DNA of 53,812 nt from assembly GCA_017466215.1 (NCBI GenBank), contig JAFTUO010000051.1:1-53812 (forward strand). Direction: 5' to 3'. This DNA comes from Oscillospiraceae bacterium (GTDB lineage Bacteria; Bacillota; Clostridia; Oscillospirales; Oscillospiraceae). Positions 1 to 53,812 of the stretch are shown piece by piece (positions within the stretch are counted from its first letter, which is position 1; every line of letters begins with the position of its first letter). The notes below the pieces were generated by a model. It saw nothing but the letters and a program-made list of their open reading frames with translations. It made no database searches and was not told the DNA's origin. The position numbers were made by a program, and so were the translations under genes.

Positions 1-5
1 ATTTA

Positions 6-533
6 TCAATCTAAATCAATGTTAATCTCGTATTGGTCATCAATGAGAATAACGTTTGCATTATGCTTTTTCGCAAGGGCGAGGACTTCCGCATTATCCG
101 TCAAAACGCTCTCAATGGTACACCATTCATCATCCAAACGGTTTTCAATGACGCTTGCATATTTCTTTATGTCGGCAAAGTGGTTTCTGATATATTCCTC
201 ACTCATTACCAGGCAGTAATATTTGATGCTTTCAAGGTATTTGGAGTCAAAGTCTTTCTGCCAATCGAATGGAATATAGCAGCCTTCGACAATTAAGTTC
301 TGCTTGTTTTCGATAGCAGTTTTAACCATTTCACGAACGATGGGCCATAAGTATGCGGTCAAATCCTTATCATCACTCATAGAAGTAAGTTCTGTATTAC
401 CGCTACGAATTAAACCCATTTTTAGATGGTCTATCGAAAGATATGGGTATTTATATTTTTCAAGCAGTTTTTGAGCAAGAGCCGTTTTCCCTGTATGCGA
501 TGCTCCGGCAATTAAAATAATCATCTCAATCAT
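6..533 (-). CDS. P-loop kinase-like NTPase
   Basis: This protein begins with a Walker A loop, GASHTGKT, directly after a short hydrophobic beta strand. That is the usual layout of small nucleoside, adenylate or zeta-toxin-like kinases. The stretch NLIVEGCYIP in the middle fits a Walker B or lid-type strand. At about 175 residues it is the size of a complete single-domain kinase. The reading frame can be extended to a TTG at 548, but the Met at 533 or at 524 is more natural, because the P-loop then lies near the N-terminus. The substrate cannot be told from the sequence. It precedes no obvious partner and is followed on the same strand side by YdeI and TfoX-like genes. Confidence 0.7.
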   Translation of the reverse strand: MIEMIILIAGASHTGKTALAQKLLEKYKYPYLSIDHLKMGLIRSGNTELTSMSDDKDLTAYLWPIVREMVKTAIENKQNLIVEGCYIPFDWQKDFDSKYLESIKYYCLVMSEEYIRNHFADIKKYASVIENRLDDEWCTIESVLTDNAEVLALAKKHNANVILIDDQYEINIDLD

Positions 534-557
534 CCCCACAAATTCCAATTTTACATT

Positions 558-1124
558 TCAATCGTAATACTTATCCACGCCACCGTAACCGGGGATCCGC
601 TTGCCCTCCCGGGTTTTCCGCAGGAAGCTATCCAGCCGCTTTTGAAATTCCTCGGGTCGCTTTCGCGCCGCATCTATGTAGGCAATGCGGATGCGCTTGT
701 AGGGCTGGGAGAAAACATCAAAATGCGTCCACGCCACCGCATCTGCGCGGATCGCATCCATGATATCCTCCGGAAAAACATAGGGTGCAGAGATCAGATC
801 GGCAACACTTTCCCGTACACTGGGGTGGAGCATTCCCTGTTTGTCCAACCAAATCAGGCGCTCAATGTTGGGACGGGAATAGGGACTTCCGGCTCTTCTC
901 GGCGTGAACCGCAAGGCGCGTCCCTGATCCACAGCATGATAAATGCTGTCGATCCAGCCGAAGCACAGCGCCTCCTCCACGGCATCGTTATAAGAAAGCC
1001 CCGGCTTGCCGCTATTCTTGAGGGGAAATACAAACCATATTTCCGTTTCCTTCTCAAAATGCTCCTCAAGCCATCGACGCCACTCAGCCCGGTCGCTTGT
1101 ATAAAAGATGTTTTCTGTGTTCAT
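558..1124 (-). CDS. YdeI/OmpD-associated family protein
   Basis: The 188-residue protein matches the YdeI/OmpD-associated family in length and pattern. It opens with a short strand and EWRRWLEEH helix, followed by the block EALCFGWIDS and then RFTPRR, both characteristic of the family. It ends in a basic helix with FQKRLDSFLRKTREG. The biochemical role of the family is poorly known; E. coli YdeI has been linked to stress and antimicrobial-peptide resistance. The start ATG overlaps the stop of the upstream TfoX-like gene in an ATGA junction, and a GGGGAAG ribosome site lies just upstream, so the two genes are translated from one message. Confidence 0.8.
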   Translation of the reverse strand: MNTENIFYTSDRAEWRRWLEEHFEKETEIWFVFPLKNSGKPGLSYNDAVEEALCFGWIDSIYHAVDQGRALRFTPRRAGSPYSRPNIERLIWLDKQGMLHPSVRESVADLISAPYVFPEDIMDAIRADAVAWTHFDVFSQPYKRIRIAYIDAARKRPEEFQKRLDSFLRKTREGKRIPGYGGVDKYYD

Positions 1125-1429
1125 TTTCTTCCCCTTTTCGGCATGGGCAGTTCTTCTGCGATAACTGCAAACAGACTTTGCAAAAAGGCTTTATCTTCCA
1201 TATTTTCTACAAGAAGCATCTCCTTCGCGCCCTCGTAGGGAAGCTCCATTGGGGCATTCGGCATTAATCTTTTGGCAGAGGGTGTGGGCTTAACCAATAG
1301 CCGGTTGTCGTAGACACCGCCGATCACCTTACCGCCGCAATACAGCACGTATTCTCCCATCATCGCCCGGGCAGAAAGGCCCTCGCACTGCTCCAAAATG
1401 AAATCCACATATTCCTTGCTGCTTGCCAT
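1121..1429 (-). CDS. TfoX N-terminal domain protein
   Basis: This 102-residue protein matches the N-terminal domain of TfoX/Sxy: an initial helix, the block ARAMMGEYVLYCGGKVIGG, then DNRLLVKPT and a C-terminal helix. Full TfoX regulates competence in gammaproteobacteria, but stand-alone N-terminal domains are widespread in Firmicutes and have no settled function. A GGGAGGG ribosome site precedes the ATG. The stop overlaps the start of the YdeI-like gene by four bases. A good sigma-A promoter lies 28 to 56 bases upstream, so this is the first gene of a two-gene unit. Confidence 0.82.
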   Translation of the reverse strand: MASSKEYVDFILEQCEGLSARAMMGEYVLYCGGKVIGGVYDNRLLVKPTPSAKRLMPNAPMELPYEGAKEMLLVENMEDKAFLQSLFAVIAEELPMPKRGRK

Positions 1430-1456
1430 CGGTTATCCCTCCCTTGTCTTAAAAGC

Positions 1457-1485
1457 ATTATATCGCATTTTTCTGGGTATCGCAA
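1457..1485 (-). promoter_or_regulatory. Sigma-A promoter for the TfoX-YdeI pair
   Basis: On the minus strand TTGCGA is followed after 17 bases by TATAAT. It sits just upstream of the TfoX-like gene with room for a short leader. Confidence 0.7.
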
Positions 1486-1661
1486 CAAAAAGCGGATGCC
1501 GAGACACACACCTGTAAAAACAAAAGAATCGGCAGTATGAGGAAAGTCAGCATCTCCCCCGACTACAAGGAAGCTGCCATAATGGATGCGTTCCACCATT
1601 GCGGCATCTGCAAATCATAATAGCACAGCCGCCTCCGTGATGGAGACGGCCGGTTTCATAT

Positions 1662-2588
1662 CTATGCCTGAGCTATTTTCTTAAAATCATCAGAACTAGC
1701 AAACTTTTGTGCCTCGTATGCTCTAACTGCAAGAAGCGGGTGTGTATCGTTTTTAGTCAGCAGAAATTCTAGGCCCTTATTAACAATGTCTTTTTCCATG
1801 CTCTGCTGATAATCTGCTGCCTGAGCAATAAACAAGTCTTTATCTATCTCGGAATCAATGTGCGTTGTTCCACCTGCAAGTCGCATCATTGTTTCGATAA
1901 CGGGGTCAGCACTTCCGCAACAAATTATTGCAACTCTATCGGCAGAAAGCTCACTACACCTAAACCAGTGGAAGAAAGCCAACTCCAAGGCACTATCAAC
2001 CGCAGAAACAACATTTCCTGCAATAGCACCAACAACGCCTTTGGTATTAAGATAATTTGATAATTCATGTAAACCAATTGCTCCACCACTTAAAACCATA
2101 CCGCCTATTGTGTGGTAGAGTCCGTGTTTGCAAGCAATATGACCACACTCGTGGGCAAGCACAGCATAAAGCTCATCGTCCTGCAAGCATTCTATCAATC
2201 CAGAATGAATTATTATTGTAAATTTTTCTGTTCCGTATGTATATGCATTTGGCTCTCTGTTTAACTCAAGGTAGAGTTCTGGCATATCAATTCCAATTTT
2301 GCAACAGATGCTTTGCACCATTCTATAGATTTTGGGCAGTTGTTTTTCTGTTATGTGAATCTTTGTTGACATGTTGATTATTGTATTTTGCTTATCATTC
2401 ATTATAGACAGGAGCTTTGCACAAATGGTATCAAGCAAGGGGATTTTTTTCAAAGCTACTAATGCAGCTTTATCAAGGCTGTGTATATACTGCTCACAAT
2501 CAATTGGATTTGTGCTTTTTAGGTTCTGCTTGACAATGTTTTGTGTCCACCTTTTGGCTTTATAATCGCTAAACCACACTCTGCTCAT
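1662..2588 (-). CDS. M48 family metallopeptidase
   Basis: A zinc metallopeptidase of the M48 type. The metal-binding motif HECGH is at residues 146 to 150, and the third-ligand block ELSADRVA follows at about 213. Between them lies a Gly-rich hydrophobic segment with possible membrane helices, as in HtpX-like proteins. The C-terminal THPLLAVRAYEAQ also fits the family (a THPP-like motif). I place the start at the ATG at 2588 (MSRVWFSDY), although the frame stays open to 2744, because the longer version would run through a strong intrinsic terminator and looks non-coding. The gene is AT-rich relative to core genes here, which suggests acquisition. No partner gene is evident. Confidence 0.82.
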   Translation of the reverse strand: MSRVWFSDYKAKRWTQNIVKQNLKSTNPIDCEQYIHSLDKAALVALKKIPLLDTICAKLLSIMNDKQNTIINMSTKIHITEKQLPKIYRMVQSICCKIGIDMPELYLELNREPNAYTYGTEKFTIIIHSGLIECLQDDELYAVLAHECGHIACKHGLYHTIGGMVLSGGAIGLHELSNYLNTKGVVGAIAGNVVSAVDSALELAFFHWFRCSELSADRVAIICCGSADPVIETMMRLAGGTTHIDSEIDKDLFIAQAADYQQSMEKDIVNKGLEFLLTKNDTHPLLAVRAYEAQKFASSDDFKKIAQA

Positions 2589-2603
2589 CCTCTTTCTATC
2601 TAT

Positions 2604-2631
2604 AAAAAAGTGCGTGACCGAAGCCACGCAC
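2604..2631 (-). terminator. Intrinsic terminator just upstream of the M48 gene
   Basis: On the minus strand a nine-pair stem closed by a UUCG tetraloop (GTGCGTGGC and GTCACGCAC arms) is followed by six T. It ends only about 15 bases before the M48 start codon, so it either ends the transcript from the TipAS side or acts as an attenuator for the peptidase gene. Confidence 0.75.
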
Positions 2632-2877
2632 CGAAAAACGCATAGCTCCGATTGCTGCAACACAACTCCAGACACACCGAAAGTATGCTGAAACGAGCAT
2701 GCTTTTTTACCAAAGTAAAAATGCACACATTCGGGTTGTGTCATTCGTAGGGAATTGTGTCACACGATTATTTTATCAGAGCTTTTCCAAGGTTGCAATA
2801 CCAAAAACATCTTTTAGCCGCAGCTACCCAACGCTAAAGGTTTGCCGTTAGTGATATTGGGTTATTGCCATTGCCTG

Positions 2878-3279
2878 CTATAGACGTGCGAGATATATAT
2901 CAATGACTTGCTTGGCAAAGGAACCTGTGCCCTCGCCGCCAACTTTGTCTATGTTTTCCGTCATACTGCCACCACCGGCGTAGCTTTCTGCCAAGCTCCC
3001 CAGTATTTGGGGCGTGCAGGTGTAAAAATGCTCCGTGAAGAACACCTGCAGCTCCTTCGCCCAATTTTGTGCTGCTTCGCTGTCCGGTGCACAAGGGCGC
3101 ATCTTGCCCAGCTTTGCAAACAGCTCCATCACCTGTGCGCCCAGGTCTTTTTCCTGTTCCTTGGTGCGGCTTTTCTGCTTCTGTTCAAATTCCTTGTAGG
3201 CATCCGTCTTGCTGTAGAGCACCTTGGCCTGCTGGCTGTATTCGTCTAATTTCTTGGGGTCAAATCCTTCAAAATCCAT
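2878..3279 (-). pseudogene. TipAS-type effector domain, separated from its MerR half
   Basis: About 133 residues matching the TipAS antibiotic-recognition domain that forms the C-terminal half of TipA-type MerR regulators. The opening MDFEGFDPKKLDEY, the helix KEQEKDLGAQVMELFAKL and the end GSFAKQVIDIYLAR are typical. The DNA-binding half lies at 3578 to 3886, on the other side of a 273 bp inserted element. An AAGGAG site sits 8 bases before the ATG at 3279, so this half may still be translated alone, comparable to the separately made TipAS of Streptomyces lividans (established for that species; an inference here). It is more likely a broken gene than a designed split. Confidence 0.7.
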
Positions 3280-3299
3280 ATATTTCACTCCTTACTTAG

Positions 3300-3572
3300 G
3301 CTGAGAGGACTTGAACCTAAGCAGGTTTTCAGGCGGTTGCATTCCCCAATACATCAGAAAATCCCTTGATAATACACAAAGTATTGTCTGCGTGATTTTC
3401 TTCGTCTTGGAAAACGCAAACGGCTGAAAACTGCAAGGCACCTCTCAGTAAATAATTTTTGATTGATTTTTGGCGCAGATGACGCCGCCTTGCTGACGCA
3501 AGGCAAGGAAGATAAGGCAAAAAGCAGCAAAAAGAACTGCTGAGAGGCTGCTTAGGTTCGAATCCTCTCAGC
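3300..3572. mobile_element. MITE-like element, 273 bp
   Basis: A non-coding element with 25 bp terminal inverted repeats (3300 to 3324 and 3548 to 3572) that match at 23 of 25 positions, starting GCTGAGAGGA. It is flanked by a 5 bp direct duplication, CTTAG, at 3295 to 3299 and 3573 to 3577. It has no transposase and interrupts a TipA-like regulator gene. Its inner right end contains GGTTCGAATCC, the standard tRNA T-arm sequence, though the flanking bases do not complete a T stem. A transposase elsewhere in the genome would have to move it. Confidence 0.8.
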
Positions 3573-3886
3573 CTTAGCATTCCTCTTGCAAAACTGATTC
3601 GGTTTTGCAGTTTTTCTATGCGCTCCTGCATCAGCTTGATCTGGTGCTCCAGAACCCGGTTTCGGTCATAGTCCGGCGCGTCCAGAATGCTGCCGATCTC
3701 ATTCAGGGACAGGCCCAGCTCCCGATACACCAGGATCATATAAAGCTTGTCCAAAGCCCCGTCGTCATACAATCGATAGCCGGCATCCGTTATCTCGGTG
3801 GGTTTCAGCAATCCGATCTGATCGTAATGGTGCAGCGTCCGCACACTGACACCGGTGCGCTTGCTCACTTGCGCAACCGTCATCAT
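3329..3886 (-). pseudogene. MerR-family DNA-binding half of a TipA-like regulator, interrupted
   Basis: The native part (about 3578 to 3886) encodes a MerR winged-helix domain: MTVAQVSKRTGVSVRTLHHY, then IGLLKPTEI and a coiled-coil dimerisation helix with RVLEHQIKLMQERI. At RGMLRLRG it runs into the MITE and picks up about 80 unrelated residues before stopping at 3329. The preferred start is the ATG at 3886, behind AGGGGAGGG. The TipAS effector half lies beyond the insertion at 2878. A MerR-type promoter precedes the gene and looks intact. The truncated product could still bind DNA as a dimer but would have lost ligand sensing. Confidence 0.75.
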
Positions 3887-3908
3887 ACGCATCCCTCCCC
3901 TTGGCTCT

Positions 3909-3939
3909 ATCATATACTATGACGTTACGTTAGAGTCAA
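3909..3939 (-). promoter_or_regulatory. MerR-type promoter with 19 bp spacer and operator
   Basis: On the minus strand TTGACT is separated from TATGAT by 19 bases, the long spacing that MerR activators correct. The spacer carries a dyad around ACGTAACGT (3916 to 3936) with 8 of 10 arm positions matching. This is the expected autoregulatory site of the TipA-like gene. It overlaps the 3' end of the SLOG gene. Confidence 0.75.
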
Positions 3940-4371
3940 GAGGTTTTTTAGATTGATCACAAATTTCTTTTGACGCCTGGCTTTTTCGGCATACTTATAT
4001 GCGCCGCCCCAGGAGTGGGTGATGTAGGTGACCACGTACTCTGACTGCTGGAGCATCCAGTTGTTGCGCCAGGAGATGGCATAGTGTGGGTGAACAGACT
4101 CGATCCCCTCCGGGAGCATTGTGTCGGAATAGTCATCGTATTCCGTTTTCCTGCCGGGCATATAGGCCAGTACAACGGCGTAGTCGATCTTCGGAAATTC
4201 TTGTTTTAATTTCTTCAGCTCGCTGCGCACATAGGCATCAAACTGCCCCTGGTGTCCTACATAAAACATATCCACACCGTGGTTAGTTACCAGATCCACA
4301 AGTACCTCTCTTAACTTCGGTTTGATCGTCTCCGGACAATCCCGGTGACCAAAAAATGTACAATTCGCCAT
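3925..4371 (-). CDS. SLOG-type Rossmann-fold protein (DUF1273/YpsA-like)
   Basis: A 148-residue protein starting MANCTFFGHRDCPE, followed by HGVDMFYVGHQGQFDAYV and DYAVVLAYMPG. This Gly-rich Rossmann arrangement is that of the SLOG/DUF1273 group, whose members bind nucleotides or nucleotide-derived ligands and often sit near stress or defence genes. I use the ATG at 4371 rather than the upstream one at 4413, since a GGGTGAT ribosome site is spaced correctly for it and the longer form would run over the promoter. It is transcribed divergently from an XRE regulator and shares an inverted-repeat operator with it. Its substrate is unknown. Confidence 0.7.
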   Translation of the reverse strand: MANCTFFGHRDCPETIKPKLREVLVDLVTNHGVDMFYVGHQGQFDAYVRSELKKLKQEFPKIDYAVVLAYMPGRKTEYDDYSDTMLPEGIESVHPHYAISWRNNWMLQQSEYVVTYITHSWGGAYKYAEKARRQKKFVINLKNLLTLT

Positions 4372-4393
4372 AATATCACCCTTTATGCAAAAG

Positions 4394-4477
4394 TTGACCA
4401 GTATCACGGACAATATTTTGCATCAGTATAGCATAACATAATGGTAGTTTGCAACCAATACTGGTCAAGAATGCTAT
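4394..4477. promoter_or_regulatory. Divergent promoters and 11 bp inverted-repeat operator
   Basis: TTGACCAGTAT at 4394 to 4404 and its exact inverse ATACTGGTCAA at 4458 to 4468 flank the divergent start region. A palindromic TTGCAA at 4449 to 4454 can act as -35 for both genes: with TGCTAT (4472 to 4477, spacer 17) for the XRE gene, and with TATACT (4425 to 4430 on the minus strand, spacer 18) for the SLOG gene. One operator half lies inside the XRE promoter spacer and the other just downstream of the SLOG start. Confidence 0.65.
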
Positions 4478-4491
4478 ATGAGGTGTGAATT

Positions 4492-4737
4492 ATGGAACAG
4501 AAAATTCGTAGAGATCGCAATATGGGTGACAATCTGAGACGCCTGCGCAATGATGCCGGTTTGTCCCAAGAGAAGCTTTGCGCAGAACTGCAGCGTCGCG
4601 GCTGCGACATTGGCCGAACTACCTACGCAAAATACGAAGCCGGAGAACTAAATATACGAGCTAGTGTCATCATTGAACTGAAGAAAATCTACAAATGCTC
4701 CTATGATGAATTCTTTGTAGGTCTTGATATTCTATAA
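4492..4737 (+). CDS. XRE-family transcriptional regulator
   Basis: An 81-residue Cro/CI-type helix-turn-helix protein. The HTH is visible as NLRRLRNDAGLSQEKLCAEL, followed by TTYAKYEAGE and a third helix with IIELKKIYKCSYDEFF. It has no effector domain, so it is likely a simple repressor. GAGGTG precedes the ATG. It is the first gene of an AT-rich unit and is divergent from the SLOG gene, so the 11 bp inverted repeat between them is its probable operator. The next gene starts 134 bases downstream and may be controlled by the same protein. Confidence 0.85.
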   Translation: MEQKIRRDRNMGDNLRRLRNDAGLSQEKLCAELQRRGCDIGRTTYAKYEAGELNIRASVIIELKKIYKCSYDEFFVGLDIL

Positions 4738-4871
4738 GAACTGATGTAATTGTAGTTTTTCTCCTATAATTTAAAAACCAAACCTACAAAATGATTCCAT
4801 GATATCTCTGTCTCAGGATATCTCTTAATATGTGTCAAGTCCTTATTCTTTTGCACTTAGGAGGTCTATTA

Positions 4872-5495
4872 ATGGATAATATAGAGCACATTCATACTAT
4901 TGAGCAATTCAAAGCTTTCTTGGATGCGAACCAATTTGAATCAAAAATAGTTGATGACAAAGATTACGAAGGTAAACCATATCGGTATTTAGATATTCAG
5001 TTCCCTGTTGCTAGGAATACAGAAAATATCATAATTCATGAAGATGACGACTTAGATACTATTAGCAACTGTGGTTTTGTAAAATATAGAGGGATATCTG
5101 ATTACGAAGCTATTTGGTCTCAGGAATTGAACTGTATAGAATGTGAAGTTCAAGATACACAATCCTATGGTTTAGGACGATATATTATAAGGAATCTTGC
5201 TTCATATTTCGAAACCATTCAAGAAAGCACTGACGATCCTGACCGAAACGAGCCGATAGAATGTATCATTTTCTCCAATGACATATTGAAAGTTTCTGTA
5301 GGTAACTGCAGTAAAGAGTTTGCGTTTCTAAGTGCCTATAGGGATGGACGACATATAGATATTCGTCAACCAAGAGGGAGCTTTAGAACCACCTTAAAAA
5401 TCACAAATATTGCAATCAATACTGAGGAAAACGCTAGAACATTACTTGAAAAAAATATCAAATGCCCTATTTTTTCAGATAAATATTCTCTATAA
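4872..5495 (+). CDS. Uncharacterised acidic protein upstream of a HEPN-type gene
   Basis: I do not recognise this 207-residue protein. It starts at the ATG behind a strong AGGAGG site (MDNIEHIHTIEQFKAFL) and has no membrane segment or signal peptide. It is acidic, with a run EDDDLDT near residue 57 and mostly alternating strand patterns, suggesting an alpha/beta or beta-rich cytosolic protein. Its stop codon is one base before the start of the HEPN-type gene, so the two are almost certainly co-translated and probably functionally paired. Its AT-rich composition differs from the core genes. Its tight coupling suggests an antitoxin, sensor or activator of the HEPN protein, but this is inference only. 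Confidence 0.7.
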   Translation: MDNIEHIHTIEQFKAFLDANQFESKIVDDKDYEGKPYRYLDIQFPVARNTENIIIHEDDDLDTISNCGFVKYRGISDYEAIWSQELNCIECEVQDTQSYGLGRYIIRNLASYFETIQESTDDPDRNEPIECIIFSNDILKVSVGNCSKEFAFLSAYRDGRHIDIRQPRGSFRTTLKITNIAINTEENARTLLEKNIKCPIFSDKYSL

Positions 5496-5496
5496 C

Positions 5497-6195
5497 ATGT
5501 CAATCACACTCTCCCCACGCAGAATTCCGCGCACAGAAAAGATTATTCGACGCAGACGACTGCGTAATCCAACTTCAGAAAACCGACCCTTGAAATTGGA
5601 TTATGAATACGAAAAAACGCCAATGTCCTTATATTGGTTTGCGCAAAATAATATAGAATCTCCAATATTTGCTTTTTTTGCTTTTTATCAAGTTTTAGAA
5701 TACTATTTCCCTATTTACTCTCAACTGGAAGCAAAGAATAAGATTAAGAATTTATTTAAGGATCCGCGTTTTAGTATAGAATCAGATACCGATATGTTAC
5801 GTTTACTTAATGTAATTACTGCTAAGAATATAGATGGTATTGGAGACGAAAAAGAGCAACTCAACAATGTCCTTAAAAACATTGTTACTGGTGACGAGAT
5901 TATTGAGTATATCAATTCTCGGGGATTCTTGGTTGACTATTATAACAACAAAGCGTCCAACAAACTTTCAGGGGAGAAGTTGCCTCTTAATGACATTACC
6001 GGAATAGTCCCAAAGCTTTCCGCAAGAATATATGATATTCGTTGTCGAATAGTCCATAACAAGGCATCAGAAACACATAAGAAGATTCTTCCTGTAACAA
6101 AAGAAGAGGACTATTTGCGAAACGAAATTTCTGTCTTAAAATTTCTTGCCGAAAAAGCTATAATAACAAACAGCAAATCATTTCAATTTAAATAA
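5497..6195 (+). CDS. HEPN-domain-like protein, candidate RNase
   Basis: A 232-residue, basic-start protein (RRIPRTEKIIRRRRLRN) with a mainly helical body. FFAFYQVLEYYFPIY and the later IYDIRCRIVHNK fit the HEPN/ApeA-like pattern, and R182-x4-H187 matches the catalytic Rx4-6H motif of HEPN ribonucleases. It starts one base after the stop of the upstream gene, without a clear ribosome site, so it depends on translational coupling. HEPN proteins often act as toxins in abortive infection or toxin-antitoxin systems (family knowledge). No MNT-type nucleotidyltransferase antitoxin is present; the upstream unknown gene takes that position. The motif match is by eye and the assignment is moderate. Confidence 0.6.
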   Translation: MSITLSPRRIPRTEKIIRRRRLRNPTSENRPLKLDYEYEKTPMSLYWFAQNNIESPIFAFFAFYQVLEYYFPIYSQLEAKNKIKNLFKDPRFSIESDTDMLRLLNVITAKNIDGIGDEKEQLNNVLKNIVTGDEIIEYINSRGFLVDYYNNKASNKLSGEKLPLNDITGIVPKLSARIYDIRCRIVHNKASETHKKILPVTKEEDYLRNEISVLKFLAEKAIITNSKSFQFK

Positions 6196-6243
6196 CCCTG
6201 ATTGTGTATGGTTGTTGCAAATCTCTATATCAACAACATCTAT

Positions 6244-6510
6244 TTATGGGGTATTTAGTTCTTGGGAAAGGCGGTGGGCGAGTTTGAGTCCATTTACAAA
6301 GCCGGATTGTTGGTGCAGGCGGCAGAGGTTACAGACCAAATCGATGATTGCGTCCTTCTCCTTTAGGGTTTTATCGGACAGGGCGTTATAGAGGTCATCA
6401 AAGGCCTCTTTGATCTCGTCGGTATCGTCGGTGCAGACGTGCTCGTAATAGGTATTGTACAGCAGCTCCAGGACGGTATCTGCATCGGGGCAGAGTTTCT
6501 TCATATTCAT
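6244..6510 (-). CDS. Small acidic protein of unknown function
   Basis: An 88-residue, all-helical, acidic protein (MNMKKLCPDADTVLELLYN). It resembles small uncharacterised clostridial proteins of about this length (DUF6809-like), but I am not certain of the family. Its ribosome site, GGAGG, lies inside the last codons of the Fic-like gene, and its start is only 3 bases beyond that gene's stop, so they form a pair. It could be a partner of the Fic-like protein, but such small proteins also occur next to many other genes. Confidence 0.65.
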   Translation of the reverse strand: MNMKKLCPDADTVLELLYNTYYEHVCTDDTDEIKEAFDDLYNALSDKTLKEKDAIIDLVCNLCRLHQQSGFVNGLKLAHRLSQELNTP

Positions 6511-6513
6511 AGC

Positions 6514-7452
6514 TCAGTCCTCCTTATAGTCGGTGGGAAGGTAAAGGCGGCTATGGGCGTAGAGTTTTTGAAGTTCGATTTGGGCTTCGAAGCGGTCCTG
6601 GGCTTCCATTACCACGTCCACCAGTTCGTATCGGTCGGTGTGCCACTCTTTGATGCCACGCAAGTATCTGGAGCGGCGCTTGTCGTCGATGATGAAGGGC
6701 ATAATGCCGTGGCGCAGGCATTCCTTAAACAGGATCAGTCTGCCAATACGACCATTACCATCCTCGAAGGGGAAGATCTCCTCGAAGCGGACGTGGAAGT
6801 CCAAAATGTGATTGTGCTCGATGTCGGACTGTTTTTCGTAGCCGGCGATCAGCTCTGCCAGACTGGAATGGATCTTGTCCGGGTGCAGGAGCTGGCGATC
6901 CCGGGGACGGGATGTAACTGTCCGATACTCACCGGGGCGAACCTGCTCCCGATACTCGTCCACCGTGCCGGTCATCAGAAGATGATGGAGCTTGCGGATG
7001 AACTTTTGGGTCAGGGGCTCCATCACATGATCTAAGATATAGTCCACGCAATGGATATGGTTCAGCACCTCAATCACATCGGAGACTTTGAACGGCTCAA
7101 AGGACTCCCGAACCTTGCCTTTTTTGAAGATGGTTTCCACCTGCTGACGGGTTAAACGGACGCTTGCCATCCGGGAAGAGGAGTAGGTCAGGTCAATTAC
7201 GGTGAAATCGTACAAACCGTGAAAATTCCGCTTTTTCTTCTGATTTTGCAACTTTTTGGCCAGTTCCGGCAACTCCACTTCCGATGTATGCTCCAAATCT
7301 GTCCGTGAGACACGGACTGCGTCTTCTGGGATCCTCCAAACGCCCTCTCTGTATACTGCTCCGGGGATTCTGTCCTGATTGCACAATCTCTTAATTAAGG
7401 TTATGGAAACGCCCCATTTTTCTGCCATTTCTCTGGTTGATAAATACTTCAT
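6514..7452 (-). CDS. Fic-fold protein with N-terminal HTH, catalytic His absent
   Basis: A 312-residue protein. Residues 1 to 45 form a small DNA-binding domain of the excisionase/MerR-like type (YLSTREMAEKWGVSITLIK, then VWRIPEDA). Residues 80 to 290 form a Fic domain with core motif FPFEDGNGR at 227 to 235. The canonical Fic motif is HPFx(D/E)GN(G/K)R, so the catalytic His is replaced by Phe227. The usual inhibitory S/T-x3-E-G/N motif reads SSRMAS here, so its Glu is missing as well. AMP transfer by the standard mechanism is therefore unlikely. The ATG at 7452 has AAAGGA 7 bases upstream. Tandem repeats just upstream could be its own operator. Confidence 0.8.
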   Translation of the reverse strand: MKYLSTREMAEKWGVSITLIKRLCNQDRIPGAVYREGVWRIPEDAVRVSRTDLEHTSEVELPELAKKLQNQKKKRNFHGLYDFTVIDLTYSSSRMASVRLTRQQVETIFKKGKVRESFEPFKVSDVIEVLNHIHCVDYILDHVMEPLTQKFIRKLHHLLMTGTVDEYREQVRPGEYRTVTSRPRDRQLLHPDKIHSSLAELIAGYEKQSDIEHNHILDFHVRFEEIFPFEDGNGRIGRLILFKECLRHGIMPFIIDDKRRSRYLRGIKEWHTDRYELVDVVMEAQDRFEAQIELQKLYAHSRLYLPTDYKED

Positions 7453-7476
7453 AGTTTCGTCCTTTCTTGTGCGAGT

Positions 7477-7512
7477 AGCCCGCAACACCTGCGTTACCCG
7501 CAACACTTTCAT
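7477..7512. repeat. Tandem 18 bp repeat upstream of the Fic-like gene
   Basis: Two units of 18 bp share the 10 bp core CCCGCAACAC (7479 to 7488 and 7497 to 7506). They lie in the leader of the Fic-like gene, a plausible site for binding by the HTH domain it encodes. Confidence 0.5.
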
Positions 7513-7598
7513 CTTGAATAAATCTTGAATTACGACGAAACACTGTATACCAACTGACACATAATGTATTTTTATTCGTGATTTTGGTGCTATTTAGT

Positions 7599-7727
7599 CT
7601 ACTTTATCCATATGTATTCATTCTGTCCACCTCCTGAGGCCATGGCATTCAAGAGGGCAGCGGTTTGGTTTTGTTTATTTTTATCACGCTTATACTCCGG
7701 GTGCATTGGATAACCTTTGAACTGCAT
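7599..7727 (-). other. Possible small ORF or gene remnant between Fic and Card1-like genes
   Basis: A 42-codon frame starting MQFKGYPMHPEYKRDKN and ending in EYIWIK; the open frame extends a further 25 codons upstream without a start. It has no ribosome site and is probably a remnant or repeat unit. The rest of 7453 to 7862 holds the 18 bp tandem repeat and a terminator but no other gene that I can support. Confidence 0.25.
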
Positions 7728-7822
7728 TTCGAGTCTTACTCGCGCTGTATTTGCGCAGCCCTTCGCTTTTGGCAAAGATGCCGCCTTTTGTTCTTTCGTT
7801 CGCGCCTATTGCATACTAAAAA

Positions 7823-7849
7823 GTCCCGGAAACGAATCGTTTCCGGGAC
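7823..7849 (-). terminator. Intrinsic terminator of the Card1-like gene
   Basis: A perfect 11 bp stem, GTCCCGGAAAC with GTTTCCGGGAC, is followed on the minus strand by five T. It lies 13 bases beyond the stop of the Card1-like gene. Confidence 0.85.
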
Positions 7850-7862
7850 GTTTGTATGTATT

Positions 7863-9080
7863 TTACCGTGCCAGGTTTTTAAGCATATTCTTCCAATCCT
7901 CTGCTGTCATATCGGTGGCGTTGGTGATAAAGGTTATACCCATATCTCTGGTGCGATTTAAGAAAGATAGCTCGGACTTTTCATTTTCCCTATTAAACGC
8001 GCTGGCGATCAGCACTTTTTTAACGTGTTTCCCGCCAAAGCGCTCCGCAACCGTCCACAGCTTATAGGGCTCGATCTCCTTGATCTCCCCTATTTTGCAG
8101 GATATGAAGATGGGCGTCAGGCCTCGCATCAGGATCACGTCGATCTCATTCTTGGTGTCGTTATAATGCCGGTCAACGCCGTCCCAATCAATATTGACAC
8201 CGATGTAGCAGCTGTTGAAATACGGCTTTCCGTTTTCCTGCAGATTTCTGGCCTCAAATAAGACCTTCATCTCCAAAACATCTCCGGGAGATTTCAGACA
8301 GCGCCGGACGACCGCATTTTTATAGGCATAGGACATACGGTTTGCCGTTATCCAAAGTCCTGTAACAACGCCTTTTTCTGCCAGAGCCCGCAGGAATTCC
8401 GTGCAGGCCTCCAGCTTTTGGCGGTAATTCAAGATCTCTCCGCCCAGGGCCGGAAGATCAATATTGATATGCATCTTGTCATAATCCGGCTCTGTCCGCT
8501 TTTCAAACTCCTTCAGGAATTTCACCGCGTCGTTCCAGGCATTCAGATCCGCACAAGCCATATTCCAAAGCAGGTCTACATCCCGCTTGTCTGTATTTGT
8601 GTCCGGCTGGGGGTTTTCGGGCACGACCACGCCGCCATACAGCGAAATCAGCTCCTCCACCGACACCTTGACCGTATCCCTGAAAGATACCGCATTATGG
8701 CAGTCGCAATCAATGATCTTTCCGTTTTTTAAGTCAAACCGCTGCAGCTTAAAGGGATATTCCTCCCGACAAGTGGCAAAAACGATGCCGCAGCCCAGGA
8801 TCAGCAGATCCTCGCCGCCGGTGATATCGAAAATGCAGTCCTTTTCGGTTTTGACAATATCCGTCAGAGTCTGCACAATGGCTTTCAGATCGAATCGGTC
8901 GATGCTTCTAAGCTCAATTTTGGTCTTATAGCCTTTGTTTTTCAAAAACCGCTCATAGACAGGGATAGTTTTCTTCATTTGCGCCGTATCGCCCAGGAAG
9001 ATGACCTTATCGGGCTTCGCGGTCAGGCAGCTGATCATATTTTCAAAGGGTGTTTTTTCAAAGAACTCAACAATGGTCAT
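7863..9080 (-). CDS. Card1-like CARF-domain nuclease (DUF1887)
   Basis: A 405-residue protein with a Rossmann-like CARF domain at the N-terminus, whose ligand loop DITGGED (85 to 91) matches the TGG motif of Card1/Can2 proteins. The C-terminal part has a PD-(D/E)xK nuclease core: NEIDVILMRG with D314, then ISCKIG with K329. In the family, cyclic oligoadenylate from type III CRISPR complexes binds the CARF domain and activates nicking or RNA cleavage. The ATG at 9080 is preceded by GAGGGG, and a sigma-A promoter lies upstream. No Cas genes or repeats are in the window, so its activating signal must come from elsewhere or from another cyclase. The family assignment rests on motifs and length. 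Confidence 0.75.
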   Translation of the reverse strand: MTIVEFFEKTPFENMISCLTAKPDKVIFLGDTAQMKKTIPVYERFLKNKGYKTKIELRSIDRFDLKAIVQTLTDIVKTEKDCIFDITGGEDLLILGCGIVFATCREEYPFKLQRFDLKNGKIIDCDCHNAVSFRDTVKVSVEELISLYGGVVVPENPQPDTNTDKRDVDLLWNMACADLNAWNDAVKFLKEFEKRTEPDYDKMHINIDLPALGGEILNYRQKLEACTEFLRALAEKGVVTGLWITANRMSYAYKNAVVRRCLKSPGDVLEMKVLFEARNLQENGKPYFNSCYIGVNIDWDGVDRHYNDTKNEIDVILMRGLTPIFISCKIGEIKEIEPYKLWTVAERFGGKHVKKVLIASAFNRENEKSELSFLNRTRDMGITFITNATDMTAEDWKNMLKNLAR

Positions 9081-9108
9081 ACATTTCCCCTCTTTTCCCA
9101 TTTTGATC

Positions 9109-9137
9109 ATTATACCACAAGAAAATACTTCTTTCAA
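9109..9137 (-). promoter_or_regulatory. Sigma-A promoter of the Card1-like gene
   Basis: TTGAAA, 17 bases, TATAAT on the minus strand. It gives the nuclease gene its own transcript with a short leader. Confidence 0.75.
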
Positions 9138-9145
9138 TATGATGC

Positions 9146-9175
9146 AAAAACGGCACCGCCTGCGCAGTGCCGTTT
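9146..9175 (-). terminator. Terminator after the GNAT_C gene
   Basis: A stem of AAACGGCAC and GTGCCGTTT followed by T residues on the minus strand, directly after the stop at 9178. It separates this gene from the Card1-like unit. Confidence 0.75.
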
Positions 9176-9177
9176 CA

Positions 9178-9987
9178 TTATTTCACTTTGCTTGTGGGGC
9201 GGTAGCCGGAGCCGATATTGATATCATCTCCGGAAAGCATCAGCGCCTTTATTTTTCTCTGCAGGGAGGTCTGTTCCGGGAAATCGTTGATATCATCCCG
9301 GACAAAGGTGATGCCGAAGACGTGGCGCACCGCCTGGGCGCTCTGATCCGGCTCACAATCCACGTAATTCCACATCCGGGAGAAGTTAAGCACGTTGGAA
9401 TTCTCGCCGCAGACCTTCTCCAGGTCCTTGCTGAGCAGCCAGGAGTGGCAGTAGAAATACTTCGCGCCGTGTCCCGGGAAATGCTTGTCAAAGAACTCCT
9501 CCGCCATTGCAAAGGACTCCAGACAATCTTCCACCGTCAGCTTGCCGCCTCTGGGGATGTGGGTGTCGATCACCGTCTTTCCCTCCGGGGCCAGGCCATT
9601 GTTTTCCTCCAGCCGGAACTGCAACCGACCGACCTGGAACAGATCGCCGGTAAAATGCCGCCGAAGCCAGCAATACTCGCAAAAACCCCGGACGCCGATC
9701 AGCTCATAGTAGCCGTCCAGCCACACATTCACATCCCGCATTGTCTCGATGGTCTGCTCCCGGGGGATACCCAGGGCTGCATTCTTTTCCAGCGCATACT
9801 CCGTCAGGTTGGCGATGATTGCCAGCGGCAGCAAGCCTGCCTCCATATCCGTAATGACCAGCTCGCCGGTTTTGACCTTTTCGGCAATGCGCTTTCCCTC
9901 CTCCAGCGTTTTCGGATCAGAAAGCAGCCAATCCCGGTCTTCCTGCTTAGCCAGCACCTCATTCACAAAAATTTCTATACTGTTCAT
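9178..9987 (-). CDS. Acyltransferase-domain protein (GNAT-like, GNAT_C type)
   Basis: A 269-residue protein resembling clostridial proteins annotated as acyltransferase domain-containing, with a GNAT-like C-terminal domain. Recognisable blocks are WLDGYYELIGVRGFCEYCWL, then LQFRLEE and the segment HSWLLSKDLEKV. The acceptor and acyl donor are unknown. It has no convincing ribosome site; its ATG overlaps the TGA of a broken reading frame immediately upstream, so it was once translationally coupled to another gene. It follows the peptidase/ABC operon in the same direction with 157 bases between, and may belong to the same transcript. Confidence 0.65.
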   Translation of the reverse strand: MNSIEIFVNEVLAKQEDRDWLLSDPKTLEEGKRIAEKVKTGELVITDMEAGLLPLAIIANLTEYALEKNAALGIPREQTIETMRDVNVWLDGYYELIGVRGFCEYCWLRRHFTGDLFQVGRLQFRLEENNGLAPEGKTVIDTHIPRGGKLTVEDCLESFAMAEEFFDKHFPGHGAKYFYCHSWLLSKDLEKVCGENSNVLNFSRMWNYVDCEPDQSAQAVRHVFGITFVRDDINDFPEQTSLQRKIKALMLSGDDINIGSGYRPTSKVK

Positions 9988-10141
9988 TTCTTATTGGGCT
10001 GCGAAAGCACGTGGTGGATGGAACGGCCTTCGATCATACGCAGGAAATTCTTGCAGCAGATCTTCTCAAGCTATTCCTGGATAACGCCACAGCTTCGTCA
10101 GCAAATCCTTTCTGTAAATCCCCGGTGTTCCGGGAGTCAAA
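9984..10141 (-). pseudogene. Decayed C-terminal gene fragment
   Basis: The 157 bases between the ABC transporter and the acyltransferase gene look like a frameshifted coding remnant. One frame reads GIYRKDLLTKLWRYPGIA and then stops; another reads KICCKNFLRMIEGRSIHHVL to a TGA that overlaps the next gene's ATG as ATGA. That junction is typical of a real gene end. The parent family is not recognisable. Confidence 0.35.
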
Positions 10142-10144
10142 TTC

Positions 10145-11842
10145 TTAAGCCTTAAATGAATTGCCGGAAATATCCAACCGGAGATCGCAGGCGGCTTTGG
10201 ACGCTTCCTTGTGGGTAACGAGAATGACGGTATAGCCCGTCATCTCCTTGATGTTGTGAAGTACCTTCCGCTCGGTTTCTTCGTCCAGCGAGCTGGTGGC
10301 TTCGTCAAACAGCAAAATAGGCCGTTCAAACAAGATCGCACGGGCGATGGCAAGGCGCTGGATCTGGCCTTCGGAGAAACCGCGTCCTCCCTCACCCAGC
10401 ACAGCATCCAGGCCCTCGGGGCGCTGGGCAATGATCTCATCCGCAGCCGCCACACGCAGGGCGCTCCACAGCTTCTCATCATCGTGCATCAAGGCTTCGT
10501 CAGAAAACGACAGCATCTCTCTGACCGTACCTGAGAACAGCAGATTTCCCTGAGGGACATAAGCAAACAAGCTCCGGTAGCCCGTATCAAGAGCAATGCG
10601 CTCACCGGATACAGTTTCCAAATAAGCTTCGCCCTGATTTATCTTGTAAAGGCCCAGAAGAAGCTTCAGCAGCGTGCTTTTGCCGCAGCCGGACTCACCC
10701 GTAATGGCAAGGGAATCACCCTTCTTCAGCGTAAAGCAGACCCGATCCAGCACTCTGATCTTCTCATTATCCTTGTAGGCAAAGCTTACATCATCCAGCC
10801 GCAGCGCAGCGAAATCATTTTCATAGAATTTTTGAATTTCTTCCGCCGGCTTCGGGGCCCGCTCGGCATCCATCGCGTAGGATTCCGGCTCCATCAGGCG
10901 CTCCGCGCTGGCGATCATACTGTAATACTGGGGGATGTATCTGGAGATGCCCGCCAGCGGCGACTCCAGCTGGCTGACCAGGTGCAGAATTGCCGACATT
11001 GAGCCGTAGGTGATCCGCCCATTGAGGATCATCCAGCCGCACAGCGCCACGCCCAGATACTGCGCGCCCTGCAACGCGGTGCTGATCACAACATTACAGA
11101 AATTCACGAAGCGCATCCGCTTCATTCTGACCTTGATATGCTCATTCATCAGCGCATCAGCCGTTTTCTGCATACTGTCTTCCCGGTTGAAGCTATGGAT
11201 CACCGGCAGACCCAGCAGACTTTCCTGAATGAAGCTTCGCACCTTGCCGTTGGCATCCTGGAGCTTGCTGTGATAAGTCTTTAATTTCTTGCGGAATATT
11301 AACGACACTGCGGCGATCGCAAGACCGCCGGCAACCAAAACAGTCATCAGCCCCGGCACCATCAGCGCCAACGCCGCGGCAGCTGACAAGATCCGGATCA
11401 ATGCACCACTGACATCCGGCACGATCTGCGCTGCACCGGTAACGACCACGTTCACATCGCTGGTGATCCGGTTCATCCATTCGCCGGTATGGATCTCCCG
11501 CACATCGGCATAGTCCCGCGACAACAGCTGAGCAAAAAGCCGCTGTCTGAATTGCTTTTGAAACTCCGCCTTTACCTTTTCAGACATATATCTGACCACC
11601 GCCTGCAGGATGATCGTCAGCACGATCAGCCCTGCAAAATAGACCAGGCTGACCCAAAGACGCTGTTCCCCTTGCCCGGTGGCACTGTCCACCACCTGCT
11701 GCAGCAGCAGCGCGTACAGCACACCGGTCAGGGAGTGCAGGATCTTTACTGCAACCAGCAAGAACATTTTATTTTTTGCCTTGCCGGATACATCCCATAT
11801 CCAACGAAGGGTTTTTCCGTTTGGATTCATACCCACACTCAT
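10145..11842 (-). CDS. ABC exporter, fused permease and ATPase
   Basis: A 565-residue half-transporter. The first 310 residues form a six-helix type I exporter domain. The ATPase follows with Walker A GESGCGKST, signature SEGQIQRLAIARA, Walker B ILLFDEATSSLD and the switch His in VTHKEAS. The signature has SEGQ in place of LSGGQ, a common variant. No C39 peptidase domain is fused to it, but an S26-type peptidase is encoded directly upstream, overlapping by four bases. The pairing with PqqD and HPr-kinase-like proteins suggests export of a modified peptide. The transporter would act in the cytoplasmic membrane as a homodimer. Confidence 0.9.
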   Translation of the reverse strand: MSVGMNPNGKTLRWIWDVSGKAKNKMFLLVAVKILHSLTGVLYALLLQQVVDSATGQGEQRLWVSLVYFAGLIVLTIILQAVVRYMSEKVKAEFQKQFRQRLFAQLLSRDYADVREIHTGEWMNRITSDVNVVVTGAAQIVPDVSGALIRILSAAAALALMVPGLMTVLVAGGLAIAAVSLIFRKKLKTYHSKLQDANGKVRSFIQESLLGLPVIHSFNREDSMQKTADALMNEHIKVRMKRMRFVNFCNVVISTALQGAQYLGVALCGWMILNGRITYGSMSAILHLVSQLESPLAGISRYIPQYYSMIASAERLMEPESYAMDAERAPKPAEEIQKFYENDFAALRLDDVSFAYKDNEKIRVLDRVCFTLKKGDSLAITGESGCGKSTLLKLLLGLYKINQGEAYLETVSGERIALDTGYRSLFAYVPQGNLLFSGTVREMLSFSDEALMHDDEKLWSALRVAAADEIIAQRPEGLDAVLGEGGRGFSEGQIQRLAIARAILFERPILLFDEATSSLDEETERKVLHNIKEMTGYTVILVTHKEASKAACDLRLDISGNSFKA

Positions 11843-12513
11843 CCGTTCTTGTTTTTCTTACTCGGCGCCAGTGCTGTTAGCTCGGTTTTCAGCTTGCGCC
11901 GTTTATTTGATACAAACAAAGCGCTTACCAATCTCACAGCCCAAAATACCGGCAGCAGGAACGGCAGCTTCCATAAGCAGGGGTATTCCATACACATCTG
12001 GTGATACGGAATAAAAACTCTGCTCCCCAAATACCTGATCCGGCCCTGCTTTCTTACAGCATAGCGGGTACGATCAGCATCTGCTTCATATGTATCGCGG
12101 CCTGCGTTACCGGAGTCCTTTTTGATAAGCTTTCGGGAGGAGAAGTCTTCCCAGCGATCGCGCACATAGGTAAGATAATCTTCATCCTGGCAGGAAACAT
12201 ACTTGCCATCCTTGTAAAAACCGGATGCCACAGCAATAATGCTTTCCTCCGGCACTTTTTCCACCGCGGTGCTGTTGTCGCCGCAAATCAGATAGTAACT
12301 CTTCTTTACCGCGATGATACGGTGCAAAACCAGCTGACCGTTTTTGCGCTGAAACAGCACCAAATCGTATTTTTCCAGACGGCCGCTGACCGCAACGAGC
12401 TCTACCGCGTCCTTGCCCTCGTTAAGCATCGGCAGCATACTGATACCCCTGATGGGTTGGATGATCTTCTTGTATTTTGCCAGAGCCTGCCGGATATTCA
12501 GCGTCTCGCTCAT
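11839..12513 (-). CDS. S24/S26-family peptidase, signal-peptidase-like
   Basis: A 224-residue protein. GISMLPML at about residue 24 supplies the nucleophilic Ser. VLHRIIAV and LICGDN follow, which is the Ser-His-Asp pattern of ER-type (SipW-like) signal peptidases rather than the Ser-Lys pattern of LepB. A membrane segment lies near the C-terminus (LPFLLPVFWAVRLVSALF), followed by a basic tail, so the protein may be anchored C-terminally. Both ends overlap their neighbours with ATGA junctions, PqqD upstream and the ABC exporter downstream. In this setting it probably trims the leader of an exported peptide. Confidence 0.82.
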   Translation of the reverse strand: MSETLNIRQALAKYKKIIQPIRGISMLPMLNEGKDAVELVAVSGRLEKYDLVLFQRKNGQLVLHRIIAVKKSYYLICGDNSTAVEKVPEESIIAVASGFYKDGKYVSCQDEDYLTYVRDRWEDFSSRKLIKKDSGNAGRDTYEADADRTRYAVRKQGRIRYLGSRVFIPYHQMCMEYPCLWKLPFLLPVFWAVRLVSALFVSNKRRKLKTELTALAPSKKNKNG

Positions 12514-12776
12514 TCCTTAATCAGCCCCACACTCTGAAACTTCCCGATGATAATTTCCACGGCTTCCACTGCAGTTGCTTCGTCGATCTCATACTCCCGG
12601 CGCACCGTCGCCACCAAGTCTTCCTTAGTGATCTCCTGGAGCATATTCTCTGCAATAAATGTACCCGTGGAATTGAGCTTGATCATTCCTCTGAATGCCT
12701 CTGCCGCTTCGCCAACGGTTACCACGACGGTCTCGTCTGCCACTTTGGAAAAAATCACACCATCTTTCAGTTTCAT
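12510..12776 (-). CDS. PqqD-like peptide chaperone
   Basis: An 88-residue PqqD-fold protein. It begins with the usual N-terminal strands (GVIFSKVADETVVVT), has LNSTGTFIAENMLQEITKEDL in place of the LN.ta..iW..ldg pattern, and ends in helices with AVEIIIGKFQSVGLI. PqqD-like proteins bind leader peptides of ribosomally made natural products and hand them to modifying enzymes. It lies 3 bases after the HPr-kinase-like gene and overlaps the S26 peptidase gene by four bases, so all are co-translated. Confidence 0.85.
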   Translation of the reverse strand: MKLKDGVIFSKVADETVVVTVGEAAEAFRGMIKLNSTGTFIAENMLQEITKEDLVATVRREYEIDEATAVEAVEIIIGKFQSVGLIKE

Positions 12777-12779
12777 ATC

Positions 12780-13487
12780 TTATTCTCCTCTCATTGCGGC
12801 ATAAGAAACCTCTGCCGCTTCTGTAGACATATTACACTTTAATTGCCAGAAGGGCACGCGCTGAGAAATCTCCAACAAAAGCTGCATCGTTTTTCTCATT
12901 CCCTCTTCCGTGGTGGGTCGGTAGGTCTGCGCGAACAGCACCGACAGCGCCTCCTCCGGCTTCACCCGGTGGATCACATTTTCTTTCCCCCGGGAGATCT
13001 GGCAGATGCCGGCAATGGGTGCGCTGGTATTGGCGCTCCAATGCTCTTTTCCGTCCCATGGTGTTCCCCAGGCGCGGATCTCATCCGGTGTTACGGATAT
13101 CAGCGGCTTATCGCCGTTGATGATCCCCACGGCTTTGCCAAATCTCTTTCTCCAGAGCCGGATATGGGTACTCTTGCCCGTGCCGGACGGCGCAGTAAAC
13201 AAGTAAGCTTTCCCATCCACCCGGATAGCCGCGCTGTGGATCAGCAGGATGTTCCGCTGCACCAGTTTTTCGCAAAGCTTCCGGTAGATCACAAGGCTTT
13301 CTATGTACTCATCGGTGACAGAGGGAGCAGTCTCTCTCCCCTGCTCCAGATCAATGTCGGCTTGCGTAACCGTTATGGAAAACTCCGGCGTTTCGCCGCC
13401 TGCATAGTCCTTTGCAAGTTCAGAAAAATAAGGGTATATATGGGTAATTTCCACGCAAATGCCAGCAAATTGATAATTGTTGGTCAT
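12780..13487 (-). CDS. HPr-kinase-like ATPase of a peptide-modification operon
   Basis: A 235-residue protein whose central part contains a P-loop, TAPSGTGKSTH, followed by INGDKPLISV and WGTPWDGKEHW. This matches the HPr-kinase/PEP-carboxykinase-like proteins found in peptide maturation clusters, including the kinases of Bacillales lasso peptide operons such as paeninodin, which phosphorylate the precursor C-terminus (established for those). It is the promoter-proximal gene of the operon. GTGAGGG precedes the ATG. It lacks the N-terminal domain of true HPr kinase, so a role in carbon control is unlikely. Confidence 0.75.
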   Translation of the reverse strand: MTNNYQFAGICVEITHIYPYFSELAKDYAGGETPEFSITVTQADIDLEQGRETAPSVTDEYIESLVIYRKLCEKLVQRNILLIHSAAIRVDGKAYLFTAPSGTGKSTHIRLWRKRFGKAVGIINGDKPLISVTPDEIRAWGTPWDGKEHWSANTSAPIAGICQISRGKENVIHRVKPEEALSVLFAQTYRPTTEEGMRKTMQLLLEISQRVPFWQLKCNMSTEAAEVSYAAMRGE

Positions 13488-13573
13488 ATTCCCTCACCCT
13501 TCCTTTTTCGCAAATTTTCGTGTATTTTCCCAGCTCATCGACCGCAGGACATAGTTCTAATAATACATATACA

Positions 13574-13602
13574 AGTATATCCGCAAAGGGCATTTTCGTC
13601 AA
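13574..13602 (-). promoter_or_regulatory. Sigma-A promoter of the HPrK-PqqD-S26-ABC operon
   Basis: TTGACG, 17 bases, TATACT on the minus strand, giving a leader of about 80 bases before the HPr-kinase-like gene. No other minus-strand promoter is evident down to 9,178. Confidence 0.8.
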
Positions 13603-13708
13603 GAGCATAATTGGCAAAGCTGCCGTATTGTGAAAGCTTCCACCGCAAGAATAATCTACCGATGTTTCAGGTAAAATAATGTAGATTTTCTAAATTGGAG
13701 TTTTTACT

Positions 13709-14713
13709 ATGTGTACTGCTATCACCTATAAAACCAAGGATTTTTACTTTGGCAGAACCCTGGATTACGAGTTTTCCTACGGCGAGCAGATCACCGTTAC
13801 GCCCCGCAATTTTCCCCTGGCCTTCCGCGGCAAGGGGATGCTGACGCACCACCATGCCATCATCGGTATGGCCCACGTGGCTCAGAATTACCCCCTGTAC
13901 TACGATGCTGTAAACGAAAAAGGACTTTCAATAGCAGGGCTCAATTTCGTCGGCAATGCCGAATACCGCCACCGCACCGATGGCAAGGACAACATCGCCG
14001 CGTTTGAGTTTATCCCCTGGATCCTGGCGCAATGCGCCACCGTGGCAGAGGCCAAGCAGCTGCTGCAGCAGATCAATCTGACCGGCTACGCCTTCAGCGA
14101 TCAGCTCCCCCCTGCCCAGCTGCACTGGATGATCGCCGATCGGGATGAAGCCATCACCGTGGAATCCACCGCAGACGGACTGCACATCCACCCCAATCCC
14201 GTCGGTGTGCTAACCAACAATCCACCCTTTGAGCAGCAGCTGCTTCAGCTGCGCAATTATATGCAGCTGTCCGCAAGTGAGCCGGAAAACAGATTCTGCA
14301 AGCAGCTGGATCTGCAGCCCTACAGCCGGGGTATGGGCGCGATGGGCCTTCCCGGAGATCTAAGCTCCCAGTCCCGCTTTATAAGAGCCGCATTTACCAA
14401 GCTCAATTCTGTCTGCGACGGCTCAGAATTGGGAAGCGTCAGCCAGTTCTTCCACATTCTGGACGCTGCCGCCCAGACCCGGGGCTGCTGCCGCCTGGAT
14501 GACGGCAAATACGAGATCACCATCTACTCTTCCTGCTGCAATGCAGACAAGGGCATCTATTACTACACCACCTATGACAACCGGCAAATAAGCGCCGTGG
14601 ATATGCACCAGGAAAATCTAAACCGCGCCAATCTGATCCTTTTTCCCCTAATCACGGAGCAAAAGATATTCGTTCAAAATATGCCGCACCTTGACTTTAC
14701 ACCTGACAAATAA
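13709..14713 (+). CDS. Bile salt hydrolase (choloylglycine hydrolase family)
   Basis: A 334-residue Ntn-hydrolase. Met1 is followed by Cys2, the nucleophile exposed after Met removal. Arg16 and Asp19 in FGRTLDY, Asn79 in GLNF, Asn170 in LTNNP and Arg223 in SQSRF match the active-site set of bile salt hydrolase and penicillin V acylase. The gut-type clostridial context favours deconjugation of glyco- or tauro-bile acids in the cytoplasm, but the motifs do not exclude a penicillin V acylase or acyl-homoserine lactone activity. There is no signal peptide. TTGGAG precedes the ATG. The divergent HPrK operon shares the intergenic region. Confidence 0.88.
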   Translation: MCTAITYKTKDFYFGRTLDYEFSYGEQITVTPRNFPLAFRGKGMLTHHHAIIGMAHVAQNYPLYYDAVNEKGLSIAGLNFVGNAEYRHRTDGKDNIAAFEFIPWILAQCATVAEAKQLLQQINLTGYAFSDQLPPAQLHWMIADRDEAITVESTADGLHIHPNPVGVLTNNPPFEQQLLQLRNYMQLSASEPENRFCKQLDLQPYSRGMGAMGLPGDLSSQSRFIRAAFTKLNSVCDGSELGSVSQFFHILDAAAQTRGCCRLDDGKYEITIYSSCCNADKGIYYYTTYDNRQISAVDMHQENLNRANLILFPLITEQKIFVQNMPHLDFTPDK

Positions 14714-14719
14714 TATAAT
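14691..14719 (+). promoter_or_regulatory. Sigma-A promoter of the Na/Pi cotransporter gene
   Basis: TTGACT, 17 bases, TATAAT. The -35 and spacer lie inside the last codons of the bile salt hydrolase gene. Confidence 0.8.
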
Positions 14720-14760
14720 TGTTTTAGCGCAAACAAACACTTTACGCACAAGGAGCAGCA

Positions 14761-16542
14761 TTGCCTATGACAACTTATATTTTCAAGGTAATTTCCCTGC
14801 TGGGTGGACTTGCACTGTTTTTGTTCGGTATGGACATTATGGGTCGCTCCCTGGAGCGGCAGGCCGGCAGCAGACTGCAAACGATCCTGGCCAAAATGAG
14901 TTCCAGCGTACCCAAGGGCTTCCTGCTGGGCCTGGGCGCCACGGCGATCATCCAGTCGTCGTCAGCGACTACGGTGATGGTGGTCGGCTTCGTCAACTCC
15001 GGTATTATGACCCTGAAACAGGCCGTAAGTGTCATTATGGGCTCCAACGTCGGTACGACTGTTACCGCGTGGATACTGTCTCTAAGCGGACTGGAAGGCG
15101 ACAGCTTTCTCATCCAGATCTTCAAGCCCTCCACGTTAGCTCCTGCCATCGGCGTCATCGGCATCGTTCTGTTTATGTTCACGAAAAACGAAAATAAGCG
15201 CAACATCGGTATGATTATGCTGGGCTTTATGGCGCTGATGACCGGCATGGATATTATGGGCGATTCCATGGCATTCCTGGAAGAAGAGCAATGGTTTGCC
15301 CAGCTGATGATCTCCTTCTCCAACCCCATTCTGGGTATTATCTTCGGTGCTGCGCTGACAGCGCTCATCCAGTCCTCCTCCGCATCTGTGGGTATCCTGC
15401 AGGGCTTGTGTGTAACCGGTGCAGTTTCCTTCGGTGCTGCGATCCCCATCATTCTGGGTCAGAACATCGGCACCTGTGTTACCGCGCTGATGGGCGCTAT
15501 CGGTGCAAACCGTAATGCCCGCCGCACCGCTGTTGTGCACCTGCTGTTCAACATTCTTGGTGTGGTGATCTTCTCTGCCGTATTTTACGGAATCGGTCTG
15601 GTTGCCCCCTGGAGCTTTTTGAATGACCCGGTTGCCCCCTGGGATATCTCCATCGTTCACACCGGCTTCAACCTGCTGGCTACCGCAGTGCTGCTGCCGC
15701 TCAATAATTTTCTTGTCAGGCTGGCTTGTTTGATCGTTCCCGACAAGCAGGAGGCCGAAAAGAACGAGCTGCTGGACGAGCGTCTGATGGTTACCCCCTC
15801 TGTGGCCATCCAGCGCGCTTACGAGGTCGCCGGCGAGATGGTACAAACCTGCCAGGAGGCCTTCAAGCAGGCCACGACCTTGCTGTTTAACTTTGATCCC
15901 AAGGTTTATGACAATGTTATCGCTCTGGAAGACGAGACCGACCGCTACGAAGACGCCCTGGGCACGTATCTGGTCAAGTTTGCCGGCAAGCGACTGTCCG
16001 TTGCGGATAACCGCACGATGAACACCCTGCTCTATTCCATCAGCGACATGGAGCGAATTGCCGACCACGCCGTAGCCATCGCCAAGGCCGGCAAGGAAAT
16101 GGCGGATAAGAATATCACCTTCTCCCAGCAGGCGCTGCAGGAGCTGCAGGTGCTGCAGGAAGCCGTCAATGCTGTTGTCCGGCGTACGGCAAGAGCCTTT
16201 GTTTACAGAGATATGAACAAGGCAATGGCCGTCGAGCCTCAGGAGCAGGTCGTAGATTCCCTGGTGCGGGAGATCAAATCCCGGCACATCCGCCGTCTGT
16301 GGGACGGTCTTTGCACCGTAGAGAGCGGTTTCATCCTGGAGGATATGCTGACCGCCTTTGAGCGTACCGCTGACCACTGCTCCAACGTAGCAGTTGAGAT
16401 GCTGCAGGTGGCTGAGGGCAAGCTGGAGGCCCACGAATACCTCAACGCCCTGAAGGCCGGCGAGCTGCAGGAAAGCGCCAAGTATTCCGAGCGCTTCGCA
16501 AAGTACAAGGCAAAATACGCCTTCCCCGAAGATCAGGACTGA
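14761..16542 (+). CDS. Na+/phosphate cotransporter with PhoU-like domain
   Basis: A 593-residue protein. Two inverted Na/Pi-cotransporter repeats cover the first 320 residues, each with the signature QSSSA (IIQSSSATTVMVVGF and LIQSSSASVGILQGL). The remaining 260 residues are helical with the PhoU-like pattern LALEDETDRYEDALGTY-like blocks and DMERIADHAVAIA. It would take up phosphate with sodium across the membrane. The start is either the TTG at 14761, 5 bases after GGAG, or the ATG at 14767; I keep the TTG because of spacing. It is monocistronic: its own promoter lies upstream and a terminator follows. Confidence 0.9.
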   Translation: MPMTTYIFKVISLLGGLALFLFGMDIMGRSLERQAGSRLQTILAKMSSSVPKGFLLGLGATAIIQSSSATTVMVVGFVNSGIMTLKQAVSVIMGSNVGTTVTAWILSLSGLEGDSFLIQIFKPSTLAPAIGVIGIVLFMFTKNENKRNIGMIMLGFMALMTGMDIMGDSMAFLEEEQWFAQLMISFSNPILGIIFGAALTALIQSSSASVGILQGLCVTGAVSFGAAIPIILGQNIGTCVTALMGAIGANRNARRTAVVHLLFNILGVVIFSAVFYGIGLVAPWSFLNDPVAPWDISIVHTGFNLLATAVLLPLNNFLVRLACLIVPDKQEAEKNELLDERLMVTPSVAIQRAYEVAGEMVQTCQEAFKQATTLLFNFDPKVYDNVIALEDETDRYEDALGTYLVKFAGKRLSVADNRTMNTLLYSISDMERIADHAVAIAKAGKEMADKNITFSQQALQELQVLQEAVNAVVRRTARAFVYRDMNKAMAVEPQEQVVDSLVREIKSRHIRRLWDGLCTVESGFILEDMLTAFERTADHCSNVAVEMLQVAEGKLEAHEYLNALKAGELQESAKYSERFAKYKAKYAFPEDQD

Positions 16543-16555
16543 TAACAAAAGCAAA

Positions 16556-16582
16556 CGGGACTGTTGCAACGCAACAGTCCCG
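16556..16582. terminator. Bidirectional terminator between Na/Pi and MATE genes
   Basis: A perfect 12 bp stem, CGGGACTGTTGC with GCAACAGTCCCG, with a T-run on the plus side. It lies between two convergent genes. Confidence 0.9.
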
Positions 16583-16589
16583 TATTTTT

Positions 16590-17933
16590 TCATTTTCCCA
16601 GTTTTGCTGCCATGCGGTAATAGGCAATGCTCAGCAAGATCGCTGCGCCGACCCAGGCGCCGACCTCTCCTATGAAGATACCTTCTTGCCACAACGTCAG
16701 CCCCACGACCACAGATCCGCCGACCCGGATCACAAACTCCGCAACGCCGCTCCACAGCGGGATCGTGGCGTTTCCCATACCCTGCAGCGCTGCCCGGTAA
16801 ACGTGCAGCAGGTACAAGACCGGCAGCATCAGGCTCATCGCGCACAAATACCGATATGCCACATCGCCGGCTGCCGCAGCCATTTGGGGCATTTCCGTAT
16901 CAATGAACAGCATCGTAATGCTTCGGCCAAAGGCGATCATCACCCCGCCGATCAACACAGCGGTTACTATACTCAGCAGTATGCCCCAATTCACGCCTTT
17001 GCGGATACGCTCCCAAAGTGCAGCGCCGAAATTCTGGCCGGCGTAGGTGGTGATCGCATAGCCGTAGGAAACCGCCGCGATCTCCAGAATGCCGTAAAGC
17101 TTATTGGTGGCGGTATAACCAGCAATAAAGCTGGTCTCAAAACGATTTATCACCGCCTGGACGGCCATACCGCCTACAGCAATGATAATAAACTGCGCCG
17201 CTAAAGGCGCACCCAGCCCCATCAGCGTCTTCACAAGAGCAGGATCTCCTGCCGTATGGCGTTTGCCAAATCGCAGCTGCGGCGAACGCAGCATCTTGAC
17301 CATACAAATCACGCCCGCCAGACACTGCGCAATCACAGTGGCGATAGCCGCGCCGGCGATGCCCATATCCAGCGTAAATACCGCAACGCAGTCCAGTATG
17401 ATATTGGCAAGCGACGCCACGATCATTGCAATCAGCGGCGTTTTGCTGTCGCCGACTGACCGCAGGACGCTGGCACAGTAATTGTAGAACATCATTGCCG
17501 GGATGCCTGCCAGGACGATACGGGAGTATGTAGCGGCATATCCCATCAGATTATCCGGCACTTGAAGCAGCTGCAAAAACAGCGGCAGGCCCAGCTGCGC
17601 CACCGCCAGGGAAACCACGGTAATATACACCGAAAGGATCGCAGAAAGACCGATGGTGTGCTTCAGGCCCTCCGTGTCCCCTTCTCCGTATTTCTGGGAC
17701 ATCCGGACGGAAAAGCCCTGGGTAAAGCCCTGGGCAATGGCAAGAAACATCCAGTTCAGCCAATCCACCGTACCCAGTGCTGCCAGCGCCTCTATGCTGA
17801 CGCCCTTGCCGACGATGGCGGTATCCACCACCGTGTACAGCTGCTGAAAAACATTTCCAAACATCAGCGGTATAGAAAACCGTAACAGCAAGCTGCCCGG
17901 ATGGCCCTGGGTCATATTAAGCTGACGATTCAT
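16590..17933 (-). CDS. MATE-family efflux transporter
   Basis: A 447-residue membrane protein with about 12 hydrophobic helices and two homologous halves. It opens with MTQGHPGSLLLRFSIPLM and continues with LYTVVDTAIVGKGVSIEALA, both standard for MATE proteins of the DinF/NorM type. It would export drugs or metabolites using sodium or protons; the substrate is unknown. I use the ATG at 17933 (MNRQLNMTQ) because GGAGAGAG precedes it and it forms an ATGA overlap with the GNAT gene. It is convergent with the Na/Pi gene. Confidence 0.92.
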   Translation of the reverse strand: MNRQLNMTQGHPGSLLLRFSIPLMFGNVFQQLYTVVDTAIVGKGVSIEALAALGTVDWLNWMFLAIAQGFTQGFSVRMSQKYGEGDTEGLKHTIGLSAILSVYITVVSLAVAQLGLPLFLQLLQVPDNLMGYAATYSRIVLAGIPAMMFYNYCASVLRSVGDSKTPLIAMIVASLANIILDCVAVFTLDMGIAGAAIATVIAQCLAGVICMVKMLRSPQLRFGKRHTAGDPALVKTLMGLGAPLAAQFIIIAVGGMAVQAVINRFETSFIAGYTATNKLYGILEIAAVSYGYAITTYAGQNFGAALWERIRKGVNWGILLSIVTAVLIGGVMIAFGRSITMLFIDTEMPQMAAAAGDVAYRYLCAMSLMLPVLYLLHVYRAALQGMGNATIPLWSGVAEFVIRVGGSVVVGLTLWQEGIFIGEVGAWVGAAILLSIAYYRMAAKLGK

Positions 17934-18418
17934 AAACTCTCTCTCCGTAGTGTTGATTGACGGCACAGCGTAACCGCCCTGTCATTTACAGAGCCGTCGA
18001 TGTAGACGGCAGACTCTGAAATCTTGCTAAATCCACACTTTTCGTGGATCGCAAGGGACGCTGCATTGTTTTTGCTCACGTGGGAATAGATCTTCTCAGG
18101 AAATTCCGCCAAAACTGCACGAATCAGCCTTTGCGCATAACCCTTGCGCCGATGCTTTGGTGCCGTCTCCAGCGCTTCCAGCAGGAGACCGTCCTTATAG
18201 GGCTCCAAGCGCAGCGCGCTGATATACTCGCCGCCCTCCACCCAGACCGCGTACACCGCACCGGGTACTGGGAAAAAGCAATCGCGCAGGTACTGATAAA
18301 AGTCCTGCCCTGCCTGCAAAAGACCAGTTTCCGCCGCCTTTTCCAGATTGCCTTCCATATACACTTCCATCAGATCGCCAAAACGCAGCTGCTGCAGCGA
18401 CTTTGCAAGGTAGAGCAT
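17930..18418 (-). CDS. GNAT-family N-acetyltransferase
   Basis: A 162-residue acetyltransferase. The acetyl-CoA loop is visible as ETAPKHRRKGYAQRLI, and the later segment SKNNAASLAIHEKCGF is the usual GNAT motif B. The substrate is not predictable. It is the first gene of a two-gene unit with the MATE pump, overlapping its start by four bases, which raises the possibility that both deal with the same small molecule. A good promoter lies 27 to 55 bases upstream. Confidence 0.88.
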   Translation of the reverse strand: MLYLAKSLQQLRFGDLMEVYMEGNLEKAAETGLLQAGQDFYQYLRDCFFPVPGAVYAVWVEGGEYISALRLEPYKDGLLLEALETAPKHRRKGYAQRLIRAVLAEFPEKIYSHVSKNNAASLAIHEKCGFSKISESAVYIDGSVNDRAVTLCRQSTLRRESL

Positions 18419-18444
18419 TCTGTCCCTCCGCTACATTTTTTAGT

Positions 18445-18473
18445 AGTATACCATAGCTGCTCCCGGTTTGCAA
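18445..18473 (-). promoter_or_regulatory. Sigma-A promoter of the GNAT-MATE unit
   Basis: TTGCAA, 17 bases, TATACT on the minus strand. Confidence 0.75.
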
Positions 18474-18617
18474 ATATTTCACCAAAAACAAAATGATGCA
18501 GCCAATCCTTCATTTTGCAAAACCGCTATAAAAATACTGCAAAAAGTTGGGTTTTCGGTGTATACAAATTATGAATGCGGTTTGCATAACGCCATAATAC
18601 CAGCTCTATGCGAAAAG

Positions 18618-18647
18618 TTATTCACACTTTCCACAGGTTTTTCCACA
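18618..18647 (+). other. Cluster of three DnaA-box-like sites in a gene-free stretch
   Basis: TTATTCACA (18618), CTTTCCACA (18627) and TTTTCCACA (18639) follow one another in the same orientation; the DnaA consensus is TTATCCACA. They lie in an AT-rich gene-free stretch from 18419 to 18831 that otherwise holds only a promoter and a terminator. No dnaA or dnaN is in the window. Confidence 0.4.
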
Positions 18648-18798
18648 GCCCCTTGGGAATGAATTTCCTGTCGAAATTAGTAAAACAGCATCGAATCGCG
18701 GAAGATCAAAACATTTTATGAACAAACCGCGGACAAAAAATGTCAGCGCTGGAATGATTATACATTTTTTGAATGCATACTGCAAAATAAAGATGAAA

Positions 18799-18828
18799 AA
18801 TGCAGGAGATCATCAGATCTCCTGCATT
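18799..18828 (-). terminator. Terminator of the cysS-polA-rimI-tsaD operon
   Basis: A 13 bp stem (AATGCAGGAGATC with GATCTCCTGCATT) directly after tsaD, followed by T residues on the minus strand. Confidence 0.85.
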
Positions 18829-18831
18829 CTC

Positions 18832-19848
18832 TTAAATTTCCTCACCAAGGACAGATTTTGTGGCGTAGGCATTCAGGTGCATATCCGCCACATTTCCGGC
18901 CTTAAACTCGTAATAGCCTTGCGCGCCGATCATTGCCGCATTGTCGCCGCACAGAGAAAGCGGTGGCAAATATACCTGCACGTCCAGCTTCTCCACCGCC
19001 TCCATAAGATCCTTGCGGATGCGGGAATTGGCCGCCACGCCGCCGGCAATGGCGATCTTTTTGCGGCCGGTCTGTCGGATAGCCTGCACCACTCTGGGCA
19101 CTAAGGTGTCCGACACAGCGGCGCTAAAGGATGCGCAGAGGCTGGGAACATCCAGCTCCTCCCCCACCTGCTCGGCGTGATGGATCAGATTCAGTGCCGC
19201 CGTTTTCAGGCCCGAGAAGCTCATATCATAGGGGTTCGCGCCGGGCTTGGACCGGGGCAAATTGTACTTGGTATCGTCGCCCTCCCGGGCAGCTTTGTCC
19301 AGCGCCGCACCGCCGGGGTAAGGCATTCCCAGCACCCGTGCCACCTTATCAAAGCACTCGCCTGCCGCATCATCTAACGATGTGCCCAGGATCTGCATTT
19401 TGGTATAGTCCTGCACATCCACGATCATCGTATGGCCGCCGGACACCACAAGGCACAAAAACGGCGGCTCAAGATCAGGATAGGCAATATAGTTCGCAGC
19501 AATATGGCCGCGGATATGATGCACAGGGATCAAGGGCTTTCCCATCGTCAAAGCGGTAGCCTTGGCAAAATTCACACCCACCAGCACCGCACCGATGAGA
19601 CCCGGCGCATAGGTAACCGCCACAGCATCAATATCAGAGCGAGTCAGCCCGGTCTTCTCCAGCGCCTGCTCTGCCAGGCCGTAGATAGCCTCGATATGCT
19701 TTCTGGAGGCGATCTCCGGCACAACGCCGCCGTAAATCCGGTGCAGCTCCACCTGGGAGGCGATGCAGTCCGTCAGTACCTGCCGGCCGTCGCGGACGAT
19801 GGCCACCGCAGTTTCGTCGCAGGAGGATTCCACTGCCAGTATATTCAT
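18832..19848 (-). CDS. tsaD: tRNA N6-adenosine threonylcarbamoyltransferase
   Basis: A 338-residue TsaD/Gcp protein, which with TsaB and TsaE puts the t6A modification on A37 of ANN-decoding tRNAs. It starts MNILAVESSCDETAVAI; the metal-binding motif is in VHHIRGHIAANY, and ATP-binding blocks VSGGHTMIV and AGGVAANSRIR follow. The length is normal. The ATG at 19848 has AAGGAG 8 bases upstream and overlaps the rimI stop (ATGA); an upstream GTG in frame is less likely. tsaB and tsaE are not in the window. Confidence 0.96.
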   Translation of the reverse strand: MNILAVESSCDETAVAIVRDGRQVLTDCIASQVELHRIYGGVVPEIASRKHIEAIYGLAEQALEKTGLTRSDIDAVAVTYAPGLIGAVLVGVNFAKATALTMGKPLIPVHHIRGHIAANYIAYPDLEPPFLCLVVSGGHTMIVDVQDYTKMQILGTSLDDAAGECFDKVARVLGMPYPGGAALDKAAREGDDTKYNLPRSKPGANPYDMSFSGLKTAALNLIHHAEQVGEELDVPSLCASFSAAVSDTLVPRVVQAIRQTGRKKIAIAGGVAANSRIRKDLMEAVEKLDVQVYLPPLSLCGDNAAMIGAQGYYEFKAGNVADMHLNAYATKSVLGEEI

Positions 19849-20288
19849 AGCTGCCACTCCTTTCGCAGGATCAAAGCATCCTCTCTGGGGCTGCGGTAGT
19901 AATTGGGACGTCTGCCGATCGGGGCAAATCCCAGCTTTTCATACAGCCGGATCGCGGCGGCATTGGAGGCGCGCACCTCCAGCGTCAGGCAGTGATTGCC
20001 ATTGGCTTTCAACTGCTTCACCAGCGCGTCAATGAGAGCCGCTGCAACGCCCTGACGGCGGTAATCAGGCGCTACTGCGATATTCATCATATCCGTCTCG
20101 CCCATCACGCTCTGCGAGCCCACATAGCCTGCCACGCGATCCCCATCCAGCGCCACCAGCCACAGCGACAGCGGATTGCCAAGCTCCCCCGCGAGACTGT
20201 TTTCGCTCCAGGGCTCGCTGAAGCAGAGCTTTTCCAGCGCCGCTACCTGGGGCACGTGGATGCTTTGCATCTTCAAAATTTCAATCAT
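19845..20288 (-). CDS. rimI: Ribosomal-protein-alanine N-acetyltransferase
   Basis: A 147-residue RimI-type GNAT enzyme with NIAVAPDYRRQGVAAALIDA as acetyl-CoA loop and EVRASNAAAIRLYEKLGF as the downstream motif. RimI acetylates the N-terminus of ribosomal protein S18 in E. coli; in Firmicutes it is usually next to tsa genes, as here. ATGA overlaps link it to polA upstream and tsaD downstream. Confidence 0.9.
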   Translation of the reverse strand: MIEILKMQSIHVPQVAALEKLCFSEPWSENSLAGELGNPLSLWLVALDGDRVAGYVGSQSVMGETDMMNIAVAPDYRRQGVAAALIDALVKQLKANGNHCLTLEVRASNAAAIRLYEKLGFAPIGRRPNYYRSPREDALILRKEWQL

Positions 20289-22807
20289 TTTGCATCAAAC
20301 CAACTTTTTCCGATTTTCGCTTCGGCGATCAGCGGTACGTTCAGGCTCGCCACCTGCTGCATCTGTCCACTGACCAGAGCTGCAACATCATTTGCAATTT
20401 CTTCCGGGCATTCCACGATCAGTTCATCGTGGACCTGCAGCAGCAGCTTCGCCTCGGGATAATTTTCCCGCAATGCCTTGTCCACCCGGACCATAGCCAG
20501 CTTGATCAGATCTGCCGCTGTGCCCTGGATGGGGGTGTTCAGCGCGATGCGCTCCGCACCCTGGCGAATGTTGAAATTGCTGCTCTTCAGCTCCGGGATA
20601 TAGCGCTTTCTGCCGTAGAGGGTCTGGGTGAAGCCCGCCTCCCGGGCGTCAAGCACCACCTGCTTCATATAATCGCGCACACCCTGATAATTGGCAAGAT
20701 AGCTGTCGATATAGTCCCTGGCTTCGTACCGGGAAACGCCGATATCTTCCGCCAGAGAGAACTCAGAAATGCCGTAAACGATGCCGAAATTGACGGCTTT
20801 TGCGTGCCGCCGCTGCAAAGGTGTTACGTTTTCCGGCTCTACGCCAAATACCTGCGATGCCGTTGCCGTATGGATGTCCATACCGGTGCGGAACGCTTCC
20901 AGCATCCGGGTATCTTCCGCAATATGGGCCAGTACCCGCAGCTCGATCTGGCTGTAGTCCGCATCCACCAGAACGCAGCCGGGTCTGGGGACAAACATTT
21001 TCCGGATCTCCGCGCCCAGATCGGTACGCACGGGGATATTCTGCAGATTGGGCTCAGTAGAGGACAGCCGTCCCGTAGCGGTAACAAGATTCTGGAACGT
21101 GGTGCGGATGCGGCCGTCATCGCAGATCACCTTCATCAGTCCGTCGGCATAGGTGGACTTCAGCTTGGTCAGCATCCGGTAGTCCATAATCGCCGGGATG
21201 ATGGGGTGCTTATTCTTTAGTTTCTCCAGCACATCCGCGTTGGTGGAATAGCCGGTCTTGGTCTTCTTCACCGGGGGCAGCCCCAGCTTGTCAAACAGCA
21301 GCTCACCCAACTGACGGGTGGAGTTGATATTAAAGGGCTCCCCAGAGTAGCCATAGATCAGCGTTTCGCAATCGTCGATCCGCTGAGCCAGCATATCGCC
21401 AAACTGCTGCAGCTGCTGCCGGTCAATGGCGATGCCCTGCCGCTCCATCCGGTACAGCACCGGGCAAAGAGGCAGCTCGATCTCATAATAGAGCTTATCC
21501 ATCCCCTGCTTTTGCAGCTGTGCATCCAGTTCTGCGCGCAGCTGCCAGATCACCTGCGCGCAGGCGGCGGTATCGCCGTCGTCCACCGTAACGCCCAGGA
21601 AATTGGTTGCCAGCTTGGACACCGGATAGTCCGACTGGGAAGGATTCAGATCATAGGCCGCCAGCGCCGTATCAAACACGGCTTCGCCGTAGGCAATTCC
21701 CAGTTCATCCAGAGTGTGCATTGTGGTTTTGCTGTCGTGGCAGATCATCTTTGCCGGCAGGCTAAGACCCATCTGGGCCTCCAGCGGTGTGCGTACGCAA
21801 ACGCCCTTGTCGCAGGCGATGCCGATAGCACCGTCAGGTGCAACATACACGGCGCACTCCGTCGTTTCTTCCGGCAGCGCATCCAGCTCCGGCAGCTTTA
21901 CCCAGGGCATTTCCTTTTTGGGCAGTTCCTGCTCCGCACCCCGCAGGCCGTAACGGTCAATGAGGCGGACAAACTCTAATTTTTGGAACAGCCGGTAAAG
22001 CTCCGCCCGGTTATAGGGCTGGATCACCGCGTCCATCGGCGCAAAATCAATAGGTGCTTCCGGACGAATGGTGGCAAGATCATAGGAAAGGTAGGCATTT
22101 TCCCTGCCGTTTTCCAGCTTTTCCCGCAGTTTGGGAGCGATTGAGCTATCCGCAATGTTCTCGTATACGCCATCCAGGCTGCCGAATTTCAGCAGCAGCT
22201 GTGTGGCCGTTTTGGGACCTACGCCGGCAACGCCGGGAATATTATCGGAAGAATCGCCCATCAGCGCCTTCAGGTCGATCAGCTTCTTCGGCTCAAAGCC
22301 GTATTCTTCCCGGAACACTTCCTCGGTATACAGCGTAGCCGTGGTCTGTCCGGCTTTGGAAATAACCAGCTTGATGTGGACATTTTTGTCGATCAGCTGC
22401 AGGCTGTCCCGGTCGCCGGTAACCACCACGCACTCCCACTCATTGTTGGAGCAGATCTTGCCCACTGTGCCGATCACGTCGTCGGCCTCCCAGCCCTGGC
22501 AGGCGTAAATAGGGATATTCATCGCCTGCAAAACTTCTTTCATTACCGGCATCTGCTGTGCCAGCTCCTCCGGCATTGCGTGGCGGGTGGCCTTGTAGCC
22601 GTCGTACTGCAGATGGCGGAAGGTAGGGCCGTGCAGGTCAAAGGCGACGCAGACCGCGTCGGGCTGCTCTTCCTTTTCCATCTTCTCCAGAATGTTCAAA
22701 AAGCCGTAGATCGCGTTGGTGTAGAGTCCCTCCCGTGTTGTGAGGGGGCGTACGCCGTAAAACGCGCGATTGATGACGGAATTTCCGTCAAAGATCATCA
22801 GCTTCAT
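20285..22807 (-). CDS. polA: DNA polymerase I
   Basis: An 840-residue family A polymerase. The N-terminal 5'-3' exonuclease begins MIFDGNSVINRAFYG and contains CQGWEADDVIGT. The polymerase motifs are DADYSQIELR (A), RRHAKAVNFGIVYGIS (B) and QVHDELIVE (C). The middle domain (about 300 to 460) lacks the D-x-E motif of the 3'-5' proofreading nuclease, which is frequent in Gram-positive PolA proteins. The ATG at 22807 follows GGAG and overlaps the cysS stop (ATGA), so the repair polymerase is co-translated with cysteinyl-tRNA synthetase and placed under its T-box. Confidence 0.96.
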   Translation of the reverse strand: MKLMIFDGNSVINRAFYGVRPLTTREGLYTNAIYGFLNILEKMEKEEQPDAVCVAFDLHGPTFRHLQYDGYKATRHAMPEELAQQMPVMKEVLQAMNIPIYACQGWEADDVIGTVGKICSNNEWECVVVTGDRDSLQLIDKNVHIKLVISKAGQTTATLYTEEVFREEYGFEPKKLIDLKALMGDSSDNIPGVAGVGPKTATQLLLKFGSLDGVYENIADSSIAPKLREKLENGRENAYLSYDLATIRPEAPIDFAPMDAVIQPYNRAELYRLFQKLEFVRLIDRYGLRGAEQELPKKEMPWVKLPELDALPEETTECAVYVAPDGAIGIACDKGVCVRTPLEAQMGLSLPAKMICHDSKTTMHTLDELGIAYGEAVFDTALAAYDLNPSQSDYPVSKLATNFLGVTVDDGDTAACAQVIWQLRAELDAQLQKQGMDKLYYEIELPLCPVLYRMERQGIAIDRQQLQQFGDMLAQRIDDCETLIYGYSGEPFNINSTRQLGELLFDKLGLPPVKKTKTGYSTNADVLEKLKNKHPIIPAIMDYRMLTKLKSTYADGLMKVICDDGRIRTTFQNLVTATGRLSSTEPNLQNIPVRTDLGAEIRKMFVPRPGCVLVDADYSQIELRVLAHIAEDTRMLEAFRTGMDIHTATASQVFGVEPENVTPLQRRHAKAVNFGIVYGISEFSLAEDIGVSRYEARDYIDSYLANYQGVRDYMKQVVLDAREAGFTQTLYGRKRYIPELKSSNFNIRQGAERIALNTPIQGTAADLIKLAMVRVDKALRENYPEAKLLLQVHDELIVECPEEIANDVAALVSGQMQQVASLNVPLIAEAKIGKSWFDAK

Positions 22808-24219
22808 ACTTTTCTCCACTTTGCGCCTTGAGGCGTGTCAATGATCTCGATTCCTCTTGCTTTCAGCTCGTCGCGGATGCGGTCAGCCTCGGCCCAGTTT
22901 TTGGCTTTCTTGGCCTCGGTTCTGGCGGCAACCAGTGCGTCGATCTCGGGATCGGCAGATGCGGCGGCTTCCTCTGCTTCTTTCTTGCGCAGATTTTCAG
23001 CAGCAGACAGCAGATTCAGGGACAGTACCTGATCGAAATCCGCCAGCGCCGCCAGCTTGGTGGCATCATTGCACTTGGCTTTCAGTACATCATACACCGC
23101 AGTAACGGCAAGAGAGGTGTTCAGATCGCCGTTCAGCGCGCCAACAAAGCGCTCCTTCAGGGCATTGAAAGCGTCAGCTTCAACTTCGCCTTCGTCCTTC
23201 AAGGAAGCGATCTTGGCGATCAGCTTATCATAGGCAACAACGGCGTTATCAAGATTCTCCCAGCTGAACACCAGATTCCGGCGGTAGTGGCTCTGCAGGC
23301 AGAACAGCCGGTACGCCATAGGATCATACCCCTTGCTTTCCAGCAGAGAGACCGTCAAAAATTCGCCCTTGGACTTGGACATTTTGCCGGTGTCGGTATT
23401 CAGGTGGTGAACGTGGAACCAATAGTTACACCACTTGTGGCCCAGATAGCTCTCAGACTGGGCGATCTCATTGGTATGGTGCGGGAAAGCATTGTCGATG
23501 CCGCCGGCGTGGATATCCAGGTCCTCACCCAGATGCTTCATCGAAATGCAGGAGCATTCAATATGCCAGCCGGGATAGCCCACGCCCCAGGGAGAATCCC
23601 ACTTCAGCGCCTGATCTTCGAACTTGCTCTTGGTAAACCACAGCACGAAGTCATTTCTGTTCTTCTTATTGGTGTCCTCTTCCACGCCCTCACGAACGCC
23701 AACGGCCAGATCTTCCTCATTATGGTCGTTGAAAACATAGTATTTTTCCAGCGAAGAGGTATCGAAATACACGTTTCCGCCGGCAAGGTATGCTTTCCCG
23801 TCGTTCAAGAGCTTCTGCACCATCTCAATATACTCGTCGATGCAGTTGGTAGCCGGCTCAACAACATCCGGCTTCTTGATATTCAGCTTCTCGCAGTCAG
23901 CAAAGAAAGCGTCGGTATAATACTGGGCGATCTCCATCACGGTCTTATTCTCCCGCTTTGCGCCCTTGAGCATCTTATCCTCGCCGGTGTCGGCATCAGA
24001 AGCCAGATGGCCTACGTCGGTAATATTCATAACCCGCTTGACGCCGTAACCCACATAACGCAGAGCTTTTTCCAGCACATCCTCCATAATATAGGTGCGC
24101 AGGTTGCCAATATGGGCATAGTGGTACACCGTCGGTCCGCAGGTGTACATCTTCACTAAGTCAGGGTTATTGGGGACAAACAGTTCCTTTTTATGGGTTG
24201 CAGAATTATAAAGATACAT
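22804..24219 (-). CDS. cysS: Cysteinyl-tRNA synthetase
   Basis: A 471-residue class I synthetase that charges tRNA-Cys. The HIGH-type motif is YAHIGNL, and KMSKSKG gives the KMSKS loop. Zinc ligands are visible in YTCGPTVY, ECSCISMKHLG and HHTNEIAQSE. The ATG at 24219 has GGAGGAG just upstream. A T-box leader with a Cys specifier precedes the gene, so expression should rise when uncharged tRNA-Cys accumulates. It is the first gene of the cysS-polA-rimI-tsaD operon. Confidence 0.96.
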   Translation of the reverse strand: MYLYNSATHKKELFVPNNPDLVKMYTCGPTVYHYAHIGNLRTYIMEDVLEKALRYVGYGVKRVMNITDVGHLASDADTGEDKMLKGAKRENKTVMEIAQYYTDAFFADCEKLNIKKPDVVEPATNCIDEYIEMVQKLLNDGKAYLAGGNVYFDTSSLEKYYVFNDHNEEDLAVGVREGVEEDTNKKNRNDFVLWFTKSKFEDQALKWDSPWGVGYPGWHIECSCISMKHLGEDLDIHAGGIDNAFPHHTNEIAQSESYLGHKWCNYWFHVHHLNTDTGKMSKSKGEFLTVSLLESKGYDPMAYRLFCLQSHYRRNLVFSWENLDNAVVAYDKLIAKIASLKDEGEVEADAFNALKERFVGALNGDLNTSLAVTAVYDVLKAKCNDATKLAALADFDQVLSLNLLSAAENLRKKEAEEAAASADPEIDALVAARTEAKKAKNWAEADRIRDELKARGIEIIDTPQGAKWRKV

Positions 24220-24235
24220 AGTAACTCCTCCAAAA

Positions 24236-24437
24236 CTAAAAGACCGCCTCTTGCACATAAGTACAAGAGGCGGGTAAAAATACTCGCGGTTCCACTCTCA
24301 TTTATCACTTTGGAATACATAAGCTCGCTCCCGGATACACTTTCACAGTGCGCCCCTGCCGACGCTTACACCCAATGGCATCGGCTCTCTGAAGGTTTGA
24401 CAGCTGTTACTCTTTCCGCTCAACGCGATATTCAGTT
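24236..24437 (-). promoter_or_regulatory. T-box riboswitch leader of cysS
   Basis: On the minus strand the leader contains AGAGAGCCG in stem I, the conserved T-box core GTGGAACCGCG (24285 to 24295), and a terminator hairpin at 24243 to 24275 followed by T residues. A TGT codon at 24337 to 24339, just before ATCCGGGAGC, is in the expected specifier position and reads Cys, agreeing with the downstream synthetase. The specifier call is by position and not by folding. Confidence 0.88.
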
Positions 24438-24443
24438 ATGGTT

Positions 24444-24473
24444 ATTTTACCATTCAAAGCCTATGTTTGTCAA
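24444..24473 (-). promoter_or_regulatory. Sigma-A promoter of the cysS operon
   Basis: TTGACA, 18 bases, TAAAAT on the minus strand, just upstream of the T-box leader. Confidence 0.8.
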
Positions 24474-24479
24474 GGTTTG

Positions 24480-25664
24480 TTATATGCCCACAAATTCTTT
24501 CGCGTTTTCCAGATTTCTGCTGCGAATAATGTAAAATGTGTGCAGATACTTCAGCAAATTGGTCTTATGTGCGACCCGGATACGGTAGGTTTTTTCATTG
24601 CTGTATACATCCATAATGCGGTTGCCGATCAGGGTAATGCCGTCAATTGCATTAATGCCCATACCGAACGCTCTATCTCCCAAATCGAGATACAAACTTC
24701 CGCCATACAGTTGCATCACGCCGCAGCCGATCAGTTCCTTCTTTTTACCAAGCTCCGGTTTGTAGACCTCAACTTTGTCCTCGTAGATCAGCTCGTCATC
24801 GGCAAATTCCGTTTCCTGCAGAGCTTTCAGCTGGTAATCGTACCATTCGTGGACGTACCGGAACGGGAATTTGCCATCCGCAGAAGACAGGGTCTGATCC
24901 TCATTATAGGTCAGCTCCATACCGCAGGACGAACAATATACTTTATGCTTTTTTGTGTAGATAGTGTGCTTTGCTCCACACGTCGGGCAGAGGAACGCCA
25001 CACTTTCCAGACATTCTGCCCGGCGGCGGCTGCGATAACGGGCGTTACCTGCGAATTCATCCACAGTAATATCGGAGATAATCGCGCTGTACAGCTCGTC
25101 GTTGGTCATTGCCTGCATTTCCTCGCAGGAGTAGATTTTCTTCACGAAAGCCTGCATTTTGCCTGTGCGGACAGAGCTGCACCATCTGGGATCTGCGCCG
25201 TAGCCGCCTACAATATTACATACCACCAGCGGCTTTTTCAACCGCTTGATCAGCTTGACAATAGCGGGGTCCACATAACCCAGCTTGCCGCTGAACGTCC
25301 GGTTTCCCTCTGGGAAAATGCAGATGCTGCCGTTTTCCCGGGCGATCTGCATACAAGCCTTGATGGCGGCGATATCGCTCTTGTTGATCTTTTCCTTGGG
25401 AATGGGATTGACCAAAAACTTCAGCAGTTTACCGATCCAGCGGTTCTGGAAAACGTGCTTTGATGTCATATAGTACAGCGGCTTATCGAACAGCATACCG
25501 ATCAGCACCGGGTCTAAGGTGGTAACGTGATTGGCGATGACAACAGCACCCTCATCCGGAAGCTTCACCTTTTTTACCCTGCAGTGAAACAGGAGGAAAT
25601 AGTATATGGAAAAAACAAATCTCAGAATTGCGACCACAACTTTATGACGCTTTTTGCACCACAT
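24480..25664 (-). CDS. PlsC-like lysophospholipid acyltransferase
   Basis: A 394-residue protein. The acyltransferase motif HxxxxD is in NHVTTLDPVL, and EGNRTFSG supplies the second motif. It would acylate a lysophosphatidate or related glycerolipid at the membrane. The N-terminus has a hydrophobic helix (VVVAILRFVFSIYYFLLF). The C-terminal 170 residues are unusual for plain PlsC: they include a CPTC...CSSC zinc-ribbon-like segment followed by a beta-rich region. The ATG at 25664 has AGGAGG 6 bases upstream. It ends just before the cysS promoter. Confidence 0.82.
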   Translation of the reverse strand: MWCKKRHKVVVAILRFVFSIYYFLLFHCRVKKVKLPDEGAVVIANHVTTLDPVLIGMLFDKPLYYMTSKHVFQNRWIGKLLKFLVNPIPKEKINKSDIAAIKACMQIARENGSICIFPEGNRTFSGKLGYVDPAIVKLIKRLKKPLVVCNIVGGYGADPRWCSSVRTGKMQAFVKKIYSCEEMQAMTNDELYSAIISDITVDEFAGNARYRSRRRAECLESVAFLCPTCGAKHTIYTKKHKVYCSSCGMELTYNEDQTLSSADGKFPFRYVHEWYDYQLKALQETEFADDELIYEDKVEVYKPELGKKKELIGCGVMQLYGGSLYLDLGDRAFGMGINAIDGITLIGNRIMDVYSNEKTYRIRVAHKTNLLKYLHTFYIIRSRNLENAKEFVGI

Positions 25665-25730
25665 AAACTGCCTCCTGATTTCTGGTATCGTTGCGTGATT
25701 CATTTTATTGGGAAAGCCAAGCTTTGATTC

Positions 25731-26429
25731 TCACTTTTCCCGGCTGAAGGGTGCCATATTTTTATGGAACACTTTCATCTCGCCGCCCAGGACCTTCCGA
25801 ACAAAATCCAGCTCATCCACAACGGGGGTCTCGGACTGCATACCGGCAAATTCCACCTGCTCCACCTCGCCATGGTTATCAGAGCCGGCAAAGGTCAGCA
25901 GGCCGTAGTTTGCGGCATACTGCTTGGCCATCTCGTTTTCAAAGGCGGTGCGGTTGGCGTTAATGATCTCTACGCCGTGAACTCTGCGGGGATACAGACG
26001 AATGTGGTCGATATAGCCGGCTTCCCGGAAGGGGTGAGCCTGAATGACCAAGGCACCTGCCTCCATCATCATTGCCAGCAGTTCCCGCTTGTTCATCTCG
26101 AAGATCTCCGGGTGGGCCAGATACCAGGCCTTATCCAGGCCGTAGATCAGAAAATCCGTACCCCAGTTGGATATTTCTACACCGGTAAATACCTTCAGCC
26201 CGATCTCCTTGCCGATGCGGATCGCTTCTTCGGCATCTGAGAAATAAAAGTTGATCTTATCCTCGTAGCAAGCATCCTTCGGAAAAGCGATATTGCCGTC
26301 AATAAAGTGATTGGTAACGAAAATTCCGGCATAACCGGCATTTTTGTAATATTCCACAGCCTCCCGCACGCTCCAAAGCGCACATCTGCTGACGGGGCTG
26401 GTGTGTAAATGGGTCTCGTATAAATACAT
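25731..26429 (-). CDS. PHP-domain phosphoesterase-like protein
   Basis: A 232-residue protein with a PHP metal-binding start, YETHLHTS (His7, His9), then VTNHFID and AHPFREAGYI, and near the end AGSDNHG. PHP proteins are metal-dependent phosphoesterases; the substrate here is unknown. No polymerase or other domain is fused. GGAGGAAAG precedes the ATG and a promoter lies 30 bases upstream. It is divergent from spoIIID. Confidence 0.85.
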   Translation of the reverse strand: MYLYETHLHTSPVSRCALWSVREAVEYYKNAGYAGIFVTNHFIDGNIAFPKDACYEDKINFYFSDAEEAIRIGKEIGLKVFTGVEISNWGTDFLIYGLDKAWYLAHPEIFEMNKRELLAMMMEAGALVIQAHPFREAGYIDHIRLYPRRVHGVEIINANRTAFENEMAKQYAANYGLLTFAGSDNHGEVEQVEFAGMQSETPVVDELDFVRKVLGGEMKVFHKNMAPFSREK

Positions 26430-26457
26430 TCTCTCTTTCCTCCCGGCATTTTTCTAA

Positions 26458-26486
26458 ATCATAGCAAAAAAATGGCTTTTTGTAAA
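26458..26486 (-). promoter_or_regulatory. Sigma-A promoter of the PHP gene
   Basis: TTTACA, 17 bases, TATGAT on the minus strand. Confidence 0.65.
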
Positions 26487-26572
26487 TAGGAAATTCCCTC
26501 TGGAAAATCGCATACCGGGGCGGTTTTTCGCATAGTCTTTTCACGGTAGCACACAGCATCGGAGGGGAGATT

Positions 26573-26824
26573 ATGTCAGATACCATCGAAGAAAGAGCCT
26601 GCGCATTGGCTGTGTACATGATCGAAACGGGCGCCACAGTCCGGGCTGCTGCCCAGCACTTTGGCATCTCCAAATCTACCGTTCACAAAGACCTGTCCCA
26701 GCGCCTGCCCCGCTGCAACAAGCACCTGTACTCGCAGGTACGGCAGGTCCTGGATGTCAACAAACAGCAGCGGCATATCCGGGGCGGAATGGCTACCCGG
26801 CGAAAATACAGAGGGGATACATAA
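26573..26824 (+). CDS. spoIIID: Sporulation transcriptional regulator SpoIIID
   Basis: An 83-residue protein matching SpoIIID: TIEERACALAVYMIETGATV, then the HTH RAAAQHFGISKSTVHKDL, and a basic tail with GGMATRRKYRG. SpoIIID binds DNA in the mother cell and switches genes of the sigma-E regulon during sporulation. GGAGGGG precedes the ATG. No clear sigma-A promoter was found upstream, which fits sigma-E control, although I could not identify a confident sigma-E site. Its presence implies that the organism can sporulate. Confidence 0.95.
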   Translation: MSDTIEERACALAVYMIETGATVRAAAQHFGISKSTVHKDLSQRLPRCNKHLYSQVRQVLDVNKQQRHIRGGMATRRKYRGDT

Positions 26825-26831
26825 ATTTCAG

Positions 26832-26851
26832 GCCCGGCAAACACGCCGGGC
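26832..26851 (+). terminator. Short terminator after spoIIID
   Basis: A 7 bp GC stem (GCCCGGC with GCCGGGC) followed by a weak T-tract. Confidence 0.5.
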
Positions 26852-26861
26852 TTTCCTACGC

Positions 26862-26890
26862 TTTACAAAAGGCGAAATAAATGTTATACT
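26862..26890 (+). promoter_or_regulatory. Sigma-A promoter of the phosphodiester glycosidase gene
   Basis: TTTACA, 17 bases, TATACT, ending 34 bases before the TTG start. Confidence 0.8.
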
Positions 26891-26924
26891 GTCGAGTAAG
26901 ATCAAATTTACGGAGGGGATAGCA

Positions 26925-28100
26925 TTGGGAGAAGATAATATCAGCCTGGATGAGCTGATCGCGGATGCCAAGGACTGCCTGCGCAGGACAGAGCATTCGT
27001 CCTTCGACAGCGACCCGATCCCGACAAGAAGACGGAAACAGAAAAATAGCGGAATGCAAAAAGCATTGACCGTATTGGCAACGGTGTTTATCCTCCTGCT
27101 GGAGACCGTTCTGCTGCTGACCGGCGCGCTGTACGGCGTAATGTATGTGCTGGCCAAGGGTCCCTCCCCTACCGCGCGGGATCTGTTTATCCGTTCGGTG
27201 CGGGAAACCAGTGCAGTGGGTTTCCTTGCCAACATTTACTATACCGAGGCGGAGATCCAGCAGCTCATCGGCAGCAGCGACATCGTGCCCGACTACGATG
27301 AGACGGACAGTTCTCTGATCCAGATCCCGCAGCCCAAGCCTGACGACGATCAGCCCGACACACCGGAAACGGACGCCTGGGGCTTAACGGACGAGGATGG
27401 CGACGGCATCATCGTGGAAGAAGTCCGGGGCGAAGGCTATTACGGCTATATGATGGTGGTCCTTGACCCCAGCAGAGTGATTATGGGCAGCGTGCCGGAG
27501 TCCTACGGCAGCCGGGGCTACACCGTGGAGCAGATGGTTGAAAAGTTTGACGCCGTAGCCGGTATCAACGGCGGCGGCTTCCACGACCCCGACGGCAAGG
27601 GCAACGGCAGCATCCCGGACACGATGGTGGTCTACGACGGCCAGATCTACTATCCGGAAAACGGCACCCGCTTCGGCTTTGCCGGTTTTGACAGCAACCA
27701 CATTCTCCACGTAGGCAACTTCACCCAGGACCAGATCCGGGAGCGGGATATTCAATACGGCGTTTGCTTCGGCCCGGTACTGGTGGTCAACGGCGAAGCC
27801 GTGGATGCTTCCATTCTGGACAGCGGCGTCAACCCCCGGACGGCCATCGGCCAGCGCTCTGACGGCGCGGTGCTGATGCTGGTCATCAACGGGCGGCAGA
27901 TTGGCAGCCTTGGCGCCACCTTCGGCGACCTGGCAGAGATCTTCCTGTCCTACGGCGCGGTGAATGCCTGCAACCTGGACGGCGGCTCGTCGAGTATGAT
28001 GTGGTACGACGGCGAATATATCAATAACAGCGCATCGGTGATCGGCATCCGCCCGATCCCCACCTCATTTTTGGTACTTAAGGAGGGTGAAAACCCGTGA
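26925..28100 (+). CDS. Phosphodiester glycosidase family protein (NAGPA domain), membrane-anchored
   Basis: A 391-residue protein. A cytosolic basic N-terminus is followed by one membrane helix at about residues 45 to 75 and an acidic, Pro-rich linker (PKPDDDQPDTPETD). The extracellular NAGPA domain follows, with GINGGGFHD, NPRTAIGQRSDG and CNLDGGSSSMMW. This domain hydrolyses GlcNAc-phosphodiester bonds, probably in cell-wall or exported glycopolymers. The start is the TTG at 26925, 6 bases after GGAGGGG; the frame extends upstream into spoIIID but that part is spurious. It overlaps the next gene by four bases. Confidence 0.85.
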   Translation: MGEDNISLDELIADAKDCLRRTEHSSFDSDPIPTRRRKQKNSGMQKALTVLATVFILLLETVLLLTGALYGVMYVLAKGPSPTARDLFIRSVRETSAVGFLANIYYTEAEIQQLIGSSDIVPDYDETDSSLIQIPQPKPDDDQPDTPETDAWGLTDEDGDGIIVEEVRGEGYYGYMMVVLDPSRVIMGSVPESYGSRGYTVEQMVEKFDAVAGINGGGFHDPDGKGNGSIPDTMVVYDGQIYYPENGTRFGFAGFDSNHILHVGNFTQDQIRERDIQYGVCFGPVLVVNGEAVDASILDSGVNPRTAIGQRSDGAVLMLVINGRQIGSLGATFGDLAEIFLSYGAVNACNLDGGSSSMMWYDGEYINNSASVIGIRPIPTSFLVLKEGENP

Positions 28101-29197
28101 GATACAGCAGAAAAAAGTCCTATAGCAACAAGCTTTTGACCACCATCGGCATCTATGCCGCCATTTTCCTGGTCCTGGCTATCATCGGACTTATCGTTTT
28201 CTGGAACTATATGGACGCCTATGAGGAATCCCAGCCCCAGAACGTCATTGACTCCTACATTTTCAACTTAGACGAGGAGCATATCCAAAACCATTCCTAC
28301 GACCTCATCGAATCCATTAACCCCGAGGTGCAGAGCGAACAGGATTGCCTGGACATCATCGCCGATGCCATCAGCGGCGGCGTGAGCTACGCCCGCAAGC
28401 TTTCCGAATGCACCGACGACAAGATGGTGTATATGCTGATGAGCGACGGAAAAACCATCGGCAAGGTGGTGCTGTCCGCCCAGGGCAAGGGATCTTTCGG
28501 CTTCTCCAGCTGGAAGGTATCTGAAGAATCCTTTGATTTCTCCTTCCTGCTGAAGCAGAGCGTTACTCTGGACGTCCCCCAGCATTACAAGGTGTATGCA
28601 AACGGCAATCTCCTGAGCTCCCACTGCATCATCAATCAGGATACGCCCATTGAGGTACTGAAGGATTTCTACGCAGACTACAACACCCTGCCCTATATGA
28701 CAACCTACGAGGTCGGTCCTTACCTGGGTGAGGTGGAGATCACCATCACCGACGCAGAGGACAATGTGGTAACCCCGGAGCAGGCCGCAGACGAGGCCTT
28801 TATTCTGGACAACTGCTCCAGCGCCGAGAAGGATACCCTTGACAATCTGGTTATGGACTACATCGGCAGCTATGTCCGCTTCTCCACCAACGCAGACGGC
28901 GCTCTGGATCGGAACTACCAGGATATCCTTTCCTACATCGTTCCCGACAGCGCTCTGGCTGAGCGGATGGCGGATGCACTGAACGGACTGAAATGGGTCA
29001 ACAATCAGGAGGCGGAGATCCTCTCCACAACCACCCACTATCGCACCCGTTTGGCCGGCGGTATCTATCTGTACGACATCACCTACGAAGTTGAGGTCAA
29101 CCACCAGGGCAACACCGCCACCACCACAGAAAATGTGCGTTTCATCCTGAGCCAGACAGTCGACGGCCTGAAAGTAGAGAGAATGCTGAATTATTGA
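28097..29197 (+). CDS. Membrane-anchored protein of unknown function
   Basis: A 366-residue protein with one N-terminal membrane helix (IGIYAAIFLVLAIIGLIVFW) and a large extracellular part of repeated alpha/beta segments of NTF2-like appearance (VIDSYIFNL, then LKDFYADYN and LVMDYIGSYVRF). I do not recognise a named family. The GTG start overlaps the stop of the glycosidase gene and has AGGAGGG upstream, so the two form an operon and probably act together at the cell surface. A terminator follows directly. Confidence 0.75.
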   Translation: MRYSRKKSYSNKLLTTIGIYAAIFLVLAIIGLIVFWNYMDAYEESQPQNVIDSYIFNLDEEHIQNHSYDLIESINPEVQSEQDCLDIIADAISGGVSYARKLSECTDDKMVYMLMSDGKTIGKVVLSAQGKGSFGFSSWKVSEESFDFSFLLKQSVTLDVPQHYKVYANGNLLSSHCIINQDTPIEVLKDFYADYNTLPYMTTYEVGPYLGEVEITITDAEDNVVTPEQAADEAFILDNCSSAEKDTLDNLVMDYIGSYVRFSTNADGALDRNYQDILSYIVPDSALAERMADALNGLKWVNNQEAEILSTTTHYRTRLAGGIYLYDITYEVEVNHQGNTATTTENVRFILSQTVDGLKVERMLNY

Positions 29198-29204
29198 TAA
29201 AAAA

Positions 29205-29226
29205 GCACCCGTTTGGGTGCTTTTTT
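29205..29226 (+). terminator. Terminator of the glycosidase operon
   Basis: A 6 bp stem (GCACCC with GGGTGC), preceded by A residues and followed by six T. Confidence 0.85.
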
Positions 29227-29228
29227 GT

Positions 29229-29387
29229 TTACAGATCGTCGGCATCCTGCACCGGCGGCTCAAAGGGGTCTATCGCCACGCCCGTGTAGCTGCCCAGCGG
29301 GTCCTTGTTCCCCGGAATGATAAAGCCCTTCGGCCACACGGCAGCGGAATACAGCATCGGGTCCAGCGGTTTCTTTTCCTTTTTCAT
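29229..29387 (-). CDS. Small conserved-looking protein, 52 residues
   Basis: A short gene starting MKKEKKPLDPMLYS behind a strong AGGAGG site 7 bases upstream and ending PPVQDADDL. The segment GSYTG in its middle and the acidic end look like conserved blocks I associate with small uncharacterised clostridial proteins, but I cannot name a family. It is divergent from rlmH and convergent with the glycosidase operon. It has no membrane segment or Cys. Confidence 0.65.
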   Translation of the reverse strand: MKKEKKPLDPMLYSAAVWPKGFIIPGNKDPLGSYTGVAIDPFEPPVQDADDL

Positions 29388-29411
29388 CTTTCCACCTCCT
29401 TGCACTTGGTA

Positions 29412-29440
29412 TTGCATATTTTCCCCCGGTGATGTAAAAT
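29412..29440 (+). promoter_or_regulatory. Sigma-A promoter of rlmH
   Basis: TTGCAT, 17 bases, TAAAAT, ending 17 bases before the rlmH ATG. Confidence 0.75.
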
Positions 29441-29457
29441 ACATACGAGGTGGTTCG

Positions 29458-29940
29458 ATGTTTGATATGACCCTGATCTGTATGGGAAAGCTGAAAGAAA
29501 AATTTTATCTGTCCGCTGCTCAGGAATATGCCAAGCGGTTGGGTGGCTACTGCGCGTTTCATTTGATCGAGCTAGCGGAATGCCGGCTTCCCGAGAATCC
29601 CTCTGCGGCGGAGATCGCCGCCGGTCTTAATAAAGAGGCCGAAGCAATCTTGCAAAAAATCCCCAAAAACGCCTGGTTTTGCATCTTCACGCCGGAGGGC
29701 AAGCTGCTGTCCAGCGAGGCGCTGGCTGCAAAAATGGGCGAGATCAAGCTATCCGGCAAATCCGGTGCTTGTTTTTTGATTGGCTCGTCCTTCGGCATCG
29801 CTCCGCAAATTAAGGAAAAGGCGGATTTCAAGCTCTCTATGAGCCCTATGACCTTCCCCCACCATCTGGCAAGAATTATGGTGATGGAGCAGCTCTACCG
29901 CGCTGAGGCCATCCAGGCCGGCAGCAAATATCATAAATAA
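29458..29940 (+). CDS. rlmH: 23S rRNA (pseudouridine-1915-N3)-methyltransferase
   Basis: A 160-residue SPOUT methyltransferase that methylates pseudouridine 1915 of 23S rRNA on the ribosome. It starts MFDMTLICMGKLKEKF and has the SAM-binding knot blocks CFLIGSSFGIAP and MTFPHHLARIMVMEQLYRA. The Gly pair of the usual IGG motif is GS here. The ATG at 29458 has GAGGTGG upstream; the ATG at 29467 is an alternative. It ends at a bidirectional terminator shared with rsmE. Confidence 0.95.
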   Translation: MFDMTLICMGKLKEKFYLSAAQEYAKRLGGYCAFHLIELAECRLPENPSAAEIAAGLNKEAEAILQKIPKNAWFCIFTPEGKLLSSEALAAKMGEIKLSGKSGACFLIGSSFGIAPQIKEKADFKLSMSPMTFPHHLARIMVMEQLYRAEAIQAGSKYHK

Positions 29941-29943
29941 AAA

Positions 29944-29963
29944 GTGCCGTCGTTTGACGGCAC
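29944..29963. terminator. Bidirectional terminator between rlmH and rsmE
   Basis: An 8 bp stem (GTGCCGTC with GACGGCAC), with A and T runs on both sides. Confidence 0.9.
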
Positions 29964-29967
29964 TTTT

Positions 29968-30699
29968 TTAGAATTCACCGGCATCGTACATTACTGCCGA
30001 CAGCGCGCACAGCGGCGCGGTCTCGCAGCGCAGGATGCGCTTGCCCAGGGTGCAGACCTGCAGCCCGGCTTCCATCGCCTGCTCTACTTCAGACACTTCC
30101 AATCCGCCCTCCGGGCCGGTCAGCAGGCTGACGGTTTTATACGGACTGGACTGCAGCGCCATATGCAGGGTGGTTGATTGCTCATTTTCATAGAAAAGCA
30201 GGGCCTTGTCTGCCTTTGCAGCCTGTTCCAAAGCAGCCTTATAGCTGGGCAGCACCCGCACCTGAGGGATCGCCCCTCTGCCGGATTGCTCGGCCGCGGA
30301 GGCCGCGATCTTCTGCCAGCGCTCCAGCTTTTTCTGCAGGCTCTTTTCATCCGGACGGGACACGCAACGGGCAGACGGAAATGCAACGATCTCACTGGCA
30401 CCCAGCTCGGTGGCTTTCTGGATCACGTGCTCCAGCTTGTCCGCCTTGGGAAACGCCATATACACGCTCACTTTGACCGCCGCTTCCGTTTCCGCCGGCT
30501 GCTCCTTCATCACAACAAGACCGATACTCTCCGGGCTGACATCGCTGACAGTGCAGATAAATTCCCTGCCCTGACCGTCGCATACCAGCACCTGTTCGCC
30601 GTTTTTCAGCCGCAAAACCTTGGCGTGCCGGGCGTTTTCCCCGGTCAAAACCATAAAGTCCTGCTTCACATCTTCAGGTGCCACAAAAAACCGTGTCAT
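29968..30699 (-). CDS. rsmE: 16S rRNA (uracil-1498-N3)-methyltransferase
   Basis: A 243-residue RsmE. An N-terminal PUA-like domain (TRFFVAPEDV, HAKVLRLKNGEQVLVCDGQG) is followed by the SPOUT domain with AFPKADKLEHVIQKATELGA, LLTGPEGGLE and LGKRILRCETAPLCAL. It methylates U1498 of 16S rRNA. I use the ATG at 30699 because GGAGG is 7 bases upstream; a longer frame to 30834 would cross the tRNA-Leu promoter region. It is transcribed convergently to rlmH. Confidence 0.95.
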   Translation of the reverse strand: MTRFFVAPEDVKQDFMVLTGENARHAKVLRLKNGEQVLVCDGQGREFICTVSDVSPESIGLVVMKEQPAETEAAVKVSVYMAFPKADKLEHVIQKATELGASEIVAFPSARCVSRPDEKSLQKKLERWQKIAASAAEQSGRGAIPQVRVLPSYKAALEQAAKADKALLFYENEQSTTLHMALQSSPYKTVSLLTGPEGGLEVSEVEQAMEAGLQVCTLGKRILRCETAPLCALSAVMYDAGEF

Positions 30700-30722
30700 A
30701 GCCATCCCTCCTCTTTTTATCA

Positions 30723-30751
30723 AGTGTAGCAGATGCCGCCGCCGGTTGCAA
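30723..30751 (-). promoter_or_regulatory. Sigma-A promoter of rsmE
   Basis: TTGCAA, 17 bases, TACACT on the minus strand. Confidence 0.65.
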
Positions 30752-30768
30752 TAGTTTGGAAAAAGATA

Positions 30769-30797
30769 TTGACAAAAATTTCTGTAATGGTTATAAT
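30769..30797 (+). promoter_or_regulatory. Consensus promoter of tRNA-Leu
   Basis: TTGACA, 17 bases, TATAAT: a perfect sigma-A promoter ending 13 bases before the tRNA. Confidence 0.92.
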
Positions 30798-30809
30798 ACA
30801 TAGGCACTT

Positions 30810-30892
30810 GCGAGAGTGTTGGAATGGTAGACAAGCACGTTTGAGGTGCGTGTGGTTACGCCGTGTGGGTTCGAGTCCCATCTCTCGCACCA
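30810..30892 (+). tRNA. tRNA-Leu (GAG)
   Basis: Acceptor arms GCGAGAG and CTCTCGC pair fully and CCA is encoded. The anticodon loop TTGAGGT gives GAG. The gene is 83 nt long, consistent with the long variable arm of tRNA-Leu. It has its own promoter and terminator. Confidence 0.95.
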
Positions 30893-30897
30893 AAAAA

Positions 30898-30929
30898 CCG
30901 GATACCCCTTGTGGGGTATCCGGTTTTTT
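30898..30929 (+). terminator. Terminator of tRNA-Leu
   Basis: An 11 bp stem (CCGGATACCCC with GGGGTATCCGG) followed by six T. Confidence 0.92.
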
Positions 30930-30933
30930 GCTC

Positions 30934-31064
30934 GAGATGGGACTCGAAAGAGCGGCACCAGTCCGCAGGCTGGTGCAAACAAGTGTCCAGTGGACACTTG
31001 TTTAGCTCGTGGGAGAGTCCATAGGTTTGCGAGCGCACCCGGACGGGGGTGGGCGCAAACCTAT
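30934..31064. repeat. Palindromic interspersed repeat, copy A
   Basis: It begins GAGATGGGACTCGAAAG and contains a 29 bp block (30992 to 31020) identical to one in copy B at 32765 to 32793. Internal hairpins are AACAAGTGTCCA/TGGACACTTGTT, GCACCAG/CTGGTGC and the terminal ATAGGTTTGCG/CGCAAACCTAT. Its first 15 matching bases are the inverse of the tRNA-Leu T-arm and acceptor region at 30870 to 30884. It has no coding capacity. Confidence 0.7.
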
Positions 31065-31114
31065 CTTTTGGACAGATTCTTTTCTTGCAGGTAACAAACA
31101 GCGAAATATAATCC

Positions 31115-31143
31115 TTGCTATTGCGCTCGAGTTGTGATATACT
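31115..31143 (+). promoter_or_regulatory. Sigma-A promoter of the AT-rich membrane-protein gene
   Basis: TTGCTA, 17 bases, TATACT, ending 17 bases before the ATG. Confidence 0.7.
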
Positions 31144-31160
31144 CAGCCCGAGGTGGTAAA

Positions 31161-32543
31161 ATGAGAAGAGAAGAATTAATGAATCATATTTGTGCGCAGT
31201 TCAATCAAAACGCAAAACAATTCTGCAAAGATACTGACGGACTTTTCTGTGAGCTTTCTACAGAATACAGAGGAGCCCACGAGCCACAGAATCTGCAATA
31301 TTGTTTTGCCAAAATATACTATAGCTCCTTTGTTGTTAAGTTTATATATACCGCACACGCAACGATGAATGTTGTTAACAGCATTTTGGGATGTTCTGTC
31401 TGCCTTGACAAAAACGACGAAGCTCTTGAGATTCCATTGCCGCTGCTCACCGATTATTGTGATCTCGACTGTACAACACCTATGTTCATTCCTTTTATCA
31501 CCACCGAACATGGTATGGATCAGGCATTTAGCTGCGTTGGGGGTGTAGTACAGCAGCTGCTTCCCAGGCTTATTGACATCAACAGCAATCTTGAGCAAAG
31601 AAATAGGATATTAACTGCATACACCGAGGAGCTAAAATATGTTTTTGACACAGATGTTTCAATAAGCATATCCGGCTTGGATTTTTATAATTACATCACC
31701 TTGCGGTTAACTTCTGCTGCGTTCATTAATAGTATCAGGGGCAATTACACCAAGGCAATTGCACAGCTTAGCAAGGTGAAAAGACCCATCGGCTATGAAT
31801 CCCGGCTGATAAGGCTATGGAGTACTTGCAATCAAGAATCAGCACCGAATCTGTCTGCTATTATGGAAAATCTGCAGATGTATAATGAAAATGGTGTGCA
31901 AAAGGCTAATCTTAAGGAATTCTGGACAATGTTTCTTTCCTGGTTAATTATGACACCTGCAGCATCCATTGTTTATTCGGCTTTCTATTTTCTTCTTGTA
32001 TCAATCGAAGGACGAGATTCTTTCTATCTTCTGGGTACACAATATAATTATCCGTATTGCATCCTGTTCGGATTTCTCACAGCCATTGCCATCAGCTATT
32101 TTACAAGGTTAAAATTCTACAAGTGGCTTCATAAAAAGGATTTCGAAAGATACTGCGAAATGGACAGCATCCAAAACGGGGGCAAGTCCGATCGTTTTAT
32201 GAAACACTTCACAGTATTTTTATGCGTTACCTGCCTGGTCGGTTGTATGTTGCTTTCAAACTGGAATTTGAATTTCTTGTCTGACGGTTTTGTTGACAAT
32301 TCAAAGTTTTTCTCCCTAAAAGGGGAATACCATTCTTATCGTGATATCGAGAAAGTATATTACAAACCGGATAGAGTGAACGGTTTGGATCAGACCATAG
32401 ATTTCCCATCGTATGTGCTGGTTCTAAAAAACGGCGATGAGATTGATCTTTATGAACTCGGCGATATTTATGAATATGAAGATGAATTAATTGCGTTTTT
32501 TCGCAATAAGGGCATCAAAATCGAGGGTGCAAATCCCCAATAA
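31161..32543 (+). CDS. Uncharacterised AT-rich membrane protein
   Basis: A 460-residue protein I do not recognise. The first 260 residues look soluble and helical. At least three hydrophobic segments follow: FLSWLIMTPAASIVYSAFYF, then YCILFGFLTAIAISYF and FTVFLCVTCLVGCMLL. A soluble C-terminal domain (SYVLVLKNGDEIDLYELG, then a final helix) resembles the short beta domains of stress-sensing or PH-like proteins. The ATG at 31161 has GAGGTGG upstream. The gene is AT-rich, has its own promoter and terminator, and sits between two copies of an interspersed repeat, which suggests it arrived as cargo. Confidence 0.75.
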   Translation: MRREELMNHICAQFNQNAKQFCKDTDGLFCELSTEYRGAHEPQNLQYCFAKIYYSSFVVKFIYTAHATMNVVNSILGCSVCLDKNDEALEIPLPLLTDYCDLDCTTPMFIPFITTEHGMDQAFSCVGGVVQQLLPRLIDINSNLEQRNRILTAYTEELKYVFDTDVSISISGLDFYNYITLRLTSAAFINSIRGNYTKAIAQLSKVKRPIGYESRLIRLWSTCNQESAPNLSAIMENLQMYNENGVQKANLKEFWTMFLSWLIMTPAASIVYSAFYFLLVSIEGRDSFYLLGTQYNYPYCILFGFLTAIAISYFTRLKFYKWLHKKDFERYCEMDSIQNGGKSDRFMKHFTVFLCVTCLVGCMLLSNWNLNFLSDGFVDNSKFFSLKGEYHSYRDIEKVYYKPDRVNGLDQTIDFPSYVLVLKNGDEIDLYELGDIYEYEDELIAFFRNKGIKIEGANPQ

Positions 32544-32581
32544 CAATCGCTCAATATCTATTTCATAGTACATACGCAAAA

Positions 32582-32609
32582 GAGGACGCCTGTTGGCGTC
32601 CTCTTTTTT
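32582..32609 (+). terminator. Terminator of the AT-rich membrane-protein gene
   Basis: A 9 bp stem (GAGGACGCC with GGCGTCCTC) with A and T flanks; six T follow. Confidence 0.92.
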
Positions 32610-32613
32610 GGTA

Positions 32614-32838
32614 GAGATGGGACTCGAAAGGCCGTTAAGAAAACGTGCCGGTGGGGAGCGAACCGAGTGCCGCCAGTGGCGGAAGAAACGAGGTGAGCGA
32701 GTGGCAGCGGTCGACAGCTGCCAAGGCGCTTTGCTGCCGAAGGCAGATGTCGGGAACCGCAACAGGACACTTGTTTAGCTCGTGGGAGAGTCCTTCCGTT
32801 TTCAGATGCATCCCGTAGGGATGTAGATGGGAACGGAA
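32614..32838. repeat. Palindromic interspersed repeat, copy B
   Basis: It starts with the same GAGATGGGACTCGAAAG as copy A (32614 to 32630) and shares the 29 bp block at 32765 to 32793 exactly. The middle part differs and is longer. A closing hairpin uses TTCCGTT and AACGGAA. Like copy A it starts directly after the T-run of a terminator. The stretch 32544 to 32844 holds nothing else. Confidence 0.7.
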
Positions 32839-32844
32839 ATTCTA

Positions 32845-33048
32845 TCATTCCTCCGTAATCACCAGCAGATCGTTCGGTGTACAATTCAGCAGCAGACACA
32901 TCGCCTCGATGTTTTCGTACTGGATAGATTTCGTTTCGTTATTTATCATCTTGTTGAAATTCTGGTAGCTCATACCCAACTGCTTGTACAGCCAGTATTT
33001 AGTCTTCTCCTGCTTCTCCAAAAGCTCAAGAGCATTAAGTTTGATCAT
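32845..33048 (-). CDS. Small XRE-type regulator
   Basis: A 67-residue helix-turn-helix protein: KYWLYKQLGMSYQNFNKMI supplies the recognition region and NIEAMCLLLNCTPNDLLVI the closing helices, as in short XRE proteins of conjugative elements and toxin-antitoxin loci. AGAGG lies 7 bases before the ATG at 33048. It follows the second XRE gene by 17 bases, so both are made from one message and may form heterodimers or a regulatory pair. Confidence 0.8.
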   Translation of the reverse strand: MIKLNALELLEKQEKTKYWLYKQLGMSYQNFNKMINNETKSIQYENIEAMCLLLNCTPNDLLVITEE

Positions 33049-33065
33049 CAAGAAACCTCTTTATT

Positions 33066-33332
33066 TTAGAGATTGTATTGAGATTGATCGGTATCGGCAA
33101 GTAATGCTTCGTAGGGAAGATTCAGAACCCTAGAAAAATATGTCAGCTCAATATCCGTAACAAATCTTTTCCCTGCTTCAATGCGCTGAATAGCATTCTT
33201 GTCAATGTCCAATCCCGCAATTTGCAGCAAGTCTGCAAGCTGCCGTTGGGACTTTCCCATCAGTTTACGATGCTTTTCAATTACTGCACCGCAAAGATTA
33301 TTTTGTCCATTACGTGATTTATTTGTAAACAT
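33066..33332 (-). CDS. XRE-type regulator divergent from a Cys-rich protein gene
   Basis: An 88-residue Cro/CI-type protein with the HTH in LMGKSQRQLADLLQIAGLDI and NAIQRIEAGKRFVTDIELTY. I use the ATG at 33332 (MFTNKSRNG), preceded by AAGGAG; the upstream Met codons lie in operator DNA. It is transcribed divergently from a small Cys-rich protein gene. Two 19 bp palindromes between them (33348 and 33401) are its likely binding sites, which would give repression of both directions. Confidence 0.8.
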   Translation of the reverse strand: MFTNKSRNGQNNLCGAVIEKHRKLMGKSQRQLADLLQIAGLDIDKNAIQRIEAGKRFVTDIELTYFSRVLNLPYEALLADTDQSQYNL

Positions 33333-33347
33333 ACACATTCTCCTTAA

Positions 33348-33419
33348 TGACATTCAGTACTTGTCAACAAGAAAAGTATATGTTAAAATAGAGCCAAAGC
33401 TGACATTTACTGAATGTCA
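33348..33419. promoter_or_regulatory. Promoter of the Cys-rich gene with two 19 bp operators
   Basis: Operators TGACATTCAGTACTTGTCA (33348 to 33366) and TGACATTTACTGAATGTCA (33401 to 33419) share the form TGACA-N9-TGTCA. Between and overlapping them is a promoter TTGTCA (33361 to 33366), 17 bases, TAAAAT (33384 to 33389) for the plus-strand gene. One operator covers the -35 and the other the first transcribed bases. The 12 bp segments TGACATTCAGTA and TACTGAATGTCA are also exact inverses. Confidence 0.75.
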
Positions 33420-33446
33420 GCTTCGGAATTATTTGGGGGTTATTAT

Positions 33447-33644
33447 GTGATCATCGACATTACTGGCACAGAACTGATACCGGGAAATTGCGGTTACGAT
33501 TGCCCCGGAAACGGTCTTACGCCCGGAGTAGAATGCTGTTGCGACGAATGCGACTATATGATGTGTTGTTTAGAAACGCACGATCCAGTGGAGTGCTTGT
33601 CTTGCGATAGCAAAGAATGCCCGCGGAGCGGTGTAGGATATTGA
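33447..33644 (+). CDS. Cys-rich small protein
   Basis: A 65-residue protein with 11 Cys, many clustered in ECCCDECDYMMCC, and further CxxC-type spacings. It begins at GTG 33447 (MIIDITGTELIPGN), 7 bases after GGGGG; an in-frame ATG at 33414 lies within the second operator and is less likely. The Cys pattern suggests metal binding or an iron-sulfur or zinc site; a modified peptide precursor is possible but no modifying enzyme is adjacent. I believe similar small proteins occur in Clostridia, without known function. Its strict operator arrangement suggests tight repression by the divergent XRE protein. Confidence 0.65.
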   Translation: MIIDITGTELIPGNCGYDCPGNGLTPGVECCCDECDYMMCCLETHDPVECLSCDSKECPRSGVGY

Positions 33645-33682
33645 AAATAGCATATGCGTTTGGACTCTAACTATTAGAAGTC

Positions 33683-33711
33683 TTGACAAACAAATTTCCG
33701 GGAAGTATAAT
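33683..33711 (+). promoter_or_regulatory. Consensus promoter of tRNA-Ala
   Basis: TTGACA, 17 bases, TATAAT, ending 12 bases before the tRNA. Confidence 0.92.
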
Positions 33712-33723
33712 TTGAATATCCAC

Positions 33724-33799
33724 GGGCTCGTAGCTCAGCTGGGAGAGCGTACGGTTCGCATCCGTAAGGTCGAGGGTTCGATCCCCTTCGAGTCCACCA
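33724..33799 (+). tRNA. tRNA-Ala (CGC)
   Basis: Acceptor arms GGGCTCG and CGAGTCC pair with a G3:U70 wobble, the Ala identity element. The anticodon loop TTCGCAT gives CGC. CCA is encoded. It has its own promoter and terminator. Confidence 0.95.
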
Positions 33800-33807
33800 A
33801 ATATAAA

Positions 33808-33832
33808 GTCACCCCTGAGGGGTGGCTTTTTT
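33808..33832 (+). terminator. Terminator of tRNA-Ala
   Basis: Stem GTCACCCC with GGGGTGGC, followed by six T. Confidence 0.9.
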
Positions 33833-33849
33833 ATATGCCCAAGATTTCC

Positions 33850-34731
33850 TTACTTGCGGATGGCGTATTCCACCGGCTCGTCTGCAGGCATTTCCAGAAG
33901 CTCCGGATGCTCCAAAAGCTCCCGCACAAGGGCAACGGTGCCGGAATAATAATAGCCGTCGGCAATGCGCTCATCCAGGGTAATACCCAGCGGGATCACC
34001 TCGTGGAAATCGCCGATGCCGTACTTATCATAGTCCATCTTCATATACTTTTTGCCCACCACCACAAAGCAGGAGTTGGTACCCCAGTTGACCAGATAGT
34101 GGTAGCCGCCGGGCAGACCAATAGAGCCCAGATTGGACAGGAAGATCGCCGCGTGATTGGGATCGCTGCCGATCAGCGCCTGCGGTGCCCAGCCGTGCTT
34201 ATCCAGCCACAGCACAAACTTCACGACAGCCACGATCAGCCACTGGGGCAGCTTGGAAACGATATCCATAGCACCGGTGGAGGTGTCCTTCTCCTCAAAG
34301 CTCTTGGTCTGGTGGATCACCTTCATAATCTTTTCGTGGTAAGTGGTCAGTGTTTCCTTGGGATCGTACTCGAAGAATGCCAGCGCCTCCTCAGCGTGGT
34401 CGTCAAAGCGCTTCTTTACCGTAAAAGCAACGGTGACATTTTTGCGCTGGTAGAGCTTGTTGTTGCAGACAAAGCGATTCATTTTCGGGCGAAGCACGAA
34501 TGCCTTGCCGACAGCTGCGCTGATCAGGTGGAAAAAGGTATACTTATCCTCCGTCCGGCCCGCATTCAGCTTCTCAAGATATGCGTTCAGCGGACGGGTA
34601 TCAATTTCGATACTGATATGCGCCTCATTATCCGCCCGGTTGGGCATCAGCGGCGGCATAATGCGATTCATTGCCGGGATATCCTTGAGCCAAATACCGT
34701 CCTTGCGGTCGCCCCACTTTTTCTTCGCCAT
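33850..34731 (-). CDS. CAT/E2-type acyltransferase-fold protein, catalytic His replaced
   Basis: A 293-residue protein of the chloramphenicol acetyltransferase and 2-oxoacid dehydrogenase E2 catalytic-domain fold: HISIEIDTRPLNAYL, then TFFHLISAAVGKAF and the C-terminal block GITLDERIADGYYYSG. In active members the last motif reads HxxxDG; here it is E254-R-I-A-D-G, so the general base His is absent. There is no lipoyl domain. A conserved inactive or altered-function subgroup is plausible. The promoter upstream is embedded in a hairpin after uvrB. Confidence 0.75.
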   Translation of the reverse strand: MAKKKWGDRKDGIWLKDIPAMNRIMPPLMPNRADNEAHISIEIDTRPLNAYLEKLNAGRTEDKYTFFHLISAAVGKAFVLRPKMNRFVCNNKLYQRKNVTVAFTVKKRFDDHAEEALAFFEYDPKETLTTYHEKIMKVIHQTKSFEEKDTSTGAMDIVSKLPQWLIVAVVKFVLWLDKHGWAPQALIGSDPNHAAIFLSNLGSIGLPGGYHYLVNWGTNSCFVVVGKKYMKMDYDKYGIGDFHEVIPLGITLDERIADGYYYSGTVALVRELLEHPELLEMPADEPVEYAIRK

Positions 34732-34762
34732 AAAAATTCCTCATTTCTGTCAGAATATGTCG

Positions 34763-34810
34763 ATTATAACAGATACAGCGCCGAAATGCAACATTTCGGC
34801 GCTGTTTTTC
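34763..34810. promoter_or_regulatory. Promoter overlapping a 14 bp hairpin between uvrB and the CAT-like gene
   Basis: A perfect 14 bp stem (34775 to 34788 with 34792 to 34805) carries the -35 TTGCAT (34786 to 34791, minus strand) at its loop. The -10 TATAAT is at 34763 to 34768, spacer 17. The T-run follows the stem on the plus strand only, so for the minus-strand uvrB transcript it is at best a weak terminator. Confidence 0.65.
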
Positions 34811-36776
34811 AGTTTCCGTTGCCCCGCAGCTCGATGATCTGGTCACGCAGCACGGCAGCATACTCGTACTCCATCATACGGGCAGCCTCCTTCATCTGCT
34901 TTTCCAGACGGGCGATCTCCTTTTCCTTCTCGGCACGGGTCATCTTGATGCCGCTTCTTCCCCTCCGCTCGGCGGTGGAGGAGGAAATTTCGATCAGATC
35001 CCGGACAGATTTGATAATGGTCTTGGGGACGATGCCGTTGGCCTCGTTGTAGGCATTCTGGATCTCCCGGCGGCGGGCAGTTTCGTCCATCGCCGTGCGC
35101 ATAGATGCCGTAATTTGGTCTGCATACATAACGACCTTGCCTTCCGCATTTCTGGCTGCACGGCCGATGGTCTGGACCAGGCTGGTCTCGCTGCGCAGGA
35201 AGCCCTCCTTGTCCGCATCCAAAATGGCCACCAGGCTCACCTCCGGCAGGTCAAGGCCCTCACGGAGCAGGTTGATACCCACCAGAACGTCAAATTTCGC
35301 CATTCTCAAGTCCCGGATGATCTCCATCCGTTCCATTGCACCGATGTCAGAGTGCATATAGCGCACCTTGATGCCGGCTTTTTGCAGATATGCGGTCAGA
35401 TCCTCCGCCATCTTTTTGGTCAGTGTGGTAACCAGCACCCGCTCATTTTTCGCAGTTCTGGCGTTGATCTCGCCGATCAGATCGTCGATCTGCCCCTCGA
35501 TGGGCCGCACCTCGACGACGGGATCCAAAAGGCCGGTAGGCCGGATCACCTGCTCCACCGTCTGGCCGGAGCGGGTCTGTTCATATTCAGCAGGGGTTGC
35601 AGAAACGTAGATCACCTGATTGATCTTGCTGTCAAACTCCTCAAAATTCAAGGGACGATTATCGTAAGCCGACGGCAGACGGAAGCCGTAATTTACCAGC
35701 GCATCTTTTCGGCTGCGGTCGCCGGCGTACATCGCCCGGCATTGCGGCAGCGTTACGTGGCTTTCGTCAATGAACATCAGAAAATCGTCCGGGAAATAGT
35801 CCAGCAGCGTGGTGGGCGGTGTGCCGGGGGCTCTTCCCTGAATGACCCGGGAATAGTTTTCAATGCCGTTGCAGAAGCCGATCTCTGTCAGCATCTCCAG
35901 ATCGTAGGCTGTCCGCTGGGCAATTCTCTGGGCTTCGATCAGCTTATCGTGGGCGCGGAACCACGCCACCTGCTCATCGCATTCGCGCTGGATCTCCAGC
36001 ATCGCCCGCTGCAGCTTTTCCTTGGATGCCACATAGTGGCTGGCGGGATAGATGGCCACGTGATCCACATACCGCTCCGCCATACCGGTTACGGCATTGA
36101 TCTCGCTGATGCGATCGATCTCATCGCCGAAAAACTCCACCCGGATGGCCCGTCCGGACCAATAGGCCGGGTAAATCTCCAGCGTATCGCCCCGCAGACG
36201 GAACTTATTACGGGAAAAATCCAGATCGTTGCGCTCATAGCGGATCTCTGTCAATTTGCGCAGGATCTCATCCAGCGACCGTTCCTGCCCCACCCGCAGG
36301 GAAATGACCATACTCTTATAGTCGATGGGGTCGCCCAGACCGTACAGACAGCTGACCGACGACACCACGATCACATCCCGCCGTTCAAACAGCGCAGAGG
36401 TGGCGCTGTGGCGCAGGCGGTCGATCTCCTCATTGACGGAAGCATCCTTTTCGATATAGGTGTCGGTATGGGCGATGTACGCCTCCGGCTGGTAATAGTC
36501 GTAGTAGGAGATAAAATATTCCACCGCGTTATTGGGGAAAAATTCCCGGAACTCCGAGCAAAGCTGCGCCGCCAGGGTCTTATTGTGGGCCAGCACCAGA
36601 GTGGGTCTATTCAGCTGGGCGATCACATTCGCCATAGTAAAGGTCTTGCCCGAGCCGGTAACGCCCAGCAGGGTCTGCTCCCGCAGACCCCAATTTACAC
36701 CGTTTACCAGTCCGGCAATGGCCTCCGGCTGGTCGCCGGTGGGTCTATAGTCCGAACATAACTGAAACTTATCCAA
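34809..36776 (-). CDS. uvrB: Excinuclease ABC subunit B
   Basis: A 655-residue UvrB, the damage-verifying helicase of nucleotide excision repair. Walker A is [12 protein letters not shown], the beta-hairpin region is [20 protein letters not shown] supplies the DEAD-like motif, and the C-terminus has the UVR motif that contacts UvrC ([20 protein letters not shown]). Length is normal. The start is TTG at 36776, 8 bases after AAAGGAG. It follows radC by 20 bases. uvrA is nearby but has its own promoter. Confidence 0.97.
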
Positions 36777-36796
36777 CTGCTTACTCCTTTTACCTG

Positions 36797-37483
36797 TTAA
36801 TAGGCGTCCTTAGGGTCATACCACCCGGAATCCACCATAGACACAGCATCATCATCGGCCACCACAACGTGATCTGCAAGGCTGATCTCCACAGCACCCA
36901 GTGCCCGGGCCAGCCGCACCGTTGTGGCTCTGTCCTCCATAGAGGGTACAGCCACCCCGCTGGGGTGATTGTGTGCCAGCACAACGCTGGTTGCTCTCTC
37001 ACCCAGCGCCATCTCCACGATTCTGCGGATAGGCACACCGGCAGAGTTCACACTGCCCTCGCCTACCATTTTACAGCTAATGACTCTGCATTTGGCATCC
37101 AGGCTCAGCAGGTATACCACCTCATTGCGTTTGCCTGTAAAAAACGGGATCAGATAATCGGCGCACTGGCTTATCGAAGTGAGCTTCATTTCCTCGACCC
37201 CTTCGATCTGGCAGTAGCGATTGATCTCCCGCACCATATGCAAAAACTGCACAACACCGTCGCCAACGCCTTCCACCTTTTTCAATTCTGCAGGCGTTGC
37301 CTCCAACACACCGGTTACCGTTTTGAAGCGCTCCAACAGTCTGTGTGCCAGCGGATTTGTGTCCTGTCTGGGCAGACAGTAGAACAATAACAGCTCCAGC
37401 ACCTGATGCTTTTCAAAGTGATCCAGACCCTCTTTCTGGAAGCGGGCCTTTAATCTCTGCCGATGTCCGTCGTGCAATGACAT
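36797..37483 (-). CDS. radC: RadC/JAB-domain DNA repair-associated protein
   Basis: A 228-residue RadC. The N-terminal helix-hairpin-helix part contains [15 protein letters not shown]; the C-terminal JAB metal motif is [14 protein letters not shown] with the later Asp in [10 protein letters not shown]. Its biochemical role is unsettled despite the name. Here it is co-transcribed with uvrB. GAGGTG precedes the ATG. An AT-rich divergent intergenic region separates it from a sensor-kinase-like gene. Confidence 0.93.
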
Positions 37484-37617
37484 ATTTTACACCTCTTAGT
37501 CGAATTTCCCTTGCTATTTTCATATTTTTTGTTATTATAATTATGATCGAATTATGTCGAAAACTGTAGCGCAAGTTTTTGAAGATTTTGCGCATCATAG
37601 CCGTGAGGAGGGATACT

Positions 37618-38700
37618 ATGGAACAAACTGAAGAAATCGTAGTGATGCTGGAGCAAATTACAGATCCTGCCTTTCTGGTCAAGGACGGCATCATTGTGCA
37701 GGTAAATCCCTCTGCATCCCGGTTTTTTATCGACACCGGCCGCTGCGTCGAAGAATTGCTGGCCACCGGAGCGCTGGAATATGCCCAGTTCCGGGACGGT
37801 TATCTGGCGCTGACGCTGAAGCTTAACGGTCAGGTATACAATGCCTCCGTAACCCGGCTGAACGATCGCGATCTGTTTGTCCTCAACCACGAGGGTGATC
37901 AGGCAGAGCTGCAGTCTATGGCGCTGGCAGCCCAGGAGCTGCGCAATCCCCTCTCCACCATTATGTCCGTGGCTGACCGACTGTTCCCGCTGATCGGCGA
38001 GCAGAACGATTCCGTCGCGCTGGAGCAGATCGCCAAGATCAACCGTGGCCTTTTCCAGATGCTGCGCATCGTCAGCAATATGTCCGACGCCTACCGCTAC
38101 ACCCAGAATTCCTCCACCCGGTTTGAGACCCGGGATATTTGCGGCATTATTGATGAACTGATCACCGGGATCATCCCGCTGATGGAATACACCGGCATCC
38201 AGCTCCGCTATGATAGTCCGCGAGAGCCCATTTTCTGCCTTGTGGACAGCGAAAAGCTGGAACGCGCGGTACACAACATCATATCCAACGCCCTGAAATT
38301 CACGCCTGCCGGCGGCACTATCGAAGCCAGGCTGACCCGCCGTAAGAATATGCTGTATCTGACTGTGTGCAACAGCGATGCGGATGTCCCGGGGATCTCC
38401 CCCGCCAATTTCTACCGGCAGTACCAGCGCCAGCCCGGTCTGGATGACAGCCGTTTCGGTATTGGCCTGGGTATGGTGCTGATCCACGGTGCGGCAACCG
38501 CTCACGGAGGCACTGTCCTGCTGGAGAAATCGCCCTCGGGCGGCACGTGCATCACCATGTCCATCGCCCTGCGGCAAAGCACCGACCCCAATGTCCGCGC
38601 ATCCATTCTTCATGTGGATTACGCCGGCGAGCGAGATCATCGGCTGCTGGAGCTTTCAGACTTCCTGCCCGCCACGCTGTACGGCATCGAGAAAATTTAA
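37618..38700 (+). CDS. Sensor-kinase-like protein lacking the phospho-acceptor His
   Basis: A 360-residue cytosolic protein. A PAS-like N-terminal domain (ITDPAFLVKDGIIVQVNPSA) is followed by an H-box-like helix, LAAQELRNPLSTIMSVAD, and a HATPase domain with LERAVHNIISNALKFTP and FGIGLGMVLIH. The H-box position that should be His is Gln106, so ordinary autophosphorylation is not possible there. No response regulator is adjacent. It may be a pseudokinase that senses and binds other proteins, or act through ATP binding. GGAGGG precedes the ATG. It has its own terminator. Confidence 0.82.
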   Translation: MEQTEEIVVMLEQITDPAFLVKDGIIVQVNPSASRFFIDTGRCVEELLATGALEYAQFRDGYLALTLKLNGQVYNASVTRLNDRDLFVLNHEGDQAELQSMALAAQELRNPLSTIMSVADRLFPLIGEQNDSVALEQIAKINRGLFQMLRIVSNMSDAYRYTQNSSTRFETRDICGIIDELITGIIPLMEYTGIQLRYDSPREPIFCLVDSEKLERAVHNIISNALKFTPAGGTIEARLTRRKNMLYLTVCNSDADVPGISPANFYRQYQRQPGLDDSRFGIGLGMVLIHGAATAHGGTVLLEKSPSGGTCITMSIALRQSTDPNVRASILHVDYAGERDHRLLELSDFLPATLYGIEKI

Positions 38701-38706
38701 TTCTTG

Positions 38707-38736
38707 CCTGACCCGGTTTCCCGGGTCAGGTTTTTT
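38707..38736 (+). terminator. Terminator of the sensor-kinase-like gene
   Basis: A 10 bp stem (CCTGACCCGG with CCGGGTCAGG) followed by six T. It lies between convergent genes; uvrA ends at its edge. Confidence 0.9.
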
Positions 38737-41558
38737 CATAGATAACGCTTCAGATACCGGCCGGTATGGCTTTCCTGGGAGGCCGCGATCTCCTCCGGCG
38801 TGCCGGCGGCCACCACATAGCCGCCACCGTCGCCGCCCTCCGGGCCAAGGTCGATGATGTGATCCGCAGTTTTGATCACATCCAGATTGTGTTCGATCAC
38901 CAGCACCGTATTGCCGGCATCCACCAATCTTTGCAGCACGTCGATGAGCTTGTGCACATCCGCCGCGTGCAGGCCGGTGGTGGGCTCGTCCAGAATATAG
39001 ATGGTCCGGCCGGTGGAGGCTCTGGCCAGCTCCGTGGCCAGCTTCACCCGCTGGGCTTCGCCGCCGGAAAGCGTGGTGCTGGACTGGCCCAGCTTCACAT
39101 AGCCAAGGCCCACTTCCACCAGGGTTTGGGCTTTTCTGCGGATCTTGGGCTGATTCTCAAAGAATTCCACCGCATCTTCCGCGGTCATCTCCAGCACATC
39201 GGAGATATTTTTGCCCTTATAGCGCACTTCCAGGGTCTCCCGGTTGTAGCGCGCACCGTGGCAGACCTCACAGGGGACGTATACATCCGCCAGGAAATGC
39301 ATTTCGATCTTCACCAGGCCGTCGCCGCTGCAGGCTTCGCAGCGGCCACCCTTGACATTGAAAGAAAACCGTCCCGGGCCGTAGCCCCGAATCTTTGCAT
39401 CGTTGGTTGCGGCGAACAGATCCCGGATGTCATTAAACAGCCCAGTATAGGTAGCGGGATTTGAACGGGGCGTTCTGCCGATGGGGCTCTGGTCAATGTC
39501 GATGACCTTATCCAGATGCTGCAGACCCTCCACACAGCGGCAAGCGCCGGGGCGGACACGGGCGTGGTTGAGCTTGCCCAGCAGGGTCTTATTCAGCACC
39601 TCACCCACCAGGCTGGATTTACCCGAGCCGGACACGCCGGTAACGCAGGTCAGCGTACCCAGAGGGATATCCACATCCACATTTTTCAGATTATTCTCCG
39701 TCGCGCCGCGGACGCTTAAGCTTTCGCCGCTTCCCTTGCGTCTTGCAGACGGCACGGGGATCTTCTTGACACCGGACAGATACTGGCCGGTCAGAGAGCG
39801 GTCGCAGGCGATGATATCCTCCAGCGCACCGCTGGCCACGATCTCGCCGCCGTGGCTGCCTGCGCCGGGGCCAACATCCACGATATAATCCGCCGCGCGC
39901 ATCGTGTCCTCATCGTGCTCCACCACGATCAGGGTATTGCCCTGATCCCGCAGGTGCTTCAACGTTGCCAGAAGCTTGTCGTTATCCCGCTGGTGCAGAC
40001 CGATAGAAGGCTCATCCAGAATATACAGCACACCCATCAACGAAGAGCCGATCTGGGTCGCCAAACGGATGCGCTGGCTCTCACCGCCGGACAGCGTACC
40101 CGCCGCCCGTGCCAATGTCAGATAACCCAGGCCCACATCCTTCAAAAATTGCAGTCTTGTTTTGATCTCCCGGATGATCTGCTCCGCCACCACGGCCAGA
40201 TTGCCATCCAGGCGAAGATCTTCCATAAATTCCAGCTCTTTTTCCACGCTCATAGCGCAGAAATCCATAATGCCGATGCCGCCCACCGTTACTGCCCGGG
40301 CGATCTCCGAAAGGCGTTTGCCCTGACAGCGGGGACAGGGCGCGCTGGCCATACACTCTTCCAGCTCCTTGCGGGCAGCATCCGATTGGGTTTCCCGGAA
40401 ACGGCGGCTGATGTTGTTCATAATGCCCTCAAAGGGCTGCTCCAGCACGCCCATACCGGTGCCCCGGTTATAGGTCATACGAAGCTTTTCGCCCTTGGTG
40501 CCGTAAAGGATCACATCCACGGCATCCTTTGACAGCTTCTCAAACGGCTCGTTCAGGGAGAAGCGGTACTTCTGCGCCAGCGCTTCAAAATACATCCGGA
40601 ACACCGAGTCCGTGCGGGCGCTGCTCCAGCCCGAGGCCTGGATGGCGCCGTCTAAGATGGATTTGGTCTTGTCCGGGATCACCAGATCCGGGTCTGCCAC
40701 CAGCTGGAAGCCCAGACCGGTACAGTCGGGGCAAGCGCCGGCAGGATTGTTGAAAGAGAACATCCGGGGCTCTAATTCCGTCAGGCTGATGCCGCAGTCC
40801 TCGCAGGCATAGTTCTGGGAGAAGGTCAGCTCCTCTCCTGTGGCTGGCAGTTCAATGATCACCAGGCCGCCACTATGGGCGCAGGCAGTCTCAATAGAGT
40901 CGGTCAGACGGCGGCGCAGACCCTCTTTCAGCGCCAAACGGTCGACCACCAGCTCAATGTCGTGTTTTTTGTTCTTTTCGCACTTGATCTCCTCGGTCAG
41001 CTCATACAGAATGCCATCCACCCGGACGCGGGCGAAACCGGACTTCCGGGCATCCTCAAAGATCTTCTGATGCTCGCCCTTTTTGCCCCGGATCACGGGA
41101 GAAAGGACGATAAAGCGCGTACCCTCGCCCAGAGCTTCCACCCGATCCACGATCTGGTCAATGGTCTGGCGGCGGATCTCCTTGCCGCACTTAGGGCAAT
41201 GGGGCGTACCTGCCCGGGCCCACAAAAGACGCAGATAGTCATAAATTTCCGTTACCGTGCCGACGGTAGAACGGGGATTTTTAGAGGTGGTCTTCTGGTC
41301 GATGGAGATGGCAGGAGAAAGTCCCTCAATGGAATCCACATCCGGCTTGTCCATCTGACCCAAAAACTGCCGGGCATAGGAGCTTAAGCTCTCCACATAC
41401 CGGCGCTGACCCTCGGCATAAATGGTATCAAATGCCAGACTGGACTTGCCTGAGCCTGACAGTCCCGTAAATACGATCAGCTTGTCTCTGGGAATGGTCA
41501 GATCAATATTTTTCAGGTTGTTTTCTCTTGCTCCCTGAATGATAATTTTGTCGTTCAT
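38736..41558 (-). CDS. uvrA: Excinuclease ABC subunit A
   Basis: A 940-residue UvrA, the damage sensor of nucleotide excision repair. Two ATPase modules are visible: Walker [16 protein letters not shown] and [15 protein letters not shown], with signatures [14 protein letters not shown] and [14 protein letters not shown]. Zinc-binding CxxC pairs occur in CEDCG and CEACSG. I use the ATG at 41558 (MNDKIIIQG), preceded by GGGGG; the upstream ATG at 41576 is less well placed. It has its own sigma-A promoter and is divergent from prs. Confidence 0.97.
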
Positions 41559-41591
41559 AGGGTTACCCCCAATCATAAAATCTTACCCAAT

Positions 41592-41620
41592 AGTATACCA
41601 CATTTCCTTTCGCAGTACAA
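41592..41620 (-). promoter_or_regulatory. Sigma-A promoter of uvrA
   Basis: TTGTAC, 17 bases, TATACT on the minus strand. Confidence 0.7.
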
Positions 41621-41725
41621 GCACTAATTCAAACAAAATTTCGCCATCGCCGGACTGTAGACACTTCCACCGAATAAACCGCAGGAAAGTTGTGTTTTTT
41701 CGTGGTATTTTTTAGGGAATTCGTA

Positions 41726-41755
41726 TTGCTTTTTCCTTGACTGTAATGGTATAAT
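41726..41755 (+). promoter_or_regulatory. Sigma-A promoter of prs-pth-mfd
   Basis: TTGCTT, 18 bases, TATAAT, about 60 bases before the prs ATG. Confidence 0.75.
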
Positions 41756-41815
41756 GTGTAAAAGCCCATCTATGGGCAAAGTTATAGAAACAGATGAGAA
41801 GAGAGGTACGTTCTG

Positions 41816-42781
41816 ATGATCGCATATGCAGAGCACTTAATGGTCTTCACCGGCAATTCCAACCCGGAGTTTGCCAAAACCATTTGCAAGGAACTGGGCA
41901 TTGAGCTTGGCGATGGCCAGGTCAACACCTTTGCCGACGGTGAAGTCGCTGTTACGCTGAACGAAACTGTCCGTGGCGCTGACGTTTTCCTGATCCAGTC
42001 CACCTGCAAGCCCGTCAATGACCGCCTGATGGAGCTGCTGGTTATGATCGACGCTTGCCGTCGTGCTTCCGCCGGCAGAATCACCGCTGTCATCCCCTAC
42101 TTTGGCTATGCCCGTCAGGACCGCAAGGCCAAGAGCCGCGATCCCATCACTGCCAAGCTGGTGGCCAACATTCTGACCGCCGCCGGTGCTGACCGCATTT
42201 TGACGATGGATCTGCACGCTGCTCAGATTCAGGGCTTCTTCGATATCCCCCTGGATCACCTGCAGGGCAACCCCTCTTTTGTGCAATACTATCTGGATAA
42301 GTTCCCCGAGGATAAGTTCAACCACGATGACTTTGTGGTAGTCTCCCCCGACGTGGGCTCTGTTGCCCGCGCCCGTGCCTTTGCCGCAAAGGTCCATATG
42401 GGCCTGGCCATCGTTGACAAGCGCCGCCAGAAGGCCAATGTCTGCGAGGTTATGAACGTTATCGGCGATGTCAGGGGCAAGACCTGCATCCTGTACGATG
42501 ATATCGTAGACACTGCCGGTTCTCTGTGCAACGCTGCACGGGCTCTGGTGGAGGTCGGCGGTGCAAAGGCTGTTTACGCCTGCGCCACCCACGGCGTCCT
42601 CTCCGGTCCTGCTTACGAGCGCATCGAGGAAAGCCCCATTGAGGAGATGGTCTTCCTGAATACCATTCCTCAGAGCGGCAACACGAAGAGCGGCAAGCTG
42701 AAGTTCCTGGATGTTGCACCCATCTTCGCCCGTGCCATCGCCCACATTCACGGCGGTACATCCATCGCCGACCTGTTCTAA
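41816..42781 (+). CDS. prs: Ribose-phosphate pyrophosphokinase
   Basis: A 321-residue PRPP synthetase, making phosphoribosyl pyrophosphate from ribose-5-phosphate and ATP for nucleotide, His and Trp synthesis. Recognisable blocks are NTFADGEVAV, YFGYARQDRK (ATP site), VVSPDVGSVARARAF and the PRPP loop ILYDDIVDTAGS. Length is normal. GAGAGG precedes the ATG. It heads an operon with pth and mfd, a common arrangement in Firmicutes. Confidence 0.97.
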   Translation: MIAYAEHLMVFTGNSNPEFAKTICKELGIELGDGQVNTFADGEVAVTLNETVRGADVFLIQSTCKPVNDRLMELLVMIDACRRASAGRITAVIPYFGYARQDRKAKSRDPITAKLVANILTAAGADRILTMDLHAAQIQGFFDIPLDHLQGNPSFVQYYLDKFPEDKFNHDDFVVVSPDVGSVARARAFAAKVHMGLAIVDKRRQKANVCEVMNVIGDVRGKTCILYDDIVDTAGSLCNAARALVEVGGAKAVYACATHGVLSGPAYERIEESPIEEMVFLNTIPQSGNTKSGKLKFLDVAPIFARAIAHIHGGTSIADLF

Positions 42782-42784
42782 GCC

Positions 42785-43378
42785 GTGTTCGGCAGAAAAA
42801 GCGAAAGCTGGCTGATCGTAGGCCTCGGCAATCCCGGCAAGGATTACGAACGTACCCGCCACAATGCAGGCTTCCGGGCGCTGGATCTGCTCAGCGCCAA
42901 GCTGGGCTGCAAGGTGGATAAAGGCAAGTTCCAGGGTCTTTACGGACAGACGAATTATTCCGGCAAGAAGTTGTATCTTCTCAAGCCGCTGACCTATATG
43001 AATCTGTCCGGCAAGTCGGTGCTGCAGCTGAGTGCCTTTTTCAAGATCCCGCCCCAGCGGATCATCGTCTTGTTCGATGACATCTCCCTGGAGCCCGGTC
43101 GGCTGCGTATCCGGGCAGAGGGCTCTGCCGGCGGTCATAACGGCATCAAGTCCATCATCGCCGAGCTGGGAAGTCAGGACTTTCCCCGGGTAAAGATCGG
43201 CGTGGGTGCAAAGCCCCACCAGCAGCAGGACCTGGCTGATTGGGTCTTGTCCGGCTTCAGCGCCAGCGAAGAAAAAGCACTGGTTTCCGCATTGGAGCGA
43301 AGCGTCGAGGCTGCCCTGTGCATCATCGACCGCGGCGTTCCGGAAGCGGCCAACCGCTACAACGGCTCGCAGCCGTAA
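42785..43378 (+). CDS. pth: Peptidyl-tRNA hydrolase
   Basis: A 197-residue Pth, which frees tRNA from prematurely released peptidyl-tRNA. GLGNPGKDYERTRHNAGF holds the catalytic His, and SAGGHNGIKSII and RVKIGVGAKP are standard. The start is GTG 3 bases after the prs stop, with no obvious ribosome site, so it relies on coupling to prs. A perfect hairpin follows before mfd. Confidence 0.95.
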   Translation: MFGRKSESWLIVGLGNPGKDYERTRHNAGFRALDLLSAKLGCKVDKGKFQGLYGQTNYSGKKLYLLKPLTYMNLSGKSVLQLSAFFKIPPQRIIVLFDDISLEPGRLRIRAEGSAGGHNGIKSIIAELGSQDFPRVKIGVGAKPHQQQDLADWVLSGFSASEEKALVSALERSVEAALCIIDRGVPEAANRYNGSQP

Positions 43379-43395
43379 ATATTGTCAAATCACCA

Positions 43396-43424
43396 CGGAA
43401 AGGGGGTAGTAATCCCCCTTTCCG
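43396..43424 (+). other. Stem-loop between pth and mfd
   Basis: An 11 bp perfect stem (CGGAAAGGGGG with CCCCCTTTCCG) with a 7-base loop and no T-run. It is more likely an RNA processing or stability element than a terminator, since mfd follows 24 bases on. Confidence 0.55.
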
Positions 43425-43447
43425 CATTGTTACGTGGAGGAAAAACC

Positions 43448-46400
43448 GTGAAAACACTTCTATCTGCCCTGCAGGGTGTCCCGGAATACCAGAGCCTGCT
43501 GCGCAGCATTGCCAATCAGCAGGCCGCAGCAGTTACCGGCATCGGACAGATCAACCGCAGCCATATCATTGCCGGCTTAAGCCGGGATATTGCTGCACCT
43601 ATGGTGATCCTCTGCCAGGATGATATGGCGGCACGAAAGCTGCAGGAGGAGCTGAAGTCCCTCCTGGGCGAAACTGCCCCCATTCTCCCCTCCCGGGAGC
43701 TGACGCTTTACGACACCTCCGTGGTGTCCCGTGCCTGGGAGCAGAAGCGCCTGCGGCAGCTGTACGATCTGCGCCGGTGTGCAACCAATCTGCAAATTAT
43801 GACCTGGGAATCCCTGAGCCAGCGGACGATGCCGCCCCAGGTTTTGATGAATGCCGCTTTTACTTTGGAAGTGGGCAAAGAATACGATCTGGACAATCTG
43901 ACGATGCGCCTGACTGCTGCCGGTTACAGCCGCTGCGGTATGGTGGAGGGTCCCGGCCAGTTTGCCCTGCGCGGTGGAATTGTGGACGTATTCTCCCCTG
44001 CTGCTGACCGCCCGTTCCGCGCAGAATTTTTCGGTGATGAGCTGGATACTATGGGCTATTTTGACCCCGATACCCAGCGCCGCACCGAGAACACCGACAG
44101 TGTCGTGATCCTGCCCGTAGGTGAAACCCAGCCCAGACTGCACCCCGAAGGACTCCAAGGTCTTTGCGCCGATCTGCAGCAGCTGATTGCCCGGCAAAAG
44201 CGGAGAAAGCATCTTAACGAGCCACTGATCAAGACATTGGAAAAAGATCTGGAAAAGTACGAAAATGGCCTGCAAAATTCGGCATCTGACCGATATATGG
44301 CCATTATTTATCCCGAGTTTTCCACCGCGGCGGACTATATTCCTGAAAATGCCACGCTGATCATCTGCGACCAGAGCAGCCTTAAGCGCACCGCCCGTAC
44401 CCGCACCGAGGAGATGGGTATGCAGCTGGATAGCCTTTTGCAGGGCGGTCTTCTGTCCGGTGAACTGTGCGACTATGTGTGCCAGTGGGAGGATTTCTGC
44501 GCCCAACTGCGGGGACGCACCGTTGTTTATTTCGATGCCTTTGGCGGCACCTCCTTCCCGGAGGATTGCCCGCCCAAGCTGCTGCTTCCGATGGTTGCCA
44601 AGCAGCTGCCGTCTTACGGCGGCAATTTGGACACCGCGGCGGCAGATTTTTCCCATTACCAGAAGATGGGCTTTGCCTCTTTGGTATTGTGCGGCACCCG
44701 GCGCCGGGCAGAGCTTTTGCAGGAATTGCTCAGCAGCAAGGGGATCAAAGCCTACATCTCCATTCCTTTGACCCAGATGCCTGCGGCAGGACAGATCCTG
44801 CTGGCAGAGGGCACACTGCCCTTTGGTATGGAATATCCCAATTCCAAGCTTGCGGTGCTGACGGAGGGTCAGCTGATCAGTCGCAGTGAACCCAAGCGAA
44901 AGGCAAAAAAATCTGCCACCAACCGGCAGAAGCTGAATTCCTTCACGGATCTTACCCCCGGCGATCTGGTTGTTCACGAAAACTACGGCATTGGCCGGTT
45001 TGTGGCGATGGAGCAGATCAAGATCGACGGTGCGGTAAAGGATTATATCAAAATCGCCTATCAGGGCACGGACACCCTGTTTGTCCCGGCGATGCAGCTG
45101 GACCTGGTGAGCAAATATATCGGCGGCGGTGGTGAGGATGCCAATGTCCGCCTGAATAAGATCGGCTCTGACGCCTGGCAGAAGACCAAGACCAAGGCCC
45201 GCAAGGCCGCCAAGGATATGGCCGGCGAGCTGATCCAGCTCTATGCCGCCCGGAAGCGGCAGGAGGGCTTTGCCTTTGCCGCGGATTCCCCCTGGCAGCT
45301 GGAATTTGAGGACAATTTCCCCTACCCCGAGACCGACGATCAGCTGCGCTGTATCGCTGAGATCAAGAGCGATATGGAGTCCCCTGTCCCGATGGATCGG
45401 CTTCTGTGCGGCGATGTGGGCTTCGGCAAGACGGAAGTTGCAATGCGCGCCGTGATGAAAGCCATTATGGACGGCAAGCAGGCGGCGATCTTAGTTCCCA
45501 CCACCGTCCTTGCCCAGCAGCACTATCAGACCGCCATCTCCCGTTTCCGGGGTTTCCCTGTCAATATCGAGGTACTGAGCCGTTTCCGTTCCCCGACGGA
45601 GCAGAAGCGCGCCATTCAAAATCTGCGCAGCGGCGGTGTGGACCTGATCATCGGCACCCATAAGCTGCTGCAAAAAACCGTGGAATTCAAGGATCTGGGC
45701 CTTTTGATCGTGGACGAGGAGCAGCGCTTCGGCGTCAGTCATAAGGAGCGTCTGAAAGAGCTGGCCAAGGGCGTGGACGTGCTGACCCTTTCTGCCACCC
45801 CCATCCCCAGAACGCTGAATATGGCGCTGTCCGGCATCCGGGATATGTCCACCATCGAAGAGCCCCCGGCTGACCGCTACCCGGTGCAGACCTTTGTGAT
45901 GGAGCATAACAATGCCATCATCGACGATGCCATCCGCCGGGAGGTGGAACGGGGCGGCCAGGTGTACTATCTGCACAACCGGGTGGACACCATTGACCAA
46001 TGCGCCGGCGCGCTGCGGCGGCGGATTCCCGGCCTGTCCGTTGCCGTTGCCCACGGACAGATGGGCGAGGATGCCCTCAGCGATATTATGCACGCAATGG
46101 CTGACGGAGACATTCAGGTGCTGGTCTGCACCACCATCATCGAGACCGGTCTGGATATCCCCAACGCCAACACCCTGATCATCGAAAACGCCGACCGCTT
46201 CGGCCTGAGCCAGCTGCACCAGCTGCGTGGCCGCGTTGGCCGCTCCACCCGGCACGCCTACGCCTATTTCACCTACCGCCCGGACAAAAATCTGACAGAG
46301 GTGGCGGAAAAACGGCTGTCTGCCATCCGGGACTTCGCCGAATTCGGCTCCGGCTTCAAGATCGCTATGCGGGATCTGGAGATCCGCGGCGCAGGCAATC

Positions 46401-46957
46401 TGCTGGGCGCGGAGCAATCTGGCCATATGATGAGCGTGGGTTATGATATGTATCTGAAGCTGCTGGACGAGGCCGTTCTGGAAGAAAAGGGCGAAGCGCC
46501 CAAGCTGCCGGAATGCACCGCCGACCTGAACGTTACTGCCAATGTGGACCGGGATTACGTTTCCCGGGGAGAGGAACGGATGGATCTGTACCGCCGGATG
46601 GCAGCCATCCGCACCCAGGAGGATGCTGACGACCTGCTGGACGAGATTATCGACCGCTACGGAGAGCCGCCCAAGGGCGTGCTGAATCTGATCGGCATTG
46701 CGCTGCTCCGGGCTCAGGCGCAGCAGACCGGCATTCAGGAGATCCGCCAGAAAGCCGGCGATGTGCTGTTTACCCTGCACGATCTGAATTTCGAGGCCGT
46801 CAGCGCCCTGTGTGCCGATCCCGACTATAAGGCAAGAGTGCAGTTCGTCGCCACCGCCAAGCTCCCCACCCTGCGGCTGAAGCTTTCTTCCGGCGTGGAC
46901 AGTCTAAAACAGAGCAGCGTCTTCATTGAACGCTATAAAAAGTACTGCAATCGCTAA
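43448..46957 (+). CDS. mfd: Transcription-repair coupling factor
   Basis: An 1169-residue Mfd, which removes stalled RNA polymerase and recruits UvrA. The order is UvrB-like N-terminal part (residues 1 to 350), RNA-polymerase-binding region starting [17 protein letters not shown], and the RecG-like translocase with [26 protein letters not shown] and [16 protein letters not shown]. The C-terminal TRCF domain is present. The start is GTG at 43448, 7 bases after GGAGG; the frame extends upstream to 43382, through the hairpin, but that part is unlikely to be coding. Confidence 0.96.
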
Positions 46958-46995
46958 AAATAGCGCATCTTCCCTATATTGGTTACGAATCGTAA

Positions 46996-47023
46996 TTGCT
47001 TTTTCCCCGAAATGTGATATAAT
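46996..47023 (+). promoter_or_regulatory. Sigma-A promoter of the VanW-type gene
   Basis: TTGCTT, 16 bases, TATAAT. The -35 region closely resembles that of the prs promoter. Confidence 0.7.
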
Positions 47024-47098
47024 GACAGCGTATCGCTATACATTTCGCGCGGTTTTACCGCTGACAGATAGGAGAGGTTTACTATCAATAAGGATCAT

Positions 47099-49063
47099 TT
47101 GGATGAAACCCGCTTGGATATTAACACTTCCGAGCACGAGGTTTCCGATGCCACGCAGCGGCTGAGCGTCAATGCTGAAACGCCGCAGCGTCCCAGAAGC
47201 GCTGCCGGTCAGCGCACCAATTCTGCCCAGCGCCGCAAGGCAACCGCTGAGAAGAAGAAAAAAGAGAAGATCCTGGTCATCACGCTGTGCTGCATTTCTG
47301 CCGTGCTGCTGATCGCCGCCGTCATCGGCATTGTCTCGATGCTTCTGCCCAAGTCCCCCAAGGACGGACTGATCCAGCAGAATGTATTCGCCGCCGGTAT
47401 CGACCTGAGCGGTATGACCCCGGAGCAGGCCAAGGCCGCGCTGCACCAGGCCACGGACAACACCTTCAGCAAGCTGGATATGACCGTGAATGTGCTGGAC
47501 ACGCAGATCCTCCTTTCTCCCAAGGATACCGGTGCCACCTTGAATGTGGATGCCGTAGTGGATGCTGCCTATGATTACGGCCGTAACGGCGGTCAGCCCC
47601 AGTCCTCTTACACCGTATCCATTCTTCCCTACTTAAGTCTGGACACCGAGTACATCCAGGACGAGCTGCGGGAGCTGGGCACCCAGTACAGCACCACGCT
47701 GAAGCAGACCACCCACGCTGTGCAGGGCACACGCCCCAATCTGAGCGCGGAGGAGATCAAGACCTCCACCGTACATCAGACCCTGACCATCAATATGGGC
47801 ACAGCGGAATACAGTCTGAACATCGACAAGCTGTACCAGCAGGTGCTGGATGCTTACAACATCAACCTGTTTGAGGTTGTGGGCACTTGTGCAGAGGTTG
47901 CCCCCGATCCGGTGGACATTGACGCGCTATTCGATCTTTACTGCACCGAAGCCGTGAATGCCGAGATCGACGCAGACACCCTGCAGATCACCCCGGAGCA
48001 GTACGGCTACGGCGTTACCAGAGAAGAGCTGCGCACCGCCATTGAAAGTGCCAAATACGGCGACGTGATCACCCTGGAGCTGCGCTACATCAAGCCCGAT
48101 ATCACCGCGGAGTTTTACTCCAAGGAAATGTTCCAGGATACACTTTCCAGCTACTCCACCACGTCCACTGCCGGCACGGCCTGGAATACCAATCTGAAGC
48201 TGGTCTGCGATCTGCTTAACGGCACTATCGTCAAGTCCGGCGAGGAATTCTCCTTCAATCAGCTGGTTGGTGAGCCCACGGTAAAGGACGGCTACTATGC
48301 GGTCAACACCTATGTTGGCAAGTCCTACCGCGAAGTAGTGGGCGGCGGCATCAGCCAGGTGGCCAGCACACTGTACAACTGCGTGCTGATGGCCGATCTG
48401 GATGTTTTGGAACGGCACACTCACAGCTATGCGCCTACCTTTGTAGCGGCCGGCTTTGATGCCGAGGTCTACTACGGTCAGCTGGATTTCCGCTTCCGCA
48501 ACTCCACCGAGCAGCCCATCCGCATTGATGCGACCTTAATTGGAAACAAGGTTACCATCACCCTGATCGGTACTGATACAAGAGATTACACCGTCGAGAT
48601 CACCTACAAGGTGGACAAGACCAAAGCGCCCACCACGGTGCACAACATTATGTCCAAGGACAACCCCGGCGGATATAAAGACGGCGATATTTTGGTCCAG
48701 CCCATCACCGGCTACGACATCAGCACCTACATCCGCAAGTATTCCAAGGATACCGGCGCGCTGATCTCTGAAAATCTGATTGCCACCTCCGCTTACTCCA
48801 AGCTGGATCAGGTGGTTGTAAAGATCGACGTGCCTCCCACCGAGCCTCCTACGGAAGTGCCTACCGATGCGCCTACTGAGCCTCCCACGGCAGCACCGAC
48901 AGATGCGCCCACCGATGCTCCCACGGCTGCACCGACAGACGCGCCCACCGAGCCTCCCACGCAGGCACCTACCGAAGAGCCTACCGAGCCTGTTACGGAA
49001 GCGCCCACCGACGCTCCTACCGAAGCGCCCATGGAAGAACTGACCGAAGCGCCCACTGAATAA
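47099..49063 (+). CDS. VanW-family protein with peptidoglycan-binding-like repeats and Pro-Thr tail
   Basis: A 654-residue surface protein. A basic cytosolic N-terminus is followed by one membrane helix (ILVITLCCISAVLLIAAVIG). Two PG_binding_4-type domains follow, then a VanW domain with EFSFNQLVGEPTVKDGY, VVGGGISQVASTLYN and LDFRFRNST. The last 75 residues are a PTE/PTD repeat that could span or stick to the wall. The function of VanW proteins is unclear, despite the link with vancomycin resistance clusters. The start codon is uncertain: TTG at 47099 has AAGGA 4 bases upstream, but a much better AGGAGAGG points to an ATC codon at 47084. Confidence 0.88.
   Translation: MDETRLDINTSEHEVSDATQRLSVNAETPQRPRSAAGQRTNSAQRRKATAEKKKKEKILVITLCCISAVLLIAAVIGIVSMLLPKSPKDGLIQQNVFAAGIDLSGMTPEQAKAALHQATDNTFSKLDMTVNVLDTQILLSPKDTGATLNVDAVVDAAYDYGRNGGQPQSSYTVSILPYLSLDTEYIQDELRELGTQYSTTLKQTTHAVQGTRPNLSAEEIKTSTVHQTLTINMGTAEYSLNIDKLYQQVLDAYNINLFEVVGTCAEVAPDPVDIDALFDLYCTEAVNAEIDADTLQITPEQYGYGVTREELRTAIESAKYGDVITLELRYIKPDITAEFYSKEMFQDTLSSYSTTSTAGTAWNTNLKLVCDLLNGTIVKSGEEFSFNQLVGEPTVKDGYYAVNTYVGKSYREVVGGGISQVASTLYNCVLMADLDVLERHTHSYAPTFVAAGFDAEVYYGQLDFRFRNSTEQPIRIDATLIGNKVTITLIGTDTRDYTVEITYKVDKTKAPTTVHNIMSKDNPGGYKDGDILVQPITGYDISTYIRKYSKDTGALISENLIATSAYSKLDQVVVKIDVPPTEPPTEVPTDAPTEPPTAAPTDAPTDAPTAAPTDAPTEPPTQAPTEEPTEPVTEAPTDAPTEAPMEELTEAPTE
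48832..49060 (+). repeat. Low-complexity Pro-Thr-Glu/Asp/Ala coding repeat
   Basis: In-frame degenerate 9 to 12 bp units encode PTEP, PTDA and PTAA. They form the C-terminal tail of the VanW-type protein and are not CRISPR or mobile repeats. Confidence 0.85.
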
Positions 49064-49069
49064 CGCAAA

Positions 49070-49102
49070 ACAGCCACAGCGCTATGCGCTGTGGCTGTTA
49101 CT
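49070..49102. terminator. Bidirectional terminator between VanW and DUF1934 genes
   Basis: A 13 bp stem (ACAGCCACAGCGC with GCGCTGTGGCTGT) and a 3-base loop, then T-rich DNA. It lies between convergent genes. Confidence 0.85.
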
Positions 49103-49103
49103 T

Positions 49104-49526
49104 TTATATTGCGCGGATATCCAGGTGGTACTCGATCACGCCGGCTGCGCTGTTTTCGATCTCGATATCGTAGATCAGATCAATCACGCCGCCGTCGGGG
49201 GTGATGTCAAAGAACAGATTGGTGGCTTTTACGCTGATCATCAGCGTGCCGAACTCCATCTGGTACAGCGACTGGTGGGCGACGCCCTGCTGGAAGACCA
49301 TCTGAGAATTCAGCTTGCCGGTGCGGCTCAGGGTTACCTTTCCCGGCTCGACACGGAAGGTGGTAAACACACCGCTCAGGCCCGTCAGCTCGCTTTCCTC
49401 GTAGCCGATGTTCCAGCCGCCGTCAACAAATTCCATCGTGCCTTCTGTCTCCAGCTCGATACCGTCCGGCTCTTGCTCTGCATAGGTCTGCCGGCCTTGA
49501 ATGCGCAGCATTACGGTCTGCTTCAT
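49104..49526 (-). CDS. DUF1934 family protein
   Basis: A 140-residue beta-rich protein of the DUF1934 (YwiB-like) family, with MKQTVMLRIQGRQTY, EGTMEFVDGGWNIGYEESE and a later MISVKATNLFFDITPDGG. The family has a lipocalin-like barrel fold and no known function. Its ATG overlaps the ddl stop by four bases, so it is co-translated with ddl and is the last gene of the murC operon. Confidence 0.85.
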   Translation of the reverse strand: MKQTVMLRIQGRQTYAEQEPDGIELETEGTMEFVDGGWNIGYEESELTGLSGVFTTFRVEPGKVTLSRTGKLNSQMVFQQGVAHQSLYQMEFGTLMISVKATNLFFDITPDGGVIDLIYDIEIENSAAGVIEYHLDIRAI

Positions 49527-50593
49527 TGGTTGGCCTCCACGGCAAGGTCGATCAGTTCGTCGATCAGCTGATCGCCGGGAATACCGCTGGCAGCAAACAG
49601 CTTGGGATACATCGAAATGGAAGTGAAGCCCGGCAGGGTGTTGATCTCGTTGAAGACCACCCGCTCGTCCTCATAGGTTACAAAGAAGTCCACACGGCTC
49701 AGGCCCTGGCAGCCGATGGCGCTGTAAATGCGCACCGCAGCCTCCCTGACCTTTTCCGCCACTTCCTCGGAGATCCGGGCAGGAATATACGCCACGGAGG
49801 TATCCGTAACATATTTTGCATCGTAGTCATAGAAATCCGCACCGGCGTCGATCTCACCGCAGATGGAAGCAACGGGGTTATCGTTGCCCATAACGGCAAC
49901 CTCTACCTCACGGCCGCAAATAAATTCTTCTACAAGGATCTTTTTATCATATGCACCGGCTTTCACCAGAGCCTCACCCAAAGCTGCCCGATCCTGAGCC
50001 TTGGAGACGCCCACAGACGAGCCAGTTCCGGCGGGCTTGACGAACATCGGGTAAGAGAATTTCTGCTCAAGCACGTCCAGCACGCCCTCCATACGGGCAT
50101 CCAGGTCAGAGCTGCGTACCAGCTCCCAGGCAGCCTGCGTAACATTTGCCTGATCCGCCACCAGCTTTGTCAAGGTCTTATCCATCGACACCGCAGATGC
50201 GCTGACGTGAGGGCCGACATAAGGAATTCCCGCCAGCTGCAGCAGGCCCTGAATCGTGCCATCCTCGCCGTTTTCGCCGTGAAGCACAGGGAAAACCACG
50301 TCGATCCGCTCCCGGACCACACAGTCGCCCTCAAAGCTCAGCAGGCCCTGTCCCCGCACCGGAGAGATCACCGCACGGCGGTTTTCCGGGCAATCCAGCC
50401 ACGCACCGCTGGGCAGCAGAGAATAATCCGTCGAGCCAAACAGCATCCAGTCGCCATCCTTAGTGATGCCTACCGGGAAGACGTTGTACTTTTCGGGGTT
50501 CAGACTGTTCAACACATATTCTGCAGAGCGCAGCGACACCTCATGCTCGGGGCTCATTCCGCCAAACAGAACACACACACTTAATTTCACCAT
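49523..50593 (-). CDS. ddl: D-alanine--D-alanine ligase
   Basis: A 356-residue ATP-grasp enzyme joining two D-Ala for peptidoglycan precursors. VLFGGMSPEHEVSLRSA opens the protein, VFPVLHGENGEDGTIQG and FVKPAGTGSSVGVSK follow, and FVTYEDERVVFNEINTLPGF closes the metal site. The omega-loop region has YDYDAKY, consistent with D-Ala-D-Ala rather than D-Ala-D-Lac specificity, so nothing here suggests vancomycin resistance by this gene. It follows murC by 24 bases. Confidence 0.95.
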   Translation of the reverse strand: MVKLSVCVLFGGMSPEHEVSLRSAEYVLNSLNPEKYNVFPVGITKDGDWMLFGSTDYSLLPSGAWLDCPENRRAVISPVRGQGLLSFEGDCVVRERIDVVFPVLHGENGEDGTIQGLLQLAGIPYVGPHVSASAVSMDKTLTKLVADQANVTQAAWELVRSSDLDARMEGVLDVLEQKFSYPMFVKPAGTGSSVGVSKAQDRAALGEALVKAGAYDKKILVEEFICGREVEVAVMGNDNPVASICGEIDAGADFYDYDAKYVTDTSVAYIPARISEEVAEKVREAAVRIYSAIGCQGLSRVDFFVTYEDERVVFNEINTLPGFTSISMYPKLFAASGIPGDQLIDELIDLAVEANQ

Positions 50594-50617
50594 AAAATTT
50601 TCCTCGTCTTCGGGAAT

Positions 50618-51976
50618 TTATTTCAGCAATGCCTCACCGGCACGGTAGATATCACCTGCACCAACGGTCAGGATCACGTCGCCGGGCTGTGCCAGTTGGC
50701 GCAGCTTTTCCGTAACCTCCGGCAGCGTAGCGCAGTACACCGAGCCGGGGATCTCCTTGAGCAGATCCTTGGAGGAAATGCCAATGGTATTACGCTCACG
50801 GGCGGCATAAATCTCCGCCAGCACCACGATATCAGGCTTGCGCAGCTGCTCCACAAAATCGTTAAACAGCGCATAGGTGCGGGTGTAGGTATGGGGCTGG
50901 AATGCGAAGATTATCCGCTTGTAGCCCATATTGCGCACCGCCTCCACCGTAGCCTCCAGCTCGCCGGGATGGTGGGCATAATCGTCATAAATATCTGCGC
51001 CGTTGAAGCTGCCCTTGAACTCCATACGGCGTCCTGCGCCGTGGAAAGTCGCCAGACCCCGCTCCACCGCTTCACCGGGAATGCCCAGGATCCAGCCCAC
51101 GCCGGCTGCCGCCAGGGCGTTCATCGCATTGTGGTGGCCGTATACCGGCAGCTCCAGATGGCAATACTTCTTGCCATCGCAGATCACGTCATAGCGCCGC
51201 CAGTCGCCGGACACATCCACCGCGCGGATGCGGTTGCCCGCCCCGAAGCCGAAGCTGACATAGTCCATACCCTTCAGGGTATCCACGGTATTCTTGTCAT
51301 CGCCGTTGGCCAGGATGCCGTTGGTAGACAGCTGGGCAAACTGACGGAAGGACTTCTCCACATCGTAAAGATCCTTGAAATAGTCCAGATGGTCTGCCTC
51401 GATATTCAGCACCACCGCCAGCGACGGGAAGAAATTCAGGAACGAATCGCAATATTCGCAGCTTTCCAGCAAAATGGTGTCGCCGCTGCCTACCCGATGG
51501 CCTGCGTGCAGCAGCGGAAGATAGCCGCCGATCATCACGGTCGGGTCCCACTGCGCCTGCATCAGGACGTGGGCTACCATAGACGTGGTAGTGGTCTTTC
51601 CGTGAGTGCCGGAAATGCAGATGGCATTTTTGTACTCACGCATAATGACGCCCCAGGCCTGCGCCCGCTCAAACACGGGAATGCCCGCCGCACGGGCACC
51701 GGCGATCTCCGGATTGTCATTATGTACCGCTGCGGTGCGGATGACGCAGTCTGCGTCCTCCACATTTTCGGCCCGGTGGCCGATAAAGACCTGAATGCCC
51801 TGGGCGATCAGCTCATCAGTAGAGACGGAAGAATTCATATCCGAGCCGGAAACCTGCAGGCCCATTCCCTTCAACACCAGACCCAGCGGCCGCATAGAAA
51901 CGCCGCCAATGCCGACTAAATGGACACGCTTGCCCGGCTTTATATATTTTTGCAGTTCCAAAGTATCGTTCTGCAT
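50618..51976 (-). CDS. murC: UDP-N-acetylmuramate--L-alanine ligase
   Basis: A 452-residue Mur ligase that adds L-Ala to UDP-MurNAc. The N-terminal HLVGIGGVSMRPLGLVL binds the nucleotide sugar, ISGTHGKTTTTSM is the ATP loop, and YDDYAHHPGELEAT follows. I use the ATG at 51976 (MQNDTLELQ), about 10 bases after TTGGAG, because the longer frame runs over the promoter. It heads the murC-ddl-DUF1934 operon. Confidence 0.96.
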   Translation of the reverse strand: MQNDTLELQKYIKPGKRVHLVGIGGVSMRPLGLVLKGMGLQVSGSDMNSSVSTDELIAQGIQVFIGHRAENVEDADCVIRTAAVHNDNPEIAGARAAGIPVFERAQAWGVIMREYKNAICISGTHGKTTTTSMVAHVLMQAQWDPTVMIGGYLPLLHAGHRVGSGDTILLESCEYCDSFLNFFPSLAVVLNIEADHLDYFKDLYDVEKSFRQFAQLSTNGILANGDDKNTVDTLKGMDYVSFGFGAGNRIRAVDVSGDWRRYDVICDGKKYCHLELPVYGHHNAMNALAAAGVGWILGIPGEAVERGLATFHGAGRRMEFKGSFNGADIYDDYAHHPGELEATVEAVRNMGYKRIIFAFQPHTYTRTYALFNDFVEQLRKPDIVVLAEIYAARERNTIGISSKDLLKEIPGSVYCATLPEVTEKLRQLAQPGDVILTVGAGDIYRAGEALLK

Positions 51977-52015
51977 AATTTTGCAACTCCAATATAAAAT
52001 TTCATTAACCAATTT

Positions 52016-52044
52016 ATTATATAGCATTCACACAAATTTTACAA
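52016..52044 (-). promoter_or_regulatory. Sigma-A promoter of the murC operon
   Basis: TTGTAA, 17 bases, TATAAT on the minus strand. Confidence 0.78.
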
Positions 52045-52125
52045 CCATAAAATGCAGGAAAATTGATTTTATGGGTAAAACTCAGTCATAATACCATAAA
52101 TTTCGTTTTGGCTGTTGTATAAATC

Positions 52126-52153
52126 AAACCGGGGAGCGATCGCTCCCCGGTTT
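52126..52153. terminator. Palindromic terminator after the CDF gene
   Basis: A perfect 28-base palindrome with arms AAACCGGGGAGCGA and TCGCTCCCCGGTTT, flanked by A/T-rich DNA. It ends the ArsR-CDF operon. Confidence 0.82.
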
Positions 52154-52157
52154 ATTT

Positions 52158-53051
52158 TTAGTGAGGATGGTGATGATGGCGGTGATACCCACAGTCCGTA
52201 TGGATGTGGCAATGCTCCTCGCTGCAGGCCTCATCCTTGCCTTCCAGCTCCAAGGTCGCGTGGACGATGCCGTGCTCGTGCAGTTCTTCCTTAACCGCCT
52301 TCTTGACGCGCAACGGGTCGCCGTCAGTTACAATATGCATCGTGGCATAATTCTGCACGCCGTCCAGGCTCCAGATGTGGATATGATGCACATCCAGAAC
52401 GCCGTCAATTTCCGACAGATGGTGCTTGATCTCGTCCATTTCCACGCCCTCCGGGATCTTCACAAGGAACAGATCCAGTGCCTCCTTCAGGTGGGAAAAT
52501 GCGTGGATAAAGATGTAGATCGCCACACCGATGGATAAGATCGGGTCGATCAGCTTAAAGTCCGTAAAGCGCATAACGATCGCGCCGATCAGCACCACCG
52601 CCCAGCCCAGAACATCCTCCAGCATATGCAGATTCACAGCCTTCTGATTGAGAGAATCGCCGTGCCGGGTAAAAAACGCAGCCAAAAAGTTGACCGCAAC
52701 GCCAATGATCGCAAAAACGATCATCCCGTTATAGTGGATCTGCTGGGGATCAAAAATGCGGTGTACCGCGTTGATCACCACCAAAACCGAGCCGGTCAAC
52801 AGGATCAGCACGGTGATCACGCTGCCCATCACCGAATAGCGCAGATAACCGTAGGTATAAATATCGTCCGGCTGCCGCTTGCTCTTCTTCTCCAAAAAAT
52901 AGGAAATACCGATGCTGGCCGCATCGCCGATATCGTGGAGGGAATCGGAAATGATGGCAACGCTGTTGGTAAAAATGCCGCCAACAAGTTCAAAAACAGA
53001 AAACGCCAAATTCAAAATAAATGCAACCAGAATATTCTTATCACTTTTCAT
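52158..53051 (-). CDS. Cation diffusion facilitator, metal efflux
   Basis: A 297-residue CDF transporter with six membrane helices. Metal site A is in SDSLHDIGD and HMLEDVLGW. The C-terminal cytosolic domain contains HHIHIWSLDGVQNYATMHIV, and the protein ends in a His-rich tail (CHIHTDCGYHRHHHHPH). It would export Zn, Cd or a similar divalent ion in exchange for protons. Its start overlaps the end of the ArsR-type gene by 11 bases, placing it under that sensor. Confidence 0.94.
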   Translation of the reverse strand: MKSDKNILVAFILNLAFSVFELVGGIFTNSVAIISDSLHDIGDAASIGISYFLEKKSKRQPDDIYTYGYLRYSVMGSVITVLILLTGSVLVVINAVHRIFDPQQIHYNGMIVFAIIGVAVNFLAAFFTRHGDSLNQKAVNLHMLEDVLGWAVVLIGAIVMRFTDFKLIDPILSIGVAIYIFIHAFSHLKEALDLFLVKIPEGVEMDEIKHHLSEIDGVLDVHHIHIWSLDGVQNYATMHIVTDGDPLRVKKAVKEELHEHGIVHATLELEGKDEACSEEHCHIHTDCGYHRHHHHPH

Positions 53052-53424
53052 TGTGATCCTCCTCTGCCTTATGATTCAGATGGATGAGCGAAACGTCGAA
53101 GATCTCGCAAACGTGGTCATCGTCCAGGGAATAAAACACCTGCTTACCGCACTTTTCGCACTTGACAAAGCCCGCTGTTTTCAGCTTATTCAGCTGATGG
53201 GAAATAGATGACTTCGTCATCGAAAGCACATTGGCCAGATCGCAAACGCACATCGGGCTCTCTTTCAGCGCAAACAAGATCTTGCACCGAGTCATATCGC
53301 CAACGACGCTGAAAAAGTGCGCAATATTCTTAATAACCTCATTCTTCGGCATTGCTTCTTTTGTTTTCGCAACAAGCTCCACGTCAATTGGATGACAGTC
53401 GCAAATAAACTCATTTTTCGGCAT
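53041..53424 (-). CDS. ArsR/SmtB-family metal-responsive repressor
   Basis: A 127-residue winged-helix repressor. SPMCVCDLANVL is the alpha-3 CxC metal motif of CadC-type proteins, and MTKSSISHQLNKLKTAGFV is the recognition region. Extra Cys residues occur near the N-terminus (ICDCHP) and in KCEKCGKQ, consistent with sensing Cd, Pb or Zn. I use the ATG at 53424 (MPKNEFICD), 7 bases after GGAGG. Two operator-like palindromes lie in its promoter. It is co-translated with the CDF efflux gene. Confidence 0.92.
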   Translation of the reverse strand: MPKNEFICDCHPIDVELVAKTKEAMPKNEVIKNIAHFFSVVGDMTRCKILFALKESPMCVCDLANVLSMTKSSISHQLNKLKTAGFVKCEKCGKQVFYSLDDDHVCEIFDVSLIHLNHKAEEDHNEK

Positions 53425-53440
53425 ATAGTAACCTCCATAA

Positions 53441-53488
53441 TTGAATATCCGCTCAACCATTATAATTGAATAGCCGTTCAATTGTCAA
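53441..53488 (-). promoter_or_regulatory. ArsR-CDF promoter with two palindromic operators
   Basis: TTGACA (53483 to 53488), 18 bases, TATAAT (53459 to 53464) on the minus strand. AATTGAATAGCCGTTCAATT (53464 to 53483) fills the spacer, and a second site TTGAATATCCGCTCAA (53441 to 53456) lies just downstream of the -10. Both fit the TTGAA-N6-TTCAA form of SmtB/CzrA-type operators. Confidence 0.85.
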
Positions 53489-53570
53489 GAGGAAAATAGA
53501 AAAGCCCCGACATTTCTGTCAGAGTTTTCTTTACAATACCTATTTTGCGACAAGACCAACTATGTGATAC

Positions 53571-53604
53571 AAAGAAGCAGCACACTTTCGTGTGCTGCTT
53601 CTTT
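53571..53604 (-). terminator. Terminator of the tRNA-Glu/5S transcript
   Basis: A perfect 15 bp stem with a GAAA tetraloop on the minus strand (AAAGAAGCAGCACAC and GTGTGCTGCTTCTTT), ending near the 3' end of 5S rRNA. Confidence 0.9.
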
Positions 53605-53721
53605 GTGTTTGCGTTACCTATTTTCACGGCCAGTCACCCGGCAACTATCGTCGGCGTACATGTGCTTAACTTCTGTGTTCGGGATGGGAACAGGTGGACC
53701 CACATGACAATCAACACAAAC
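53602..53721 (-). rRNA. 5S ribosomal RNA
   Basis: On the minus strand the conserved 5S blocks TTCCCATCCCGAACACAGAA, AGTTAAGC and CGCCGACGATAGT are present. Helix I ends TTTGTGTT and AACACAAA pair at the two termini. It lies 4 bases downstream of tRNA-Glu; the 16S and 23S genes are not in the window. Confidence 0.93.
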
Positions 53722-53725
53722 TTTT

Positions 53726-53800
53726 TGGTGACCCATACCGGATTCGAACCGATGTTAACGGCGTGAGAGGCCGCTGTCTTAACCACTTGACCAATGGGCC
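53726..53800 (-). tRNA. tRNA-Glu (CTC)
   Basis: On the minus strand acceptor arms GGCCCAT and ATGGGTC pair, the T-arm is GGTTCGAATCC, and the anticodon loop CTCTCAC gives CTC. CCA is encoded. It is upstream of, and probably co-transcribed with, the 5S rRNA. Confidence 0.93.
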
Positions 53801-53812
53801 ATTGGTGCACCC

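What the first reader, a model, noticed from the sequence alone, without database searches (positions are those of the whole stretch)
3925..6195. SLOG - XRE - unknown - HEPN-type locus as a candidate defence or toxin-antitoxin system
An AT-rich block combines a SLOG nucleotide-binding protein, a divergent XRE repressor, an unrecognised acidic protein, and a protein with an Rx4H HEPN motif that starts one base after it. HEPN RNases and SLOG proteins are recurrent parts of nucleotide-signalling immunity, but this combination is not one I can match to a named system. It lies in an accessory region with a CARF nuclease and a degenerate Fic protein.
Basis: partly seen in the sequence, partly recalled or inferred. 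Interest (0 to 1): 0.7.

Follow-up and report, generated by a model that had tools for sequence, protein, structure and literature searches.

The report
Exchangeable defence slot behind SLOG-XRE switch
In this bacterial genome a conserved pair of genes, a SLOG protein and an opposite-facing XRE DNA-binding protein that is predicted to act as a repressor, stands beside a slot that holds different genes, most of them likely phage defences, in related species; here the slot holds one HEPN gene, likely for an RNA-cutting defence enzyme, that is split in two by a change of reading frame.

Summary
(1) The "unknown acidic protein" and the "HEPN protein" are the two halves of ONE gene: an intact relative aligns over both, in two frames; 81 of 85 newly found relatives are single proteins of 410-476 aa; four named genomes carry intact copies. 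The window copy changes frame inside an A-run near 5450 (mutation or sequence error). The HEPN half keeps Rx4H and matches PADLOC's DzbB. (2) SLOG and the divergent XRE are a real pair, independent of HEPN: 45 of 46 loci examined in the genus and 27 of 28 in other genera, against 3 of 206 other genes. XRE types swap; the paired TTGACCAGTAT sites stay almost unchanged with this XRE type in six relatives. (3) Eight species share the block MerR-SLOG|XRE-slot-DUF6809-Fic with seven kinds of slot content, each with a defence-family hit. The HEPN gene is in 1 of 136 genomes of the genus. Best reading: a defence-exchange site fronted by a self-regulated SLOG-XRE pair. That XRE and SLOG control the cargo is inferred; in 39 of 65 loci the nearest gene behind XRE faces the other way.

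The parts
3925..4374 (-). SLOG (YpsA-like) protein, 149 aa from ATG 4374
   Evidence: Pfam YpsA E 3.7e-5, below the gathering cut-off; G8, H9, G39, G42, F44, D45 kept in 97-100% of 72 homologues
4394..4404 (.). left arm of the operator-like inverted repeat, TTGACCAGTAT
   Evidence: the two arms together 21-22 of 22 identical in six relatives, the other columns 50-92 of 96
4458..4468 (.). right arm of the operator-like inverted repeat, ATACTGGTCAA
4492..4737 (+). XRE-family DNA-binding protein, 81 aa, divergent from SLOG
   Evidence: HTH_3 36.8 bits; PADLOC Control_protein E 7.1e-6
4872..5495 (+). first half (N-terminal domain) of the split HEPN gene; AGGAGG before ATG 4872
   Evidence: 54% to residues 12-197 of the intact 443-aa homologue L015; alignment A3
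5445..5458 (+). A-run region where the reading frame changes relative to intact relatives
5497..6195 (+). second half of the split HEPN gene: HEPN domain with Rx4H
   Evidence: 67% to residues 194-438 of L015 in the next frame; DzbB HMM E 3.3e-12; Rx4H-like motif in 92 of 97 family proteins
3329..3913 (-). ORF with the N-terminal part of the MerR-family gene that forms the left border of the block (C-terminal part 2878-3288)
   Evidence: MerR Pfam; 85-94% identical in the seven related blocks, in G367 over 48 residues only because the contig ends
6244..6510 (-). DUF6809-like protein, right border of the slot
   Evidence: Pfam DUF6809 E 0.0014, below cut-off; 90-91% identical in five related blocks, 57-63% in G353 and G389
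6514..7560 (-). Fic protein with an HTH_17 domain, right border of the block
   Evidence: Pfam Fic E 3.2e-12, PADLOC PDC-S04 E 1.8e-74; 87-96% in six other species with the block, fragment in G389

Best explanation
The locus is a defence-gene exchange site: the recurring SLOG-XRE pair, whose XRE likely represses both divergent promoters through the paired TTGACCAGTAT sites, stands before a slot whose content differs between species, and here the slot holds a single, frame-broken HEPN gene of an ApeA/DzbB-like family that is predicted to encode an RNA-cutting defence effector. Shown: the pair, its recurrence, the conserved sites, the shared borders, the variable slot, the one-gene nature of the HEPN reading frames. 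Inferred: (a) XRE binds the sites and, by read-through, also sets the level of the cargo behind it; (b) SLOG, whose predicted nucleotide-binding residues are kept, reads a nucleotide-type signal (such as an ADP-ribose derivative) and acts on that switch; (c) cargo is replaced by recombination between the conserved borders; (d) intact HEPN relatives cut RNA and stop the infected cell; (e) the window copy is inactive, or poorly expressed, unless the frame change is a sequence error.
For: One gene: tblastn of the intact homologue, four intact copies, 81 of 85 new family proteins at 410-476 aa. Pair: 45 of 46 and 27 of 28 loci with a divergent XRE-like ORF against 3 of 206 other genes; 66 of the 72 ORFs hit Pfam HTH_3. 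Sites: arms 21-22 of 22, rest 50-92 of 96, in six relatives, two of them from other genera. Slot: same borders in eight species. Cargo: in each of the eight at least one protein hits a PADLOC family at E <= 0.001: DzbB, DRT3a/3b, Avs2, PDC-M11A, type II methylases, GHKL/REase II, NsnA/GmrSD_N. HEPN gene: 1 of 136 genomes in the genus and low G+C. HEPN half: motif in 92 of 97; Csm6, LsoA and RnlA in the fold comparison.
Confidence: 0.5

Rival explanations
1. SLOG-XRE is an autonomous two-gene element (toxin-antitoxin-like or a small immune pair) that merely sits in a defence hotspot; the HEPN gene is an unrelated neighbour.
For: In other genera the pair often stands alone between genes read as housekeeping; SLOG is patchy (67 of 136 genomes, up to nine matches in one); tandem XREs occur.
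Against: All eight blocks with these borders have slot content with a defence-family hit; XREs swap against near-identical SLOGs, unlike a cognate toxin-antitoxin pair.
Confidence: 0.38
2. One reading: the two ORFs are a true two-subunit HEPN system, working with SLOG and XRE.
For: ORF C starts at an ATG right after the stop of ORF B; a 96% relative (P0001) begins at the same place.
Against: 81 of 85 new relatives are single 410-476 aa proteins; no Shine-Dalgarno-like sequence before ATG 5497; no SLOG relative in the four intact HEPN loci.
Confidence: 0.07
3. The frame change is a sequencing or assembly error, so the cell has an intact HEPN gene. (This bears on one step only and can hold together with the best explanation.)
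For: It lies in a homopolymer in a draft assembly of 93 contigs.
Confidence: 0.35
4. The A-run is a programmed slip (ribosome or polymerase) that makes both a short and a full-length HEPN protein.
For: The change lies in an A-run between the two domains.
Against: The four intact relatives read show no frame change there, so it is not a family trait.
Confidence: 0.05

Closest known systems
Dazbog (DzbA + DzbB)
   Same: PADLOC's DzbB model matches the HEPN half (E 3.3e-12, residues 53-198 on profile 201-310 of 341) and all seven relatives or fragments scanned.
   Different: Dazbog contains a DUF262 domain (passages of PMC10952713; that it is in DzbA is recalled); none among the nine window proteins scanned with Pfam. 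The match covers mainly the HEPN half.
ApeA-like HEPN proteins / MauJ (PF17419)
   Same: An N-terminal domain followed by a C-terminal HEPN in one protein; one family member is named 'Apea-like HEPN domain-containing protein' in UniRef, and nine of the 89 hits carry MauJ precomputed; one distant relative passes the MauJ cut-off (33.5 bits).
   Different: The window half is below the MauJ cut-off (20.3 against 28 bits); no ApeA model appeared in the Pfam scans.
WYL-type repressors BrxR/CapW, RptR, CapK/CapS
   Same: Regulators that sit with diverse defence operons (search listings with abstract starts only: PMC9122588, PMC9122601, PMC12255303, PMC13373217).
   Different: Here a small XRE faces a SLOG protein; control of cargo is not shown.
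Controller (C) proteins of restriction-modification systems
   Same: Small XRE protein; PADLOC Control_protein E 7.1e-6; XRE directly before methylase genes in G353, G357 and G367.
   Different: The same SLOG-XRE arrangement also stands before non-RM cargo and without any; paired with SLOG.
YpsA-type SLOG proteins
   Same: Nearest Pfam family; SLOG proteins are proposed sensors or processors of ADP-ribose derivatives, and SLOG-HTH fusions are reported in phages (passages of PMC9503650; PMC6459960).
   Different: Here SLOG is a separate gene facing an XRE; I found no report of this pair in the listings (open-access library only).

Membership tests
HEPN superfamily | Rx4-6H motif | tested here: met
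   RCRIVH in the window; like motif in 92 of 97 family proteins; definition from passages of PMC3710099
HEPN superfamily | HEPN helical fold around the motif | tested here: inconclusive
HEPN superfamily | RNase activity | not testable with these tools
   needs protein
Dazbog | DUF262 partner beside DzbB | tested here: not met
   no DUF262/GmrSD_N hit among the nine window proteins between 1662 and 9137 that were scanned
Dazbog | DzbB over its whole length | tested here: not met
   window half covers profile 201-310 of 341; P0007 covers 171-331; one distant relative 89-331
HEPN-MNT toxin-antitoxin | adjacent MNT nucleotidyltransferase | tested here: not met
   none among the nine window proteins scanned
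YpsA-clade SLOG | profile match | tested here: inconclusive
   PF06908 24.2 bits against cut-off 27.7
YpsA-clade SLOG | GxD/E substrate-binding motif | tested here: inconclusive
   G42-x-F44-D45 kept in 97-100% of 72, one residue longer than the published GxD/E (PMC6459960 passages)
XRE/Cro-CI regulators | HTH_3 domain | tested here: met
   36.8 bits, cut-off 23
RM controller proteins | binds own promoter and controls a restriction gene behind it | not tested
   operator-like sites present; no restriction gene in the window's slot
   no SLOG relative in the four intact HEPN loci; HEPN in 1 of 136 genus genomes while SLOG is in 67 of the 136

The most novel reading that the evidence does not exclude
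SLOG-XRE is a nucleotide-signal-gated switch that fronts an exchangeable defence slot: incoming defence genes of many kinds come under one ready-made sensor-repressor pair, whose XRE and operator can be swapped as a unit.
Probability: 0.27. Interest if true: 0.82.

Novelty: new variant of a known kind. Interest (0 to 1): 0.57.

Why it matters
How bacteria keep costly defence genes quiet, and how a newly acquired one is wired in, is largely open. Here the same borders and closely similar SLOG genes stand before seven different contents in eight species, with interchangeable XRE-operator units, so regulation and cargo can be tested apart. It also corrects a trap: two 'genes' one base apart were one broken gene.

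Tried and rejected

Limits: neighbour proteins were chosen by eye for profile scans, 30 with PADLOC (20 hit at E <= 0.001, 10 did not) and 20 of these with Pfam; the rest was only read from translations. Gene calls in the related loci are my own codon-score calls, not a published caller. The loci are the better-scoring SLOG matches, not a random sample. 'Upstream' allows overlap: the ORF overlaps the longest SLOG frame in 4 of 45 and 2 of 27. Two loci, L100 and L101, fell out of the 46-locus count through a naming filter in my script; both show a divergent XRE-like ORF.

Full report
What is there. SLOG (3925-4374, -) and the XRE protein (4492-4737, +) face away from each other over 117 bases. 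Then come 4872-5495 and 5497-6195 on the plus strand, followed by a DUF6809-like gene, a Fic gene and a CARF nuclease on the minus strand.

Two ORFs, one gene. The search with 5497-6195 found 12 relatives, some of which run on upstream into sequence like that of 4872-5495. A scan of one genome per species found four loci, all with intact copies: two Clostridia MAGs (sheep and goat colon), Lacrimispora algidixylanolytica and Chitinophaga rhizophila, each a single ORF of 438-450 aa. The 443-aa protein of L015 matches the window with residues 12-197 (54%) in one frame and 194-438 (67%) in the next. A profile of the four found 89 proteins; of the 85 not seen before, 81 are 410-476 aa long, two are shorter and two longer. 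The frame change lies in an A-run near 5450. Intact copies exist; whether this copy is mutated or mis-sequenced cannot be told here.

SLOG and XRE are a pair. SLOG relatives occur in 67 of 136 genomes of the genus and, at E <= 1e-15, in 38 of 250 of the family. Within 350 bp upstream of SLOG, overlap of frames allowed, a divergent XRE-like ORF was found in 45 of 46 genus loci and 27 of 28 loci of other genera; the same test on other genes of 40 of the same stretches gave 3 of 206. Of these 72 ORFs, 66 match Pfam HTH_3 at E <= 0.01. SLOG keeps G8, H9, G39, G42, F44 and D45 in 97-100% of 72 proteins, probably the region in which YpsA has its predicted nucleotide-binding GxD/E motif (passages of PMC6459960; my own reading of the correspondence). 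XREs swap: of 53 SLOG pairs at 80% identity or more, 35 have XREs under 45% identity and 15 at 70% or more (the pairs are not independent). Over all pairs SLOG and XRE identity still correlate (0.41, against at most 0.21 in 500 permutations), so the swaps are frequent but not complete.

The sites. TTGACCAGTAT and its mirror lie 53 bases apart between SLOG and XRE. In six relatives with the same XRE type, two of them in other genera, the 22 arm bases are 21-22 identical while the other 96 columns keep 50-92. Other XRE types often have their own repeats, such as ACCCCTTTTG; in some loci no repeat of 8 or more was found. In two genomes (G333, G300) the XRE and its sites occur without SLOG beside them. 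This fits an XRE that binds its own divergent promoter; binding was not tested.

The slot. Eight species share the order MerR - SLOG | XRE - content - DUF6809 - Fic: the window; G353 (N6/N4 methylase, a DndB/DpdB-like protein, and further on Avs2); G357 (C5-type methylase and a GHKL protein matching REase_II); G368 and G376 (GHKL protein matching REase_II, two proteins of about 213 and 282 aa without a clear hit, C5-type methylase, the two middle proteins of G376 not scanned); G367 (C5 methylase, unknown, GmrSD_N/NsnA); G373 (unknown 321-aa protein, HNH_5, PDC-M11A); G389 (DRT3b and DRT3a, facing the other way, with a decayed Fic). The G367 block is cut by the contig end within MerR. Of nine Fic matches at 70% identity or more that span the query, seven lie in such blocks. 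In two other genera the pair stands close to a Fic gene with nothing (L155) or little (L156) between.

Against a single switch-plus-cargo system. The nearest called gene behind XRE is co-directional in 16 of 41 genus loci and 10 of 24 others, and some of those are further XREs; the other 39 of 65 face the other way, which does not exclude cargo (as in G389). In other genera the pair often lies between genes that I read as housekeeping (not scanned). The pair may therefore be an autonomous element, and the hotspot only one of its addresses. I hold the exchange-site reading at 0.5 and the autonomous-pair rival at 0.38.

How it likely works. XRE likely sits on the paired sites and holds down SLOG and itself; cargo directly behind XRE (13-192 bp in the six related blocks with a co-directional first gene; 134 bp in the window) would then be held down as well. 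SLOG proteins are proposed to sense or process ADP-ribose-type signals, and phage SLOG-HTH fusions have been read as signal-controlled (passages of PMC9503650). By analogy SLOG would release or tune the switch. The intact HEPN effector would cut RNA and stop the infected cell. None of these steps was tested.

Known or new. Repressors that serve diverse defence operons are known (BrxR, CapW, RptR, CapK/CapS; seen as search listings with abstract starts only). I found no account of the SLOG-XRE pair in the listings and 104 of the open-access library, which lacks most subscription papers; of the listed papers I read passages of PMC9503650 and PMC6459960 only. I file it as a new variant of a known kind.

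Noticed in passing
window 3295-3577: A MITE-like insert with 38-nt terminal inverted repeats (84%) interrupts the MerR gene; related blocks have MerR ORFs of about 243-253 aa that run through. A second copy (74%) lies on contig C92 of the same genome.
   Followed up: partly
window 6514-7560: The Fic protein reads IFPFEDGNGRIGR where the canonical motif (recalled) begins with H, so the catalytic histidine appears to be lost; it also carries an HTH_17 domain and matches PADLOC PDC-S04.
   Followed up: partly
window 7863-9137: A CARF-PD(D/E)XK nuclease (PADLOC E 1.8e-33) right of the Fic gene; no dedicated search for a CRISPR system was made.
   Followed up: no
L161, L162, L168: Runs of three to four small XRE-like genes of several types stand behind SLOG in other genera.
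   Followed up: no
L124 10434-10778, L125 11533-11787: The window's XRE type with its conserved inverted repeat, but no SLOG beside it; in L125 an uncharacterised 68-aa ORF faces it.
   Followed up: no
L113, L114, L115, L119, L123: DUF6809-Fic pairs also stand beside other accessory genes without SLOG nearby: PDC-S41 in L113, a methylase and a GHKL/REase_II protein in L119, PDC-M49A in L123; the proteins scanned in L114 had no hit, those in L115 at most a weak one.
   Followed up: partly
   Followed up: partly
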